DNA of 54,539 nucleotides, from NCBI GenBank assembly GCA_030648205.1, contig JAUSIH010000012.1, positions 1 to 54,539 on the forward strand, written 5' to 3'. A program made the position numbers and the translations under genes. Below the pieces are notes generated by a model that was not told where the DNA came from, did not search any database, and was given only the letters and a program-made list of their open reading frames with translations. Positions 1 through 54,539 of this stretch are shown in pieces; within the stretch, counting starts at the first letter, position 1, and each line of letters opens with the position of its first letter. This DNA is from Dehalococcoidia bacterium (lineage in GTDB: Bacteria; Chloroflexota; Dehalococcoidia; JAUSIH01).

Positions 1-2
1 TG

Positions 3-236
3 GGCATGGCGGTCGTGGCGACGGCGCTCCTGGGCGCGGCCTTCGACTGGGTGCTCACCTCCGCCTACCAGGCGCAGACGAAAGCCGGACACCGCACGGA
101 CTTCTGGGGCAGTCGCGGCGGCTTCCGCGGCGGCCCGTGGATGGGGGGCGGCTTCGGCGGTGGTGGAGGCGGCGGCGGGTTCGGGGGGTTCGGCGGCGGA
201 GGCTCCGGAGGCGGCGGCGCCAGCGGGAAGTGGTGA
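3..236 (+). CDS. C-terminal part of a TPM-domain (YgcG-like) membrane protein, 5' end outside window
   Basis: The frame is open to the left edge, so only the end of the gene is seen. It encodes a short hydrophobic stretch, then a tail very rich in glycine and serine that closes with SGGGGASGKW. Such Gly/Ser tails ending in GGxSGxW are typical of TPM-domain proteins (YgcG/MET18-like), which carry a secreted TPM domain, a membrane helix and this tail. The TPM domain itself would lie upstream and cannot be checked. The function of these proteins is poorly known; roles in membrane or photosystem repair are proposed for some members. A 64-bp gap separates it from argS. Confidence 0.6.
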   Translation, partial: GMAVVATALLGAAFDWVLTSAYQAQTKAGHRTDFWGSRGGFRGGPWMGGGFGGGGGGGGFGGFGGGGSGGGGASGKW

Positions 237-260
237 AGCCAGAGTTGGGGACTGCTCCGC

Positions 261-289
261 TTTCCTTCGCGCTTCTCTCGCGCTACAAT
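261..289 (+). promoter_or_regulatory. possible promoter of argS
   Basis: A TACAAT hexamer at 284-289 lies 11 bases before the argS ATG. The -35 at 261-266 (TTTCCT) is poor. If used, the transcript would be nearly leaderless, which fits the lack of a Shine-Dalgarno sequence before argS. Confidence 0.35.
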
Positions 290-300
290 AGTCTTTTGCC

Positions 301-1962
301 ATGCTAGTGAAGGAACGCATCGCCCAACTGGTGCAGGCCGCCGCCACGGAGGCGGTCCAACGTGGCCTGCTGCCCTCCATCTCCCTGCCGGACGTCCTCA
401 TCCAGCAGCCCCAGAACCCGGAGCACGGCGATTACGCCACCAACGTGGCGCTCAAGTTAGCGCGCGCCGCCCGCAAAAGCCCCCTTGAGATCGCCAGGAC
501 GCTCGCCGACACCATGCCCCAGGCCGACGAAATCGCGGAAACCCGCGTCGCGCCGCCCGGCTTCATCAACTTCGTCCTCTCCGACGCCTGGCTGAAACGC
601 CAGGTGGTGGAAGTCCTTTCCGCGGGTGACGACTTCGGCAGTTCCACCACGGGCGCCGGACAGAGCGTGCAGGTGGAGTTCGTCAGCGCCAATCCCACCG
701 GCCCCATCCACGTGGGCCACGGGCGCGGCGCCGTCCTGGGAAGCACGCTGGCCAACGTCCTTAGCGCCGCGGGCTACAACGTCCAGCGCGAGTACTACAT
801 CAACGACGCGGGCAGCCAGATTGAGGCGTTCCGCCGCAGCCTGTGGGCGCGCTACCAGCAGGCCCTGGGCGTCCCGGCCGAGATGCCCGCCGAAGGCTAC
901 GTGGGCGCGTACATGGTGGAGCTAGGCCAGGCGATGGCCGGGGAGCACGGACGCCGCTTCTTGGAGATGCCCGAAGAGCAGGGCCGGGAAACGCTCGGCG
1001 AAATTGGGCTTCAGAAGATGCTTGCGGAGATCCGCCAGGACCTGGCCCGCCTGAGCGTGGACTTCGACGTGTGGTTCAGCGAGCGGACGCTCTTCTCCGC
1101 CGGGCAGTACGACCGCGCGCTGCGCCTCCTGCGGGAGCGCAACGTCGTGCGGGAGAAGGAGGGCGCCCTGTGGTTCGCCTCCACCGCGCTGGGCGACGAC
1201 AAGGACGCGGTGCTGGTGCGGAGCAGCGGCCTGCCCACCTACTTCGCCTCGGACGTGGCGTACCACTACAACAAGTTCGTGGAGCGCCATTTCCAGCGCG
1301 TCATCAACATCTGGGGCGCCGACCACCAGGGCCACGTGCCGCGCATGAAGGCGGTGGTGAGCGCCCTGGGCGTCGAGCCGTCGCGCCTGGAAGTCGTCAT
1401 CTCCCAACTGGTGACGTTGAAGCGCGGCGACCAGACCCTGCGCCTCTCCAAGCGCACCGGCGACATCATCACCCTGCGCGAGGTGCTGGACGAGGTCGGC
1501 CCGGACGCCTGCCGCTACTTCTTCCTGACGCACTCGGCGGACAGCCAGATGGACTTTGACCTGGAGCTGGCCAAGAAGCAGTCCCAGGACAACCCGGTGT
1601 ACTACGTGCAGTACGCGCACGCCCGCATCCACAGCATCCTGCGCAACGCCGCGGAACAGCATATCGCCTACGTTGACGGCGACGTGCAGCTTCTGCGCGA
1701 CCCGGCGGAAATGGCGCTCGTCCGCAAGATGCTGCTGCTGCCGGAGCTGATCGAGGATGCCGCGCTCTCCCTGGAGCCGCACCGCCTGCCGCACTACGCG
1801 CACGAGCTGGCGACAGCCTTCCACGGGTTCTACCAGAACTGCCGGGTCATCTCGCCGGACCCCGCGCTGACCGCGGCGCGGCTGAAGCTGGTGGACGCCT
1901 GCCGCATCGTCCTGGCGCGCACGCTGAAGCTGATGGGCATGAGCGCGCCGGAGCGGATGTAA
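301..1962 (+). CDS. argS: arginyl-tRNA synthetase
   Basis: Cytosolic class I aminoacyl-tRNA synthetase that charges tRNA-Arg with arginine using ATP. The 553-residue length is normal for the family. The N-terminal ~85 residues form the Arg-specific additional domain. The class I HIGH signature appears as HVGH in NPTGPIHVGHGRG (about residues 132-144). The KMSKS loop is the variant LRLSKRTG near residue 381, as is common in ArgRS. The C-terminal ~120 residues form the helical DALR anticodon-binding domain (VQYAHARIHSI is its typical entry). The ATG at 301 gives the expected N-terminus (MLVKERIAQL). No Shine-Dalgarno is visible, and a TACAAT box lies 11 bases upstream. Confidence 0.97.
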   Translation: MLVKERIAQLVQAAATEAVQRGLLPSISLPDVLIQQPQNPEHGDYATNVALKLARAARKSPLEIARTLADTMPQADEIAETRVAPPGFINFVLSDAWLKRQVVEVLSAGDDFGSSTTGAGQSVQVEFVSANPTGPIHVGHGRGAVLGSTLANVLSAAGYNVQREYYINDAGSQIEAFRRSLWARYQQALGVPAEMPAEGYVGAYMVELGQAMAGEHGRRFLEMPEEQGRETLGEIGLQKMLAEIRQDLARLSVDFDVWFSERTLFSAGQYDRALRLLRERNVVREKEGALWFASTALGDDKDAVLVRSSGLPTYFASDVAYHYNKFVERHFQRVINIWGADHQGHVPRMKAVVSALGVEPSRLEVVISQLVTLKRGDQTLRLSKRTGDIITLREVLDEVGPDACRYFFLTHSADSQMDFDLELAKKQSQDNPVYYVQYAHARIHSILRNAAEQHIAYVDGDVQLLRDPAEMALVRKMLLLPELIEDAALSLEPHRLPHYAHELATAFHGFYQNCRVISPDPALTAARLKLVDACRIVLARTLKLMGMSAPERM

Positions 1963-2116
1963 CAGGGCCGGGCAGTACGGCCTGTCCCGCCCGGCGGGTG
2001 ACTCCACCCTGCCGCCTCCTCTCAAAATACAAGGGCAACGCAAAGCCTGACTGGCCTTGCGCTGCCCTGACTAACCAAGCAGGTATGTCTCTGAAGCGCC
2101 AGGTTGCGAGGGAGCC

Positions 2117-2692
2117 CTATTCAACAATCAGTGTGGTTTTCATCCCCGCCTCGTAGTGACCAGGGGCGAAACACCCAATCTCCCACGTGCCCTTCGCCGT
2201 TTCTGGGATTTTGACCCTTATCCAAGCGTCTTTGACGCCAGACTCGAATTCCAGTTCGCCGAACTTGGCGCCTCCGACCTCGGCCTTGACACCCTGGTTG
2301 TAGAAGAAGACATCCGCCTCCACCATCTCAAAGAGGTTGGTCTCATAGCCGTCCGGGACGGCTACCTTCTTGCCTGAAATTTCCTGCTCTTCCATGTGGA
2401 CTTTGCGCCCGACCACTAGCTCGTGCTCAGCTTTGCCCTCGTTGTGGATGTGGATGCCGACGGTCTTGCCAGCGGAAACCTTGAAAGTAGGATTCTGTTG
2501 TCCATTCACGTCGGCAAAATAGTTGTCGTACATGTGGATCTCTACTATCGTCTCTAACCGCTTGGGCTTCGCATTCGCAGGCGTATCAGCAGCCTTCGGA
2601 TGGGCTGCCGCCACGGCAACCTGGCAAGCTGCCGTCGTGAGGATCAGCAACGCCGCACTTGCGCCGAGCGTAAGTCCCTGTACCCACTTCAT
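2117..2692 (-). CDS. lipoprotein with cupredoxin (type 1 copper) domain
   Basis: 191 residues from the ATG at 2692, which has a perfect AAGGAGG 7 bases upstream (2700-2706). A longer frame exists but lacks such a site. The N-terminus has a hydrophobic signal with a lipobox-like TTAAC, so export and lipid anchoring are likely. The rest is a plastocyanin/sulfocyanin-like beta-sandwich. A His lies in KAEHELVVG, and the C-terminal cluster CFAPGHYEAGM gives Cys-x4-His-x4-Met. These are the four ligands of a type 1 copper site. It is therefore a likely one-electron carrier at the outer face of the membrane. Its partner is not evident. The two-component pair next to it is transcribed the same way, but about 210 bases separate them. 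Confidence 0.85.
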   Translation of the reverse strand: MKWVQGLTLGASAALLILTTAACQVAVAAAHPKAADTPANAKPKRLETIVEIHMYDNYFADVNGQQNPTFKVSAGKTVGIHIHNEGKAEHELVVGRKVHMEEQEISGKKVAVPDGYETNLFEMVEADVFFYNQGVKAEVGGAKFGELEFESGVKDAWIRVKIPETAKGTWEIGCFAPGHYEAGMKTTLIVE

Positions 2693-2904
2693 TACACTAC
2701 CTCCTTGTCCTGATACCCACGGTAGCAAGCATCACGGAGTACAACATCCTCCCACAGGGGTGATTTCGGGGGTGAGGAAGAGGTGAGAACACTAAGACAA
2801 AACGGCCAGGAGGCTCCTGGCAAGACTGAGGCGCGGGGGGGGGCGCTCTAAACGGGAGAGGACCGCATGGCGTGGGTGTCAATAGACCCGGGAAGGAGCG
2901 GCGT

Positions 2905-3615
2905 TCAGCGCAGGAGGCCCCGGCGCATGGCGTATTCCACCAGGTCGGCGCGCGTGTGCAGGCCCAGCTTCTGATAGATATGCAGGCGGTGCGTCTTCAC
3001 CGTGTTCAGTCCGAGCACCAGGCGCTCGGCGATCTCCTGGTTCGTCAGGCCCTGAGCGATAAGCCTGAGCACCTCCTCCTCGCGGGGCGTCAGCGGCTCC
3101 CGTGGAGGGCTGTCCTTGCCCGTCTTCTCCCGGTCCAGGTAATCGCGCAGAACCGTCCCCGCCAGCTTCGGCGGCAGATAGACGCCGCCCTCAGACACCG
3201 CGAAGATGGCGGACAGGAGCTCCTCGCCGCTGGCCCCTTTGAGCACGTACCCGGACGCTCCCGCCCGCAGCGCCTCGAAGAAGAAGGCCTCCTCCTCGTG
3301 CATGGTGAGGATGAGCACCTTCACCTCGGGGAACTGCGCCGTCACCGCGCGTGTGACCTCAAGCCCATTCATGTCGGGCATGGTGATGTCCAGCAGAGCG
3401 ATATCCGGGCGCAGCCGACGGACCTCGTCCAGCGCCTTCCGCCCGGTGGTGGCCTGACCCACCACCTCAAGCTTCGGCTCCTCTTTCAGCAGCGCCACAA
3501 GGCCCTGAAGCAGCAGCGTGTGGTCGTCGGCTACGACGAGACGCACGCGCCGCTTCTCATCGGCGGAGGTTTGGCCAGCGCCCGACGGCTCCCCGGAATG
3601 TCCCTGAGTGCTCAT
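2905..3615 (-). CDS. NarL/FixJ-type response regulator
   Basis: 236 residues from the ATG at 3615. The start lies one base after the stop codon of the sensor kinase, so the two are translationally coupled. The receiver domain (about residues 20-140) has the acidic pair in VVADDHTLL, the phosphoacceptor Asp in LLDITMPDMNG, and the conserved Lys in YVLKGASGEE. The C-terminal LuxR-type helix-turn-helix starts at LTPREEEVLRLIAQG and includes NTVKTHRLHIYQKL. It is a DNA-binding transcription factor activated by phosphorylation from the adjacent kinase. The target genes are unknown. The frame extends further upstream, but that extension overlaps the kinase and is not homologous to receivers. Confidence 0.95.
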   Translation of the reverse strand: MSTQGHSGEPSGAGQTSADEKRRVRLVVADDHTLLLQGLVALLKEEPKLEVVGQATTGRKALDEVRRLRPDIALLDITMPDMNGLEVTRAVTAQFPEVKVLILTMHEEEAFFFEALRAGASGYVLKGASGEELLSAIFAVSEGGVYLPPKLAGTVLRDYLDREKTGKDSPPREPLTPREEEVLRLIAQGLTNQEIAERLVLGLNTVKTHRLHIYQKLGLHTRADLVEYAMRRGLLR

Positions 3616-3616
3616 C

Positions 3617-5506
3617 TCACGCACTCCCGCTTCCGCCCTCGGCGGATGGGGGCAGGGCCTGGGTCTCCACGGCGGGAGACAGCGGAATGCGGACCTCCAC
3701 GGTGGTACCCTCACCCGGGGCGCTCAGGATGCGGACGTGGCCACCCACGAGGGAGGCCCGTTCCTGCATCCCCGCAAGGCCCAGCCCCCTCCCGCTGTCG
3801 GGGTCGGGGACCACCGCCGTCGGGTCAAAGCCCCGCCCGTTGTCATGCACGATCATAACGATGCTCCCGCTCTCGCGCTGGAGCGTCACCTCCACCCGGC
3901 TGGCGGCGCTGTGCCGCGCGATGTTGTGGATGGCCTCCTGGGCCACGCGGAACAGTACCAGCTCCATCTCGGCGGGCAGCCGCGGCTCCGTCTGGCCCTG
4001 AATGGCGACCTCAACACCCAGGGGCCGCAGAGTGCGCTCCGCCACCCATTGTAGCGCGGGAATAAGCCCAAGTTGGTCCAACACGCCCGGGTGAAGCGCG
4101 GCGATGACCCTTCTGAGGTCAGCCACGACGCGCCCGACCATCTCCTGGGCCTGGGCGATGCGCTCCTTTGCCGCCTGGTCGGTGGAGGAGCGGGCCAGCC
4201 GCTCCAGGTCGAGGCGCAGCGCGGTGAGCGACTGGCCCACCTCGTCGTGCAACTCGTACGAGATGCGCCGCCGCTCTTCCTCCTGGGCGGCGAGGGCGCG
4301 GCGCAGAAGCCGGTGGGCCAGCGCTTCCTGACGGCGGAGCGCCTCGGTGCGCTCCTTGACGCGCGTCTCCAGCGTCTCGCTGAGGCGGGCCAGTTCCCGA
4401 ATATTGTGAAGCAGGCTGCGGCGCATCTGCTCCAGAGCGTCAGCCATCTGGCCGATTTCGCCGCCCTCCGCGGCCTCCAAGGGCACCTGCAGGTCGCCCC
4501 CCGCGATGCGCTGCGCGGCCTGCGTCAGCCGCTGCACCGGCCGCACCAGCCAGCGGGTGGCCAGCAAAGCAATCCCCCAGATGGCAATCAGCACGATCAA
4601 CCCCAGGAGCGCAAGGCCGGAGCGCAAACGCTGCACCGCGGCAAACGTCTCGGCCTCGTCGCCGCCCACGGCAACGCCCCACGGGGCCTCCTCAAGGGGA
4701 GCGATAGCCATCACGTGCGTGTGGCCCATCGGTTCCCCTGGCATGTTCAATTCGAAGGGTACCGTCGCCACCTCCGGCGCGTGCGCAGCCAGCGCCTTGC
4801 GGTAGAAGCTGATGTGCTCGCCCTGAGAGAGAAACGGCAGAGCGAAGGTGGACTGAATCACCTGTCCCTGGGCGTCCACCAGGACCGCGTGGCCGGTATT
4901 TCCCGAACGCACAGCCTGCTGCAAAGGCGACATGATCTCCGACCCGTCCATGGCCACCAGTCCCACCAGCATGCCGCGCAGCTTGCCATTGGCTCCCGGC
5001 AGCGGGACGGTGACAGCCGTCACGGGACGATCACCCTGGTCCAGGAAAGGCCCGGAGACGCCCCACGGATGCGACTGGACAGCCGCAGAGATGTAAGGGT
5101 TGTGGGAGAGGTCCGTGCCGGGCGGGTAGTCGGCGCTCGGATGCGCAAGCACCACCCGCTCCTGCGCGTCCAGAAACAGGATGGCGGCGAAGATGTTGGA
5201 CTGTATGTAGGTTTGGACGAGAATGTGAGCCTCGTCCGTGCGGTCGGGAATGGCAGGGTCGAAGTCGGCCAGGCGTTGCGCCTGGCCCAACTCGAAGAGC
5301 GCCCGCCGCAGCACGCCGTCAACTTGACGGGCGACCATCTGGGCGATGACCAGGCGCTCTTCCCTAATGCGCTGGCTGCTGCCTTCGAGCGCCCACTCGC
5401 CCAGGGCGGTGAACGTGCCAAAGAGGGCCAGCACCCCCGCACTGAGCACCAGGGCCGCCCGCGGCCACAGCCCCAGACTCCACCACCAGCGTCGCAATAC
5501 CCGCAT
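3617..5506 (-). CDS. membrane sensor histidine kinase, dCache + HAMP + HisKA_3
   Basis: 629 residues from the ATG at 5506; an upstream TTG extension looks non-coding. An N-terminal membrane helix (about 12-35) precedes a large extracytoplasmic region of ~240 residues. That region resembles a double Cache/PDC sensor (DLSHNPYISAAVQ and WGVSGPFLDQGDRPVTAV). A second helix and a HAMP domain follow (WLVRPVQRLTQAAQRIAGGDL). The HisKA_3 dimerisation domain has the phosphoacceptor His in YELHDEVGQSL, and the ATPase domain has HDNGRGFDP and GRGLGLAGMQERA. This is the NarX/DesK-type layout that pairs with LuxR-type regulators, and its partner is the next gene. The ligand is unknown; Cache domains often bind small organic molecules. 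Confidence 0.95.
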   Translation of the reverse strand: MRVLRRWWWSLGLWPRAALVLSAGVLALFGTFTALGEWALEGSSQRIREERLVIAQMVARQVDGVLRRALFELGQAQRLADFDPAIPDRTDEAHILVQTYIQSNIFAAILFLDAQERVVLAHPSADYPPGTDLSHNPYISAAVQSHPWGVSGPFLDQGDRPVTAVTVPLPGANGKLRGMLVGLVAMDGSEIMSPLQQAVRSGNTGHAVLVDAQGQVIQSTFALPFLSQGEHISFYRKALAAHAPEVATVPFELNMPGEPMGHTHVMAIAPLEEAPWGVAVGGDEAETFAAVQRLRSGLALLGLIVLIAIWGIALLATRWLVRPVQRLTQAAQRIAGGDLQVPLEAAEGGEIGQMADALEQMRRSLLHNIRELARLSETLETRVKERTEALRRQEALAHRLLRRALAAQEEERRRISYELHDEVGQSLTALRLDLERLARSSTDQAAKERIAQAQEMVGRVVADLRRVIAALHPGVLDQLGLIPALQWVAERTLRPLGVEVAIQGQTEPRLPAEMELVLFRVAQEAIHNIARHSAASRVEVTLQRESGSIVMIVHDNGRGFDPTAVVPDPDSGRGLGLAGMQERASLVGGHVRILSAPGEGTTVEVRIPLSPAVETQALPPSAEGGSGSA

Positions 5507-5585
5507 AGGTACTACTTTACACCCGCCGCGCCGCGTCCGCGCGAGAAGGCGATGACGCCCCTGTCTCCCTCTTCGCGGCGGACAC

Positions 5586-6092
5586 CTACAGCCCCGCCTC
5601 CTTGAACACCTTGGCCCGCGCCATGTAGTTGCGCTCCACCCGCGCAATCATCGCTTTGTGCTTCTCGGTGACCGGCCCCTTTGGCTGCGCGGGCACGCCC
5701 ATCATCACCGTGCCGGACGGCACCTTGGCGCCGGCGGGCACCACCGAGTTCGCCCCGATGATGCAGTACTCGCCGATCTCCACGTCCTCCAACACGGTGG
5801 CGTTGTTCCCGATAAGCGAGTGCGCGCCAATGCTCCTGCAATGGACAACGCAGCAATGCCCCACCGTCACGCCGTCGCCGATGTCCTGGGGAATGTCGGC
5901 GTGCAGCACGCTGTTGTCCTGTATGTTCACGTTCCTGCCGATCCGGATGGGGCCCGTGTCGCCCCGGATGACCGTGCCCGGCCAGACGCTGGACCCCTCC
6001 CCTATCTCCACATCCCCAATGACGTAGGCCACCTCGCTGACGAACGCCGTCGGTGCGACGACGGGCGTCTTGCCCTTCACACTCCGTATCAC
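5586..6092 (-). CDS. gamma-carbonic anhydrase family protein (left-handed beta-helix)
   Basis: 168 residues. I chose the GTG at 6092 because AAGGAGG (6102-6108) lies 9 bases before it; a TTG further upstream has no such site. The protein is built of hexapeptide repeats (IGRNVNIQDNSV, IGDGVTVGHCCVVH, IGNNATVLEDVEIGEYC), giving a left-handed beta-helix that trimerises. Three His residues at the positions of the Cam zinc ligands are present (LHADI, VGHCCVVHC), so a metal site is plausible. Members include carbonic anhydrases and the less clear PaaY/YrdA proteins. Whether this one hydrates CO2 cannot be told from sequence. It lies 79 bases upstream of the kinase gene on the same strand. Confidence 0.9.
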   Translation of the reverse strand: MIRSVKGKTPVVAPTAFVSEVAYVIGDVEIGEGSSVWPGTVIRGDTGPIRIGRNVNIQDNSVLHADIPQDIGDGVTVGHCCVVHCRSIGAHSLIGNNATVLEDVEIGEYCIIGANSVVPAGAKVPSGTVMMGVPAQPKGPVTEKHKAMIARVERNYMARAKVFKEAGL

Positions 6093-6178
6093 TGCTCGCG
6101 TCCTCCTTGCGTGCAAACCGCGTGACTCTGATTATCCGCGCTCCGTGCCTTCAGCACCAGTCCGAAGAAGAAGCTCCC

Positions 6179-7414
6179 CTATGTTGCGACTGCCTCCGGC
6201 GCCGCCCTCTGCTCGCCGATGAACCATCCGGCGATGACCGCGCCCGCCAGTCCCGTGACCAGCGCCACCACCGCCAGCGCCGAGTAGCCCCCCAGGCCGA
6301 TGACCAGCCCGCCCAGCGCGGCGCCCACCACCGTGCCCGTCTGATTGCTCGCCGCGTACAGCCCCGTCATGGTGCCCCGCGACTCCGAGGACACGTCCAT
6401 CAGCAGGTTCAGAATGGTCGGCCTGCCGATAGACATGAACAGCCCCAGCGCGAAGCTTATGCCCACCGAGATAAGAAACCCTGGCGACGTGCCGAACAGC
6501 GCCAGCGCCGTCACGCCTGTCAGCGCCTGTGCGACCGCGCACACCTTCAGCCGGAGGCGCACCGTCGTCAGCGGGCCGCCGGTCACCGAGCCAATCAGCA
6601 TACCGACTGCCACGACGGAAAGGGCCGGCGCCACCTCCGCAAGCGCAACATGGTACGTCTGGAGAAGAAAGGCGGCCAAGTACGTCGTACCGATGGTGAC
6701 GGAGGTCCGTTCGGTGAAGTTGGCTGCCAGAAGCATGAGCGGGCGGCGGTTTTTCCGCATCGGCGCGAAGTATTGCGCGTAGTCGAAGCGCGCCTGCCTT
6801 TTTCTCTCTGTTCCGGGGAAGAAGAACAGGAAAAGGACGAAGGTCAGGGCCAAGGCAATGGCCAGCCCGAAGAAGGGCGTCCGCCAGCCGCCCAGGGCCG
6901 CGGCGTACGTGACCGCCGGCATACCAATAAGAGATGCCAAAGAGAAGGTGCCAAGCATCATGCTTACGGCGTAGCCGCGCCGCTCCGCGGGTACAAAATC
7001 GCTCACCGCCGCCGTGCAGTTGGGCGGCACGAGGGCGGCGCCCAGCCCCGTGATGAATCGGAACGCGGCCAGCGACCAGTAGTCCCACGCCAGACCGGAA
7101 GCCAGGACAGCCAGAGTGGTGACCACCAGACCGCCCAGAATAAGTGGCCGGCGACCGTAGCGGTCCGAGAAGGGGCCCGCAATTGGCGCGACGATGGCCC
7201 ACGGCAGCGCCGTCATGGCCGCGAGCAGCCCCATGGCGGCCACGCTGGAGTTCAGGTCCCCGGCTAGCTCCACCAGCAGGGGGCCGAGGATACCGTTCGC
7301 CAGCATGCAGAAGAAGAAGGCAGGCAACGTCAGCGCCAGGAACAGGAGCAGCGGCATGGGGCGGGCGCCGGTAGCAGCGCCGGCTATCGTCGGGGCAGGC
7401 GTGGTCTGCGGCAC
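6179..7414 (-). CDS. MFS transporter
   Basis: About 411 residues with roughly 12 hydrophobic segments. The motif-A region between helices 2 and 3 reads GPFSDRYGRRPLILGG, which is diagnostic of the major facilitator superfamily. A second central half follows a charged loop (GTERKRQARFDYAQYF). The substrate is not evident; the closest style is drug/metabolite efflux of the DHA1 type. The start is uncertain: GTG at 7414 and ATG at 7357 (just before helix 1) are both possible, neither has a Shine-Dalgarno, and a TTG at 7450 also exists. The 5' end overlaps the consensus promoter of the divergent CoA-transferase genes at 7419-7446, so the two transcription units may interfere. Confidence 0.9.
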   Translation of the reverse strand: MPQTTPAPTIAGAATGARPMPLLLFLALTLPAFFFCMLANGILGPLLVELAGDLNSSVAAMGLLAAMTALPWAIVAPIAGPFSDRYGRRPLILGGLVVTTLAVLASGLAWDYWSLAAFRFITGLGAALVPPNCTAAVSDFVPAERRGYAVSMMLGTFSLASLIGMPAVTYAAALGGWRTPFFGLAIALALTFVLFLFFFPGTERKRQARFDYAQYFAPMRKNRRPLMLLAANFTERTSVTIGTTYLAAFLLQTYHVALAEVAPALSVVAVGMLIGSVTGGPLTTVRLRLKVCAVAQALTGVTALALFGTSPGFLISVGISFALGLFMSIGRPTILNLLMDVSSESRGTMTGLYAASNQTGTVVGAALGGLVIGLGGYSALAVVALVTGLAGAVIAGWFIGEQRAAPEAVAT

Positions 7415-7418
7415 GGGC

Positions 7419-7446
7419 TTGACAGTAGCACAGCCCTCTCTATAAT
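7419..7446 (+). promoter_or_regulatory. consensus sigma-70 promoter for the CoA-transferase pair
   Basis: TTGACA at 7419-7424 and TATAAT at 7441-7446 are separated by 16 bases. Both hexamers match the consensus fully. The predicted start of transcription near 7453 leaves a leader of about 25 nt before the ATG at 7480. Confidence 0.8.
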
Positions 7447-7479
7447 GCAAGCCAACGTCTGCTGGACAGGTTCGTGCTC

Positions 7480-8739
7480 ATGCCGTTGGCGCCTCGTCCC
7501 GCCCTTCTCGCGCCCTATCGAGCCCTTGACCTCACGGATGTCCAGGGCTATTTGTGTGGCCGCATTCTGGGCGACATGGGCTGCGACGTCATCAAGGTGG
7601 AGCCGCCCGCGGGCGACCCGGGCCGCATGCGCCCGCCCTTCTACCACGACACGCCGGACAACGAGCGCAGCCTCTACTGGATGACGTACAACGCCAACAA
7701 ACGCGGCGTCACCCTGGACGTGGAGAGGCCGGAGGGCCGCGCCCTGTTCAAACGCCTTGTGGACGCCGCCGACTTCGTCATCGAGTCCTTCCCTCCGGGG
7801 CACATGGAGAAGCTGGGCCTGGGCTACTGGGAGTTGCAGAAGGTCAACCCCGGCGTCGTCCTGACCTCCGTCACGCCCTTCGGACAGGACGGCCCCTACC
7901 GCGACTACAAGGCCACGGACATCGTCAACATCGCCCTGAGCGGCGTCCTGTACGTGACCGGCGACCGGGACCGCCCGCCCGTGCGGGTCAGCTTCGCTCA
8001 GTCCTATCTGCACGCCGGCGCGGAGGCCGCCGCGGCCAGCCTCTTCGCGCACTACTGGCGCGAGATCACCGGCGACGGCCAGCACGTGGACGTGTCCATC
8101 CAGGAGAGCATGGTCTGGACGCTCATGAACGTCCAGCAGGCGTGGGACATGAGCCGGAGCATCGTGCACCGCGAAGGCAGCGCGCGCTACCTGCCGGCCA
8201 CGGGGGCGCGCCTGCAGCAGCACTGGCCCTGCGCCGACGGCTACGTGAGCTTTGTGGTCATGGGCGGCTCCGAGGGTGTCCGATCCACGCGGGCCATGGT
8301 GGCCTGGCTGGACGAGGAGGGCCTGGCGAGCGAGGCGATGAAGTCCGTCCCCTGGGAGGAGATCGGCTTCGGCACCCAGCCCCAGGAGGAGTTGGATAAG
8401 CTGCACGGGCCTATCGGCAAGCTGCTCCTGCGCTACACCAAGAAGGAGTTGTATACGCAGGCCGTCCGGCGCGGCGTCATCTTCGGGCCGGTGAACACCG
8501 CCAGGGACATCCTGGAGGACCCGCAGCTCCAGGCACGCGGATTCTGGCAGCAGGTGGAGCACCCGGATCTGGGCAAGACGGTCACCTACCCCGGCCCCTT
8601 CATCAAGATGAGCGCCACGCCCCTGGGCATCTGGCGGCGCGCTCCGCGCGTCGGCGAGCACAACGAGGACGTGTACGAGCGGGAGCTTGGGCTTTCCCGC
8701 CACGAGATCGACGCGCTGCGCACGGCGAGGGTGGTCTAG
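7480..8739 (+). CDS. CaiB/BaiF family (class III) CoA-transferase, first of a pair
   Basis: 419 residues. Transfers CoA between a carboxylic acid and a CoA thioester through an Asp-CoA anhydride intermediate. The family N-terminus is clear (LDLTDVQGYLCGRILGDMG, VIKVEPPAGDPGR). The catalytic Asp should be the D in YKATDIVNIALSG, aligned with the Asp of formyl-CoA transferase; GDGQHVDVSIQESM follows. The ATG at 7480 is preferred over a GTG at 7474 because GGACAGG (7464-7470) gives 9-base spacing. A perfect promoter lies just upstream. The next gene starts 2 bases after its stop, so the two are co-translated and may form a heterodimer. The acid used is unknown. Confidence 0.93.
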   Translation: MPLAPRPALLAPYRALDLTDVQGYLCGRILGDMGCDVIKVEPPAGDPGRMRPPFYHDTPDNERSLYWMTYNANKRGVTLDVERPEGRALFKRLVDAADFVIESFPPGHMEKLGLGYWELQKVNPGVVLTSVTPFGQDGPYRDYKATDIVNIALSGVLYVTGDRDRPPVRVSFAQSYLHAGAEAAAASLFAHYWREITGDGQHVDVSIQESMVWTLMNVQQAWDMSRSIVHREGSARYLPATGARLQQHWPCADGYVSFVVMGGSEGVRSTRAMVAWLDEEGLASEAMKSVPWEEIGFGTQPQEELDKLHGPIGKLLLRYTKKELYTQAVRRGVIFGPVNTARDILEDPQLQARGFWQQVEHPDLGKTVTYPGPFIKMSATPLGIWRRAPRVGEHNEDVYERELGLSRHEIDALRTARVV

Positions 8740-8741
8740 CG

Positions 8742-9959
8742 ATGACGCGACGCTTCGTCTTCGAGGGCCTGAAGGTCGCCGACTTCTCGTGGGTGGGCGT
8801 GGGACCTATCACCACTCGCTATCTGGCCGACCACGGCGCCACTGTCCTGCGCATTGAGTCCACGGGGCGGCCGGAGACGCTGCGGCGCGCCTCGCCCTTC
8901 AAGGACAACGTGGAGGGAGTCAATCGCAGCGGCTACTTCAACAACTTCAATGCGAGCAAGTACAGCATCACCCTGAACATGGCCCATCCCCGCGCACGGG
9001 AGGTGGCCCTGCGCATCTGCCGGTGGGCGGACGTGCTCGCGGAAAGCTTCAGGCCAGGTGTGATGGCCAAGTGGCGGCTGGACTACGAGAGCGTGCGAGA
9101 GGTGAAGCCGGACATTATTTACTTCAGCACCTCCATGCAGGGGCAGACGGGCCCGCGCGCGCACGTGACCGGCTTCGGAGTGCAGGCCGCGTCCATGGCG
9201 GGCATCACCTACGTCACGGGCTGGCCGGACCGGCTGCCGGCGGGCCCCTATGGGGCCTATACGGACACCATCAACCCGCGCCTGGCCGCGGCGGCGATCG
9301 CGGCGGCGCTGGACTACCGCCGCCGCACCGGGCAGGGCCAGCATCTGGACCTCTCCCAGTACGAGGGGGCTTTACTCTTCCTCGCGCCCCTACTCATGCA
9401 ATATGTGGTGAACGGCACGGAGGCAAAACGCGCGGGCAGCCGCTCGCCGTGCGCCGCGCCCCACGGCGCGTACCCGTGCGCCGGCGACGACCGCTGGTGC
9501 GCCATCGCCGTCAGGACGGACGACGAATGGGCCGCCTTCCGCCGCGTCCTGGGCGACCCGCCGTGGACTCGTGAGGAGCGTTTCGCCACGCTGGAGGGGC
9601 GTTTGCAGCACACGGATGAGTTGGACGCGCTGGTGGCCGCATGGACAAGCCAGCATCCCGCTCAGGAGGTCATGCGCCGCATGCAGGAGGCAGGCGTGCC
9701 CGCAGGTGCCGCCCTGGACGGGCGCGACCTGCTGGATGACCCGCAACTGGCGCACCGCAGGCACTTCCCGCGGCTGGACCACCCTGAGGTCGGGCTGCAC
9801 AGCATTGACGCGCTGGCGCACCGCCTGTCCAAGTCGCCGCCCCAGGTGCGGATGCCTGCGCCCTGTCTGGGAGAGCACAACTCCACGGTGTACACCAGCG
9901 TCCTGGGCTTCTCCGACAAGGAGTTCGTGGAGCTTGTAGCGGACGGAGTCATAGACTAG
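8742..9959 (+). CDS. CaiB/BaiF family CoA-transferase, second of a pair, catalytic Asp apparently replaced
   Basis: 405 residues, starting 2 bases after the stop of its paralogue. Family features are present (EGLKVADFSWVGVGP, YLADHGATVLRIES, GQGQHLDLSQYEGALL). When the central block is lined up with the first gene, VTGFGVQAASMAG matches KATDIVNIALSG and the catalytic Asp position holds Gly. The two proteins share the following YVTG, so the alignment is firm. Heterodimeric class III transferases with one active and one support subunit are known (the benzylsuccinate BbsEF type). I infer a similar split here. The C-terminal small domain with GEHNSTVYTSVLG is normal. No transcription terminator is obvious, but a 30-bp palindrome follows at 9992. 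Confidence 0.92.
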   Translation: MTRRFVFEGLKVADFSWVGVGPITTRYLADHGATVLRIESTGRPETLRRASPFKDNVEGVNRSGYFNNFNASKYSITLNMAHPRAREVALRICRWADVLAESFRPGVMAKWRLDYESVREVKPDIIYFSTSMQGQTGPRAHVTGFGVQAASMAGITYVTGWPDRLPAGPYGAYTDTINPRLAAAAIAAALDYRRRTGQGQHLDLSQYEGALLFLAPLLMQYVVNGTEAKRAGSRSPCAAPHGAYPCAGDDRWCAIAVRTDDEWAAFRRVLGDPPWTREERFATLEGRLQHTDELDALVAAWTSQHPAQEVMRRMQEAGVPAGAALDGRDLLDDPQLAHRRHFPRLDHPEVGLHSIDALAHRLSKSPPQVRMPAPCLGEHNSTVYTSVLGFSDKEFVELVADGVID

Positions 9960-9973
9960 AGGCTGTCGCGCAA

Positions 9974-10022
9974 CCCTCACCCCCTTGTGTCCCCCCGCTC
10001 CCTTCGCGAAGGGAGCGGGGGA
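9974..10022. repeat. dispersed intergenic palindrome, copy A
   Basis: A perfect 30-bp palindrome (9992-10021, centre TTCG|CGAA) follows a pyrimidine-rich lead CCTCACCCCC. Related elements with the same lead and a C-rich/G-rich hairpin occur at 13212, 19951 and 43038. This copy may also stop transcription after the CoA-transferase genes. Confidence 0.7.
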
Positions 10023-10080
10023 GGATTTGAATCTGGGGGATACTCCTTCGGCTTCGCTCAGGACAGGCCCCAGACCCCCG

Positions 10081-10103
10081 CCAGAGGGAGTCGGTCCCTC
10101 TGG
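10081..10103. repeat. inverted repeat in the 9960-10177 intergenic region
   Basis: CCAGAGGGA (10081-10089) pairs with TCCCTCTGG (10095-10103) around a 5-base loop. It lies in a non-coding stretch between the second CoA-transferase and the TfoX-like gene, next to copy A of the palindrome family. No U-run follows, so a role as terminator is doubtful. Confidence 0.45.
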
Positions 10104-10177
10104 ACACCCTTCAAACAGACTTTTGAAGTCGGCTCTGGAGACAAACACAGAGACGCCAGGACAGAGGGGTGGATGGC

Positions 10178-10510
10178 ATGGCTTACGACAAAAAGCTGGC
10201 ACAGCGCGTCCGCAGAGCTCTGGCGGACAAGGCCGGAGTCGTCGAAAAGGCGATGTTTGGGGGCGTCTGCTTCATGGTGCATGGGAATATGTGCTGTGGC
10301 GTCGCAAATGATGACCTGATGGTCCGCGTCGGCCCGGACGCCTATGAAAAGACTCTGAAAAAGCCGCACGCTCGTCCAATGGACTTCACGGGCCGCGCCC
10401 TCAAAGGGCTCGTGTTTGTCGGGCCCGGCGGGCGCCGGACAGATGAAGACATCAAAGCGTGGCTCGACCAGGGGCTAGAATTCGTTCAGCGCTTGCCCAA
10501 AAAGAAGTAG
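10178..10510 (+). CDS. TfoX/Sxy N-terminal-domain protein
   Basis: 110 residues from the ATG at 10178, with GAGGGG (10163-10168) 9 bases upstream. The fold signature is visible: VVEKAMFGGVCFMVHGNMCCGVANDDLMVRVGP is the first half of the TfoX N-terminal domain. This domain occurs alone in many bacteria, unlike the longer competence regulators TfoX/Sxy of gammaproteobacteria. A role in competence cannot be assumed here. The following gene lies 15 bases downstream on the same strand. Confidence 0.85.
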   Translation: MAYDKKLAQRVRRALADKAGVVEKAMFGGVCFMVHGNMCCGVANDDLMVRVGPDAYEKTLKKPHARPMDFTGRALKGLVFVGPGGRRTDEDIKAWLDQGLEFVQRLPKKK

Positions 10511-10525
10511 CAGAGGTCTGAAGTT

Positions 10526-10939
10526 ATGGACCCGTTGACCCGGCGCGTCCGCGCGGAAGCCCTCGCGAAGCAGATGGATGACCCGCGCAAGGCCGCCGAC
10601 GAGATGCGCCGCCTGCTGCGGGAGGCCGTCGCCGAGATGGAACCGTTCCCCTACTTCCTCGGCTCCTTCGACATAAAGGCGCTGGAAGCTGAGCCGCCCT
10701 CCGGCGCCGGCCCTGACAGGGGCTGCGTGGTGGTCTGCCCCGACGGGGAGCTGTACGAGTACCAGATCAGCGTGGTTGACGCAGGGCAGGGAGGCGGGGG
10801 ACTGGACCGTCTGGAGAAGCTGGAGAAACTGGACCTGCCGCCGGGGGAGTACGTCGCCTACGCGCTTGCCGCGATGGAGGCGGTGGCGCGGGAGCAGCAG
10901 AAGAAAAGCCCTAGCTCCCACGGGCCAGGCCCAGGCTGA
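10526..10939 (+). CDS. hypothetical protein, 137 aa
   Basis: I do not recognise the family. The protein is soluble and charged, with a helical N-terminus (PRKAADEMRRLLREAVAEME), a middle part that reads like a small beta-sheet (GCVVVCPDGELYEYQISVV) and a helical, Pro/Gly-rich end. The ATG follows the TfoX-like stop by 15 bases with a weak AGAGG, so the two are probably one transcript. The last 29 bases overlap the convergent MBL gene. Codon use matches its neighbours, which supports a real gene. Confidence 0.6.
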   Translation: MDPLTRRVRAEALAKQMDDPRKAADEMRRLLREAVAEMEPFPYFLGSFDIKALEAEPPSGAGPDRGCVVVCPDGELYEYQISVVDAGQGGGGLDRLEKLEKLDLPPGEYVAYALAAMEAVAREQQKKSPSSHGPGPG

Positions 10940-11675
10940 ACCGTACGATTTTCGGAAGGCCGCGAACGGCGCGCCACCACTCCGGGCCGGAGCGCGACCG
11001 GGCCACCAGCGCCCGTATCTCCGCGCCCGCGCCCTTCCTCAGCGGCTCGCCGTGGGCAAAGCAGCACGCCTCGACGTCGAGCGCGGCCAGCCGCGTCAGC
11101 GACTCCTCATAGGTGGCGACATCCGTCCTGGGACTCGCCAGGGGCCGCACGATACGCAGGCCGTCGCGCAGGAGCATGTCGCCGGGGAAGAGGACGCGCT
11201 CGCGCTCAAGAAGGAAGCACACGCTGCCATCCGTATGGCCCGGCGTGTGGATGACGCGCACGCCGCCCAGAAGGGGCACAACGTCGCCGTCGGCGAGAAA
11301 GCCGTCCACCGGCGCGGGCACCGCCATCCGCAGACGCATGGGCGCGCGGCGCTTGGACCAGGTACTCACCACATGCGGCTTGCCATTAAGCTCGCGCGTC
11401 TCGGCGAGGTGCGCCAGGACGCGGGCGCCCGTCTGCTGCGCCAGTTCGGCGGCGCTGCCCGCATGGTCCAGGTGGCGATGGGTCAGGAGGATGGAGGTCA
11501 GCTCTTCGGGCTTGCGCCCGATCTTCCGGATGTACCGGCAGAAGCGGTCGGCGTTGCCCGGAAAGCCCGTGTCTATGACAGCCAAGGTGCGGTCAACGAG
11601 GAGATATGCTTTGGCCCCGCGTACGCCATCCACGAGATGCACACCGGGGAAAATCTCCATATCTTCTCTACGCAT
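10911..11675 (-). CDS. MBL-fold metallo-hydrolase
   Basis: 254 residues. The zinc motif HxHxDH is present as THRHLDHAG (about residue 66). Further metal ligands sit in IHTPGHTDGS and LFPGDML, and a final His in CFAHGEPL. This is a complete dinuclear metallo-beta-lactamase fold. The glyoxalase II-like spacing suggests a thioester or ester hydrolase, but the substrate is unknown. The start is ambiguous: GGAGG directly abuts the ATG at 11675, and an ATG at 11660 is also possible. A TTGACA occurs at 11722-11717 on this strand without a convincing -10. The 3' end overlaps the convergent hypothetical gene by 29 bases. Confidence 0.92.
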   Translation of the reverse strand: MRREDMEIFPGVHLVDGVRGAKAYLLVDRTLAVIDTGFPGNADRFCRYIRKIGRKPEELTSILLTHRHLDHAGSAAELAQQTGARVLAHLAETRELNGKPHVVSTWSKRRAPMRLRMAVPAPVDGFLADGDVVPLLGGVRVIHTPGHTDGSVCFLLERERVLFPGDMLLRDGLRIVRPLASPRTDVATYEESLTRLAALDVEACCFAHGEPLRKGAGAEIRALVARSRSGPEWWRAVRGLPKIVRFSLGLARGS

Positions 11676-11736
11676 CCTCCTGTGAAAAATGTAGCTAAGT
11701 TTCAGTCTACACCCCCTGTCAACACCATGCAGGGGT

Positions 11737-13146
11737 TTAAGCGCGCGCCGCCCGCCTGGCCGGCACGGTCAGCCGGACGACCCGCCCCACGCTGTCCTGC
11801 TTGTCCAGCCCCTCCACAGCCTCAATAAGCGCCCGCACGCGACGCGGGGGCAGCGCCATGCCCGCGTTGTCGCGGAACTTGGCCTGAATGTCGCCCGCGC
11901 TGGCGGGGTTCTCCGGCGTCCCGCGCAGCGCCTCGATGCGGTGGGCATATGTCTGTCCGTCGCGGGTGCGAATGGTGACGTGCCCCAAGCCATAGAGGGA
12001 GACGGGCGCCTCCTCGTATTCCCGCGTCACCTTCTGCGCCAGCGCCAGAACGGTCGGATCGCGCAGCGCCTCCGTGGAGAACTCCCGCAGGCCGACGCGG
12101 TCGCGCAGTAGCCGGGCCGCGACCAGATAGGGCATGCTGAAGCGGGCGGCGTACGCCGTGGACGGGCGGTACTTGACGTCAGGCGGCTCGAAGTTGGTGC
12201 GATAGCGGAACGGGTTAACCCGGCAGCGCACCTCTTCTATCTCCTCGGGGCGGATGCCGTGCGTCTTCTGCAAATAAAGCGCCGACTCCATGTAGTGGTG
12301 CGTCCCGTGGTCGGAGGGGTACAGCTTGAACGCGATGTTCATCGTCTCCCAGCGACGGCCCAGGTCGCGGAGCACGCCGTCCAGCGGGACGTCGCCCGTG
12401 CCCATGAGCGCCTTGTAGAAGCCCAGGTCGCCCTCCAGCGCCCGGCGAGGGCCGGTGAAGCCCCGCTGGGCCAGACGCGCGCTGAGGATGCCGCCCTGCG
12501 CGGCCCACCCCGGATGGAGCACCTTCACGTCGCTGCCGTCAATGATGCCTTGCAGAATGCCCCCGCCGGTGCTGCACGCGATGCCCAACGCCATGCTGGT
12601 CTGCCGCGAGTCGAGGCGCAGGAGCTTCGCGGCGATAACCGCCGCGCCCAGCGCGCCGAAGAAGCCCGCGGTATGCAGACCGCGACGGTAGAACTCGTTG
12701 TGGCTCGCCAGGCACAGGCGCGTCGCCGCCTCGTAGCCGATGGCGACGGCGGTGAGGACGTCCCGGCCCGTCGCGCCGAGGGCCTCGCCCAGGGAGAGCG
12801 CCGTGCCGACCACGAAGCAACTGGAGTGGATGACCGCCTGCATGTGCGTGTCGTCGAAGTCCAGCGCGTGAATCCGAGCGGCGTTGGCGAGCGCGGCGCT
12901 GGTGGCGGGCAGGCGCTCGCCGCTGCCGAAGACCGTGGCCTCCGACTTGCGGCCCAGCGTCCCGACCACGTCCACAACCGCCTGTGCCTCGCCGATGTGA
13001 GTGGCCGCCACAGCCAGCCCCAGGGCGTCCAGTATCAGGAGCTTGGCCCTGTCCACCACCTCCGGCGGGATGTCCTCGTAGCGCAGGCCGCTCGACCAGG
13101 CGCATAGCTGCTCGGAAACCGTGGGAGAGGCAGGTGTGTTCGTCAT
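11737..13146 (-). CDS. MmgE/PrpD family protein (2-methylcitrate dehydratase-like)
   Basis: 469 residues, the usual family length. The N-terminal helical domain carries the family pattern (IHALDFDDTHMQAVIHSS), and the later block GAVIAAKLL...GIACSTGGGILQG is also typical. PrpD dehydrates 2-methylcitrate in propionate catabolism. Many homologues outside that operon act on other hydroxy-acids such as cis-aconitate or unknown substrates. No other methylcitrate-cycle gene is in the window, so I do not assign prpD. The start at 13146 has GGAGG 4 bases upstream, and a perfect TATAAT lies at 13180-13175. Confidence 0.9.
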   Translation of the reverse strand: MTNTPASPTVSEQLCAWSSGLRYEDIPPEVVDRAKLLILDALGLAVAATHIGEAQAVVDVVGTLGRKSEATVFGSGERLPATSAALANAARIHALDFDDTHMQAVIHSSCFVVGTALSLGEALGATGRDVLTAVAIGYEAATRLCLASHNEFYRRGLHTAGFFGALGAAVIAAKLLRLDSRQTSMALGIACSTGGGILQGIIDGSDVKVLHPGWAAQGGILSARLAQRGFTGPRRALEGDLGFYKALMGTGDVPLDGVLRDLGRRWETMNIAFKLYPSDHGTHHYMESALYLQKTHGIRPEEIEEVRCRVNPFRYRTNFEPPDVKYRPSTAYAARFSMPYLVAARLLRDRVGLREFSTEALRDPTVLALAQKVTREYEEAPVSLYGLGHVTIRTRDGQTYAHRIEALRGTPENPASAGDIQAKFRDNAGMALPPRRVRALIEAVEGLDKQDSVGRVVRLTVPARRAARA

Positions 13147-13174
13147 GGTTCCTCCGGCGGGTCAGAGTGGGGAC

Positions 13175-13180
13175 ATTATA
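13175..13180 (-). promoter_or_regulatory. -10 box of the MmgE/PrpD gene
   Basis: TATAAT read on the minus strand, 28 bases upstream of the start codon. No good -35 is found at 16-18 bases (TTCTTC at 17). Confidence 0.4.
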
Positions 13181-13211
13181 CGGGGTCTTTGCCCTGTGAA
13201 GAAGGCGGTAA

Positions 13212-13254
13212 GACCTCACCCCATGGCCCCCTCTCCTATCAAGCAAGATAGGGG
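13212..13254. repeat. dispersed intergenic palindrome, copy B (degenerate)
   Basis: The lead ACCTCACCCCATGGCCCC matches copies A and D. The hairpin is reduced to CCTATC / GATAGG around AAGCAA. It sits at the left edge of the DUF262/HEPN island. Confidence 0.5.
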
Positions 13255-13285
13255 TTGCATCACGATATGACAGATGCGATATAAT
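13255..13285 (+). promoter_or_regulatory. promoter of the DUF262-HEPN pair
   Basis: TTGCAT at 13255-13260 and a perfect TATAAT at 13280-13285 with 19-base spacing. The predicted leader before the ATG at 13376 is about 85 nt. Confidence 0.55.
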
Positions 13286-13375
13286 CCTTACTGTTGCCAT
13301 TCGGCTCCTTGGCATGACAGGTTAGTCCGCGGCGTGGGGTGTTCTAGCCTGAGGCGCTCGCGAGAGGGGATTGTT

Positions 13376-14515
13376 ATGGCGAAGAATCCGGTGGTCGAAA
13401 AACCTCCGCTTGATCCCTGGCGCATAGTCGTACAACACAACGACTTCCTGCTCCCCAGCCTTCTCCACATGTTGAGGACGGGTGGGAAAGTCAACGTCTC
13501 GCCCTTGTACCAGAGAAGGCTGCGATGGAATCAAGTCAAGAAATCCCGGTTGATTGAGTCGTTTCTCCTCAACATACCGGTGCCACCTGTTTTTCTGGAT
13601 GAGACACAATACGCTACATACGAAGTGATGGACGGGCAGCAGCGCATTTCCACTATTCGGGAGTTCTTCAATAACCAGTTGGCTTTGAAGGGCTTGCACC
13701 TGCGGCCCGACTTGAATAGCAAACGATTTAGCGATTTGTCAAAGGAGACACTAGCACGTATTGAACGACGTTCTCTCTCGGCGATTGTGCTGTTGACAGA
13801 GAGCTCTCAGTCTGAAGCAGAATCTTTCCTGCTGCGCCAAGCGGTATTTGAGCGCCTAAATACTGGGGGTCTTCAGCTGAACGCTCAAGAGATTAGGAAT
13901 TGTCTGCACGCAAGTCCTTTCAATGATCTATTACACGAGCTAGCCGGGAACCAACTTTTTACTCAGGTGTGGGAAATCCCTCCCCATGAGGTCGGTCCGG
14001 AAGTGCCCATCACAGGCCCTCTTGCGAAGAACAACCGCTTTCTGGAAATGCAGGATAACGAGTTGGTGCTGCGTTTCTTTGCTTATAGGGATTCTGTCCA
14101 CATTAAAAGCAGTCCAAAGAGTACATTGGATGAGTGTATGTCCCGGTATCGCAATGCCTCCAGCAAAGAAATTGCAGAGTTGAAGTGCCTTTTCCTTGAC
14201 GCGCTTCAGCTATCGTATGACGTCTATGGAAAACATACCTTCCGACTGCCCCCGAAAAAAGGGCGAGCGGTTGGTACCCTGTCTAGCCCTCTTTATGATG
14301 CTGTCATGGTGGCGATGTCGAGGTTCCGGTCGAATGCGGATGAGGTAAGACAACGCGCGGCCACGGTCGCGGAAGAGACTGCCTCTGCTCTGAGTGACCG
14401 CGAGAGCGAGTTTTACGCTTTGGTAGTGGGTAGGCCAAATACAAAACAGGCGACGAAAGACCGAGCCAACGCCATGACCTTTGTTATTCAGGGTGCCATC
14501 TCGACTTCCACATAA
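13376..14515 (+). CDS. DUF262 (ParB/GmrSD-N-like) protein of a probable defence module
   Basis: 379 residues from the ATG at 13376, with AGGGG just upstream; a longer GTG frame lacks homology. The DUF262 hallmarks are clear: NVSPLYQRRLRWN, the DGQQR motif in EVMDGQQRISTI, and FERLNTGGLQLNAQEIRN. DUF262 is a ParB/Srx-fold domain. It forms the NTP-dependent half of GmrSD modification-dependent nucleases and occurs in several other predicted defence systems. The usual HNH (DUF1524) half is absent here. Instead a HEPN gene follows 10 bases downstream. Base composition is clearly AT-richer than the neighbours, which suggests transfer. Confidence 0.85.
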   Translation: MAKNPVVEKPPLDPWRIVVQHNDFLLPSLLHMLRTGGKVNVSPLYQRRLRWNQVKKSRLIESFLLNIPVPPVFLDETQYATYEVMDGQQRISTIREFFNNQLALKGLHLRPDLNSKRFSDLSKETLARIERRSLSAIVLLTESSQSEAESFLLRQAVFERLNTGGLQLNAQEIRNCLHASPFNDLLHELAGNQLFTQVWEIPPHEVGPEVPITGPLAKNNRFLEMQDNELVLRFFAYRDSVHIKSSPKSTLDECMSRYRNASSKEIAELKCLFLDALQLSYDVYGKHTFRLPPKKGRAVGTLSSPLYDAVMVAMSRFRSNADEVRQRAATVAEETASALSDRESEFYALVVGRPNTKQATKDRANAMTFVIQGAISTST

Positions 14516-14525
14516 GTCGGCACGT

Positions 14526-15296
14526 ATGCAAACCGCACTCACGGAGTTCCTGCGGGATGTAGATGAGGTCAAAGTTTACCTTGATTTATTGCAAGGCGTG
14601 ATGGATTTTGCAGTTGCAACGACTCCCGCCGTCGAAGATGCTCACGCTGGGGGCTTAGCCCAACGGGCGCGCGACGCCGGAACGCCAGCTATTCAAATAG
14701 GCCATGACGGTGCGTTGTTAACTTTGTCAGCCAGCTTTGAGGAATTCGTGGCGAATTTGGTGAGTCGCTACGCCGAAGGTCTGCCCACCGTGATTAAGAA
14801 CTACAGTAGCCTACCTGAGAAATTTCGGCGAGCGCACGAGCGATTTACGGGAGAAGTTCTCAGTCGTTTTCCCAACGACCGTGTGCGGGCTTTTGTTCCA
14901 GAGGTTTTGGTACGAAATCTTTACAACTGCTATCAAGACGCGGTGCCATATAAACTGAATGGGCAAGCTGTGGCACTGACGGACAACAACATTAGCGGAT
15001 CTGAACTGGCGACAGTGTTTACACGTGTAGGAATCAGCAAAGTCTGGGAGAAAGTCGGCAAAAAAACTCAGGTAAGGGATTGGTTCGGGGCGACTAGCGC
15101 CGAGGATGTTGGAGCAGGAGCAAAGAACAAACTAGACCAATTCGTGATTGACCGTAATCATACCATCCATAGGGGCGCTGAATACCGCCCAATTGGCCCA
15201 GACTCCCTGAAGTCATACCTAGGCTATTTCAGCGTTTTGGCACCTGTTCTTGTGACGGTCTGCGAAGACCAACTGCGAACGCTTGAGCGCAGATAA
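14526..15296 (+). CDS. HEPN-domain protein (RiboL-PSP-HEPN / MAE_28990-like), putative RNase toxin
   Basis: 256 residues; the ATG at 14526 follows the DUF262 stop by 10 bases, so the pair is an operon. The C-terminal part has the HEPN ribonuclease motif R-x4-H in VIDRNHTIHRG. It is preceded by an all-helical region with SASFEEFVANLVSRY and NLYNCYQDA. HEPN proteins with this motif act as metal-independent RNases in toxin-antitoxin and abortive-infection systems. The layout resembles the predicted DUF262 + MAE_28990-type HEPN pairs. The precise family name is from memory, so a profile search should settle it. It shares the low GC of its partner. Confidence 0.75.
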   Translation: MQTALTEFLRDVDEVKVYLDLLQGVMDFAVATTPAVEDAHAGGLAQRARDAGTPAIQIGHDGALLTLSASFEEFVANLVSRYAEGLPTVIKNYSSLPEKFRRAHERFTGEVLSRFPNDRVRAFVPEVLVRNLYNCYQDAVPYKLNGQAVALTDNNISGSELATVFTRVGISKVWEKVGKKTQVRDWFGATSAEDVGAGAKNKLDQFVIDRNHTIHRGAEYRPIGPDSLKSYLGYFSVLAPVLVTVCEDQLRTLERR

Positions 15297-15360
15297 CGTT
15301 CAGGCGCTACTGAGATTCGACAGGAGCCCAAAGCATGTTAGTTGGTACTGGCAAATGGAC

Positions 15361-15540
15361 CTACTCAGGGATTGGGGAGCCAACTTGACCTGCTCCCAGT
15401 TTTAGATCCACCCATATAGGAGAGCCCCCCGGGGTTTTCTCCGTAGCCCGCTCGGCGAACTCGTTGGGGTTCAAGTTGCCGAGGGCGCTGTGGGGACGGA
15501 CGCCATTGTAGTCCTGGTGCCAGGGTGAGAGCCGCTTCCG
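15361..15540 (-). mobile_element. 3' remnant of an IS3-family transposase (orfB)
   Basis: The minus strand encodes the end of an IS3-type integrase: WHQDYNGVRPHSALGNLNP (close to the common DYNxxRPHSxLGxxxP) then NEFAERA and a tail to the TAG at 15363-15361. The DDE catalytic part is missing. The remnant stops at the stop codon of the RNase HI-MoaC gene, so a deletion joined them. It borders the DUF262-HEPN island and hints at how that island arrived. Confidence 0.8.
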
Positions 15541-15542
15541 GC

Positions 15543-16562
15543 CTAGACCGGCTCCAGATTGATGTCGCCGCTCCTGCCGCCGCTCTTGCGGACCAGTCGC
15601 ACGCTCTCGATGCGCATGCCCCGGTCCACCGCCTTGCACATGTCGTAGATGGTCAGCGCGGCCACGGAGACGGCCACCAGCGCCTCCATCTCCACGCCCG
15701 TCTTGCCGACGGTGGTGGCGGTGGCCGCGATGTCCACGGCGTTGCGTAGGGCGTCCAGACGGAACTCCACGGACACGTCGGTCAGGAGCAGCGGATGGCA
15801 CAGCGGGATGAGTGTGGAGGTCTGCTTGGCCGCCATGACGCCGGCCACTCGCGCCACGGCGAGCACGTCGCCCTTCTCGGCTTTGCCATCGCGAATGAGG
15901 GCCAGCGTGGCGGGCTGCATGAGCACCGAGCCTCTGGCGACGGCGATGCGCTCCGTGTCCGGCTTCTGGGTCACGTCCACCATGCGGGCGCGGCCTTCCG
16001 CGTCCAGGTGACTGAGCCGGGGCGGGACTGGCCTGTCCTCCTCGTACGCGGGCTGCGGACGACGCGACCCCGGCGCTACCAGCCGCGGCTCCGAAGACGG
16101 ATGGGACGCCGCCTGCTTGGGCGCGCGCTTGTCCGCGGGCGCGGTCTTTCCGGGGAAGGACGTGGTGGCCAGGCGCATCTGGTCCTGCGCGAGGGCGTTG
16201 GCCTCCTCGTTCCACCGATCGCCCGCGTGCCCCTCCACCCATTCCCAGCGGACGTCTCGCTCCCCGACAAGCTCGTCCAGCCGCGCCCACAGGTCGCGGT
16301 TGACGTTGCGCTTCCAGTTGCGCGTCATGGTCTTGACCAGGTACTCGCTGTCACTGTGGATGATGACGGGCGCTCCGCCAGGCGGAGTGCGCTCCAGGCC
16401 CTTGATGGCGGCGGTCATCTCCATGCGATTGTTGGTGGTGGCCGCCTCAAAGCCCGATATGCGCTGGACGTCGCCGTCGCGGAGGATGACAACGGCCCAG
16501 CCGCCCGGGCCGGGATTGCCGAGACAGGCGCCGTCGGTGTAGATGGTGTAGGTGTTCGTCAT
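15543..16562 (-). CDS. RNase HI - MoaC fusion protein
   Basis: 339 residues in one uninterrupted frame. Residues 1-135 are RNase [16 protein letters not shown] with D10, NNRMEM with E48, HSDSEYL with D71. The fourth acidic residue (D134 in E. coli) is replaced by Asn122 in [10 protein letters not shown] ~45-residue Ala/Pro/Arg linker follows. Residues ~180-339 are MoaC (cyclic pyranopterin monophosphate synthase): [17 protein letters not shown] at the start, LIPLCHP, and the catalytic YDMCKAVD. MoaC converts the MoaA product to cPMP in molybdenum cofactor synthesis, which fits moaA upstream. The RNase HI half would remove RNA-DNA hybrids, an unrelated job. I know of no characterised example of this fusion. 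Confidence 0.93.
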
Positions 16563-16702
16563 GGCGCTAGACCATCCTTATCGAGAGTATGGCTGACGCT
16601 CCCCCAGTCCCCCGTCGGGAGTGCGCTAGTCGGCCCGTTCCAGCAAATCTACTGGAGGAGGCCAACCGACGGAAGGCAAAAGGGTAAAGAGGCACCGCGT
16701 GG

Positions 16703-17716
16703 CTACCCGCCGATCTGGTACATCTCCACCTTGCGGCCCGCCCGCTCGGCCTCCGTGAGCAGCGTCCGCACCTCCGAGTATCGGTCGGTGCGCGCGCGCC
16801 ACGTGCCGGTGACGATCTCCGTCAGCTCCTCGTCAGTGGCGCCGGCGCGCAGCGGGCCGCGCAGGTCGCGGCCCTGGGTGGCGAACAGGCAAGTGAACAG
16901 CTTGCCGTCCGTGGAGAGGCGGGCGCGAGTGCAGGCGCGGCAGAAGGGGCGGGTGACGGACGCGATGATGCCGATCTCGCCGCCGCCGTCCACGTAGCGG
17001 AATCGCTCGGCCACCTCGCCCGGATAGCGGGGCGGGACAGGCTCTATGGGCATCGCCGCGTTGATGCGCTTGAATATCTCGGCGGCGGGGACAACCTGGT
17101 CCATCCTCCAGCCGTTCAGATTCCCCACGTCCATGTACTCAATGAAGCGGAGGACGTGCCCGGCGCCTTTGAAGTGGCGCGCCAAGTCAACGATGGTGTG
17201 GTCGTTCACACCCCGCTGCGCGACGGCGTTGATCTTGATGGGGCGCAGGCCCACTTCCTCCGCCCGGCGGATGCCGCGCAGCACCGGCCCTGTGCCGATA
17301 TTCCGCCCGTTCATCCGACCGAAGACCGCGTCGTCCAGGCTGTCCAGGCTGACCGTGATGCGCCGGAGCCCGGCGTCCTTCAACGCCTGCGCCTGCTGCT
17401 CCAGCAGGAAGCCGTTGGTGGTCAGCGTAAGGTCGTCCACGCCCGGGACATCAGCCAGCATGGCGATCAGCTTGGACAGGTCATGCCGGAGGAGAGGCTC
17501 GCCGCCCGTGAGGCGGAGCTTGGTCACGCCCAGCCCGGCGAACACGCGGACTAGACGAGTAATCTCCTCAAAGGTGAGTATCTCCGACCGGGGGAGGAAC
17601 TGGTACCGCTCGCCATAGACCTCCGCGGGCATGCAGTACGGACAGCGGAAGTTGCACCTGTCCGTAACCGAGATACGGAGGTCTCTGAGCAGCCTGCCCA
17701 GCGTGTCCCGCGTCAT
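16703..17716 (-). CDS. moaA: GTP 3',8-cyclase
   Basis: 337 residues from the ATG at 17716 (GGACAGGAC upstream); an ATG at 17737 is possible. It catalyses the first step of molybdenum cofactor synthesis, the radical SAM rearrangement of GTP. The N-terminal cluster motif is CNFRCPYC. The second, substrate-binding cluster has [18 protein letters not shown] (Cys-x2-Cys-x13-Cys). [11 protein letters not shown] is the SAM-binding GGEP motif. The C-terminus ends in GG, which is needed for activity in the family. The moaC-containing fusion gene lies 140 bases downstream on the same strand, so the first two steps of the pathway are adjacent. Confidence 0.97.
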
Positions 17717-17753
17717 GTCCTGTCCGCCCTCTCCCATCAACAGCTATCAATCA

Positions 17754-17770
17754 GCCCCGCGAGGCGGGGC
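17754..17770. repeat. short GC hairpin between rdgB and moaA
   Basis: GCCCCGC (17754-17760) pairs with GCGGGGC (17764-17770). It may attenuate or terminate between the two genes, but no U-run follows on either strand. Confidence 0.4.
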
Positions 17771-17878
17771 GCCATGATTGCGTCCGCGGTGCGTCGCGCA
17801 TACTATCTTATCATCGCTCCCGCCCGACTGCATCCGCTCTGTCCAGCGCCGCAGGCAAGAGCATATCTCCACCCATGT

Positions 17879-18538
17879 TCATGACACGCCCGCCTGTCGC
17901 TGCGAGGGATCGCCCAGCCACTCGGCCCAGACCTTCAGCAGAGCGCGCGCCTTCCGCGCGGCGCGGCCCCGGTGGCTCAGGTGATTCTTGGCCGAAGGCG
18001 GCAGCTCGCCCATCGTTTTGTCCAGTTCGGACAGGTAGAATACCGGGTCGTAGCCCCATCCTCCACGCCCGCGCGGCTCCCGCGTGATGACGCCGTCCAC
18101 GTAGCCCTGGCAGATGTCCGCCAGGCCGTCCGGCAGGGCGATGGCGATGACGCAACGGAAGCGCGCCATGCGCCGGGCCTCTGGCACGCCGCCCAGCTTG
18201 CGCAGCAGGAGCGCGTTGCGCTGCGCGTCTGACGCGCCCTCGCCCGCGAAGCGCGCCGAGCGGACGCCCGGCTCGCCGCCCAGGGCGTCCACGAAGAGTC
18301 CGGAGTCGTCGGCCAGGGCCAGGAGATTGCCCGCCCGCGCGTAGGCACACGCCTTCAGCAGGGCGTTCTCCTCCAGCGTCGCGCCCGTCTCCTCGGGCAC
18401 GTGCGTCACGCCCACATCGGCGGGCGTCAGCAGTTCGAAAGACGCCCCCCGCAGGAGCAGCCGGTACTCGCCGACCTTGCCGGGGTTATTGGTCGCCAGC
18501 AGCAGCCGGGGGAGCGTGGCCTGTACTCGCTTCGCCAT
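17879..18538 (-). CDS. rdgB: RdgB/HAM1 family non-canonical purine NTP pyrophosphatase
   Basis: 219 residues. Hydrolyses ITP, dITP and XTP to the monophosphates and so keeps deaminated purines out of nucleic acids. The family signatures are complete: LLLATNNPGKVGEYRLLL at the N-terminus, ETGATLEENALLKA, ALADDSGLFVDALGG, and SHRGRAARKA near the end. The start at 18538 is the natural one by homology, although the ribosome binding site is weak. The protein extends ~15 residues past the usual end. It is divergent from rex. Confidence 0.95.
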   Translation of the reverse strand: MAKRVQATLPRLLLATNNPGKVGEYRLLLRGASFELLTPADVGVTHVPEETGATLEENALLKACAYARAGNLLALADDSGLFVDALGGEPGVRSARFAGEGASDAQRNALLLRKLGGVPEARRMARFRCVIAIALPDGLADICQGYVDGVITREPRGRGGWGYDPVFYLSELDKTMGELPPSAKNHLSHRGRAARKARALLKVWAEWLGDPSQRQAGVS

Positions 18539-18645
18539 ACGTCACCGCTACCTTTATTCCCGCCGCCGCTCTGACGACGGACGGGAGGAGTCCTATCACA
18601 GAATTATAGCCTCATCCCACGCGGAAGCACCTTTACCGACGCCGA

Positions 18646-18674
18646 TTGACGCCGTCTGTGATAAACAGTACAAT
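18646..18674 (+). promoter_or_regulatory. promoter of rex
   Basis: TTGACG at 18646-18651 and TACAAT at 18669-18674 with the ideal 17-base spacing. The leader to the ATG at 18768 is about 87 nt. Confidence 0.65.
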
Positions 18675-18767
18675 CCGTGACATCGTTCCTTTTTTCTCGA
18701 TCCTGCATGTAGCGGCAGGGGGCGGCGAGACGCGGCGAAAGCCAGCCGCCAGAGCAATAGAGGTGTG

Positions 18768-19442
18768 ATGGCTCGCACTATAGGCAGAACATCCCCCACC
18801 CCGATTCCAGAAGTCGTTATCATGCGGCTCCCTGTCTACATGCGCGCCCTCTCAAACCTCTTGAGCAAGGGCACGGAAGTGGTCAGTTCCCAGGGTCTCG
18901 GCGACCAGCTTGGGGTCACGCCCGCCCAAATCCGCAAGGACTTCAGCTACTTCGGCCGGTTCGGCAAGCAGGGGCGCGGCTACAACGTCCGCTATCTGCT
19001 CAGCGAGCTCCGGCAAATCCTGGGCCTTCAGCGCGAGTGGCACACCGCCCTCATAGGCGTGGGACGCCTGGGACGCGCCATCATCGGCTACCCCGGGTTC
19101 GCCCCCGAGGGCTTCAAAATGGCCGTGGCCTTTGACGTAAACCCGGAGCAGGTCGCCACGAGTATCGGCGACATCCCCGTCTTGAGCATGGCGGAACTTG
19201 AACCGACGCTTGTCCGCCTCAACATCCAGATCGCCATCGTCGCCGTCCCCGCCTCGGAGGCTCAGGCGGTCATTGACCGGCTGGTGAAGTGCAACATCAA
19301 GGCCATCCTCAACTACGCGCCCGTGCAGCCGCAGGTGCCGCCGGATGTGCATGTGCGCAACATTGACCCCGTGCTGGCGCTTCAGTCCATGACGTACTAC
19401 CTGAAGCAGATGGCGAACGGCCTGTCCTCCGCGGTGCCCTAA
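18768..19442 (+). CDS. rex: redox-sensing transcriptional repressor Rex
   Basis: 224 residues from the ATG at 18768 (AGAGG at 18759-18763; a GTG lies 3 bases earlier). Rex is a homodimeric repressor that reads the NADH/NAD+ ratio. The N-terminal winged helix contains SSQGLGDQLGVTPAQIRKD and the SYFGRFGKQGRGYNV block typical of Rex. The Rossmann domain begins with LIGVGRLGRAIIGY, and the C-terminal domain-swapped helix carries QSMTYYLKQM. It lies convergent to the ATP synthase operon. Rex often controls fermentation and respiration genes, so control of neighbours is possible, but I found no clear operator. Confidence 0.97.
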   Translation: MARTIGRTSPTPIPEVVIMRLPVYMRALSNLLSKGTEVVSSQGLGDQLGVTPAQIRKDFSYFGRFGKQGRGYNVRYLLSELRQILGLQREWHTALIGVGRLGRAIIGYPGFAPEGFKMAVAFDVNPEQVATSIGDIPVLSMAELEPTLVRLNIQIAIVAVPASEAQAVIDRLVKCNIKAILNYAPVQPQVPPDVHVRNIDPVLALQSMTYYLKQMANGLSSAVP

Positions 19443-19464
19443 GCGCCTCTCCGCACAGAGAAGA

Positions 19465-19492
19465 AAAGCCCCTCGCTCAAGCGAGGGGCTTT
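19465..19492. terminator. bidirectional rho-independent terminator between rex and atpC
   Basis: A 12-bp stem (AAAGCCCCTCGC / GCGAGGGGCTTT) with loop TCAA. Read on plus it is followed by a T-rich stretch (TTTCTGTTTG); read on minus by TTTTCTTCT. It separates two convergent transcription units. Confidence 0.9.
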
Positions 19493-19521
19493 CTGTTTGT
19501 CACGGCTGGCCGGATGGTGGG

Positions 19522-19947
19522 CTACCCTTCCGTGCGCGCGCCCGACCCGCGTCGGCGGCGCGCCACCTTGAGCCGCACCACCGCGCGGCGCAGCGCCGAC
19601 TCGGCGAGGCGCAGGTCCTCCGGCGCAAGTTTTCCCTTCATGCGCTCTTCGGCGCTTTTCATGGCCGCCTCCGCGCGGCTGGCGTCAATCTCCTCCGCGC
19701 GCTCCGCGGCGTCAGCCAGAACGGTCACCTTGTCCGGCCGGACCTCCAGGAAGCCGCCCGTCACCACAATAGAGGACTCCTCGCCCTTCTTGCGGAGCCT
19801 GATTTCCCCGGGCTGAATGACCGTCAGAAGCGGCGCGTGGCGCGGCAGCACAGCGAGCTCGCCCTCCACGCCAGGCACGATGACTACGTCCACATCGTCC
19901 TGAAAGACGATGCGCTCGGCAGTGACCAGTTCAAATCTGATGGGCAT
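19522..19947 (-). CDS. atpC: F-type ATP synthase epsilon subunit
   Basis: 141 residues. The beta-sandwich N-terminal domain shows the usual ELAVLPRHAPLLTVIQPGEI and GGFLEVRPDKVTVLAD. The C-terminal two-helix domain (EEIDASRAEAAMKSAEERM) is rich in charge and followed by a basic tail (VARRRRGSG). Part of the central stalk in the cytoplasm and an inhibitor of ATP hydrolysis in many bacteria. It is the last gene of the operon, 63 bases after atpD. A degenerate copy of the dispersed palindrome lies in that gap. Confidence 0.96.
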   Translation of the reverse strand: MPIRFELVTAERIVFQDDVDVVIVPGVEGELAVLPRHAPLLTVIQPGEIRLRKKGEESSIVVTGGFLEVRPDKVTVLADAAERAEEIDASRAEAAMKSAEERMKGKLAPEDLRLAESALRRAVVRLKVARRRRGSGARTEG

Positions 19948-19950
19948 TGG

Positions 19951-19992
19951 ACCTTATCCCCCTGCCCCCTTCTCCTGAGAGTGAAAGGGGGG
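19951..19992. repeat. dispersed intergenic palindrome, copy C (degenerate), inside the atp operon
   Basis: The pyrimidine lead ACCTTATCCCCCTGCCCCC resembles the other copies. The hairpin is CCCCCTT / AAGGGGGG with a longer loop. It occupies most of the atpD-atpC gap. Confidence 0.5.
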
Positions 19993-20010
19993 CAATTGAA
20001 ACTGGCAGAC

Positions 20011-21462
<1,452 letters not shown>

Positions 21463-21882
21463 CTACCGAGGCAGCGGCGTGCGCGTCCCCGGGCCGAACT
21501 GAGCGTACCCGGCGTCCACCGCCGCTCGAATCTCTTTAAGCGACTTGCCCTGCTCCCACATTCCCTTCGCGTCCCGCGCGATGCCGATGCAGGTGCTTCA
21601 GCCCGCCGCGTGGATGTCGTATGTCACCTTCCCGTCAGGCGCTATCGCCTGGATGAAACAGTCCCTATTGCTGGTGTGCCCAACGGACACGCAGCCGCAA
21701 TAGCACGGAAGGTACTGCAGTACCTCAGGGTGCGCCACGGCAAAAGCGTAGGTGTCCTGGACCTGCGCGGGGGCCTTCTGCATCCACGGCGGCATGTCCG
21801 GCGGCGTCGCCGCGGGGCTGCACCCCGCGAGTGCGATGGCAACGACCGCCAAGCCAGCCAGGACGCCCATTCGACGCTTCAT
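21463..21882 (-). CDS. CYCXC (PCYCGC)-type lipoprotein, candidate selenoprotein with Sec at TGA 21600-21598
   Basis: 139 residues when the TGA at 21600-21598 is read as selenocysteine (residue 95); a plain reading stops there at 94. The N-terminus is a lipoprotein signal ending LAGC. The core has LPCYCGC, GHTSNRDCF and then IHAAG-U-STCIGIA. In relatives I recall, HxxGC-x2-C stands at that last point, so TGA replaces a conserved Cys and gives UxxC. After the TGA the frame stays protein-like (GMWEQGKSLKEIRAAVDAGY) for 45 residues to a TAG at 21465-21463. A SECIS-like hairpin follows. The ATG lies 4 bases after the atpG stop with AGGAG nearby. Probably an exported thiol-redox protein; its link to ATP synthase is unknown. 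Confidence 0.82.
21567..21581 (-). promoter_or_regulatory. SECIS-like hairpin of the CYCXC lipoprotein gene
   Basis: TCGCG / CGCGA with loop CGGGA. The loop starts 22 nt after the TGA and has G at its second position. An outer CAT/ATG pair closes a symmetric internal loop. This fits the known bacterial SECIS pattern of distance and loop G. Confidence 0.6.
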
Positions 21883-21886
21883 GCTC

Positions 21887-22753
21887 CTAGCCCTTCTCCA
21901 GGGACGCCACGCCACCCACAATGTCCAGCAGCTCCTTGGTTATCATCTCCTGGCGGACCTTGTTCCGCAGGAGCGTCAGCTCGTTAATCATGTCCAGCGC
22001 GTTCTCCGTGGCGCTACGCATGGCCACCATCCGCGCCGACTGCTCGCTGGCCCGGGCCTCCAGGAGCGCATGGTATATCTGCATCTCCAGGAAGCGCGGC
22101 AGAAGAGCGTCCAACACGACTGCCGGATTCGGCTCGTAGATATAGCCCACCTGCTGCCTGCCCTCCATTTTGGCGGGCTCGACGGGCAGTATCTGCTGCA
22201 ACACGGGCCGCTGGATCAGGGTGTTGACAAACTCCGTGTACGACAGGTACACCCTGTCCACGTAGCCGCTGGTGTAGTCGTCCCGCACGATCTTGGCGAT
22301 GGGCAGGATGTCGTTCACCGTCGGGTAGTCGGCCGTGCCCACGAAGACGGCGCGCAGCTCCTGGCCCGTGCGGTGCATGAAGTCCCGCCCCTTGCGTCCC
22401 ACGGCGACCACACTGATGGGCTTCCGCTGCTCCAGGATGAAGCCGGCCGCGCGCCGGTTGACGTTGCCGTTGAGAGCGCCGCAGAGGCCGCGGTCCGTCG
22501 TCACGTGCACAATCTGAATGCGCCTGACCTCCGGATGCACCTTGAGGAGGGGATGGATGTCCTCTTCCTCTTTGCGCTGGGCCATGAGGTGCGCCATGAC
22601 GTCCAGTATCTTCTCCGAGTACGGACGCGCCGCCAGCGTCAACTGCTGGGCCTTCCGCATCTTGGACGCGGCGATCATTTCCATGGCCTTGGTTATCTTG
22701 GCCGTGCTCTGAACGCTACGGATGCGTCGTCGTAGTTGCCGGATATTGAGCAT
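21887..22753 (-). CDS. atpG: F-type ATP synthase gamma subunit
   Basis: 288 residues. Central rotor shaft. The N-terminal coiled-coil helix begins RRRIRSVQSTAKITKAMEMIAASKM, the family hallmark. The middle has VTTDRGLCGALNGNV, and the C-terminal helix has ARMVAMRSATENALDMI. Length is normal. It is separated from atpA by an isochorismatase-fold gene and followed within 4 bases by the CYCXC lipoprotein gene. Confidence 0.97.
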   Translation of the reverse strand: MLNIRQLRRRIRSVQSTAKITKAMEMIAASKMRKAQQLTLAARPYSEKILDVMAHLMAQRKEEEDIHPLLKVHPEVRRIQIVHVTTDRGLCGALNGNVNRRAAGFILEQRKPISVVAVGRKGRDFMHRTGQELRAVFVGTADYPTVNDILPIAKIVRDDYTSGYVDRVYLSYTEFVNTLIQRPVLQQILPVEPAKMEGRQQVGYIYEPNPAVVLDALLPRFLEMQIYHALLEARASEQSARMVAMRSATENALDMINELTLLRNKVRQEMITKELLDIVGGVASLEKG

Positions 22754-22787
22754 GAGTGGACTCTGTCTCCGTCCTCGCGGTCTGGCG

Positions 22788-23396
22788 CTACTTCAGCGCG
22801 GCGATGACCTCGTCTGACTTGGTGATGGTCGCCAGGAAGGGCAGCGCGCTCTTCAGCGCCATCTCGTGGGCATCCTTGCTGGCCGCCGCGCAGCAGTCCT
22901 CAACGACAAAAACGTTGTAACCCTGGTCGGAGGCGTCCCGCGCGGTGCCTTCCACCACGAAGTTGGTGCCGACGCCCATCAGGATGAGCGTGCGCACACC
23001 TTTGGCGCGCAGGATGGCGCCCAAGTCGGAGCCGTAGAAGGCGCTGATGCCGTGCTTGGTCACCACAGGCTCGCCGGGCAGCGGGGCCACGTCGGGATGG
23101 ACCTGCACGCCCCAGGAACCCTCGATCAGAGCGCCCATCTGCGCCACCGCCTGCCACATGCCGCAGTTGATGGCCCGCTCCGGATAGCCCTTGCGGTACT
23201 TGACAGACACATGCGCCACAAGCACGTTCGCCTTGCGGGCCGCGTCCAGGACGCGCCGGGCCTTGGAGAGCACTCTTCTGTCCTTGACCTGCGCGGCAAA
23301 GCCAAAGTCCTTGAACGCGCCGCGCTCGTCCACAATATCGTTCGTCAGGTCCAGCGCCAGGACCGCCGTCTGCGTCTTGTCAATGGCCAGAGCCAT
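22788..23396 (-). CDS. isochorismatase-fold hydrolase inserted in the atp operon, nucleophile Cys absent
   Basis: 202 residues from the ATG at 23396; a longer GTG form overlaps the intergenic spacer. The Rossmann-like fold shows the Asp in ALDLTND and the Lys in TKHGISAFYGSDL. The motif that normally carries the nucleophile (family GVxTNxCVExTARDA) reads GVGTNFVVEGTARDA, so the Cys is Val. The true isochorismatases also work without that Cys, while nicotinamidases and related amidases need it. The substrate is thus unclear and loss of activity is possible. It lies between atpA (43 bases) and atpG (34 bases) on the same strand, so it is co-transcribed. Confidence 0.88.
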   Translation of the reverse strand: MALAIDKTQTAVLALDLTNDIVDERGAFKDFGFAAQVKDRRVLSKARRVLDAARKANVLVAHVSVKYRKGYPERAINCGMWQAVAQMGALIEGSWGVQVHPDVAPLPGEPVVTKHGISAFYGSDLGAILRAKGVRTLILMGVGTNFVVEGTARDASDQGYNVFVVEDCCAAASKDAHEMALKSALPFLATITKSDEVIAALK

Positions 23397-23439
23397 AAGC
23401 CTCACTCTCCCGTCACTCACGTCTGAGGGCGACGCCCTA

Positions 23440-24951
<1,512 letters not shown>

Positions 24952-25055
24952 AGTCCCTTACCCCCAGGCCCGCAATTGTCGGTTTGTTGAGCAGAGCCGT
25001 CTTCGGCTTCTGCATGCGCCGGCCCGCTGGCCGGTCAAGACTTGTCTCCTTTGTT

Positions 25056-25607
25056 CTAGGCCCCCTGCCCCGCCAGGCTCTGGCGCAGCCGCTCCAGCCG
25101 CGTGCGCGTGCTGCCGTCCAGCAGCCGGTCGCCGATGCGCACCACAAGCCCGCCCACGATGGCCGGGTCCACGGACGCGGTCGTCTGGACCTGCTTATCG
25201 CCCGCCAGCCCCTTGAGCCTGGCGGCCAGCTCCAGCACCTCGGCGTCGCTGAGCGCGATGGCCGTGGTGACCTGGGCGCGAATGACGCCCTGCCAGGCGT
25301 CCAGCAGCCGCTGGTACTCCCTCATGACACCCGTCGCCAGGGCCGCCCGCCTGCGCCGCACGAGAAGGCGCACGAAGTTGTAGCCAAAGGGCCGTAGCTG
25401 CGGCAGCGCCTTCTTCAGGATGGCCTCTTTGTCCGCCAGCAGCACATTCGGGTTGTCCATGACGCCGAGGAACACGGGGTCGCCGAAGACCTCCGCCACG
25501 GCATCCAGATCGGCCTTCCAGACGTCCAACTCATTGCGCTCCCGCGCCAGGTCAAAGACAGCCTGCGCGTAGCGCTTGGACGATGATAGGAGTAGCTTTC
25601 TCGGCAC
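25056..25607 (-). CDS. atpH: F-type ATP synthase delta subunit
   Basis: 183 residues from a GTG at 25607. Peripheral stalk protein (OSCP) that caps F1. N-terminal helical domain with SKRYAQAVFDLARERNELDVWKADL; C-terminal part with GGLVVRIGDRLLDGSTRTRLERLRQSL, the standard delta ending. Gaps to its neighbours are 104 bases (atpA) and 55 bases (atpF). Confidence 0.96.
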   Translation of the reverse strand: MPRKLLLSSSKRYAQAVFDLARERNELDVWKADLDAVAEVFGDPVFLGVMDNPNVLLADKEAILKKALPQLRPFGYNFVRLLVRRRRAALATGVMREYQRLLDAWQGVIRAQVTTAIALSDAEVLELAARLKGLAGDKQVQTTASVDPAIVGGLVVRIGDRLLDGSTRTRLERLRQSLAGQGA

Positions 25608-25662
25608 GTTGCCCCGCCCCGCGTCGGCGACCCTTCAGAGCGGCCACCGCGCAGTCCTGAGT

Positions 25663-26163
25663 TTAGTTGTTACGCAGCTTGGCGCTCTCCTCGAGCACCT
25701 CGTTGATGAGACCTTTGTGGGCTTCCTTGTCCAGCCGGATGCGAATGATCTTTTCCGCCGCGACGACGGCGAGGTCAGCGAACTGCAGCCGCACCTGCTC
25801 TATGGCGGCGTCCCGCTCGCGGTGTATCTCCGCGCGGGCGCGGGCGACGATCTCATCCGCCTCTTTGCGGGCGCGCTCGTGCTCCTCTGTCCGCAGCCGT
25901 TCGCCGGCCTGGATGGCCTTGTTCACGAGGGACTGGGCCTCCTGCCGGGCCTCGTCCAGACGCTTCTTGACTTCCTGCTCGCTGCGGGCCGCCTCCTGCT
26001 TAATGCGCTCGGCGTTTTCCATGCTTTCCTTGATCCGCCGACTGCGCTCGTCCAGCATCTTGATGACGGGCTTGTACGCCACGGCGGACAGGATAAACAA
26101 CAAGAGCAGGAAGTTAATAACCTGCGCGATAAGCCCTGTTAAGTTTATGCCTAGGGCTTCCAC
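25663..26163 (-). CDS. atpF: F-type ATP synthase b subunit
   Basis: 166 residues from a GTG at 26163 with AAGGAG 8 bases upstream. One N-terminal membrane helix (LIAQVINFLLLLFILSAVAYK), then a long charged helix of heptad character for dimerisation (ARSEQEVKKRLDEARQEAQ, EEHERARKEADEIVARAR). Forms the peripheral stalk. Only one b gene is present, so a homodimer is expected. Confidence 0.96.
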   Translation of the reverse strand: MEALGINLTGLIAQVINFLLLLFILSAVAYKPVIKMLDERSRRIKESMENAERIKQEAARSEQEVKKRLDEARQEAQSLVNKAIQAGERLRTEEHERARKEADEIVARARAEIHRERDAAIEQVRLQFADLAVVAAEKIIRIRLDKEAHKGLINEVLEESAKLRNN

Positions 26164-26229
26164 GGCCTACTCCTTGCGGTGCACTTTCCGGCGGGCCGCT
26201 GTCCGGCCCGCGCACGCTCCCCGGCCAAG

Positions 26230-26472
<243 letters not shown>

Positions 26473-26549
26473 TTATCCCAGACCGAGCCCTGAGGGCTTC
26501 GTTTCTCAGCTACCGGGACACCGTGCGACACAGCCACCTGCCGCCTCGT

Positions 26550-27623
26550 CTAGTGATGGGCCTCCGCCGCCTCGCCGCCCTCGTGATGGCCCTTGTGGTC
26601 CTCTCCGTGGCTTGCCACCGCCATCACACCGAAGATGAGGGTAAGGAAGGCGAACACGAAGGCCTGCATGAAACCGACGAACAACTCCAGACCGTAGAAC
26701 ACCAGGACAAAGACCAGGGGCACCAGGAACGTGATAACGATGAGAAGGACCTCGCCCGCGAAGACGTTGCCGAAAAGTCGGAAGGTGAAGCTGATGACGC
26801 GGGCAAGCTCGCTGACAATCTCCAGGAGGCCGATGGCCAAGTCTATGATGCCATTGAATATCTCCCCCCGGAGGAGCCTGCGCACGTTGAAGAATTTGGA
26901 CAGGTACATGGGGCCGAGGGACTGGAACCCCCACATCTCGATGAAGACCAGGGCCACCAGGGCCAGGGCCAGCGGCGTGTTCAAGTCCGTGTTGGCGCTG
27001 CGAAAGAACGGCACCAGGATGGGTTTCGCATGGGCAGCCTCGCCGGACGCGGGCGCACCGTGCTCGGACGCCTCCTTCGGCTTCTCGGCGGCCTCGCCGC
27101 CGGGCAGCATGAGCGCCACGTCCAAGCCCGCCACGTTCACCGTGGTGAAAGACGTGGCGTGCACCTCCTCGGCTTTCTCCTTCCCGAACTGGACCTGCGC
27201 GTCCCGCACGACCCCGATGGTGCCGAAGCCGGGGAGCAGGCCCATCCAGTTGGAGACCAGAACGAAGAGGAAGATGGTCATCACCACGGGGAAGAACCGG
27301 CGGCCCCACTTCTTGCCCGCGACGCCCTCGACGAAGTTCAGCATCGTCTCGATAAAGGTCTCAAGGAGATTCTGGACGCCACGGGGCACGAGCCGCATGC
27401 GCCGGGTCACCAGAATGGCGAAAACCGCAAGGACGACGACGGTTACCCAGGAGGCCATGATGCTGTTCGTGAAGCGCAGGCTGCCGGCCTGGAAGACCCA
27501 TTCGGCGGCGGGGTCAATGTGGGGGATAGGGCCTTTAAGGAAGATGAAGCCCGCGGCAACCAATCCGAGGACTGCGAGGACGAGCAGAAGTTTGCCCTTC
27601 GTGGTGGAGAGCAGACCGCCCAC
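26550..27623 (-). CDS. atpB: F-type ATP synthase a subunit
   Basis: 357 residues, longer than the ~270 of E. coli. It starts at a GTG (27623) that overlaps the stop of the preceding gene by one base (TAGTG), with AAGGAG upstream. The stator Arg helix is in SELARVISFTFRLFGNVFAGE. A hydrophilic insertion of about 60 residues rich in Glu, Ala and His (KPKEASEHGAPASGEAAHAK) lies between early helices. The C-terminus is His-rich (GEDHKGHHEGGEAAEAHH), which could bind metal. It forms the proton channel with the c ring. Confidence 0.96.
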   Translation of the reverse strand: MGGLLSTTKGKLLLVLAVLGLVAAGFIFLKGPIPHIDPAAEWVFQAGSLRFTNSIMASWVTVVVLAVFAILVTRRMRLVPRGVQNLLETFIETMLNFVEGVAGKKWGRRFFPVVMTIFLFVLVSNWMGLLPGFGTIGVVRDAQVQFGKEKAEEVHATSFTTVNVAGLDVALMLPGGEAAEKPKEASEHGAPASGEAAHAKPILVPFFRSANTDLNTPLALALVALVFIEMWGFQSLGPMYLSKFFNVRRLLRGEIFNGIIDLAIGLLEIVSELARVISFTFRLFGNVFAGEVLLIVITFLVPLVFVLVFYGLELFVGFMQAFVFAFLTLIFGVMAVASHGEDHKGHHEGGEAAEAHH

Positions 27624-27868
27624 TACTTGTTCTCCTTCGCCTTGCCACCGGCGGAGTTATCCCCCTTTACAACACGGGAGATCACTCGTATCAGTCCCAG
27701 GAAAGCCCCTGCGATTCCGAGGAAAAGGCCCACCAGCATAAACAGGGGCCGCGTACCGAGCCAGTCATCAGCCCAGAGCCCCAGCACCAAGCCCGCCACA
27801 AGGCATATCGCGACGTACCATCCGAGGCCTATGTAGCGGAGCGCACTCCGGGCTCTATCCCAGTCCAC
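27623..27868 (-). CDS. AtpI/AtpZ-type small membrane protein
   Basis: 81 residues from the GTG at 27868. Two hydrophobic helices (WYVAICLVAGLVLGLWADD, FMLVGLFLGIAGAFLGLI) and a basic tail (GGKAKENK). Small proteins of this type at the head of atp operons (AtpI, AtpZ) help c-ring assembly or carry Mg2+/Ca2+. The GTG at 27868 is preferred because the operon promoter (27919-27889) would start transcription near 27882. A GTG at 27898 lies inside that promoter. Confidence 0.85.
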   Translation of the reverse strand: MDWDRARSALRYIGLGWYVAICLVAGLVLGLWADDWLGTRPLFMLVGLFLGIAGAFLGLIRVISRVVKGDNSAGGKAKENK

Positions 27869-27888
27869 GTTGCTGACCCCGATTGCGC

Positions 27889-27919
27889 AGTATATCACAA
27901 GTTCCCCAGGACCTGTCAA
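27889..27919 (-). promoter_or_regulatory. promoter of the ATP synthase operon
   Basis: On the minus strand TTGACA (27919-27914) is followed after 19 bases by TATACT (27894-27889) with an extended TGA just before it. The leader to the first GTG would be about 14 nt. Confidence 0.6.
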
Positions 27920-28026
27920 CGCCAAAAAGCGAGAGTCGCAAGTCCTCGCCGCGCGCAGCCATCCGCGCCCGACAGGCAGGGGACGCGCGCACTCTAGGGC
28001 GCGGGACAACCGCCCCAACAGCCCGC

Positions 28027-28140
28027 CTACTTTGGCATCAGCCCCAGTTGCGCCATCATGCCTGCCACGTCGAAGTACCGGTGCTCCTCCGCGATAAGGC
28101 CGTTGCTGTTGACGCGGAAGAAGCTGAGCCTCACCTTCAG
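28027..28140 (-). pseudogene. C-terminal fragment of a SnoaL/NTF2-like protein
   Basis: A frame on the minus strand ends with NSNGLIAEEHRYFDVAGMM then AQLGLMPK and TAG. This is the typical end of SnoaL-like ester cyclases. The 5' part is missing: upstream the frame enters the end of the DUF4129 gene. It seems to be a relic left by a deletion in the gap between the atp operon and the DUF4129 gene. Confidence 0.6.
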
Positions 28141-29693
28141 GAAGGCTTGTCGTCCTTGCCCAGGCGCTGAATGGCGCCACGTATACGTCTCCACATACTA
28201 TTCAGATTGACAAGGGCCTGCGGACCTGGCGGCTGATGCCCGTACCGGACCCGGACATACGCCTCTGTTACAGACTTCAGCGCATCGTTCTCCACAGGAA
28301 GCGCCTGGGACATCCTGACGTGATACTCGTAGGGAGTTTCCTCTCGCGCTCGTACTATTCCCGCCTGCTCGCCAACCCAAAGCAGACGACGATATATTTC
28401 CCGCACGTCCAGGTCTTGCTGGTCTTCCGCCAGGTTGCTCGCCGCGTGCGGCCCGCGTCTGGACCCGCCACCTTTGTTCTTTCGTTGAAAACGGGCCAGG
28501 AAGGCGCGCAATAGGCCCTTGACATCATTCCTGAAATTTTCCCACGTCCACAGCGACTCATTGATCTCCTCGATGCCTTCCTCCTCACGACGGCTCCAAT
28601 ACCGGAAGACCGCCCGCGCCAGAAGGTACAGGACCAGGGCGCTCAGAGCCGCTACAAGGCCCCATTTTGCAAGCAGAAGCAATTCGGGGGGAAGAGAGCG
28701 TGGCTGCTGCCCCTCCGTAAGACGTCGCATGTCGGAAAAGTCGGGCGGCTGGAATGGCTCTGGCGTCCTGCCTCCTCTAAGCAGACTGACCAGGAAACGC
28801 AGCACAAATTCCAACAAAGCGACGACAATCCCCAATGGAAAGCCGATGGCATATAACACGACGAGAAGCAACCCGTCCGCGAGCACGCCCAAGGGCTGCG
28901 TCAGGAAAGCAATCAGGTCAAAGGAGACAATGCTGGCCAGCCCTATGCCCATGAGTACTATCGCGAGGGCCGCGCCGACGAGAAGCGCCAGCCAGCGCCG
29001 AGCCAGGTAATCGGGAATCTCCTGACGGCGTTTTATCTCCTCCTGTACCGCGAGGAAGTTGCTGAGCGCCAGCGCCACCAGGGCTGCGAGAAAGTAACCG
29101 GCAATGTAGGCCCCCGCCACGGGCGACGCTCCCGCGAATACACGCCCACCGAAGATGCGCCAAAGGACCATGAGGCAGACCAGGCCGCTTAGACCGATCA
29201 GAAACGTCCTATACAATCCATCAAACGCGAGGGTTTCCCTGCCCAAAACGATCCCCCGCCACACTAAGTACACGCCGAATACGAGGGCGCCTATGATGAC
29301 GGAGGCGTGAGTACTAACGTATTCCAGCCAGTGCATGTCCCAGAGAAGGTAGCCCGCGCCGTGCCGCAGACGCACAGCAAGCACAAGCGCCAGGACAGCG
29401 CTGACCAGGATGGCGACGCGCGCCGCGCCAACGCCCCAGCGCCGAGACAGGGCGTACCGAGTGGCGCCGCACGCTAACCCCATCAAACCAATGGAGAGCA
29501 AGAAGGTCAACGGAGGGCCCGCCCAGCCCAGCGAGTCCCATGTGCTGAACCAGAGCACCCACGGATACACAGCCAGCGTCTCCATGATGAGAGCGCTCGC
29601 CGTGAGGACCGCGGAGGTGATGAATCCCTGGCTCCCGAGTCGCCCACGGACTGAATGCGCTACGCGCAGAAGTTGTGTGAGACTATTGCGCAT
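28137..29693 (-). CDS. DUF4129 domain-containing membrane protein
   Basis: 518 residues. About ten hydrophobic segments over residues 20-350, then a cytoplasmic or external C-terminal domain. The end DVREIYRRLLWVGEQAGI, RAREETPYEYHVRMSQALP and YVRVRYG is the DUF4129 pattern. This domain usually accompanies transglutaminase-like proteins and MoxR/DUF58 genes. Here it is the last gene of a MoxR-DUF58-DUF4129 set; a transglutaminase gene is missing. Function is unknown, perhaps in envelope protein assembly. The ATG at 29693 lacks a strong ribosome binding site. Confidence 0.85.
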   Translation of the reverse strand: MRNSLTQLLRVAHSVRGRLGSQGFITSAVLTASALIMETLAVYPWVLWFSTWDSLGWAGPPLTFLLSIGLMGLACGATRYALSRRWGVGAARVAILVSAVLALVLAVRLRHGAGYLLWDMHWLEYVSTHASVIIGALVFGVYLVWRGIVLGRETLAFDGLYRTFLIGLSGLVCLMVLWRIFGGRVFAGASPVAGAYIAGYFLAALVALALSNFLAVQEEIKRRQEIPDYLARRWLALLVGAALAIVLMGIGLASIVSFDLIAFLTQPLGVLADGLLLVVLYAIGFPLGIVVALLEFVLRFLVSLLRGGRTPEPFQPPDFSDMRRLTEGQQPRSLPPELLLLAKWGLVAALSALVLYLLARAVFRYWSRREEEGIEEINESLWTWENFRNDVKGLLRAFLARFQRKNKGGGSRRGPHAASNLAEDQQDLDVREIYRRLLWVGEQAGIVRAREETPYEYHVRMSQALPVENDALKSVTEAYVRVRYGHQPPGPQALVNLNSMWRRIRGAIQRLGKDDKPS

Positions 29694-29751
29694 GGTCGTT
29701 TTCCGTCTTCAACGGTAATACCGGATTGTGCGGCAAACGCTCATCGTCGTC

Positions 29752-30981
29752 CTAGACCTTAGGCTCAAGGTGCACGTCCGCCATCTCGCGCCAGTACACA
29801 TCGTCTGAGACGTGATACACGGTGAGACCGTCCAGCGAAGGCAACGGCGTTTCGTCGCCCACATGCACCAGGGCTACTCGACGGCCCGCGCGCCGGAATC
29901 TGAGCATGGAGGCCAGCAACGCCTCCGTCGGCGCGGCTGAAATAACCACCAGCGTCGCGCCCCAGGGAAGGGAGCGAGCTTCCTGCTCGACAAGCTGACT
30001 CATGCTCACCATTTCATAGGGAGAGACATGGGCAAGCGCCTCGAGGACCTGGAGAAACTGGTCGGGGTGGCTCGAAGGCGGGAGCTTTATCAGGTGGTTG
30101 GAATGCTGGTAGAACTGGTTCGCGTAGAGACCCACCCGAAAACCGTTGTCCACCGCGAACTTGGCGAGAGATGCGGCCGCAAGAACGCCGACCTCCAGTC
30201 GTTGCTCCACGACCCCCCATAGCGGGTACTTCAACGTCCGCACATCCAGGAATAGGCCAAAGTCCACGGTTGTCGTCGGCTCGAATACCTTCGACTGCAG
30301 ACGCCCCGTGCGGGCAGACGCCTTCCAATGGATATAGCGTTGCGGGTCGCCTGCCGCATAGTCCCTGGTGGTGACGACGCGAACGGGGTCCTGAAAGAGG
30401 TGGCGTCTTACACGCAGGTCTCCGAAGGGGTCTTTGGACGGAATCCCCAGGTTGTCCAGTGGAACAATCTTTGGATAGACCAGCAGGTGATCGGCGTCGG
30501 GGAACGTCATATCCTTTTGGAAGAAGCCGAACAGGTCACCCGACCGGACGCGCGTTGGCCCGAACGCGAAGTACCCCCGGCGCGGACAACTGAAGCGATA
30601 CCGGCGGACGCGACGGTGGTAAGCGCCCAGAGAGAGAAACTGCGACAGGATGGCGCGTGTCGGCTGATCAGAGGGATAGACCTTGCTCGTGATGAACGTG
30701 ACGTCCCTGGGCACCTCCTCGGTTATCTGAAGCCAGGGCATCGGGAGAAGCTTCCTGTTCGCAACGCCGACCTCAAGCGTCACCTCCTCTCCCCAAAACG
30801 CCCGGGCGGCGCTGAGGTGGCGCCTGTACTCCACGCGCTCGAAAACGAAGCGGGCCCAGAGACGAGCGACGCCGCCAGTTATGAGAAAGAGCAGCGCGAT
30901 AAGCAGGAGCGGGGCCTGACGCAGGACAGCGGCCCCCAGGAAAAGCAGAATGCTGACCAGAAACCAGGCATCACCCATCAT
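29752..30981 (-). CDS. DUF58 domain-containing protein
   Basis: 409 residues. Two hydrophobic helices at the N-terminus (residues 5-40), then a beta-rich part and the DUF58 block: DYAAGDPQRYIHWKASARTG with the conserved W and the following VFEPTTTVDFGLFLD, an incomplete von Willebrand A-like fold. DUF58 proteins are partners of MoxR ATPases. The ATG at 30981 is 13 bases after the MoxR stop, so translation is probably coupled. Likely role: chaperone-assisted assembly of a membrane or metalloprotein complex. Confidence 0.92.
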   Translation of the reverse strand: MMGDAWFLVSILLFLGAAVLRQAPLLLIALLFLITGGVARLWARFVFERVEYRRHLSAARAFWGEEVTLEVGVANRKLLPMPWLQITEEVPRDVTFITSKVYPSDQPTRAILSQFLSLGAYHRRVRRYRFSCPRRGYFAFGPTRVRSGDLFGFFQKDMTFPDADHLLVYPKIVPLDNLGIPSKDPFGDLRVRRHLFQDPVRVVTTRDYAAGDPQRYIHWKASARTGRLQSKVFEPTTTVDFGLFLDVRTLKYPLWGVVEQRLEVGVLAAASLAKFAVDNGFRVGLYANQFYQHSNHLIKLPPSSHPDQFLQVLEALAHVSPYEMVSMSQLVEQEARSLPWGATLVVISAAPTEALLASMLRFRRAGRRVALVHVGDETPLPSLDGLTVYHVSDDVYWREMADVHLEPKV

Positions 30982-30994
30982 TCATGTCAACCTG

Positions 30995-31975
30995 CTACGA
31001 CCCGCTCTTTTGCCCGCCAGCGTCCTCCAGCGGCACGGGAGTGCTCTTCAAAACATCCTGAATTATTTCGTCAGACGTGTGCCCCTTGAGACGACTCTGC
31101 GCCTTGGCGATGACCCGGTGGCCCAGCACAAACGGCACCAGGCATTTCACATCGTCGGGGATGACGTATGCGCGTCCCCGTATGGCCGCCAAAGTCTGAC
31201 TTGCGCGGTAGAGACCCAGCATCGCTCGCGGACTCGCCCCCAACTCTGTCTGGGGATGCTGCCTGGTCGCGTGCACCAGCTTGATAAGGTATCCCTCCAC
31301 GTCCGGGTCAACGAGGACCGCGCGGCATGCTTCCTGCAACGGAAGAAGCCCTTCCGCCGAGACAACGGGGCGCAGGCTCTGCAACGGGTTAGCCTGCCGG
31401 AAGCGCGCCAGGAGGGTCCTGTCCTCATCGGCGCTGGGGTAGCCCATGCGCAGACGCAGGAGGAAGCGGTCCATCTGCGCCTCCGGCAACGGGAAGGTGC
31501 CCTCCAATTCAATCGGATTCTGCGTGGCGAGTACGAGGAACGGGCGGGGCAGGAGCTTGGTTACCCCTTCCACGGTGACCTGCCGCTCCTCCATCGCCTC
31601 CAGAAACGCGGACTGCGTACGGGGCGTCGCACGGTTGATTTCGTCCGCCAGCACAATCTGGGCAAAAACGGGGCCTGGCCGGAATTCAAACCCACCCGAC
31701 TGCTGATTGAACACATGCGTCCCGGTGACGTCCGACGGCAATAGGTCGGGAGTGCACTGGATGCGGTGAAACGTGCATCCCAGGGAACGGGCGACAGTCC
31801 GGGCCAGCAGGGTCTTGCCAGTCCCCGGGACGTCCTCGATGAGCACATGGCCCTCGCACAGTATAGCGACAAGGACAAGCTCCACTGTTGGGCTTTTCCC
31901 CACGATGACCTTTTCGATGCTCTGGCGTACGGAAGCAGCTGCGCCGCCAATCTGCTCAATCCCTGTTGTGACCAT
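30995..31975 (-). CDS. MoxR family AAA+ ATPase
   Basis: 326 residues from the ATG at 31975 (GGAGAGAAG upstream); a longer frame has no homology. Walker A is in EDVPGTGKTLLAR, Walker B in IVLADEINRATPRTQSAFLEAMEE, and sensor 1 in LVLATQNPIELEGTFPLPEAQ. All are diagnostic of MoxR. It should act as an ATP-driven chaperone for the DUF58/DUF4129 proteins encoded after it. Confidence 0.95.
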   Translation of the reverse strand: MVTTGIEQIGGAAASVRQSIEKVIVGKSPTVELVLVAILCEGHVLIEDVPGTGKTLLARTVARSLGCTFHRIQCTPDLLPSDVTGTHVFNQQSGGFEFRPGPVFAQIVLADEINRATPRTQSAFLEAMEERQVTVEGVTKLLPRPFLVLATQNPIELEGTFPLPEAQMDRFLLRLRMGYPSADEDRTLLARFRQANPLQSLRPVVSAEGLLPLQEACRAVLVDPDVEGYLIKLVHATRQHPQTELGASPRAMLGLYRASQTLAAIRGRAYVIPDDVKCLVPFVLGHRVIAKAQSRLKGHTSDEIIQDVLKSTPVPLEDAGGQKSGS

Positions 31976-32089
31976 ACGCAACTTCTCTCCGCTGCAATGT
32001 CCACCACGAATGTCGTTGACTAAAATGTCCCGAGCATGGCGCGAGGCAGCATGCACACAGCGCGCTAAGGATAACAGGTCGCGCAGGGA

Positions 32090-33201
32090 TCACGCGGGCC
32101 TGGCAGGCCCCTCAGCGGCCGGCAGCCATAGTGTGAATGCGCTGCCCTTGCCCAGCTCGCTCTCCACGCCCACGCGTCCACCGTGCGCTTCCACGATCGC
32201 GCGCACCAGCGCCAGTCCCAGGCCCGCGCCACCCTGCCGCCTTGAGCGCGCCGTGTCCACTCGGTAGAACCTCTCCCAGATGCGCGGCAGGCTCTCCGGC
32301 GGTATGCCCTGGCCGGTATCCAGGACGGAGACCTCGGCGCCGCCGTCCCTCTCCCTGGCGCGCAGCGTGACGTTGCCACCGGTTGGCGTGTATTGAATAG
32401 CGTTGTCCAGCAAGTTGCGGACCACGGAGCGCATGGCGTCCACATTCACCCGTACTGGTGGCAAATGGGGTGGCACTTCAACGTGCAGCGCCAGTCCCGC
32501 CGCATTCGCAAGAGCGCCGATCTCGTCCGCCATATCGTACAGCAACGGAGCGAGGTCCACAGTTGCTTTGGGCAGATCTCCGCCGCGGTCCAGCCGCGTC
32601 AGCGCCAGCAGGTGCTCCACCAGCCGCTGCAGGTGCTCCACCTCCCGCGCAAGCTGCGGCAGCTAGCGCTGGCACAGCGCGGCGTCCTCCGCGCCGTGCT
32701 TTTGCAGCATCTCCAGGCGCAGGCGGATACCCGTCAGCGGCGTCCGCAGCTCATGGGCGCGTCCGCGACGAATCCCTGCTGGCACGCCAGCATATCCTGC
32801 ACCTGTTCCGCCATGCGATTGAACGCCCTGCCGAGCCGTTCAATCTCGTCCGGCCCGTCAGGCCGCACGCGCTGGGGCAGGTCGCCGCCGGCCATCGCCT
32901 CCGTCACGCCCGTAAGCTTCCCCACCGGTCTGGCTATCTGCCGGGCCAGCAGCACGCTGGCGAGGGTTGTCGCCAGGAGCGCGACGCCGCCCGCCAGCGC
33001 TAGGCCCGTCCATATTCCGCCAATCTCCGCGTAAAGCGGGGCCGTCGGGACGGAGAGTTGAACGACGCCCGCGATCCTCCGCTCATCGTGATAGACCGGC
33101 GCGGCTACAAAGAGGTGTTCCTGACCGTCAGAATCGGGCCGAATGTCGAAACGCACCGCGCCACGCAGCGCGTCGCTAAGCTCGGGAGCGTCAGAGGCGT
33201 G
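32090..33201 (-). pseudogene. broken sensor histidine kinase
   Basis: Two fragments of one kinase. The 5' fragment (33201-32734) has an extracytoplasmic end, a helix (LALAGGVALLATTLASVLLA), a HAMP domain (RQIARPVGKLTGVTEAMAGGDL) and reaches QQGFVADAP. There a one-base loss shifts the frame just before the phosphoacceptor box, which is readable as HELRTPLTGIRL in the next frame. About 90 bases on, a TAG interrupts the frame (RY in relatives). The 3' fragment (32641-32090) has the ATPase domain (NLLDNAIQYTPTGG, DTGQGIPPE, GAGLGLALVRAIVEAHGG). The N-terminus is also cut by TGA at 33204-33202. Three lesions make loss of function very likely. No partner regulator is adjacent. Confidence 0.85.
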
Positions 33202-33364
33202 TCAACAACCTCTTGACACCATACACCACACCCTATTGGCGTGCGGCTTCAGAGGCTGGGGTTGATTGCCTGTCAATCAGAGGCCGGGTAGAACGAGGCT
33301 CTAATGCGGGCACCGGCTCAGTATGCGTACCCATGCGCAGTTGCTGACATTGCAGGACTGAGCG

Positions 33365-33574
33365 CTATTCGGACCGGCGGACGCGGCTGCGGCGGCGCGC
33401 GGCCCGGCGCTGCTTCTCGCGGGCGGCCTCACCCTTGGAGACGAAGAAACGCTTGCTCTTCGCCTCCCGCAGGATGCCGGAGCGCTGGACCTTGGTAGTG
33501 AATCGCTTGAGCAGACTCTCCTGGGTCTCGCCTTCGCGCAATGTAACGTCCAAAGGAAGTTCCTTTCCAGGCAT
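33365..33574 (-). CDS. rpsU: 30S ribosomal protein bS21
   Basis: 69 residues. The bS21 pattern is clear: ESLLKRFTTKVQRSGIL, then EAKSKRFFVSKGEA and a long basic helix (REKQRRAARRRSRVRRSE). It is a small-subunit protein near the anti-Shine-Dalgarno end of 16S rRNA. AAAGGAA lies before the ATG. It stands alone, after a hairpin that probably ends the upstream transcript. Confidence 0.93.
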   Translation of the reverse strand: MPGKELPLDVTLREGETQESLLKRFTTKVQRSGILREAKSKRFFVSKGEAAREKQRRAARRRSRVRRSE

Positions 33575-33593
33575 CCCAGGCAGACAAAGGACA

Positions 33594-33620
33594 AGGGGCT
33601 ATGGTTTAACCATAGCCCCT
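33594..33620. terminator. palindromic terminator between the zinc-ribbon gene and rpsU
   Basis: AGGGGCTATGGTT and AACCATAGCCCCT form a 13-bp perfect inverted repeat around one base. On the minus strand it is followed by TTGTCCTTTGTC. Likely terminator of the zinc-ribbon gene. Confidence 0.7.
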
Positions 33621-33648
33621 GCCTCTCACCGGTTCGGGTGGTTAAACC

Positions 33649-33972
33649 CTAGCGGTAGGATGTCTGCTGGGTCTTGCGAAAACAGTCGCTGCAGTACACG
33701 GGCTTGGTGCCGCGGGGCTGGAACGGGACCTGCGTCTGCTTGCCGCACGTGGCGCAGACAGCAGGGAACATTTCGCGCCGGGCGGGCCGATCCCCGTAGC
33801 CGCCGCCACCACCACTGTCGCCGCGCTGCGCCTTGCGGGCGTCGCGACACGTCGGGCACCGCTTGGGCTCGTTCGTGTAGCCGCGCTGCGCAAACAGTTC
33901 CTGCTCGCTGGCGCTAAACGAAAACGTCGCGCCGCAGTCGGAGCAAGTAAGCGTCTTGTCGGTGTAGCTCAT
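33649..33972 (-). CDS. zinc-ribbon protein (CxxC-x17-CxxC type)
   Basis: 107 residues from the ATG at 33972 with AAGGAGG 6 bases upstream. The N-terminal domain MSYTDKTLTCSDCGATF...RCPTCRDAR is a zf-trcl zinc ribbon (two CxxC pairs). A Gly-rich linker follows. The C-terminal domain has a second zinc site, VCATCGKQTQVPF...VYCSDCF. Proteins with this pair of domains are common in Chloroflexota and candidate phyla and have no known function; nucleic-acid binding is a guess. Confidence 0.88.
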   Translation of the reverse strand: MSYTDKTLTCSDCGATFSFSASEQELFAQRGYTNEPKRCPTCRDARKAQRGDSGGGGGYGDRPARREMFPAVCATCGKQTQVPFQPRGTKPVYCSDCFRKTQQTSYR

Positions 33973-34209
33973 GGATGACCTCCTTCCTCTGAGTAGTTGG
34001 TTCCAGGGAGGCCATCCGTACCGAGGTAAGTCGGGGGGGACGAAACCAGCGCAGGAAACCACCGGTACTCATCATACACGCTTTCAAAAGATAACGCAAG
34101 TCAAGCTGCGCGCAGGCGCCTCAGCCAAGCAACTCCGGCACGGATGCTCCGCGTCGCGGAGGCGGATGGACATACAACCCATGCGCAACCTGCTCGGCTG
34201 TGCTCCCCC

Positions 34210-35133
34210 TTACCGGGGAGCGGCCGGAGGCGCGGGGTTAGTCATGTCCATGCCCAATGTGCTGGGAAACAACTCCTTGATCTCGTCGAAGGTCCACCGG
34301 CCCTGCTTCTGGATGGTCCTGGCCGGCGCGGGGTTGTTCAGCAGGGAGTACACGCCGCCGGCGGCGTAGAATAGGTTGCCGTTGACGTGCGACGCGGCGT
34401 CCGTGCACAGCCAGGTCACCAGCGGGGCGATCGCCTCCGGCGGACGCGGGTAGTTGCGCTCCGTCGCCACTGCGCTCACGATGCCCGCCTTCTGCTGCAT
34501 CTCCCGCGACTTGTCGCTGATGGTCGCGGTCAGACGCGTGTCGGCGGACGGCGCCACGGCGTTAATGGTGACGCCGTACCGGCCCAGGTCCCGCGCGGCG
34601 GTGCGCACCAGTCCGGCGATGCCGTCCTTGGCGGCGCCGTAGTTGGCCTGGCCCGGGTTGCCGTAAAGGCCGGAGGTGGAGGACATGCAGACGATGCGCC
34701 CATACTTCTGCTGCCGCATGAGGATGGAGGCGAACTTGGTGCAGGCGAAGTTGCCCTTCAGGTGGACCGCTATGACCGCGTCCCATTCCTCTTCGGTCAT
34801 GTTGAATATCATGCGGTCGCGCAGGATGCCAGCGTTGTTGACCAGGATGTCAATGCGGCCAAAGCTGTCCACAGCCATCTTAATGATGTGCTCGGCGTTC
34901 TTGAGAGAGGCCACGTTGTCGTGGTTGGCGACTGCCGTGCCGCCCTTCTTGCGTATCTCCTCTACCACCGCGTTGGCCACCGAGCTATCGGCGCCGGTGC
35001 CATCCGGAGCGACGCCCGCGTCGTTGACCACCACCTTGGCGCCTTCCGCGGCCATGAGCAGGGCGATTCCCCGGCCAATGCCGCGTCCCGCGCCCGTGAC
35101 CACGGCCACTTTACCCTTCAGTCGCTCACCCAT
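34210..35133 (-). CDS. SDR family oxidoreductase, 3-hydroxyacyl-CoA dehydrogenase-like
   Basis: 307 residues. Classical short-chain dehydrogenase: cofactor motif TGAGRGIGRGIA, VNNAG for the structural motif, catalytic Ser in SSTSGLYG and the YxxxK pair in NYGAAK. The layout resembles the (3R)-hydroxyacyl-CoA dehydrogenase part of peroxisomal MFE-2. This fits the MaoC-type hydratase genes downstream. The C-terminal ~60 residues (QGRWTFDEIKELFP) are an extension shared with the neighbouring SDR, which shows that the two are paralogues. Confidence 0.93.
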   Translation of the reverse strand: MGERLKGKVAVVTGAGRGIGRGIALLMAAEGAKVVVNDAGVAPDGTGADSSVANAVVEEIRKKGGTAVANHDNVASLKNAEHIIKMAVDSFGRIDILVNNAGILRDRMIFNMTEEEWDAVIAVHLKGNFACTKFASILMRQQKYGRIVCMSSTSGLYGNPGQANYGAAKDGIAGLVRTAARDLGRYGVTINAVAPSADTRLTATISDKSREMQQKAGIVSAVATERNYPRPPEAIAPLVTWLCTDAASHVNGNLFYAAGGVYSLLNNPAPARTIQKQGRWTFDEIKELFPSTLGMDMTNPAPPAAPR

Positions 35134-35169
35134 AGTGCCTTTTTCTCCTTCAGTCGTTACACGCCACGG

Positions 35170-36138
35170 CTACCGCTTGGCGGGCGCTCCGCCTTGCGGA
35201 GCGGGCTGCGGAGGCGGCGCGGGGTTGACCAGGCCCGCGGCCAGGGTGTAGGGCATGATGCCCTCCATCTCGTCCATGGTCCACAGGCCGTCCTTGAAGA
35301 TGGTCTTGATGGGCCGGGGCTGGCTGAGCAGGGAGATGGTGCCGCCCGCGGCGTAGAATATCTGGCCGTTGACGTTGGTCGCCAGGTCGCTCACCAGGTA
35401 GGTGACGATGGGAGCGACGTCCTCAGGGTCCAGCTTCTCAAGCGCTGGCTCGCCCCAGTCGCCGAAGCCCTCGCGCTTGATGCCCATCTGGGTGCGCATC
35501 TCCCGCGCCTTCATCACCTCAGGCGTGATGGTCATGCGCGTGGCCGCGACGGGAGACACGGCGTTCACCCGAACTCCGTACCGGCCCAGGTCGCGCGCCG
35601 CCACTTTGGTCAGACCGGCGATGCCCGACTTGGCCGAGGCGTAGTTGGCCTGGCCGGGGTTCCCATACAGGCCGGAGGTGGAAGTGATAGTCACGATGGA
35701 CCCGCTGCGCTGCTGCCGCATGACAATGGACGCGAACTTCACGCAGGCGAAGGTCCCCTTCAGGTGGACGCGGATGACGGCGTCCCACTCCTCCTCGGTC
35801 ATGTTGAAGATCATGCGGTCGCGCAGGATGCCCGCGCAGGTGACCAGCGCGTCCAGCCTGCCCCACTTGTCCACCGCCTGCTTGATCAGCTTCTCCGCGT
35901 TGGCCATCACGGCCACGTCGTCAAAGTTGGCGATGGCCTCGCCGCCGCGCTTGCGGATTTCCTCCGCGACTTCGCTGGCGGGACCGGACGAGGCGCCGGT
36001 GCCGTCCACGTTGCCGCCCAGGTCACAGACTACGACCCGCGCTCCCAGGGACGCCAGCGCCAGAGCGATGCCCCGGCCCACGCCGCGGCCCGCGCCGGTC
36101 ACGATGGCTGACTTGCCCTTCAGTGGTTGCTCCGCCAT
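35170..36138 (-). CDS. SDR family oxidoreductase, paralogue of the next gene
   Basis: 322 residues with AAGGAGG before the ATG. TGAGRGVGRGIALALA binds NAD(P), and the catalytic residues are in TSTSGLYGNPG and NYASAK. It shares the long stretch ILRDRMIFNMTEEEWDAVI with the SDR at 34210 and also its C-terminal extension (LWTMDEMEGIMPY). A tandem duplication followed by divergence is likely. It lies upstream of the other SDR and downstream of the two MaoC-type genes, all on one strand. Confidence 0.93.
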   Translation of the reverse strand: MAEQPLKGKSAIVTGAGRGVGRGIALALASLGARVVVCDLGGNVDGTGASSGPASEVAEEIRKRGGEAIANFDDVAVMANAEKLIKQAVDKWGRLDALVTCAGILRDRMIFNMTEEEWDAVIRVHLKGTFACVKFASIVMRQQRSGSIVTITSTSGLYGNPGQANYASAKSGIAGLTKVAARDLGRYGVRVNAVSPVAATRMTITPEVMKAREMRTQMGIKREGFGDWGEPALEKLDPEDVAPIVTYLVSDLATNVNGQIFYAAGGTISLLSQPRPIKTIFKDGLWTMDEMEGIMPYTLAAGLVNPAPPPQPAPQGGAPAKR

Positions 36139-36153
36139 GTTCTACCCTCCTTG

Positions 36154-36594
36154 CTATGCCACGGGCTGGCGCGACGGCAGGGCGACGGTCGCCTTGCCCG
36201 GCGTCGTCGTCTGGCCCTTGCCGTTCTCCAGCCAAATGTCAAGTTCAACGAGATGCTGCCCGTCCGCCTGGCGCTTGCCGGTGACCTTTCCCTTGCAGGA
36301 GAGCGTATCTCCCGGCACGTCCATGCCACGGTATTGAACAGAAAGCTTCTTGAGGACGCCCTGCTCCCCCATCCAGTCGGTCACGAGCTGGCCGAGGAAG
36401 GCGTTCTTGAGAGCGCCGTGAATGATGACGCCCACCAGGCCCGTGCTACGGGCGAAGGCATCGTCGTAGTGGAGCTGGTAGAAGTCCCCTGAGGCGCCCG
36501 CGTACTTGACGAGCTGCTGCGTCGTGGTTTGCTTGAACAGCGTTGGGATCTCCTGTCCTGGCTGGACGTCCTCCCAGTAAACTTGCTTGCCCAT
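36154..36594 (-). CDS. MaoC-type dehydratase (hotdog fold)
   Basis: 146 residues. The (R)-specific enoyl-CoA hydratase motif is present as GDFYQLHYDDAFAR (Asp and His of the catalytic dyad), followed by GVIIHGALKNAFLGQLV. The gene starts 16 bases after the stop of the FAS1-like gene. Such two-gene sets form heterodimeric hydratases (HadAB type) for 3-hydroxyacyl-CoA. The SDRs that follow would act on the product. AGAAG precedes the ATG. Confidence 0.9.
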   Translation of the reverse strand: MGKQVYWEDVQPGQEIPTLFKQTTTQQLVKYAGASGDFYQLHYDDAFARSTGLVGVIIHGALKNAFLGQLVTDWMGEQGVLKKLSVQYRGMDVPGDTLSCKGKVTGKRQADGQHLVELDIWLENGKGQTTTPGKATVALPSRQPVA

Positions 36595-36610
36595 CGTCTT
36601 CTCCCGCTGT

Positions 36611-37069
36611 CTAGTAGCCGATGCGCGTCGAACGCTGCGTGGCTACCTTCTCGCCCAACTGGTTGGTGTAGGTGGTCTCCTGGGTGATGAACAGGGCGGG
36701 GCCCATGCTCAACGCGCGCTCGGCGATGGCGGTGATCCTGGCCCGGGCGGTGATGACGTCACCGACACGGACAGGCTCGAAGTACTCCCAGTCGCTGCCG
36801 CCGTCCAGCGTCCGCGTGGTGGGCAGCTTCAGCTCCACCTTCGGCTCGGGGCGCGGCAGGGCGCGCAGGAAGGTGGGCGGGGCGATGACGCCGCCGTAGC
36901 GGGACTTGCGAGCGCGCTTCTCGTCAGTGAAGAGCGGGCTGGAGTCGCCGATAGCCTCGGCGAAGCGGCGGACATGGCCGGCCTCCACCGCCAGGGCGAC
37001 GGGGTCCGACTCCACGCCGATGGCGCGCTTCATCTCGTCGGTGAGAAGGGGCTTGGCCTGCTGGGTCAT
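36611..37069 (-). CDS. FAS1-like / MaoC N-terminal dehydratase domain protein
   Basis: 152 residues. YGGVIAPPTFLRAL and FEPVRVGDVITARARITAI are the usual marks of the non-catalytic hotdog half (FAS1-like dehydratase domain). The catalytic dyad is supplied by the next gene. First gene of a four-gene unit (this, MaoC, SDR, SDR) with small gaps, so probably an operon for one acyl-CoA pathway. GGAGG stands 6 bases before the ATG. Confidence 0.88.
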   Translation of the reverse strand: MTQQAKPLLTDEMKRAIGVESDPVALAVEAGHVRRFAEAIGDSSPLFTDEKRARKSRYGGVIAPPTFLRALPRPEPKVELKLPTTRTLDGGSDWEYFEPVRVGDVITARARITAIAERALSMGPALFITQETTYTNQLGEKVATQRSTRIGY

Positions 37070-37288
37070 GACATACCTCCGCAGTACATCGAGGGTTCAC
37101 CAGGAGGGCAGACCCGGGACTCCCCGGGCTAGCAAGAAGCCAGCGCTGGAAGGCGGCAAAAAACCATGCGTAGTGTACGGGAGAGGCCAGGGCATGTCAA
37201 GGTTTGGGGCAGGCTCTCGTGAACGAAATCACGAGGGGTCTGCATCCTGCACCTCGGCGTCTCACGGGGCGCGAGGAGGGCCGGGGAG

Positions 37289-38431
37289 CTAGATGCTTCG
37301 GGCCATCTGGAAGATTTTGCCCTCTGTCTTCATCGCGGGCGCCACCACAAGCTCCGCCTTGTGGAAGTCCCGTATCTTGGCCGCCCCACAGCTCCCCATG
37401 GCCAGGCGCAGGGCGCCCACCAGGTTCTGCGTGCCGTCGGTGACGGTGGACGGCCCGAAGAGTACCTGCTCCAGCGCGCCGCGGATGCCCACCTTGATGC
37501 GCGTGCCGCGCGGCAGGGCGGGATGCGGGCTTGCCATGCCCCAGTTGAAACCATTGCCAGGCGCTTCCCGGGTCTGGGCGAGGGGCGTCCCTATCATGAC
37601 CGCGTCCGCGCCGCAGGCGAAGGACTTGCACAGGTCGCCGCCGGTGCGGATGCCTCCGTCCGTGATGATAGCCACGTACTTGCCCGTCCGGCGGTGGTAG
37701 TACTCACGCGCGGCGGCGCAGTCGAGCGTGGCGGTCACCTGGGGCACGCCGATGCCCAGCACCTCGCGAGTGGTGCAGGCCGCGCCGGGGCCCACGCCGA
37801 CCAGCAGGCCGTCTATCCCCGTCTCCATAAGCTCCAGGGCCGCGCCGAAGCCGACGCAGTTCCCCACGATGACGGGCATCTTTACTTGCCGCACCAGCTC
37901 GTCAAAGTGCAGCCCCCGGTAGCTTTTGGACTTGTGGCGCGCAGTGGTCACCGTGGACTGGACCACCAGGATGTCCGCCTTGGCCTCGTTCACCAGCGGC
38001 GCGAACTTCTTGGTGCTGGGCGGCGTCACAGACACGGCGCACACCACGCCCTCGCGCTTGATCTCCGCGATGCGGTCGCCGATGAGATTGTCCTTCAGCG
38101 GAGCACTGTAGATTTTCTGAAGCAGCGGCGTCACCTTGTCCGGAGGACATTCGATAACGCTGCGGAGCACATCCTCCGGGTTGTCGTACCGGGTCCAGAC
38201 GCCTTCCAAGTTCAGGACGCCCAGACCGCCCGCCTTACCCATCATCACGGCGAAGGAGGGCGACACCACCGCGTCCATCGCGGAGGCGATGATGGGCGTG
38301 CGGAAGGTGAAGTGCCCTATCTGGAAGTCGGTATTGGTCTGCTCGGGGTTAATGGTCACGTCTCCGGGCACTATGGCGACCTCATCGAAGCCGTAGGCCC
38401 GTCGTAGCTCTTTAATGCGGGGCTGCTCCAT
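37289..38431 (-). CDS. GuaB3 family IMP dehydrogenase-related protein
   Basis: 380 residues from the ATG at 38431. A TIM barrel of the IMPDH/GMP reductase superfamily without CBS domains. TPIIASAMDAVVSP is the N-terminal strand, and the catalytic Cys is in GVGPGAACTTREVLG. IITDGGIRTGGDLCKS follows the phosphate site. The size and the missing CBS insert match GuaB3, seen in actinobacteria, cyanobacteria and Chloroflexota. GuaB3 was long unclear; a role in guanine salvage as a GMP reductase has been proposed for some. The 220 bases before the FAS1-like gene hold only a weak hairpin (37216-37235). Confidence 0.88.
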   Translation of the reverse strand: MEQPRIKELRRAYGFDEVAIVPGDVTINPEQTNTDFQIGHFTFRTPIIASAMDAVVSPSFAVMMGKAGGLGVLNLEGVWTRYDNPEDVLRSVIECPPDKVTPLLQKIYSAPLKDNLIGDRIAEIKREGVVCAVSVTPPSTKKFAPLVNEAKADILVVQSTVTTARHKSKSYRGLHFDELVRQVKMPVIVGNCVGFGAALELMETGIDGLLVGVGPGAACTTREVLGIGVPQVTATLDCAAAREYYHRRTGKYVAIITDGGIRTGGDLCKSFACGADAVMIGTPLAQTREAPGNGFNWGMASPHPALPRGTRIKVGIRGALEQVLFGPSTVTDGTQNLVGALRLAMGSCGAAKIRDFHKAELVVAPAMKTEGKIFQMARSI

Positions 38432-38709
38432 ACAGTGCACTCTTTCTCTATCCGCTGGTGTTGCAGGGCGCGAGGTGTGTTAGCGGCGACTATACCATCC
38501 GCCGTCGCAATCCGTCAAGACGTGAGGAGACGACGCCGATGATCCGAGATTTGCGTAGAACAACTATATCTATGGCTCCAGAAAACAAGCCGCACGTACA
38601 TTCCCATACTACGACATCCCTAGCTTCAAGATTGCTAGGAGTCTGACGCGAGTTTGACGGTCTAGTCCACAGTTATCTAGGGGAGATGGCGACCCTCGAC
38701 GACTGATTA

Positions 38710-39786
38710 GGGTCAGACACATGTTGGACACCAGCAAGAGAAATGAAGGGACAGTATGCTGGTGCCATGATGAGCGTGTAGGGGGCGGTCCTGCCGGGAG
38801 CGGCGCGCCTGGCACGGCTCCCGGCAGAGCCCTCTGCGGAAGCCGCGCGCCGATGGAAGGTGCTGCAATGGTTCCACGAGCATGGACGGAGGGTACGACT
38901 CACGGCCCGCCACTTTGGCTTCAGTCCGGATACCATCAGCCGATGGGCGCGGGTCTCTGCTGCGCACGGTCTGACAGGCTTGGAACCTCGGGGCCGCCGG
39001 CCAAAACGCATGCGCCAGCCCACCACACCGACGGCCGTGGTGCTGCGCATCCAGGCCCTGCGGGAGCAGTATCCGCGCTGGGGGCGGGAGAAGTTGCGGG
39101 TGCTTCTGGAACGAGAGCGGATCATCCTCTCTGCCAAGAGCATCGACCGAGTGATCCATCGTCTCAAAGCGCGGGGTGCGCTACGAGAAGCGGTGCGGCC
39201 GCGCAAGGCGGCGCGATGGCATCAGGAACGTCTCCGGCGACCCGCCGCCTTGGTGGTGGACCACCCGGGGGTGCTGGTGCAAGTGGACACCAAGCACGTC
39301 CCGTTGGGAGAGGGAAAGACCGTGTACGAGTTCGGAGCGGTGGACTGCTTTACGCGCAAACGGGTGGTGGCCCTGGCGCCTCGGCTCACGAGTGCTCAGG
39401 GAGCTGCCTTCCTGCAGCGGCTCGTGGCCCAGTTCCCCTTCACGGTGCGGGCGGTCCAATCCGATGGAGGAAGCGAGTTCTTGCAGGCCTTCCAGGCTGC
39501 GGCGGAGGCGTTGCACCTGCCGCACTACTTCAACCGACCCAACTATCCCCAAGGCAACGGGCGCGTCGAACGGAGCTTCCGCACGGACGAGGAGGAGTTC
39601 TACCAGGTCGAAGAGCTGCCCGCCGAGCTGAGCGGGCTGGAGGCCGCCCTTCTCCGCTGGAACCGTATCTACGAGACCGTGCGGCCGCACCAAGCCTTGG
39701 GCTACAAGACCCCAGACCAGTTCTACCAGGACTGGCTCAAAACGCACTCCCCGGGAAAGGAGGTCTTGTCCGATATGTCCTGACCC
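38710..39786 (+). mobile_element. IS481-like insertion sequence, about 1.08 kb
   Basis: The ends are imperfect inverted repeats starting GGGTCAG (38710) and, on the other strand, GGGTCAGGACA from 39786. No target duplication is obvious. The element carries one transposase gene. It separates guaB3 from the enoyl-CoA hydratase pair and ends 11 bases before their promoter. Confidence 0.8.
38860..39783 (+). CDS. IS481-family transposase, possibly N-terminally damaged
   Basis: 307 residues from a GTG. The helix-turn-helix region (ARHFGFSPDTISRWARV) is followed by an integrase core with Asp in VDTKHVPL, Asp in VQSDGGSEF and Glu in GNGRVERSFR, so DDE is complete. RPHQALGYKTPDQFY is the common end. 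Upstream the same frame stays open and protein-like to a TAG at about 38775, just after ATGATGAGCGTG. If that was the true start, the TAG is a nonsense change and the element may be inactive. The stop codon lies inside the right inverted repeat. Confidence 0.88.
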   Translation: MLQWFHEHGRRVRLTARHFGFSPDTISRWARVSAAHGLTGLEPRGRRPKRMRQPTTPTAVVLRIQALREQYPRWGREKLRVLLERERIILSAKSIDRVIHRLKARGALREAVRPRKAARWHQERLRRPAALVVDHPGVLVQVDTKHVPLGEGKTVYEFGAVDCFTRKRVVALAPRLTSAQGAAFLQRLVAQFPFTVRAVQSDGGSEFLQAFQAAAEALHLPHYFNRPNYPQGNGRVERSFRTDEEEFYQVEELPAELSGLEAALLRWNRIYETVRPHQALGYKTPDQFYQDWLKTHSPGKEVLSDMS

Positions 39787-39797
39787 AGTACAGCTGC

Positions 39798-39826
39798 TTG
39801 TCAAGGCGACAGGGAGCGTGTATCAT
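39798..39826 (+). promoter_or_regulatory. promoter of the enoyl-CoA hydratase pair
   Basis: TTGTCA (39798-39803), 17 bases, TATCAT (39821-39826). It starts 11 bases after the IS end, so expression does not depend on the element. The leader to the ATG at 39883 is about 50 nt and includes GGAAGGAGG. Confidence 0.6.
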
Positions 39827-39882
39827 CGGGACGGCGTTTTTGTATTTGCTCACCCAGAACTCGCTCCTCGGAAGGAGGCATC

Positions 39883-40761
39883 ATGCCTTACACGCGGGTC
39901 CTTTACCGCAAGGAGGGTGACCGCGCCACCATCACCCTCAATCGTCCCGACAAGCTCAACGCCATTGACGACACGATGTTCCTGGAGATGCACCAGGCCC
40001 TCCGGGAGGCTGACGCGGACCGCGAGGTGAAGCTACTCATCTACGAGGGCGCGGGCGCCAGCTTCAGCGCCGGGGCCGACCTATCGGGGACCAACACGGC
40101 GCTGGTCATGCCTCCCGACCCTCGGACGCGCCCGTTCCTCAACGACCTCTTCCAGGCGACGGTCGAGCGCCGCAAGCTTCTGGAGGCCATCTACGACTCG
40201 CCCAAGATGACCATTGCCAGGGTGCACGGGTACTGCCTGGGGCTGGGCCTGGACATCGCCATGATGTGCGAGACCATTGTGGCGACCGAGGACGCGGTCC
40301 TCGGCGACCCGTCCATCCGCCTTGGCCTTGCGACGCAAAACCCCCTCTGGACGTGGAGGGTGGGGCCGCGCCGCGCCAAGGAGCTGCTGCTGACAGGCCG
40401 GTATATGACCGGCGCGGAGGCGTTGCGCCTGGGCCTGGTCACCATCGCATGCCCCAAAGAGCGGCTTGAGGACGAGGTCAACATCGCCGCGGAGGGCATG
40501 ATTCACCGAGGAGGCATGGGCGGCTACGACTCCTACATCTACGGGAAACTGTTCAATCGCGCCACGTGGGACGGCGCGGGCCTGGCCGCCGCCTGGTCCA
40601 TGACGGCGGGGCTGCACGGCCTCTCCGCGATTCAGCGCCGCGGCTTCCGCCCTGACGAGTTCAACTTCTGGAACGCACGAGAGAAGTCGGGCATGAAGGG
40701 CGCCATCAAAGAGCGGGACGCCAGGGTGAAGCAACTGTTCCCCTGGAAGAAGCCTTCCTAG
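39883..40761 (+). CDS. enoyl-CoA hydratase/isomerase family protein
   Basis: 292 residues. Crotonase fold: TLNRPDKLNAIDDTMF at the N-terminus, oxyanion-hole block GAGASFSAGADLSG and GYCLGLGLDIAMMCE. The Glu pair of hydratases is not clearly conserved (VLGDPSIRLGL at the second site), so another crotonase reaction (isomerase, hydrolase, ring or side-chain chemistry) is possible. AAGGAGG lies before the ATG. The next paralogue follows 57 bases downstream. Confidence 0.9.
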   Translation: MPYTRVLYRKEGDRATITLNRPDKLNAIDDTMFLEMHQALREADADREVKLLIYEGAGASFSAGADLSGTNTALVMPPDPRTRPFLNDLFQATVERRKLLEAIYDSPKMTIARVHGYCLGLGLDIAMMCETIVATEDAVLGDPSIRLGLATQNPLWTWRVGPRRAKELLLTGRYMTGAEALRLGLVTIACPKERLEDEVNIAAEGMIHRGGMGGYDSYIYGKLFNRATWDGAGLAAAWSMTAGLHGLSAIQRRGFRPDEFNFWNAREKSGMKGAIKERDARVKQLFPWKKPS

Positions 40762-40818
40762 GCCATCCGCCCCGCCACGCGGGGCCGCACCGAGAGAGCA
40801 GGACAAGGAGAAAGCCTC

Positions 40819-41670
40819 ATGCCATACCAGACGCTTCTCTACGAGAAAAAGGGTGACCTCGGCGTCATCACCCTGAACCGCCCGGCGGAGCTTAACGCCA
40901 TCAACGACCAGATGCTCCACGACCTCGACGGCGTGCTGATTGACATCGAGCACGACATTGAGGTGAAGTGCGTGCTCTTCAAGGGCGCGGGCGGCAACTT
41001 CTCCACGGGCCAGGACCTGACCGGCAAGGGCACGGACGAAATTCTGCCGGACCCGAAAAAGGTCGTGGACATCGAGCACCTGATGGAGCTTGAGCGGCGG
41101 CGCAATCGCCGATGGGAATACATTGTCAACTTCCCCAGGCCGACCATCGCGCAGATTGACGGCTATTGCCTGGGCGCGGGCCTGTGGCTGGCCATGTGCT
41201 GCGACATCGCCGTCGCGGCGGAAGACGCCGTCATCGGCGACCCCGGCCTGCGCATGGGCATCGTGACGCCGCTCCCCCTCTGGAACTTCATGCTCGGCCT
41301 GAAGAAGGGCAAGGAAGTGCTGTATCTTGGCCGAAGCCTCAATGGCCGCGAGGCGGAGGAGCTGAACCTGGTGAACAAGGCCGTCCCGAGGCGCGCCCTG
41401 GACCAGGAGGTGGGTCGCTACGCGGAGGCTGTCTTGCTGGGCCCGGGAGACGGCCTCGTCATCGCCAAGGAGGCTATCAACGCCAACCTGGACATGCAAG
41501 GCATGGGCGCGGCCTTCCGCTACTCGACCGCCATCCAGATGCTCAACACCCTGCGGCAGCGGGCCGGCCTTCGCCCGGAGCAGTTCAACTTCTTCGAGGC
41601 GCGGGACAAGCTGGGCGTGAAGAAAGCCGTCGAAATGCGGGACGCGCCCTTTAAGACGCTCGTCAAATAG
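40819..41670 (+). CDS. enoyl-CoA hydratase/isomerase family protein, paralogue
   Basis: 283 residues, sharing the plan of the gene upstream: TLNRPAELNAINDQML, GAGGNFSTGQDLTG, GYCLGAGLWLAMCCD and VIGDPGLRMGI. Both have an extra ~20 residues after the oxyanion block and the same C-terminal EFNFWNAREKSG / QFNFFEARDKLG. They are tandem duplicates that may form a mixed complex or act in sequence. AGGAG precedes the ATG. A GC hairpin follows the stop codon. Confidence 0.9.
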   Translation: MPYQTLLYEKKGDLGVITLNRPAELNAINDQMLHDLDGVLIDIEHDIEVKCVLFKGAGGNFSTGQDLTGKGTDEILPDPKKVVDIEHLMELERRRNRRWEYIVNFPRPTIAQIDGYCLGAGLWLAMCCDIAVAAEDAVIGDPGLRMGIVTPLPLWNFMLGLKKGKEVLYLGRSLNGREAEELNLVNKAVPRRALDQEVGRYAEAVLLGPGDGLVIAKEAINANLDMQGMGAAFRYSTAIQMLNTLRQRAGLRPEQFNFFEARDKLGVKKAVEMRDAPFKTLVK

Positions 41671-41691
41671 AAGACTGGCGCTGGGTAAGAC

Positions 41692-41721
41692 AAGCGGCGG
41701 AGGTTCTACCTTCCGCCGCTT
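41692..41721. terminator. hairpin after the enoyl-CoA hydratase pair
   Basis: AAGCGGCGGA / TCCGCCGCTT extended by GGT/ACC around TCT. No U-run on plus. It sits between convergent genes and may act as a terminator in both directions. Confidence 0.5.
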
Positions 41722-41752
41722 CTGAGTTAAGTGCTGCTGCTCCGTTGTGGTG

Positions 41753-42088
41753 CTACTTCTTCTGGTCCGGCGGCGGAGCCTGGGGCTTCATCGCCGCGTG
41801 GCGCTCGCAGGGCAGGCGATAGAACAGGTCGGCGCGCTCGCGAAGGGTGGACACGAGGTAGGGCAGCGCCTTTCTGATCTCATCACTCGTTTTGGCCCTG
41901 CTCACCTCCAGCGTCAGCATCGCGGCGACCCCACACGCGCAGCGGGCGGCGAAGAACAGCCGGAGGATATCAGGCGCTGAGTCCTGCCCTGGAAACCTGG
42001 CGAGAAAATCCAAACGGGTGTCCGCGCCGATGGCGTCCCGCACCAGGGCGTGCAGATCCGAAAGTCGAACAGGCTCGCGCAGCGTCAT
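41753..42088 (-). CDS. hypothetical protein, 111 aa
   Basis: Not recognised. I chose the ATG at 42088 because GAGGAG lies 6 bases upstream; longer frames run into the promoter of the FTR operon. The protein looks helical (LSDLHALVRDAIGADTRLDF, SDEIRKALPYLVSTLRERAD) and ends in a Pro-rich tail. Two Cys (AARCACG) and one near the end are present. It is divergent from the FTR operon, whose promoter lies about 104 bases away, but nothing shows a common function. Confidence 0.6.
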   Translation of the reverse strand: MTLREPVRLSDLHALVRDAIGADTRLDFLARFPGQDSAPDILRLFFAARCACGVAAMLTLEVSRAKTSDEIRKALPYLVSTLRERADLFYRLPCERHAAMKPQAPPPDQKK

Positions 42089-42191
42089 CGCTTGCTCCTC
42101 GCCGGTCATCGGGCGGAGTATAACACAGGGCGTCACCTTTCCCCGTGTCGCCGCATCTAACCCTTGAACGTGCGGGTGAGGTGCATTGTAC

Positions 42192-42220
42192 TTGACATTT
42201 GTCCCCCGTGTAGCTATCGT
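42192..42220 (+). promoter_or_regulatory. promoter of the FTR-glutaredoxin operon
   Basis: TTGACA (42192-42197), 17 bases, TATCGT (42215-42220). The transcript would start near 42227, 20 bases before the ATG and just before AGGAGG (42236-42241). Confidence 0.7.
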
Positions 42221-42246
42221 AAAAATACTCATTGCAGGAGGAGCCT

Positions 42247-42684
42247 ATGCCCAAGAACGAAATCACTCTGGAGCAGGCCATCGCCGGCGCCAAGAAGATG
42301 TCGGAAAACTACGTGGCCCGGGGGCCGTACAAGTTCTACCCGGACGCGACCGTGGTTGACTTGGTGCAGCGTGGTCTGGCGGAGAACCAGGTCAAGCAGG
42401 GCTATCGCTACTGTCCTTGAATGCCCCTTACCGGCGATCCCGTTGAGGACCGCAAGCGCATATGCCCCTGCGACAGGCACCACGAAGACATCGCACGCGA
42501 CGGCTTTTGTATATGAATGTTCTTCGTGAGCGAAGAGTTTCTTCGCCAGATGGAGCAGGGGGGCCAGCCCGCGAGCAAGCTCGATGAGGCTGTGCGGGAG
42601 GGCCAGCCGCTGTTCACGCCCGGCGCGAAGCGGCCAGACAAGTCCGCGGGCAGGGCGAATCCGCAGGGAGGTGCGTCGGCGTGA
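42247..42684 (+). CDS. ferredoxin:thioredoxin reductase catalytic subunit with two selenocysteines (TGA 42418 and 42514)
   Basis: 145 residues when two in-frame TGA codons are read as Sec (58 and 90); a plain reading stops after 57. FTR catalytic chains have CPC-x(n)-CPC-x(n)-CxC. Here the three motifs read YCPU, ICPCD and FCIU. In the plant-type enzyme the first Cys of motif 1, both of motif 2 and the first of motif 3 bind the 4Fe-4S cluster; the last Cys of motifs 1 and 3 form the redox disulfide. So C56, C73, C75 and C88 are kept and exactly the redox pair is U58/U90. Spacing, GYRYCP and MFFVSEEF match the family. SECIS-like hairpins follow both TGAs. It should reduce thiol proteins with ferredoxin electrons; the next gene is the likely target. 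Confidence 0.9.
42434..42453 (+). promoter_or_regulatory. SECIS-like hairpin for Sec58 of FTR
   Basis: GCGATCC / GGACCGC with one A-C mismatch and loop CGTTGA. The loop starts 21 nt after the TGA at 42418-42420 and has G then U at positions 2-3. Confidence 0.6.
42530..42546 (+). promoter_or_regulatory. SECIS-like hairpin for Sec90 of FTR
   Basis: Perfect 6-bp stem GCGAAG / CTTCGC with loop AGTTT starting 20 nt after the TGA at 42514-42516. G and U are at loop positions 2 and 3. Confidence 0.75.
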
Positions 42685-42932
42685 CCGATACGCAGATTAC
42701 CGTTTTCACATCCGCGGGCTGAGGGCCTTGCCACATGGTGAAAGTGTACCTTTCACAGAGAGGCATCCCGTTCACGGAGAAAAACACGAGTCTTGACCCC
42801 GCGGCGAAAGAGGAGCTGATGAAGCTGGGCTACCAGGCCACGCCCATCACCCTCATTGGTGATCAGAAGCTCCTGGGGTTCAACCCCATGCGCCTTCAGG
42901 CGGCGCTCGCCGCGGCGGGCATCAAGAAATAG
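42681..42932 (+). CDS. glutaredoxin-like selenoprotein (active site U-G-P-C, TGA 42720)
   Basis: 83 residues from the GTG at 42681 with TGA 42720-42722 read as Sec14. GGGAGG (42666-42671) lies 9 bases upstream, and GTGA overlaps the FTR stop, so the two are coupled. The thioredoxin fold is complete only with read-through: QITVFTSAG-U-GPCHMV gives the first strand and the UxxC active site. The cis-Pro motif is in QATPITLIGDQKLLGFNP. Size and motifs fit NrdH/glutaredoxin-like proteins. An ATG at 42735 would yield a truncated protein without the active site. A perfect SECIS-like stem follows. I infer that the FTR reduces it; the final substrates are unknown. Confidence 0.9.
42738..42756 (+). promoter_or_regulatory. 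SECIS-like hairpin of the glutaredoxin gene
   Basis: Perfect 7-bp stem GTGAAAG / CTTTCAC with loop TGTAC. The loop starts 23 nt after the TGA and has G and U at positions 2 and 3. Confidence 0.8.
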
Positions 42933-42959
42933 CCTCCGTCGGAATCAGGTGAATAGGCG

Positions 42960-42995
42960 AGAATCCCCCTTCCGTGGAAGGGGGATTCTTCTTTG
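42960..42995 (+). terminator. rho-independent terminator of the FTR-glutaredoxin operon
   Basis: GAATCCCCCTTC pairs with GAAGGGGGATTC around CGTG, followed by TTCTTT. It ends the operon 28 bases after the last stop codon. Confidence 0.9.
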
Positions 42996-43037
42996 CGCGC
43001 CTTGCTGCTCGGAGTTCATGCCCTTGCGGACGGCAGG

Positions 43038-43083
43038 ACCTCACCCCCTCGGTCCCCCTCTCCGTCGGAGAGGGGGAGAGATA
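43038..43083. repeat. dispersed intergenic palindrome, copy D
   Basis: Lead ACCTCACCCCCTCGGT, then CCCCCTCTCCG / CGGAGAGGGGG (43054-43064 and 43066-43076). Closest relative of copy A. It lies in the gap before the end of the copper gene. A further GC-rich stretch (43110-43145) is non-coding. Confidence 0.7.
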
Positions 43084-43179
43084 AAACGAGTACGGGAGGA
43101 CACCTCCCGTGCCCTCCGGCAGGGGGCATCGCCCCCTGCACCCCCGCGGATTTATGCCACGAATTTCCAGACCAGGACG

Positions 43180-45543
43180 CTATCGGCTGGCCTCGGTCGT
43201 CATTGACCGCAAATAGTTGACGAGATGCCACCGTTCCTCGTCGGAGAGCTTGTCTTTGAAGGGCAGCATGGGCGTTCCGAACAACCCCTCGGAGATGAAG
43301 TAGAAGAGCTGCGAATCGCTGTGCAGGGGGACGTGCAGTTGGAGGTCAGCGGGGCGCAACGCGAGACCTGGCGCTTCGGGGCCATCGCTGCGTCCGGTCA
43401 CGCCGTGGCACTGGGCGCAGTTAGCCTGGTACAGGCGCTGGCCTATCGCCACCGAGGCGGGAGTCGAGGCCACGGGGTTTCCCCCCGGCGCAAGGAGGGC
43501 CGGTGAGCTTGTTATGGACTGGACGTCTCTGGCGAAGGCGTTCGCCCAGGACGCCGCCGCCATCGCCACCAGCACCAGGCCGGCGAGTATTGTCCAGGCG
43601 GGCCGGAGGCGCAGGCGACGCAAGCTCCAGAACACCAGCCCCAGACACCCCATCATGACCAGGCCAATGATCACCCCCAACCCCGGCACCCACATCCCCG
43701 AGAACGCCACGCCCCCGGCGCGCAGCTCCACCAGAGGCGGCGCGGGAGCGGCGGGAGCGGCGAACGCGGACGCGGGAAGAGTCTCCGCGACGTCCACGGG
43801 GAATACGGTCCTCGCGTCCAGGGCGTCGGCCCGCCGGACGAACATCTCGACGGACCAGCGGCCTCGTGAGACCAGATTGCCCCCGGCAGCACGGTAGACA
43901 CCCGGTCTTACCGACTGGAGGTCCAGCGTGGACGCGCCCACGTCTCCGGCTTCGCTTGTGAAGTTCAGCGTCACCTGGGCCGGCGTCGTCAGGGGAGCGC
44001 CGCGCACATCATTGAGCGCGACTTCAAACGTGTTCACGCCGGGACGCCCCGGTGAGATGGCGAGAGTGATGCGCAGGTCGTCGGCGCTACGCACGAGCTG
44101 CAGCTTTTGCACGGATGCGCGCGCGGCGATCTCTCCGGCGGCGGGAGGCATGGTCACCAGCAAGGCCGCCACCGCGACGATGAGGACGCCCATCACCGCC
44201 TCGCCGCGCACCAGCAGGCGGAACCGCCGCACCAGCGTCGTTGCCGTGGCCGCGAGCCGGGCGTGGGCGGCGGCCATGATACGAGGCCGCGCCCACAGGG
44301 CGTTCGTCGCGGCCAGAGCCAGCATGGGCACGAGCAAGGCGAGCTTGACCAGCAGGACGTTGCCATAGCCGGTGGTCAGGAGGCCGGGGAAGCTGCCAAC
44401 CTGGATGAGGCTGCTGAGTATTCCCGTGCCGATGAGCACGCCCACGCTGGCAAGCGCCAGGACATGGAAGCGGGTAATGACTCCGCCCAGGACCTCGGCG
44501 TGCTCGGACGCGGTTAAAGAGGCTGGCGCGACCGCAAGTAGACGCACCAGAAAGACGAGGCCGCCCACCCACGCGGACGCCGCAAGCATGTGCAGCCAGT
44601 CGGCCAGCACGTACAGCGCGGTCGGCCCGGACAGCGCGGCTGCGTGGCTTGTCAGGCTGGTGGTGAGCAACAGAAGCGCGCCCAGGGAAGTCACGACCAA
44701 GAGCATGACCCGCGGGCGCGTGCCTTCGGACGGCCTGGGCCACGGTCGAGCGACCGCCGCCACGAGTCCGAGGATGAGCGCCACGCGCGTCAGCCAGAAC
44801 GCGCCGAGACGCGTCTCCGTCACGACGCGCAGCGGCGACGTCTCCAGCTTCAGCGCCTGGTCAACAAGGGCCGCGACGGCCGCCAGGGCAAGCGCGGCGA
44901 TGCTGCCCCAAAGGAGCAATCGGAGGAAGGAGAACGTGCGCGATTTCACATCCGCCAGACGGGCGTTACGTCCTCGCTTCCCGCGGAAGGCGGCGGGCGC
45001 GACCAGCAGCACGAATATCCCGCTGCCTGTCGCTACGACAGCTCCCACCAGGTGAAGAAAACGTCCCATCACCTCCAGCGGGCTCACGATGTACGCGGAG
45101 GACGCCGGCCCCGCCGCGCCCAGTTCGGCGCCCTGCGTCGCCCCTCCAATGGTGAAGGGGAACGACCCCGCTGTGACGTGCCCGTCCACGCTGGACAAGA
45201 CGCGCCAGTTCACGAGATATGTCCCGTCCGGCAGAGGCGTTTTCAGCCCCAGCGAGAGGCTCAGGCGGTCGCCGCTGATACGCACGTCGCCCGCGTCAAC
45301 GCGCTGACGCTGAGCGTCCAGCGCCAGCGCCTGTGTGAATTTGGGATCCACGGTCTCGCTGAACGTCAGCGTGATGCGCTCCGGCGCCACGGGTAACACT
45401 GCGTTGGCGGCGGGGTTGGAGTCCACCAGCTCCGCATGCGCCAGCGCGGGCCTCGCGCCGGCCAACGCCAGCGCGACCGTCACCAGGAGCGCCATCCCGC
45501 GCAGCAGCAGGCGCGGCCCCGCGGCAGGCAAAGAGCGCGCCAT
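43180..45543 (-). CDS. CopC-CopD-cytochrome c fusion protein
   Basis: 787 residues. A signal peptide ends in ALAHAEL, so mature His1 is the first CopC copper ligand. The CopC domain (about 36-132) has TFSETVDPKF and the Asp-x-His of SSVDGHVTAGS. CopD follows with about eight helices (150-450). Next comes an extracytoplasmic beta-domain (FixH/YtkA-like, about 470-600), another two helices and a class I cytochrome c with CAQCHG (about residue 705) and a Met ligand in GTPMLPFKDKLSDEE. It is probably a copper import or insertion device linked to electron transfer. The start abuts the stop of the small gene upstream (TAGATG). Confidence 0.9.
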   Translation of the reverse strand: MARSLPAAGPRLLLRGMALLVTVALALAGARPALAHAELVDSNPAANAVLPVAPERITLTFSETVDPKFTQALALDAQRQRVDAGDVRISGDRLSLSLGLKTPLPDGTYLVNWRVLSSVDGHVTAGSFPFTIGGATQGAELGAAGPASSAYIVSPLEVMGRFLHLVGAVVATGSGIFVLLVAPAAFRGKRGRNARLADVKSRTFSFLRLLLWGSIAALALAAVAALVDQALKLETSPLRVVTETRLGAFWLTRVALILGLVAAVARPWPRPSEGTRPRVMLLVVTSLGALLLLTTSLTSHAAALSGPTALYVLADWLHMLAASAWVGGLVFLVRLLAVAPASLTASEHAEVLGGVITRFHVLALASVGVLIGTGILSSLIQVGSFPGLLTTGYGNVLLVKLALLVPMLALAATNALWARPRIMAAAHARLAATATTLVRRFRLLVRGEAVMGVLIVAVAALLVTMPPAAGEIAARASVQKLQLVRSADDLRITLAISPGRPGVNTFEVALNDVRGAPLTTPAQVTLNFTSEAGDVGASTLDLQSVRPGVYRAAGGNLVSRGRWSVEMFVRRADALDARTVFPVDVAETLPASAFAAPAAPAPPLVELRAGGVAFSGMWVPGLGVIIGLVMMGCLGLVFWSLRRLRLRPAWTILAGLVLVAMAAASWANAFARDVQSITSSPALLAPGGNPVASTPASVAIGQRLYQANCAQCHGVTGRSDGPEAPGLALRPADLQLHVPLHSDSQLFYFISEGLFGTPMLPFKDKLSDEERWHLVNYLRSMTTEASR

Positions 45544-45669
45544 CTACTTTCTCTTGCGTCCCGACCAGATGAATACCACCGACGCCACGACCATCAGAAC
45601 GACGAGGACACCCAGGGAGATTAGCTCGTCCCAGGGCCCGCCCGCGCCATGAAGCAGGGGGAACGCCAT
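45544..45669 (-). CDS. small single-helix membrane protein, 41 aa
   Basis: Below the usual length cut-off. ATG at 45669, or TTG 27 bases upstream. The sequence MAFPLLHGAGGPWDELISL is followed by a helix (VLVVLMVVASVVFIWSG) and the basic end RKRK. The TAG is directly followed by the ATG of the CopC-CopD gene, so translation is coupled. Small proteins like this often sit beside copper-handling or oxidase genes. Function unknown. Confidence 0.65.
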   Translation of the reverse strand: MAFPLLHGAGGPWDELISLGVLVVLMVVASVVFIWSGRKRK

Positions 45670-45731
45670 GACGGCGCCCCCCGCTCCAAACGACAAAATG
45701 GGGACCTGACGATTTTGAGCCACCGGAACCT

Positions 45732-46403
45732 CTATTTCGCAGGCGGCTTTTCAGCGGGACGCCGCGCCGCTAGGGCCAGCAAACCGACGGCGAGTCCCGC
45801 CACTCCGACGACGACTCCCGCGACGCCGAGAAGCGTGGCCGTGGACGCGGAGTCCTGCGCTTGCTGGGCAGCCGTAGCCGCCTGCGCTGTCTGTTGAGAC
45901 ACGGCCAGCCCGCCCGGGACCTGCTGCGGGAACTGAAGCGGGTCCGCCGCCTCGATGTCACTGAACCGGCCCGGGCCGGACTCAAAACGCTGGTCAACCT
46001 TGGCACCCTCGATGTCGCCAGTGAACTGGAAGATGTAGCGGCCCGGGCGCGTAGGGATGAAGACGGTCCGGTAGCTGCCTGGCTGTCCAAAGACCGTCTG
46101 GAGCGCCATCTCCTTGCTGGCGGGTCCCTGGCTAACCGTGACCTTGAGCGTCTTCTCCACACCCTCGACGGAACGTGGTGGAGTCACCGATGTATCCGTT
46201 ACCCGGAGGCCCACACCGTTCGGCTGCCCTTCAAGGGCAGGCTCCTCGAAAAACCCGACGACGAACTGGTACTTGCCTACCGTGCGCCTCTCATGGGCAG
46301 AGGCATCCGTTGGGGGCAGCGCCACCGCGACAGCCGCAAGAAGCAGCAGGGCCGCGGGCAGCGCGCGAACGACGCGTTGAGAGCTAACTGAAATGCTCCT
46401 CAT
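45732..46403 (-). CDS. secreted, membrane-anchored copper-cluster protein, unknown function
   Basis: 223 residues from the ATG at 46403 with AAGGAGG 8 bases upstream. N-terminal signal (LPAALLLLAAVAVALPP) with processing near ASAHE. The mature part is a beta-rich domain (KYQFVVGFFEEPALEGQ, PGSYRTVFIPTRPGRYIFQFTG). It ends with an Ala/Gln-rich helix, one membrane helix (LLGVAGVVVGVAGLAVGLLAL) and basic residues. The 'YQF-VGF-EEPA-G' pattern is common beside CopC/CopD genes in this kind of genome. An FixH/YtkA-like immunoglobulin fold is likely. Second of the cluster order MFS, 129 aa, this, 41 aa, CopC-CopD. Confidence 0.7.
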   Translation of the reverse strand: MRSISVSSQRVVRALPAALLLLAAVAVALPPTDASAHERRTVGKYQFVVGFFEEPALEGQPNGVGLRVTDTSVTPPRSVEGVEKTLKVTVSQGPASKEMALQTVFGQPGSYRTVFIPTRPGRYIFQFTGDIEGAKVDQRFESGPGRFSDIEAADPLQFPQQVPGGLAVSQQTAQAATAAQQAQDSASTATLLGVAGVVVGVAGLAVGLLALAARRPAEKPPAK

Positions 46404-46475
46404 GGCATAGTCCTCCTTAAACAGCACATAGGCCACTCTTGCTACCGATAGTGAGTGGAGCGCGCTAGGAGCACG

Positions 46476-46865
46476 CTAGGCTGGGGGAGGACGCTCGGCC
46501 TGGGGAAGAAAGACTGTGGGTAACGAGGGGCTGATTATGGGCGGGAGCGCCGTCAGTACGGGCAGTTCAATTTGTACGGACACGTCCGGAGGATAGCCCA
46601 GGTCAGGCCCTCCCGCGCCGCGGTGGACTACCGCGGCGGGGCCGGCTTCCCATCGGGCCTCTTGCGGGCCGGTGTAGATGTAGCCGCCGACTGAGTGGAC
46701 GTGCACAATGCCGATGAGGTGCATGGCCTGATGCAGGGGCGAACCAAAGCCCGAGGCCGTCGTAACGCCGCCTTGCAAGCCCCCCGCAGCGGGCAGAAGC
46801 GCAAGATAGAGCGCCAGAAAAACGATTACGCCGCGCAGTCTGAAATTCCGCATCACGCTTTGCAT
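46476..46865 (-). CDS. small secreted protein, unknown, 129 aa
   Basis: Starts 6 bases after the MFS stop (ATG 46865, or 46853). N-terminal helix (VIVFLALYLALLPAAGG) looks like a signal or anchor. The rest is Pro/Gly-rich with several His (HQAMHLIGIVHVHSVGGY), possibly metal-binding, and a Pro-rich end (LPQAERPPPA). No family recognised. It is probably co-transcribed with the MFS and copper genes. Confidence 0.55.
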   Translation of the reverse strand: MQSVMRNFRLRGVIVFLALYLALLPAAGGLQGGVTTASGFGSPLHQAMHLIGIVHVHSVGGYIYTGPQEARWEAGPAAVVHRGAGGPDLGYPPDVSVQIELPVLTALPPIISPSLPTVFLPQAERPPPA

Positions 46866-46871
46866 TATATA

Positions 46872-48116
46872 CTAGGCAACGCCAGTGGGGCTGCCCTTTC
46901 TGTCTCGCCACAGGAAGAAGCCCGTGGCGGTCAGGGTGAGCGGCGCGAGCGCGCACGCGACCAGGGCCAAATGCAGCGAGCCGGACGTCTGGTACAACGC
47001 CCCCGCCACGAAAGGCCCTGCCGCTCCTCCCGCCATGAACATCGCGGATATGAAAGACGCAGCCACGGCGGTTTCGCGTGGCTTGATGCCGGGGATTTGA
47101 TACGGCACACTTTGGATGATCGGCACGTAACCCCAGGCCAGACCGGTCACGGCGGCGCCCACGACCAGCAAAGCCACGCTGGATGTGGACATGAGACCCA
47201 GCGAGCCGAGAGCCATCGCGACGCCGCAAACGGCGACGGCCATCCTCCTGGCGCCGGGGCTGTGAAGACTCCAACCGATCACCAGAGCCGCCAGCGTCAT
47301 GCCCAGAGATACCAACCCGTAGAGAAAGCCCGACAGGGCGAGGGGCATGGCGTAGGCGCTCTGCATGTACGTGGGCCAGAAGGTGCCGAACGCCCACCAG
47401 GCGAACGTTGTGCCGAAGGCGCCAAGGCTGGCCAGCCACAGGTCCCGGTGGCGAAAGACGGTCCAGAATGACAGCTTCTCCTGGGAGGCCATCGCCTCCT
47501 GGTAGGCGGGAGTGACCCTCTCGCGCGCCAGGACGATGAATAGCCCTGCCACTACCAGGATATAAGCGCCGTAGACCGCGAAGGTCAGGCGCCAGCTTCC
47601 CAACAGGTCAAGGACAAGGGGTGTCAGCGTGAGGGTGGCAGCCTCGGCGATGCCCGTTGCGCCGATGAACAGGCCGTTGGCAAGCACCACCTCCCGTGGC
47701 GCGAACCACTGGGTAAGGAACAGAGCACGGCCGGGGCTTCGCGCCGTCTGCATAATGCCGAAAAGCATGCGGCTTGCCAGGAGCGCGCCAAAGAGCGGAG
47801 CAAAGGCCTGGCCAAACGTGAAGAGCGCGGCACCCAGGAACGTGACCATGAGCATCAGCCGGGGGCTATGGCGGGACAGGAGAAAACCCAGAGGCAACGC
47901 GAGCAGGATATTCCCCAGTCGAAAAGACGACCCCAGCCAGCCGGATTCCAGGGGCGTGAGGTGCAGTTCAGCCACAATGGATGGCAGGAGGATTCCGAGC
48001 GCGAGTCCGACCAGCGAGAAACACGAATTCCCTGCCATCAGGGCTGCCAGAACAACCCATCGGTAACGCGAGGCCGGCTGAAACCCGGCAGCATGTGCAT
48101 TCCGGGCGGGCGCCAT
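46872..48116 (-). CDS. MFS transporter
   Basis: 414 residues with ~12 hydrophobic segments. Helix 2-3 loop LGFLLSRHSPRLMLMV is a weak motif A, and RSPGRALFLTQWFAPREVVLANGLF is typical of the family. I use the ATG at 48116 (MAPARN) because a consensus promoter (48224-48196) overlaps an earlier ATG at 48197. The substrate is unknown; the style is that of anion/cyanate or sugar-acid permeases. A copper-related role is not shown by sequence. Confidence 0.88.
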   Translation of the reverse strand: MAPARNAHAAGFQPASRYRWVVLAALMAGNSCFSLVGLALGILLPSIVAELHLTPLESGWLGSSFRLGNILLALPLGFLLSRHSPRLMLMVTFLGAALFTFGQAFAPLFGALLASRMLFGIMQTARSPGRALFLTQWFAPREVVLANGLFIGATGIAEAATLTLTPLVLDLLGSWRLTFAVYGAYILVVAGLFIVLARERVTPAYQEAMASQEKLSFWTVFRHRDLWLASLGAFGTTFAWWAFGTFWPTYMQSAYAMPLALSGFLYGLVSLGMTLAALVIGWSLHSPGARRMAVAVCGVAMALGSLGLMSTSSVALLVVGAAVTGLAWGYVPIIQSVPYQIPGIKPRETAVAASFISAMFMAGGAAGPFVAGALYQTSGSLHLALVACALAPLTLTATGFFLWRDRKGSPTGVA

Positions 48117-48195
48117 GTCGGCGGGTGGTGTGGCTCGTGACTCGCTCGTGATGCCCTCCCGGCCTCGGTGCGTCGTGCCCGCACCGCGCGAGGCC

Positions 48196-48224
48196 ATTAT
48201 TGATGCGTCGCAAAGACGTGTCAA
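48196..48224 (-). promoter_or_regulatory. promoter of the MFS-copper gene cluster
   Basis: TTGACA (48224-48219), 17 bases, AATAAT (48201-48196). It lies in the 90-bp gap to ssrA, which is divergent. Confidence 0.7.
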
Positions 48225-48280
48225 GGCAAACCGCATGGCTTCGGCGCGTCCAGCCACTGGCCGGAAGTGCCTGCGTCTGT

Positions 48281-48286
48281 TATAAT
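48281..48286 (+). promoter_or_regulatory. -10 box of ssrA
   Basis: TATAAT 7 bases before the mature 5' end of tmRNA. The -35 position (TGGCCG at 48258-48263) is poor. Confidence 0.6.
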
Positions 48287-48293
48287 TATGTCT

Positions 48294-48650
48294 GGGGACG
48301 CGTGGTTTCGACAGGGGGTGTTTGGACAGAATTGCAGGCCGAGGGCGCCATCAGGCCTCGTTAAAAGGTGGCACAACTGTAACTGGCGAGCGCGAGTTCG
48401 CACTCGCTGCCTAAGTAGGCAGCGACGTCCGCCTTCTCCTCTCCTCGAAGGGGGAGACCGGGCGCCACGAAGTCGAGGTGCCGCCTATCCTGACGTCGCT
48501 AGGGGCAGGCGAAAGTTTCCAGCGGCTGGCCTGGAGCGACCCCGTCGGTCGGGGCGGTCCGGGCGAGAAACAAAGGGCCGGCTAAACCTGTAGCACATTC
48601 TGTCGAGGTATCCTTTGGACGGGGAGTTCGACTCTCCCCCGTCTCCACCA
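48294..48650 (+). ncRNA. ssrA: transfer-messenger RNA (tmRNA)
   Basis: One-piece tmRNA of about 357 nt that rescues stalled ribosomes. The 5' end GGGGACG pairs with CGTCTCC next to the encoded ACCA end; GTGGTTTCGACAGGGG is the conserved D-like region. The T-arm is GGGAGTTCGACTCTCCC. The reading frame around 48380-48415 ends GGC GAG CGC GAG TTC GCA CTC GCT GCC TAA, so the tag ends GEREFALAA. The resume codon is not fixed with certainty (GGC is likely). Several pseudoknots follow. A similar GERE start is known to me in Dehalococcoides tags. Confidence 0.95.
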
Positions 48651-49315
48651 GAAACACGGACCAGATAGCGCCTGCTGCTCACCCCAAGCAGCGGGCGTTT
48701 CCTTTTCCAGAACGTAGAGCGTCACATCGCTGTCCGGGCGCGTCGTGGCGATCTCCAGCAGTGGCCGGAAGGGTGGCTTGGCGCGGATGGCGGCGTAGGC
48801 AGACGCAGGCTGTCGGTTCGAGCCCACTCGTCCTGATCTCAGGCAACCCCCGTCTTACTCTCAGGGATCGCTGTCCTCGGCGTTGAGGACTGGGTGCAGC
48901 GGCTAGCTAGAGGATGTGGCCGCATGAACCCGTCCCCTACCGTGTCTCAGTGCCGTGACTGGTTCTCTTGCGTTCTGGTTGAATAGTCATCGTTCCCGTA
49001 TGCATGTGGTGAACGATCAACCCAAGTGCAAGAGACCAGAGGCGCCTGCATGGCGATGCTTGGAGCCAGACAGTACAAAGCGACCAAAAAGCTCCACCAG
49101 ACGGGGGATGTCTCCCCATCAGGGCGGATTGACGTGCCTGCGTGTGGCGCACAGACTGGCGTCGAGTGTCGGTATCTGAACAATTAGCGTTCGTTGGTAC
49201 GGTATTGGTTGGAAACATTGGCAATCAGGGTGCATGTGACGCCGCTGGTCCCCGTGTTCTTCGCAGTGCGCTCAAGTGCACCCCTCGAAGACAATGAATT
49301 TGGCAGGAGGTAGCC
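48651..49315. other. non-coding or decayed region after ssrA
   Basis: 665 bases with no gene I can support. The minus strand at 48660-48790 carries a protein-like stretch (IRAKPPFRPLLEIATTRPDS then DVTLYVLEKE) that may be the relic of a gene; I cannot name it. A tRNA T-arm-like GGTTCGAGCC at 48815 has no matching tRNA body. Confidence 0.5.
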
Positions 49316-49784
49316 ATGACTATTCGTGGGGGATATCAGCCAGCATTCTGAAGGTTGATCTCACAAAAGGGACCATACGCAAAGAGCCGTTGCCCAGTGG
49401 AGCTGTCCTGCGCAAGTTCGTGGGAGGCATGGGACTCGGCCTCTACTACCTTCTCAAGGAAGCGCCGATGGATGTTGCCGCCACGGACCCGCGCTCCGCT
49501 CATGTTCATGACCGTGCCTCTGGCGGGCACCCCTGCGCTAAGCTCCGCCAACTGGGTCACAATCTGCTCCCATTAAAGCATCCCTTACGCGGCGGGGGGT
49601 GGGCCACGGGCACGGGTTTTGGGCCGCCTATCTGAAACACGCGGGGTACGAAGGCATCATCATCACCGGCAAGGCGGCCAAGCCGGTTTACCTGCGGATA
49701 GACGATGGCCGCGTCGAACTACGGGATGCGAGTCACCTGTGGGGTCTGGGCACCCGCGAGACGGAGCGGCGCAACAAGCGGTAA
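49316..49784 (+). pseudogene. aldehyde ferredoxin oxidoreductase, N-terminal remnant
   Basis: CAGGAGG (49304-49310) and the ATG at 49316 begin MTIRGGYQPA, the usual N-terminus. The frame must then shift three times to keep homology: ILKVDLTKGTIRKEPLPSG and FVGGMGLGLYYLL in one frame, PLAGTPALSSANWVTICSH in a second, GHGHGFWAAYLKHAGYEGII in a third. It ends at GLGTRETERRNKR*, about 150 residues into a ~600-residue family. The molybdo/tungstopterin-binding core and the cluster domain are missing. It is a clear relic of a tungsten or molybdenum enzyme of aldehyde oxidation. Confidence 0.85.
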
Positions 49785-49832
49785 GCGTCCCGCAGGGCGG
49801 CGCGCCTCAAGCTTTGCTCATAGGGGGATGTC

Positions 49833-50528
49833 ATGCTGCCACGAAGTCACGGGCCTCTGCTGGTCTTCTTCGCCAACTGCAACGACCCCGCGCGGGAGGA
49901 GGAGTTCAACCGCTGGTTCGACACCGTGCACATCCCTGACGCCATGCGGACGCCGGGGATGGTGGAGGGACAGCGTTACACGTGTGTTCACTTGCGTCTG
50001 GGCAAGGTCCAGTACATGGCCGCCTACACGCTGGACACCAGCGACTTCCCTAAGCTGGCCTCGGACCTCCGCACCGTGCGCGAAGCCGAAGCGGCTCGGG
50101 GGCAGTGGAGCCAGCTCATCGAGGTGCCGGTCGGTGGCGTCTTCGCGCCCCTGGGCAAGAGCCAGGAAAACACGGCTGCACGACGCAGACCAACGGGCAT
50201 GCTGGTGGTCGTGTCGAACTGCGCCGACCCCGCGCGGGAGGCCGAATTCCATCGCTGGTACGACACGGTGCATCTCCCTCACGTGCTGGGGGTGTCTGGT
50301 GTGCTCTCCGCTCAACGCTACAAGTGCGTCCATCAGCGCTACGGCCAGAGCGGGTTCATGGCTGTGTACGACGTAGCCGTGGACGACTTCCAGAGGCTTG
50401 ACCAGGACCTCCATCGGCTTATCCAGGAGGAGAAGGCCCGCGGACAGCGGCCCGTGCCAGAGCTGAACGCTGTCGTCCTGAGTGGCGTCTACGCGCCCCT
50501 CGGCGGGAAGCTGCGGCGGCCCGCATGA
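49833..50528 (+). CDS. tandem EthD-like (dimeric alpha-beta barrel) protein
   Basis: 231 residues made of two copies of one domain. Copy 1 (about 8-105) has FFANCNDPAREEEFNRWFD and TVHIPDAMRTPGMVEGQRY; copy 2 (about 121-222) has VVSNCADPAREAEFHRWYD and TVHLPHVLGVSGVLSAQRY. Each ends GVFAPLG or GVYAPLG. The pattern W(F/Y)DTVH(I/L)P is that of EthD/DUF4286-type ferredoxin-like barrels, which usually dimerise; the duplication would form the dimer in one chain. Some relatives degrade or bind small organics; the substrate here is unknown. GGGGG precedes the ATG. Confidence 0.85.
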   Translation: MLPRSHGPLLVFFANCNDPAREEEFNRWFDTVHIPDAMRTPGMVEGQRYTCVHLRLGKVQYMAAYTLDTSDFPKLASDLRTVREAEAARGQWSQLIEVPVGGVFAPLGKSQENTAARRRPTGMLVVVSNCADPAREAEFHRWYDTVHLPHVLGVSGVLSAQRYKCVHQRYGQSGFMAVYDVAVDDFQRLDQDLHRLIQEEKARGQRPVPELNAVVLSGVYAPLGGKLRRPA

Positions 50529-50797
50529 CCCAGACTCGTATCTGACAGGCAAAGCCAAGGGCGACTCAAAAGTCCTTGCTTGTATCCACGCAGCTCCACC
50601 AAAAAGGATTCGAACCGCGAGCGGCTTGCTGATAGGTGATCGTTCTGGATGCCGGTTGGCAGCGCCCAAATCCGTATCGACCGGTGGGTTTCAATGACAT
50701 CAAGACTCGCACGAGTACAACACAAGTCGTGCGTATAGCAGCACTCACCAGTCTCTGCTGCGGGGCGCTACGTGCGTAGTCCGGACTCTGAAGAGCT
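50529..50797. other. intergenic region without recognised gene
   Basis: 269 bases. CGCAGCTCCACCA at 50589-50601 resembles a tRNA or tmRNA 3' end and a minus-strand GGTTCGAATCC lies next to it, but the parts do not form a tRNA. Confidence 0.35.
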
Positions 50798-52432
50798 CTA
50801 CCTGGCGGCGCGGCGCCCGCTCAGTGCGTACGAGGGCATTGTGGGCACCTTGACCGCGATGATGCCAGGCTCGTGTCTCTCCAGCGCCTGCTCCACGGCG
50901 GCGGGCACGCTCTCCAATCCATCCGCGGAGAAGCAGCGCGCGCCGAATGCGTCCGCCAGCTTCGTCCAATCCGGGTTCGTGAAGGCATAACCCTTCGCGC
51001 GCCCGTACTTTTCTTCCTGCAGCGCCTTGATCGTGCCAAATCCGCCGTCGTCCTGGACCAGCGCTATTGTCGGCACGTGGTACCGACAGGCAGTGTTCAA
51101 CTCCTGCAGGTTGAACAGAAACGCGCCGTCGCCGGATATCGCCAGCGCGGGCCGCTCTGGTCGTGCTATCTGCGCGCCAACCAGCGCCGGGAATGCGAAT
51201 CCGAGCGTGGCAAAGTAGGTGGACGTGAGGTAGGTCCCCGGCTCGTACATGTCCAGCGCCATGCCAGACCATCCGCCAAGCACCGTTACGTCCGCCGCCA
51301 CCATCGTGTTGCGCGGGAGCACGCGGCGCAGCCCCTCCATAAGCACCACAATCTCTGGCGACGCTCGGCCCATGGCGTCTCGCCACTCGCGCTTCATCGC
51401 GGCCCAGTCGCGCCGGGGCCGCCCGATCTGCGGCAGTTCACGCAGCAGCGCGACGAGCCGCGTCAGCGTGCGCCGCAGATCGCCCACGACAGGAGTTGCC
51501 ACCGGGTACACGCGACCAATCTGTCCCGCGTCAATGTCCACCTGGATGACTTGTCTGTTCTGCGGCAGGGCGCGCGGTCCGGATCTCCACGCACACATGC
51601 GCGTGCCGAGTGCCAGTACCAGGTCCGTCTCGGGGTCCAGTGGCGACGTCGCACCTCCCGCATCGCCGCTCGCGCCCATACACTGGGGATGATCGTCTGG
51701 CAGCGCCCCCTTCCCCCGGAACGATGTGTAGACAGGCGCGTGCAGCAGTTCCGCCAGCGTGCGCAACTCCGCCGACGCGTTCGCTGCAGCAATGCCTCCC
51801 CCAGCCAGGATGATGGGCCTGCGCGCCTGCGCCAGATCCCGCGCCACGCGCCGCAGGAGGACGTCGTCGGGCTCGACGGTTGGGATAGAGGGAGGGGCTA
51901 GCACGTGCGGCTCCCCCGTCGCGGCCAGCACGTCCATGGGGATTTCCAGCTCGTACGGTCCAGGGCGTCCGGTGAGCATGACGCGGAACGCCTCGTTCAC
52001 CGCTTCGGGAATCTCCTCCACGCGTTGCACCACGCGCGACCCCTTCAGCAGCAGCCGGAAAACAGCAGACTGGGCATCAAGCTGATGAGGGAACATCATG
52101 CCCTTGCCGACTGCGCTGGAGGCGACTTGCCCGCTGATGAGAAGCACCGGTATGCTACCCGCAGCCGCCGTCCCCATAGCTGCGGCCGTGTTGAGGGCGC
52201 CGGGGCCGGAGACCGTCAAGCACACGCCCGGCTTAGCTGCAACGGCGGCATAACCCATAGCCATGTAGGCCGCCGCCTGCTCGTGTCGCACACCGACCTC
52301 GCGGACGTCCGTGTGGTCGTTCCAGGCATTGTAGAAGGCAGCCATCTGCTGGCCCACGAGCCCGAAGATTGTGTCCACGGAGTTGCGCTTGAGTGCGAGG
52401 AGCAGGGCCTCGCCGCCGGTGATAGTCGCCAT
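50798..52432 (-). CDS. ThDP-dependent enzyme, acetolactate synthase-like large subunit
   Basis: 544 residues. Thiamine diphosphate enzyme of the pyruvate oxidase/AHAS group. The catalytic Glu is in VRHEQAAAYMAMGYA, the ThDP/Mg motif is SGDGAFLFNLQELNTA (Gly-Asp-Gly ... Asn), and the central domain has LAGGGIAAANASAEL. It lacks a regulatory small subunit gene nearby. Homologues include AHAS, oxalyl-CoA or benzoylformate decarboxylases and 2-hydroxyacyl-CoA lyases; the substrate cannot be assigned from sequence. The latter would suit the acyl-CoA genes elsewhere in the window. AGAGG lies before the ATG. Confidence 0.92.
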   Translation of the reverse strand: MATITGGEALLLALKRNSVDTIFGLVGQQMAAFYNAWNDHTDVREVGVRHEQAAAYMAMGYAAVAAKPGVCLTVSGPGALNTAAAMGTAAAGSIPVLLISGQVASSAVGKGMMFPHQLDAQSAVFRLLLKGSRVVQRVEEIPEAVNEAFRVMLTGRPGPYELEIPMDVLAATGEPHVLAPPSIPTVEPDDVLLRRVARDLAQARRPIILAGGGIAAANASAELRTLAELLHAPVYTSFRGKGALPDDHPQCMGASGDAGGATSPLDPETDLVLALGTRMCAWRSGPRALPQNRQVIQVDIDAGQIGRVYPVATPVVGDLRRTLTRLVALLRELPQIGRPRRDWAAMKREWRDAMGRASPEIVVLMEGLRRVLPRNTMVAADVTVLGGWSGMALDMYEPGTYLTSTYFATLGFAFPALVGAQIARPERPALAISGDGAFLFNLQELNTACRYHVPTIALVQDDGGFGTIKALQEEKYGRAKGYAFTNPDWTKLADAFGARCFSADGLESVPAAVEQALERHEPGIIAVKVPTMPSYALSGRRAAR

Positions 52433-53172
52433 GCCGCACCTCTCGAAATGGAGTTAGGCGAGAGTATGGAAGAACGGGCGCAGACCGGAAAGCGCCCGCC
52501 CGTGAAGCACTCCGATGCCCAGGCGAGAGAGGACAACGAACACGGGTGCTCGCCTCCTCCTCGATTTTGGCGCAACGAATAGCCTGACGGGAGACATCTA
52601 GTCTAAGTCTACACAGTGTGTCAAGCTTCGGGCGTTTCACAGGCTTTTGAGAAGTCATCGGCAACCAGGATGTTGACTTTTAAGTTAGCCAGGATCGCAT
52701 AGCGACCTCAGAGTTCATCACCTTTAGTGCGACAGCGACGTGGCATACGTGTGAGGCTAACATGACCAGAGGGTCGACGGTGGGCGAGTTCCTGTCAAGA
52801 GGGGGTACCCCCGGCTCTATACGCTTAAGTGCGCAAGAGGGTGCAGGACGGATTGAAAGCACCCGCTGGCCTCTGTAGCTTAGCGTGCGGCAAGCAACTC
52901 AAAGCGAGGGAGGTGCGGCGGGGAAGTTCGAGCGACGGAGGCGCTATAATCAGGCGGTCGGACACACCCTCATCCCGGGAGCCTCACTGCCCTGACTCTT
53001 CGGTCCGGAAGCGTCTTAGTTTCGCTGAAACCCGGCATCACGGCCTGAGGATATTTTCATCGCCGTGACGGGTAGTGTGAGCGCGCACGCTATCAATATG
53101 AGAATATGATGATGCAAAGTGAGTCGAGCGGGTTGCGCACGGTCGTTATCACGCGCGCCGATGGAGCGGGTC
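52433..53172. other. long intergenic region without recognised gene
   Basis: 740 bases. Open frames here are short, lack ribosome binding sites and resemble nothing known to me. Composition is mixed. It borders the IS256 element and is probably decayed DNA. Confidence 0.5.
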
Positions 53173-54535
53173 GTGTCCCGTCAAGTGGTGTGAGACGACG
53201 TCATCCTGGTCGCACCATTACGCCGCGCTCGCCGTTACCAGTTCCCGCTCCTTGGTCTCCCCCAGGAGTTCGTTCGGCGCTGCCGCAGCCAAATAGCGCC
53301 GGCAGATTGCCCACTCGTCGTGCTGCTCCGCCAGCACTGCTCCCACCAGCCTGATGACGGCGGCGCGGTTCGGGAAGATGCCCACCACGTCCGTCCGCCG
53401 TCGGATCTCCTTGTTTAGGCGTTCCTGAGGGTTGTTGGACCAGATTTGCCGCCAGTGGGCCACCGGGAAGCTGGCGAACGCCAGGGTATCCCTCCCCGGC
53501 CCATCCAGCAGCAGCGCCGCTTCGGGGAACCGCTCGTGCAACTGGGTCACCACCCGTCCATGCTGCAGGCGCACCTCGTCAGCCGAGGGTTGCTGATAGA
53601 TGGTCCGCACCACGGTCGCCACCGCCGCCTGAGCGCGCTTGGGCACGCGGGTAAGCAGGTTGGTCATGAAGTGCGTGCGGCAGCGCTGCCAGGCGGCGCC
53701 CGCGAAGATGGCGCCGATGGCGTCGCGGAGGCCCTGGTGGGCATCCGAGATGACGAACTGCACGCCACTGATCCCTCGGGCGAGCAGGGACCGGAGGAAG
53801 CCCAACCAGAAGGCGCCATCCTCGCTGGTCCCGACGTCCAAGCCCACGATCTCCCGCTTGCCTTCGTTGTTGACCGCCGTCGCCACCACCACGCTCACGT
53901 TGACGATCCGGCCGCCCTCGCGGACCTTCTGCGTGAGCCCGTCCAACCATAGGTACGGATACGGTCCTCCATCCAAGGGCCGATGCAGGAACTCCTCGAC
54001 GGTCACGTCGAGCTCTTCGCAGATACGGGAGACCTGACTCTTGGAGATCCCCTCGCAACCCAAGGCCTTGATCAGGTCGTCCACCCGCCGGGTCGATACC
54101 CCTTCCACGTACGCCTGCTGCACCACGGCGAGCAGCGCGCGTTCGCTCCGCCGCCGCGGCTCAAGCAGGCTGGGAAAGTAGTTCCCCTCCCGCAGCTTGG
54201 GGATCCGCAGGTCCACCGTGCCAACGCGTGTATCCCAGGGCCGTTCGCGATAGCCGTTCCGATGCGTCAGCCTGCCCGGTGTTCGCTCCCCATACCCCGC
54301 GCCGATCTGCGCGGTCACCTCGACGTCCATGATCCCCTGCGTCAGAACCCGCAGCCCTTCCCGGAGAAAGTCGAATTCCCCGTCCTCCGCCCTCTTGCGC
54401 ATCAGTCCCAAAATGTCCACACTCTCTTTGACCACTGTCGTCTCCTCTCTTAGAGCATTAGCCGTGCTTGTAAGGATGACGCGGTGGTCGCTTCTTTGCT
54501 AGACCACCCTGGTCTTACACCACTTCCTGGGACTC
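53173..54535 (-). mobile_element. IS256-family insertion sequence, about 1.36 kb
   Basis: Terminal inverted repeats: the left end (53173) begins GTGTCCCGTCAAGTGGTGT; the complement of the right end (54535) begins GAGTCCCAGGAAGTGGTGT. 19 of 24 bases match. The element is just contained in the window. No direct repeat can be checked, as only four bases remain beyond the right end. Confidence 0.85.
53218..54435 (-). CDS. IS256-family transposase
   Basis: 405 residues, the normal size, so the element may be active. The mutator-type DDE set: Asp in LWLDGLTQKV, Asp in FVISDAHQGLRDAI and Glu in NNPQERLNKEIRRRTDVVGIFPN. AQIGAGYGERTPGRLTHRNGYRER is the typical N-terminal region. AGAGGAG lies before the ATG at 54435. 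Confidence 0.95.
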   Translation of the reverse strand: MVKESVDILGLMRKRAEDGEFDFLREGLRVLTQGIMDVEVTAQIGAGYGERTPGRLTHRNGYRERPWDTRVGTVDLRIPKLREGNYFPSLLEPRRRSERALLAVVQQAYVEGVSTRRVDDLIKALGCEGISKSQVSRICEELDVTVEEFLHRPLDGGPYPYLWLDGLTQKVREGGRIVNVSVVVATAVNNEGKREIVGLDVGTSEDGAFWLGFLRSLLARGISGVQFVISDAHQGLRDAIGAIFAGAAWQRCRTHFMTNLLTRVPKRAQAAVATVVRTIYQQPSADEVRLQHGRVVTQLHERFPEAALLLDGPGRDTLAFASFPVAHWRQIWSNNPQERLNKEIRRRTDVVGIFPNRAAVIRLVGAVLAEQHDEWAICRRYLAAAAPNELLGETKERELVTASAA

Positions 54536-54539
54536 TACT

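Follow-up and report, generated by a model that had tools for sequence, protein, structure and literature searches.

In plants and cyanobacteria, ferredoxin-thioredoxin reductase (FTR) takes electrons singly from ferredoxin and passes them through a 4Fe-4S cluster to an adjacent disulfide, from which they reach a partner with the thioredoxin fold. In these known enzymes, the redox Cys of the third motif adjoins the cluster and interacts with it. The association of the FTR 4Fe-4S cluster with a redox disulfide is described in the literature (PMC9712825). Selenocysteine (Sec) has also been reported in this family. In 2008, the ocean (GOS) metagenome study of Zhang and Gladyshev described two FTR selenoprotein sequences, one of which has two predicted Sec residues “exactly corresponding to the two redox-active Cys residues” (PMC2398784). 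The FTR selenoprotein is included in reviews (PMC9312934, PMC13188914), and Sec-containing glutaredoxin is an accepted selenoprotein family (PMC13188914).

Here we analyze a DNA stretch of 54,539 nucleotides from a Dehalococcoidia bacterium (the window), in which an earlier note, made from the sequence alone, had recognized an FTR with Sec at both redox positions. The novelty that the note implied does not hold, since the double-Sec FTR is already known as a kind of protein from the 2008 report and from the curated NCBIfam family NF041072. In the literature searched, it is recorded solely as a predicted family, and neither a characterized double-Sec FTR nor an enzyme assay was found there, in agreement with the note.

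Results

The gene spanning 42247 to 42684 is a single reading frame with an ATG start, in which in-frame TGA codons occupy residues 58 (42418) and 90 (42514) and a third TGA (42682-42684) is the stop (Table 1). Its three motifs read CPU, CPC, and CIU, and translation thus reproduces what the earlier note had read. With TGA taken as Sec, the product scores 72.5 bits against the Pfam profile PF02943 (FeThRed_B; cut-off of 22) and 217.6 bits against NF041072 (“FtrB family double-selenoprotein”; cut-off of 160), which is an equivalog model. This supports the earlier assignment to the FTR catalytic subunits.

Alignment with the chains of 4tpu, 7pwe, 7bzk, 1dj7, and 2pvd matches residue 58 to the final Cys of motif 1 and residue 90 to that of motif 3. 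These are the redox-dithiol positions of the FTR family, at which Sec codons replace Cys here. The four cluster Cys, namely C56 (first of motif 1), C73 and C75 (both of motif 2), and C88 (first of motif 3), are invariant in the alignment, and the redox pair alone is changed, as had been proposed. An AlphaFold model built with 19 input sequences (mean pLDDT of 76, with residues 115 to 145 below 50) gave significant structural matches to FTR-type proteins only, with 7pwe at the top, followed by 4tpu and 1dj7. Judged by its sequence, the product is an FTR catalytic subunit in which both redox Cys are replaced by Sec, and its enzyme activity is predicted.

Table 1. Features of the FTR/glutaredoxin locus (window coordinates)
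Feature	Position	Strand	Evidence
Sigma-70-like promoter, TTGACA-17-TATCGT	42192..42220	+	Consensus scan, 10/12 matches, 0.1 expected; does not alone indicate function
Shine-Dalgarno-like GGAGGAG, 5' of FTR start	42236..42243	+	Read from sequence
FtrB-type ferredoxin-thioredoxin reductase catalytic subunit, U58 and U90	42247..42684	+	Translation, NF041072, PF02943, AlphaFold model
TGA, Sec at motif 1 redox site (CPU)	42418..42420	+	TGA in 25/25 distinct homologues
SECIS-like hairpin 1, 7-pair stem; the copy here has one A-C mismatch	42434..42453	+	Conserved pairing, 25 sequences
TGA, Sec at motif 3 redox site (CIU)	42514..42516	+	TGA in 25/25 distinct homologues
SECIS-like hairpin 2, GCGAAGA-GTT-TCTTCGC	42530..42546	+	Conserved pairing, 25 sequences
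Glutaredoxin/NrdH-like selenoprotein, UGPC motif	42681..42932	+	Translation, PF00462
TGA, Sec of glutaredoxin	42720..42722	+	TGA in 10/10 subfamily members
SECIS-like hairpin 3, GTGAAAG-TGTAC-CTTTCAC	42738..42756	+	Hairpin in 10/10 members
Intrinsic-terminator-like hairpin, T-rich tail	42966..42984	+	Pattern scan; 0.9 expected by chance in region, weak alone

The conservation of the two TGAs was explored among 393 sampled genomes of the class, 25 of which carry homologues above the NF041072 cut-off, all with two internal TGAs. The 27 double-Sec FTR loci correspond to 25 distinct sequences, with the two further loci, which come from assemblies labeled Dehalococcoidia and Chloroflexi, duplicating two of them. 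When the homologues were listed by their residues at the redox sites, TGA was observed at both sites in every distinct sequence, and no version with Cys at either site was found within this clade of 27 loci. Where the earlier note had allowed for random stops in relatives or for read errors, the TGAs proved to be fixed at the redox sites. Moreover, pN/pS over the 25 distinct sequences is 0.40 before the TGAs, 0.12 between them, and 0.51 after the second, which indicates that the frame is under protein selection beyond both codons.

The genome, with a size of 2.69 Mb and a completeness of 95%, encodes the Sec insertion machinery that the note had proposed to look for. Profile scores are 452 bits for SelA, 351 bits for SelB, and 366 bits for SelD, the gene of which has an internal TGA of its own, and a tRNA-Sec with a UCA anticodon is present. 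Both FTR TGAs very likely specify Sec. The tRNA-Sec gene lies directly 3' of a thioredoxin gene on the same strand (G000:C102:18137-18553; L002, L186).

Each of the two TGAs is followed by a hairpin with a 7-pair stem that begins 16 bases from the T of the respective codon. Across the 25 sequences, 98% of cells are paired in hairpin 1 and 96% in hairpin 2, versus at most 49% and 66%, respectively, in slid registers. Synonymous codons are frozen in the stems, with an excess codon homozygosity of 0.41 inside versus 0.06 outside (Mann-Whitney p of 2e-6, an optimistic value because related sequences were compared and the stem limits were themselves chosen from these data, though the effect is large). 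At the place of hairpin 2, the divergent member L077 forms a hairpin of different sequence. At gathering thresholds, the sole Rfam match in the window was tmRNA, with no SECIS, and the hairpins were therefore assessed by conservation. By the criterion for bacterial SECIS elements, the structures found 3' of both TGAs are SECIS-like, and binding of SelB to them is putative. The tmRNA gene itself lies at 48294-48650 of the window (160 bits).

The FTR stop codon overlaps the GTG start of a glutaredoxin gene (GTGA), a second selenoprotein gene that the earlier note had missed. Its product, with a UGPC motif, scores 44.1 bits against PF00462 (cut-off of 22.9). It is under the cut-off of every NCBIfam model matched, such as TIGR02194 (NrdH; 58.1 versus 85.75) and TIGR02196 (YruB; 61.1 versus 88.55), which is the best of them. 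Hairpin 3 (GTGAAAG-loop-CTTTCAC) is preserved in L114 through a paired change and is absent from the homologues with Cys (L118, L120, and L121). The gene pair is flanked by sequences that resemble a promoter and a terminator hairpin, both of them weak evidence (Table 1). On the minus strand, the window encodes a copper-resistance fusion protein of the CopC/CopD type that has a cytochrome c domain at its C terminus (43180-45543).

A search of the class using an alignment of seven members as the query retrieved the UGPC subfamily, with scores of at least 127.7 bits, from 10 genomes; the next homologue scored 91.7. Each of these 10 genomes also encodes a double-Sec FTR at a distance of no more than about 600 bases, with the glutaredoxin downstream on the FTR strand in nine pairs and divergent in one (G643). 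These genomes are related and do not represent 10 independent events. Nine of the carriers share one branch of the FTR tree (98/86), while the row of the window is unplaced inside the double-Sec clade. Given this shared branch, the pairing of FTR with the UGPC glutaredoxin may be a single ancestral event. Among the 25 genomes with a double-Sec FTR, 15 lack a UGPC-type glutaredoxin gene beside it, which shows that this glutaredoxin is not a universal partner. A common FTR neighbor was sought in these genomes and none was found; cytochrome-type genes are near several. A sister subfamily of seleno-glutaredoxins has a UGSC motif and a similar hairpin (L119, L122, L123, L125, and L127), and a double-Sec FTR was not found in those genomes.

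The double-Sec FTRs form one clade in the FTR tree (100/99). This tree has only 98 columns, which leave the deep branching order unsettled, and thus the stepwise route to the double-Sec form is not readable from it. FTRs of the class with a single Sec and Cys in motif 1 (CPC..C[HY]U; L044-L050, L138-L177) have their Sec at motif 3, the cluster-side position, in 45 of 45 cases, a number that is no estimate of prevalence, given that these sequences were chosen for carrying one TGA. Eight rows scored C-S by pattern read CHU on inspection. The single-Sec proteins fall in two separated subfamilies, and Sec may have been gained repeatedly at the cluster-side residue in FTRs of the class. A protein from another class (genome G015; L023:958-1779, minus strand) has Sec at motif 1 only (CPU..CRC) and is a single FTR-Grx-Grx chain with two glutaredoxin domains. 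No FTR relatives were found in the viral contigs or plasmids searched, and hence there is no sign of a mobile carrier.

Discussion

The overlapping seleno-glutaredoxin gene suggests what the double-Sec FTR reduces. We propose that the two-gene unit would function as a reductase relay that depends on ferredoxin and contains three selenocysteines. Reduced ferredoxin would deliver electrons one at a time to the 4Fe-4S cluster of FTR, with U90, on the cluster side, carrying the one-electron intermediate. U58 would then attack the selenenylsulfide of the UGPC glutaredoxin, which would hand electrons to further targets. The oxidized FTR would contain a U58-U90 diselenide, and both this bond and a changed redox potential are plausible. 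A relay from ferredoxin through the double-Sec FTR to the Sec-glutaredoxin is the reading that we consider probable. The UGPC glutaredoxin is the most likely partner because of the overlap or adjacency of the genes, the strict co-occurrence of the subfamily, the FTR-Grx-Grx chain, and the position of 7pwe as the top structural match. The fuller reading, a dedicated three-selenium relay in which a diselenide-type FTR serves the Sec-glutaredoxin of the overlapping gene, together with repeated gain of Sec at the cluster side in FTRs of the class, is put forward tentatively, with slightly less than even confidence.

The substrate may instead be thioredoxin, with the seleno-glutaredoxin merely co-regulated and acting alone. 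The genome encodes a thioredoxin (120.8 bits), plant and cyanobacterial FTRs have been solved in complex with thioredoxins, and the majority of double-Sec FTRs have no adjacent UGPC-type glutaredoxin. This alternative is nevertheless unlikely, since the stop/start overlap and the co-occurrence in 10 of 10 genomes suggest a dedicated glutaredoxin partner, and natural fusions of FTR with glutaredoxin exist. Moreover, an NADPH thioredoxin reductase (375 bits) is already encoded in the genome, and the thioredoxin need not rely on the double-Sec FTR. With both of these proteins present, thioredoxin is a possible further substrate of FTR alongside the glutaredoxin.

A different view of the active site, which fits either substrate, is that no diselenide is formed, U90 being bound to the cluster through an Fe-Se bond while U58 alone cycles. 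In known FTR chemistry, the motif 3 Cys adjoins the cluster and interacts with it. The single-Sec FTRs of the class have Sec at the cluster-side site only, which argues that selenium at this site is useful without a second Sec. The double-Sec clade, on the other hand, always retains both residues, and we regard cluster-bound U90 as improbable to about the same degree as thioredoxin being the true substrate.

The remaining explanations concern the TGAs themselves, and both have a negligible probability. The assemblies are drafts with many contigs, but neither a pseudogene nor errors of sequencing or assembly that hit two Cys codons are compatible with the homologues: 25 distinct sequences, drawn from many families, all have the two TGAs, selection on the protein acts on either side of them, and the hairpins are conserved. 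A recoded genome in which TGA encodes an amino acid other than Sec would account for the in-frame TGAs in themselves, but it is strongly disfavored by their conservation and the Sec machinery: the FTR gene itself terminates at TGA where the glutaredoxin starts, the in-frame TGAs are on redox Cys positions with a hairpin each, and SelA, SelB, SelD, and tRNA-Sec(UCA) are all in the genome. Taken together, the conserved TGAs, the hairpins, and the machinery make the identification of both residues as Sec, already put forward in the earlier note, almost certain.

The locus links the double-Sec FTR to a bacterial group with genomes, to an RNA signal for each Sec insertion, and to a likely partner that can be expressed and tested. 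It also makes two questions concrete, namely, the role of selenium beside a 4Fe-4S cluster and the reason why single Sec gains in the other FTR lineages of the class hit the cluster-side Cys. Beyond the three selenoprotein papers, no link between FTR, glutaredoxin, and selenium was found in the literature searched, and searches on the Desulfotalea fusion and on FTR combined with NrdH returned nothing. Neither the pairing with a seleno-glutaredoxin nor the putative repeated gain of Sec in FTRs was found in this literature.

Comparison with known systems

NF041072 describes the same family as the FTR of the window, with both Sec positions, and the protein itself is no different; a match to this model says nothing about the glutaredoxin partner. 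The GOS sequence JCVI_READ_1093012271142 (PMC2398784) likewise has Sec at both redox sites, but it is a metagenome read without genome context or host, and it may belong to the same clade. The catalytic chains of the cyanobacterial and chloroplast FTRs (1dj7, 2puk, and 7bzk) have the fold and the three Cys motifs in common with the FTR of the window, to which they are approximately 28 to 30% identical. They differ in having a Cys redox pair and a variable subunit.

Two non-photosynthetic reductases of the FTR type are the ferredoxin-dependent disulfide reductase of Methanosarcina acetivorans (4tpu) and the Desulfotalea protein 7pwe. Both have Cys at the two aligned redox sites, in contrast with the Sec of the FTR described here. 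The latter is a glutaredoxin/FDR fusion, which combines in one chain the FTR and glutaredoxin functions that are divided between two genes in this locus. Finally, the known Sec-containing glutaredoxins share the Grx fold and the U/CxxC site with the UGPC protein, whose subfamily differs from them in being under the NCBIfam cut-offs and in being tied to an FTR gene.
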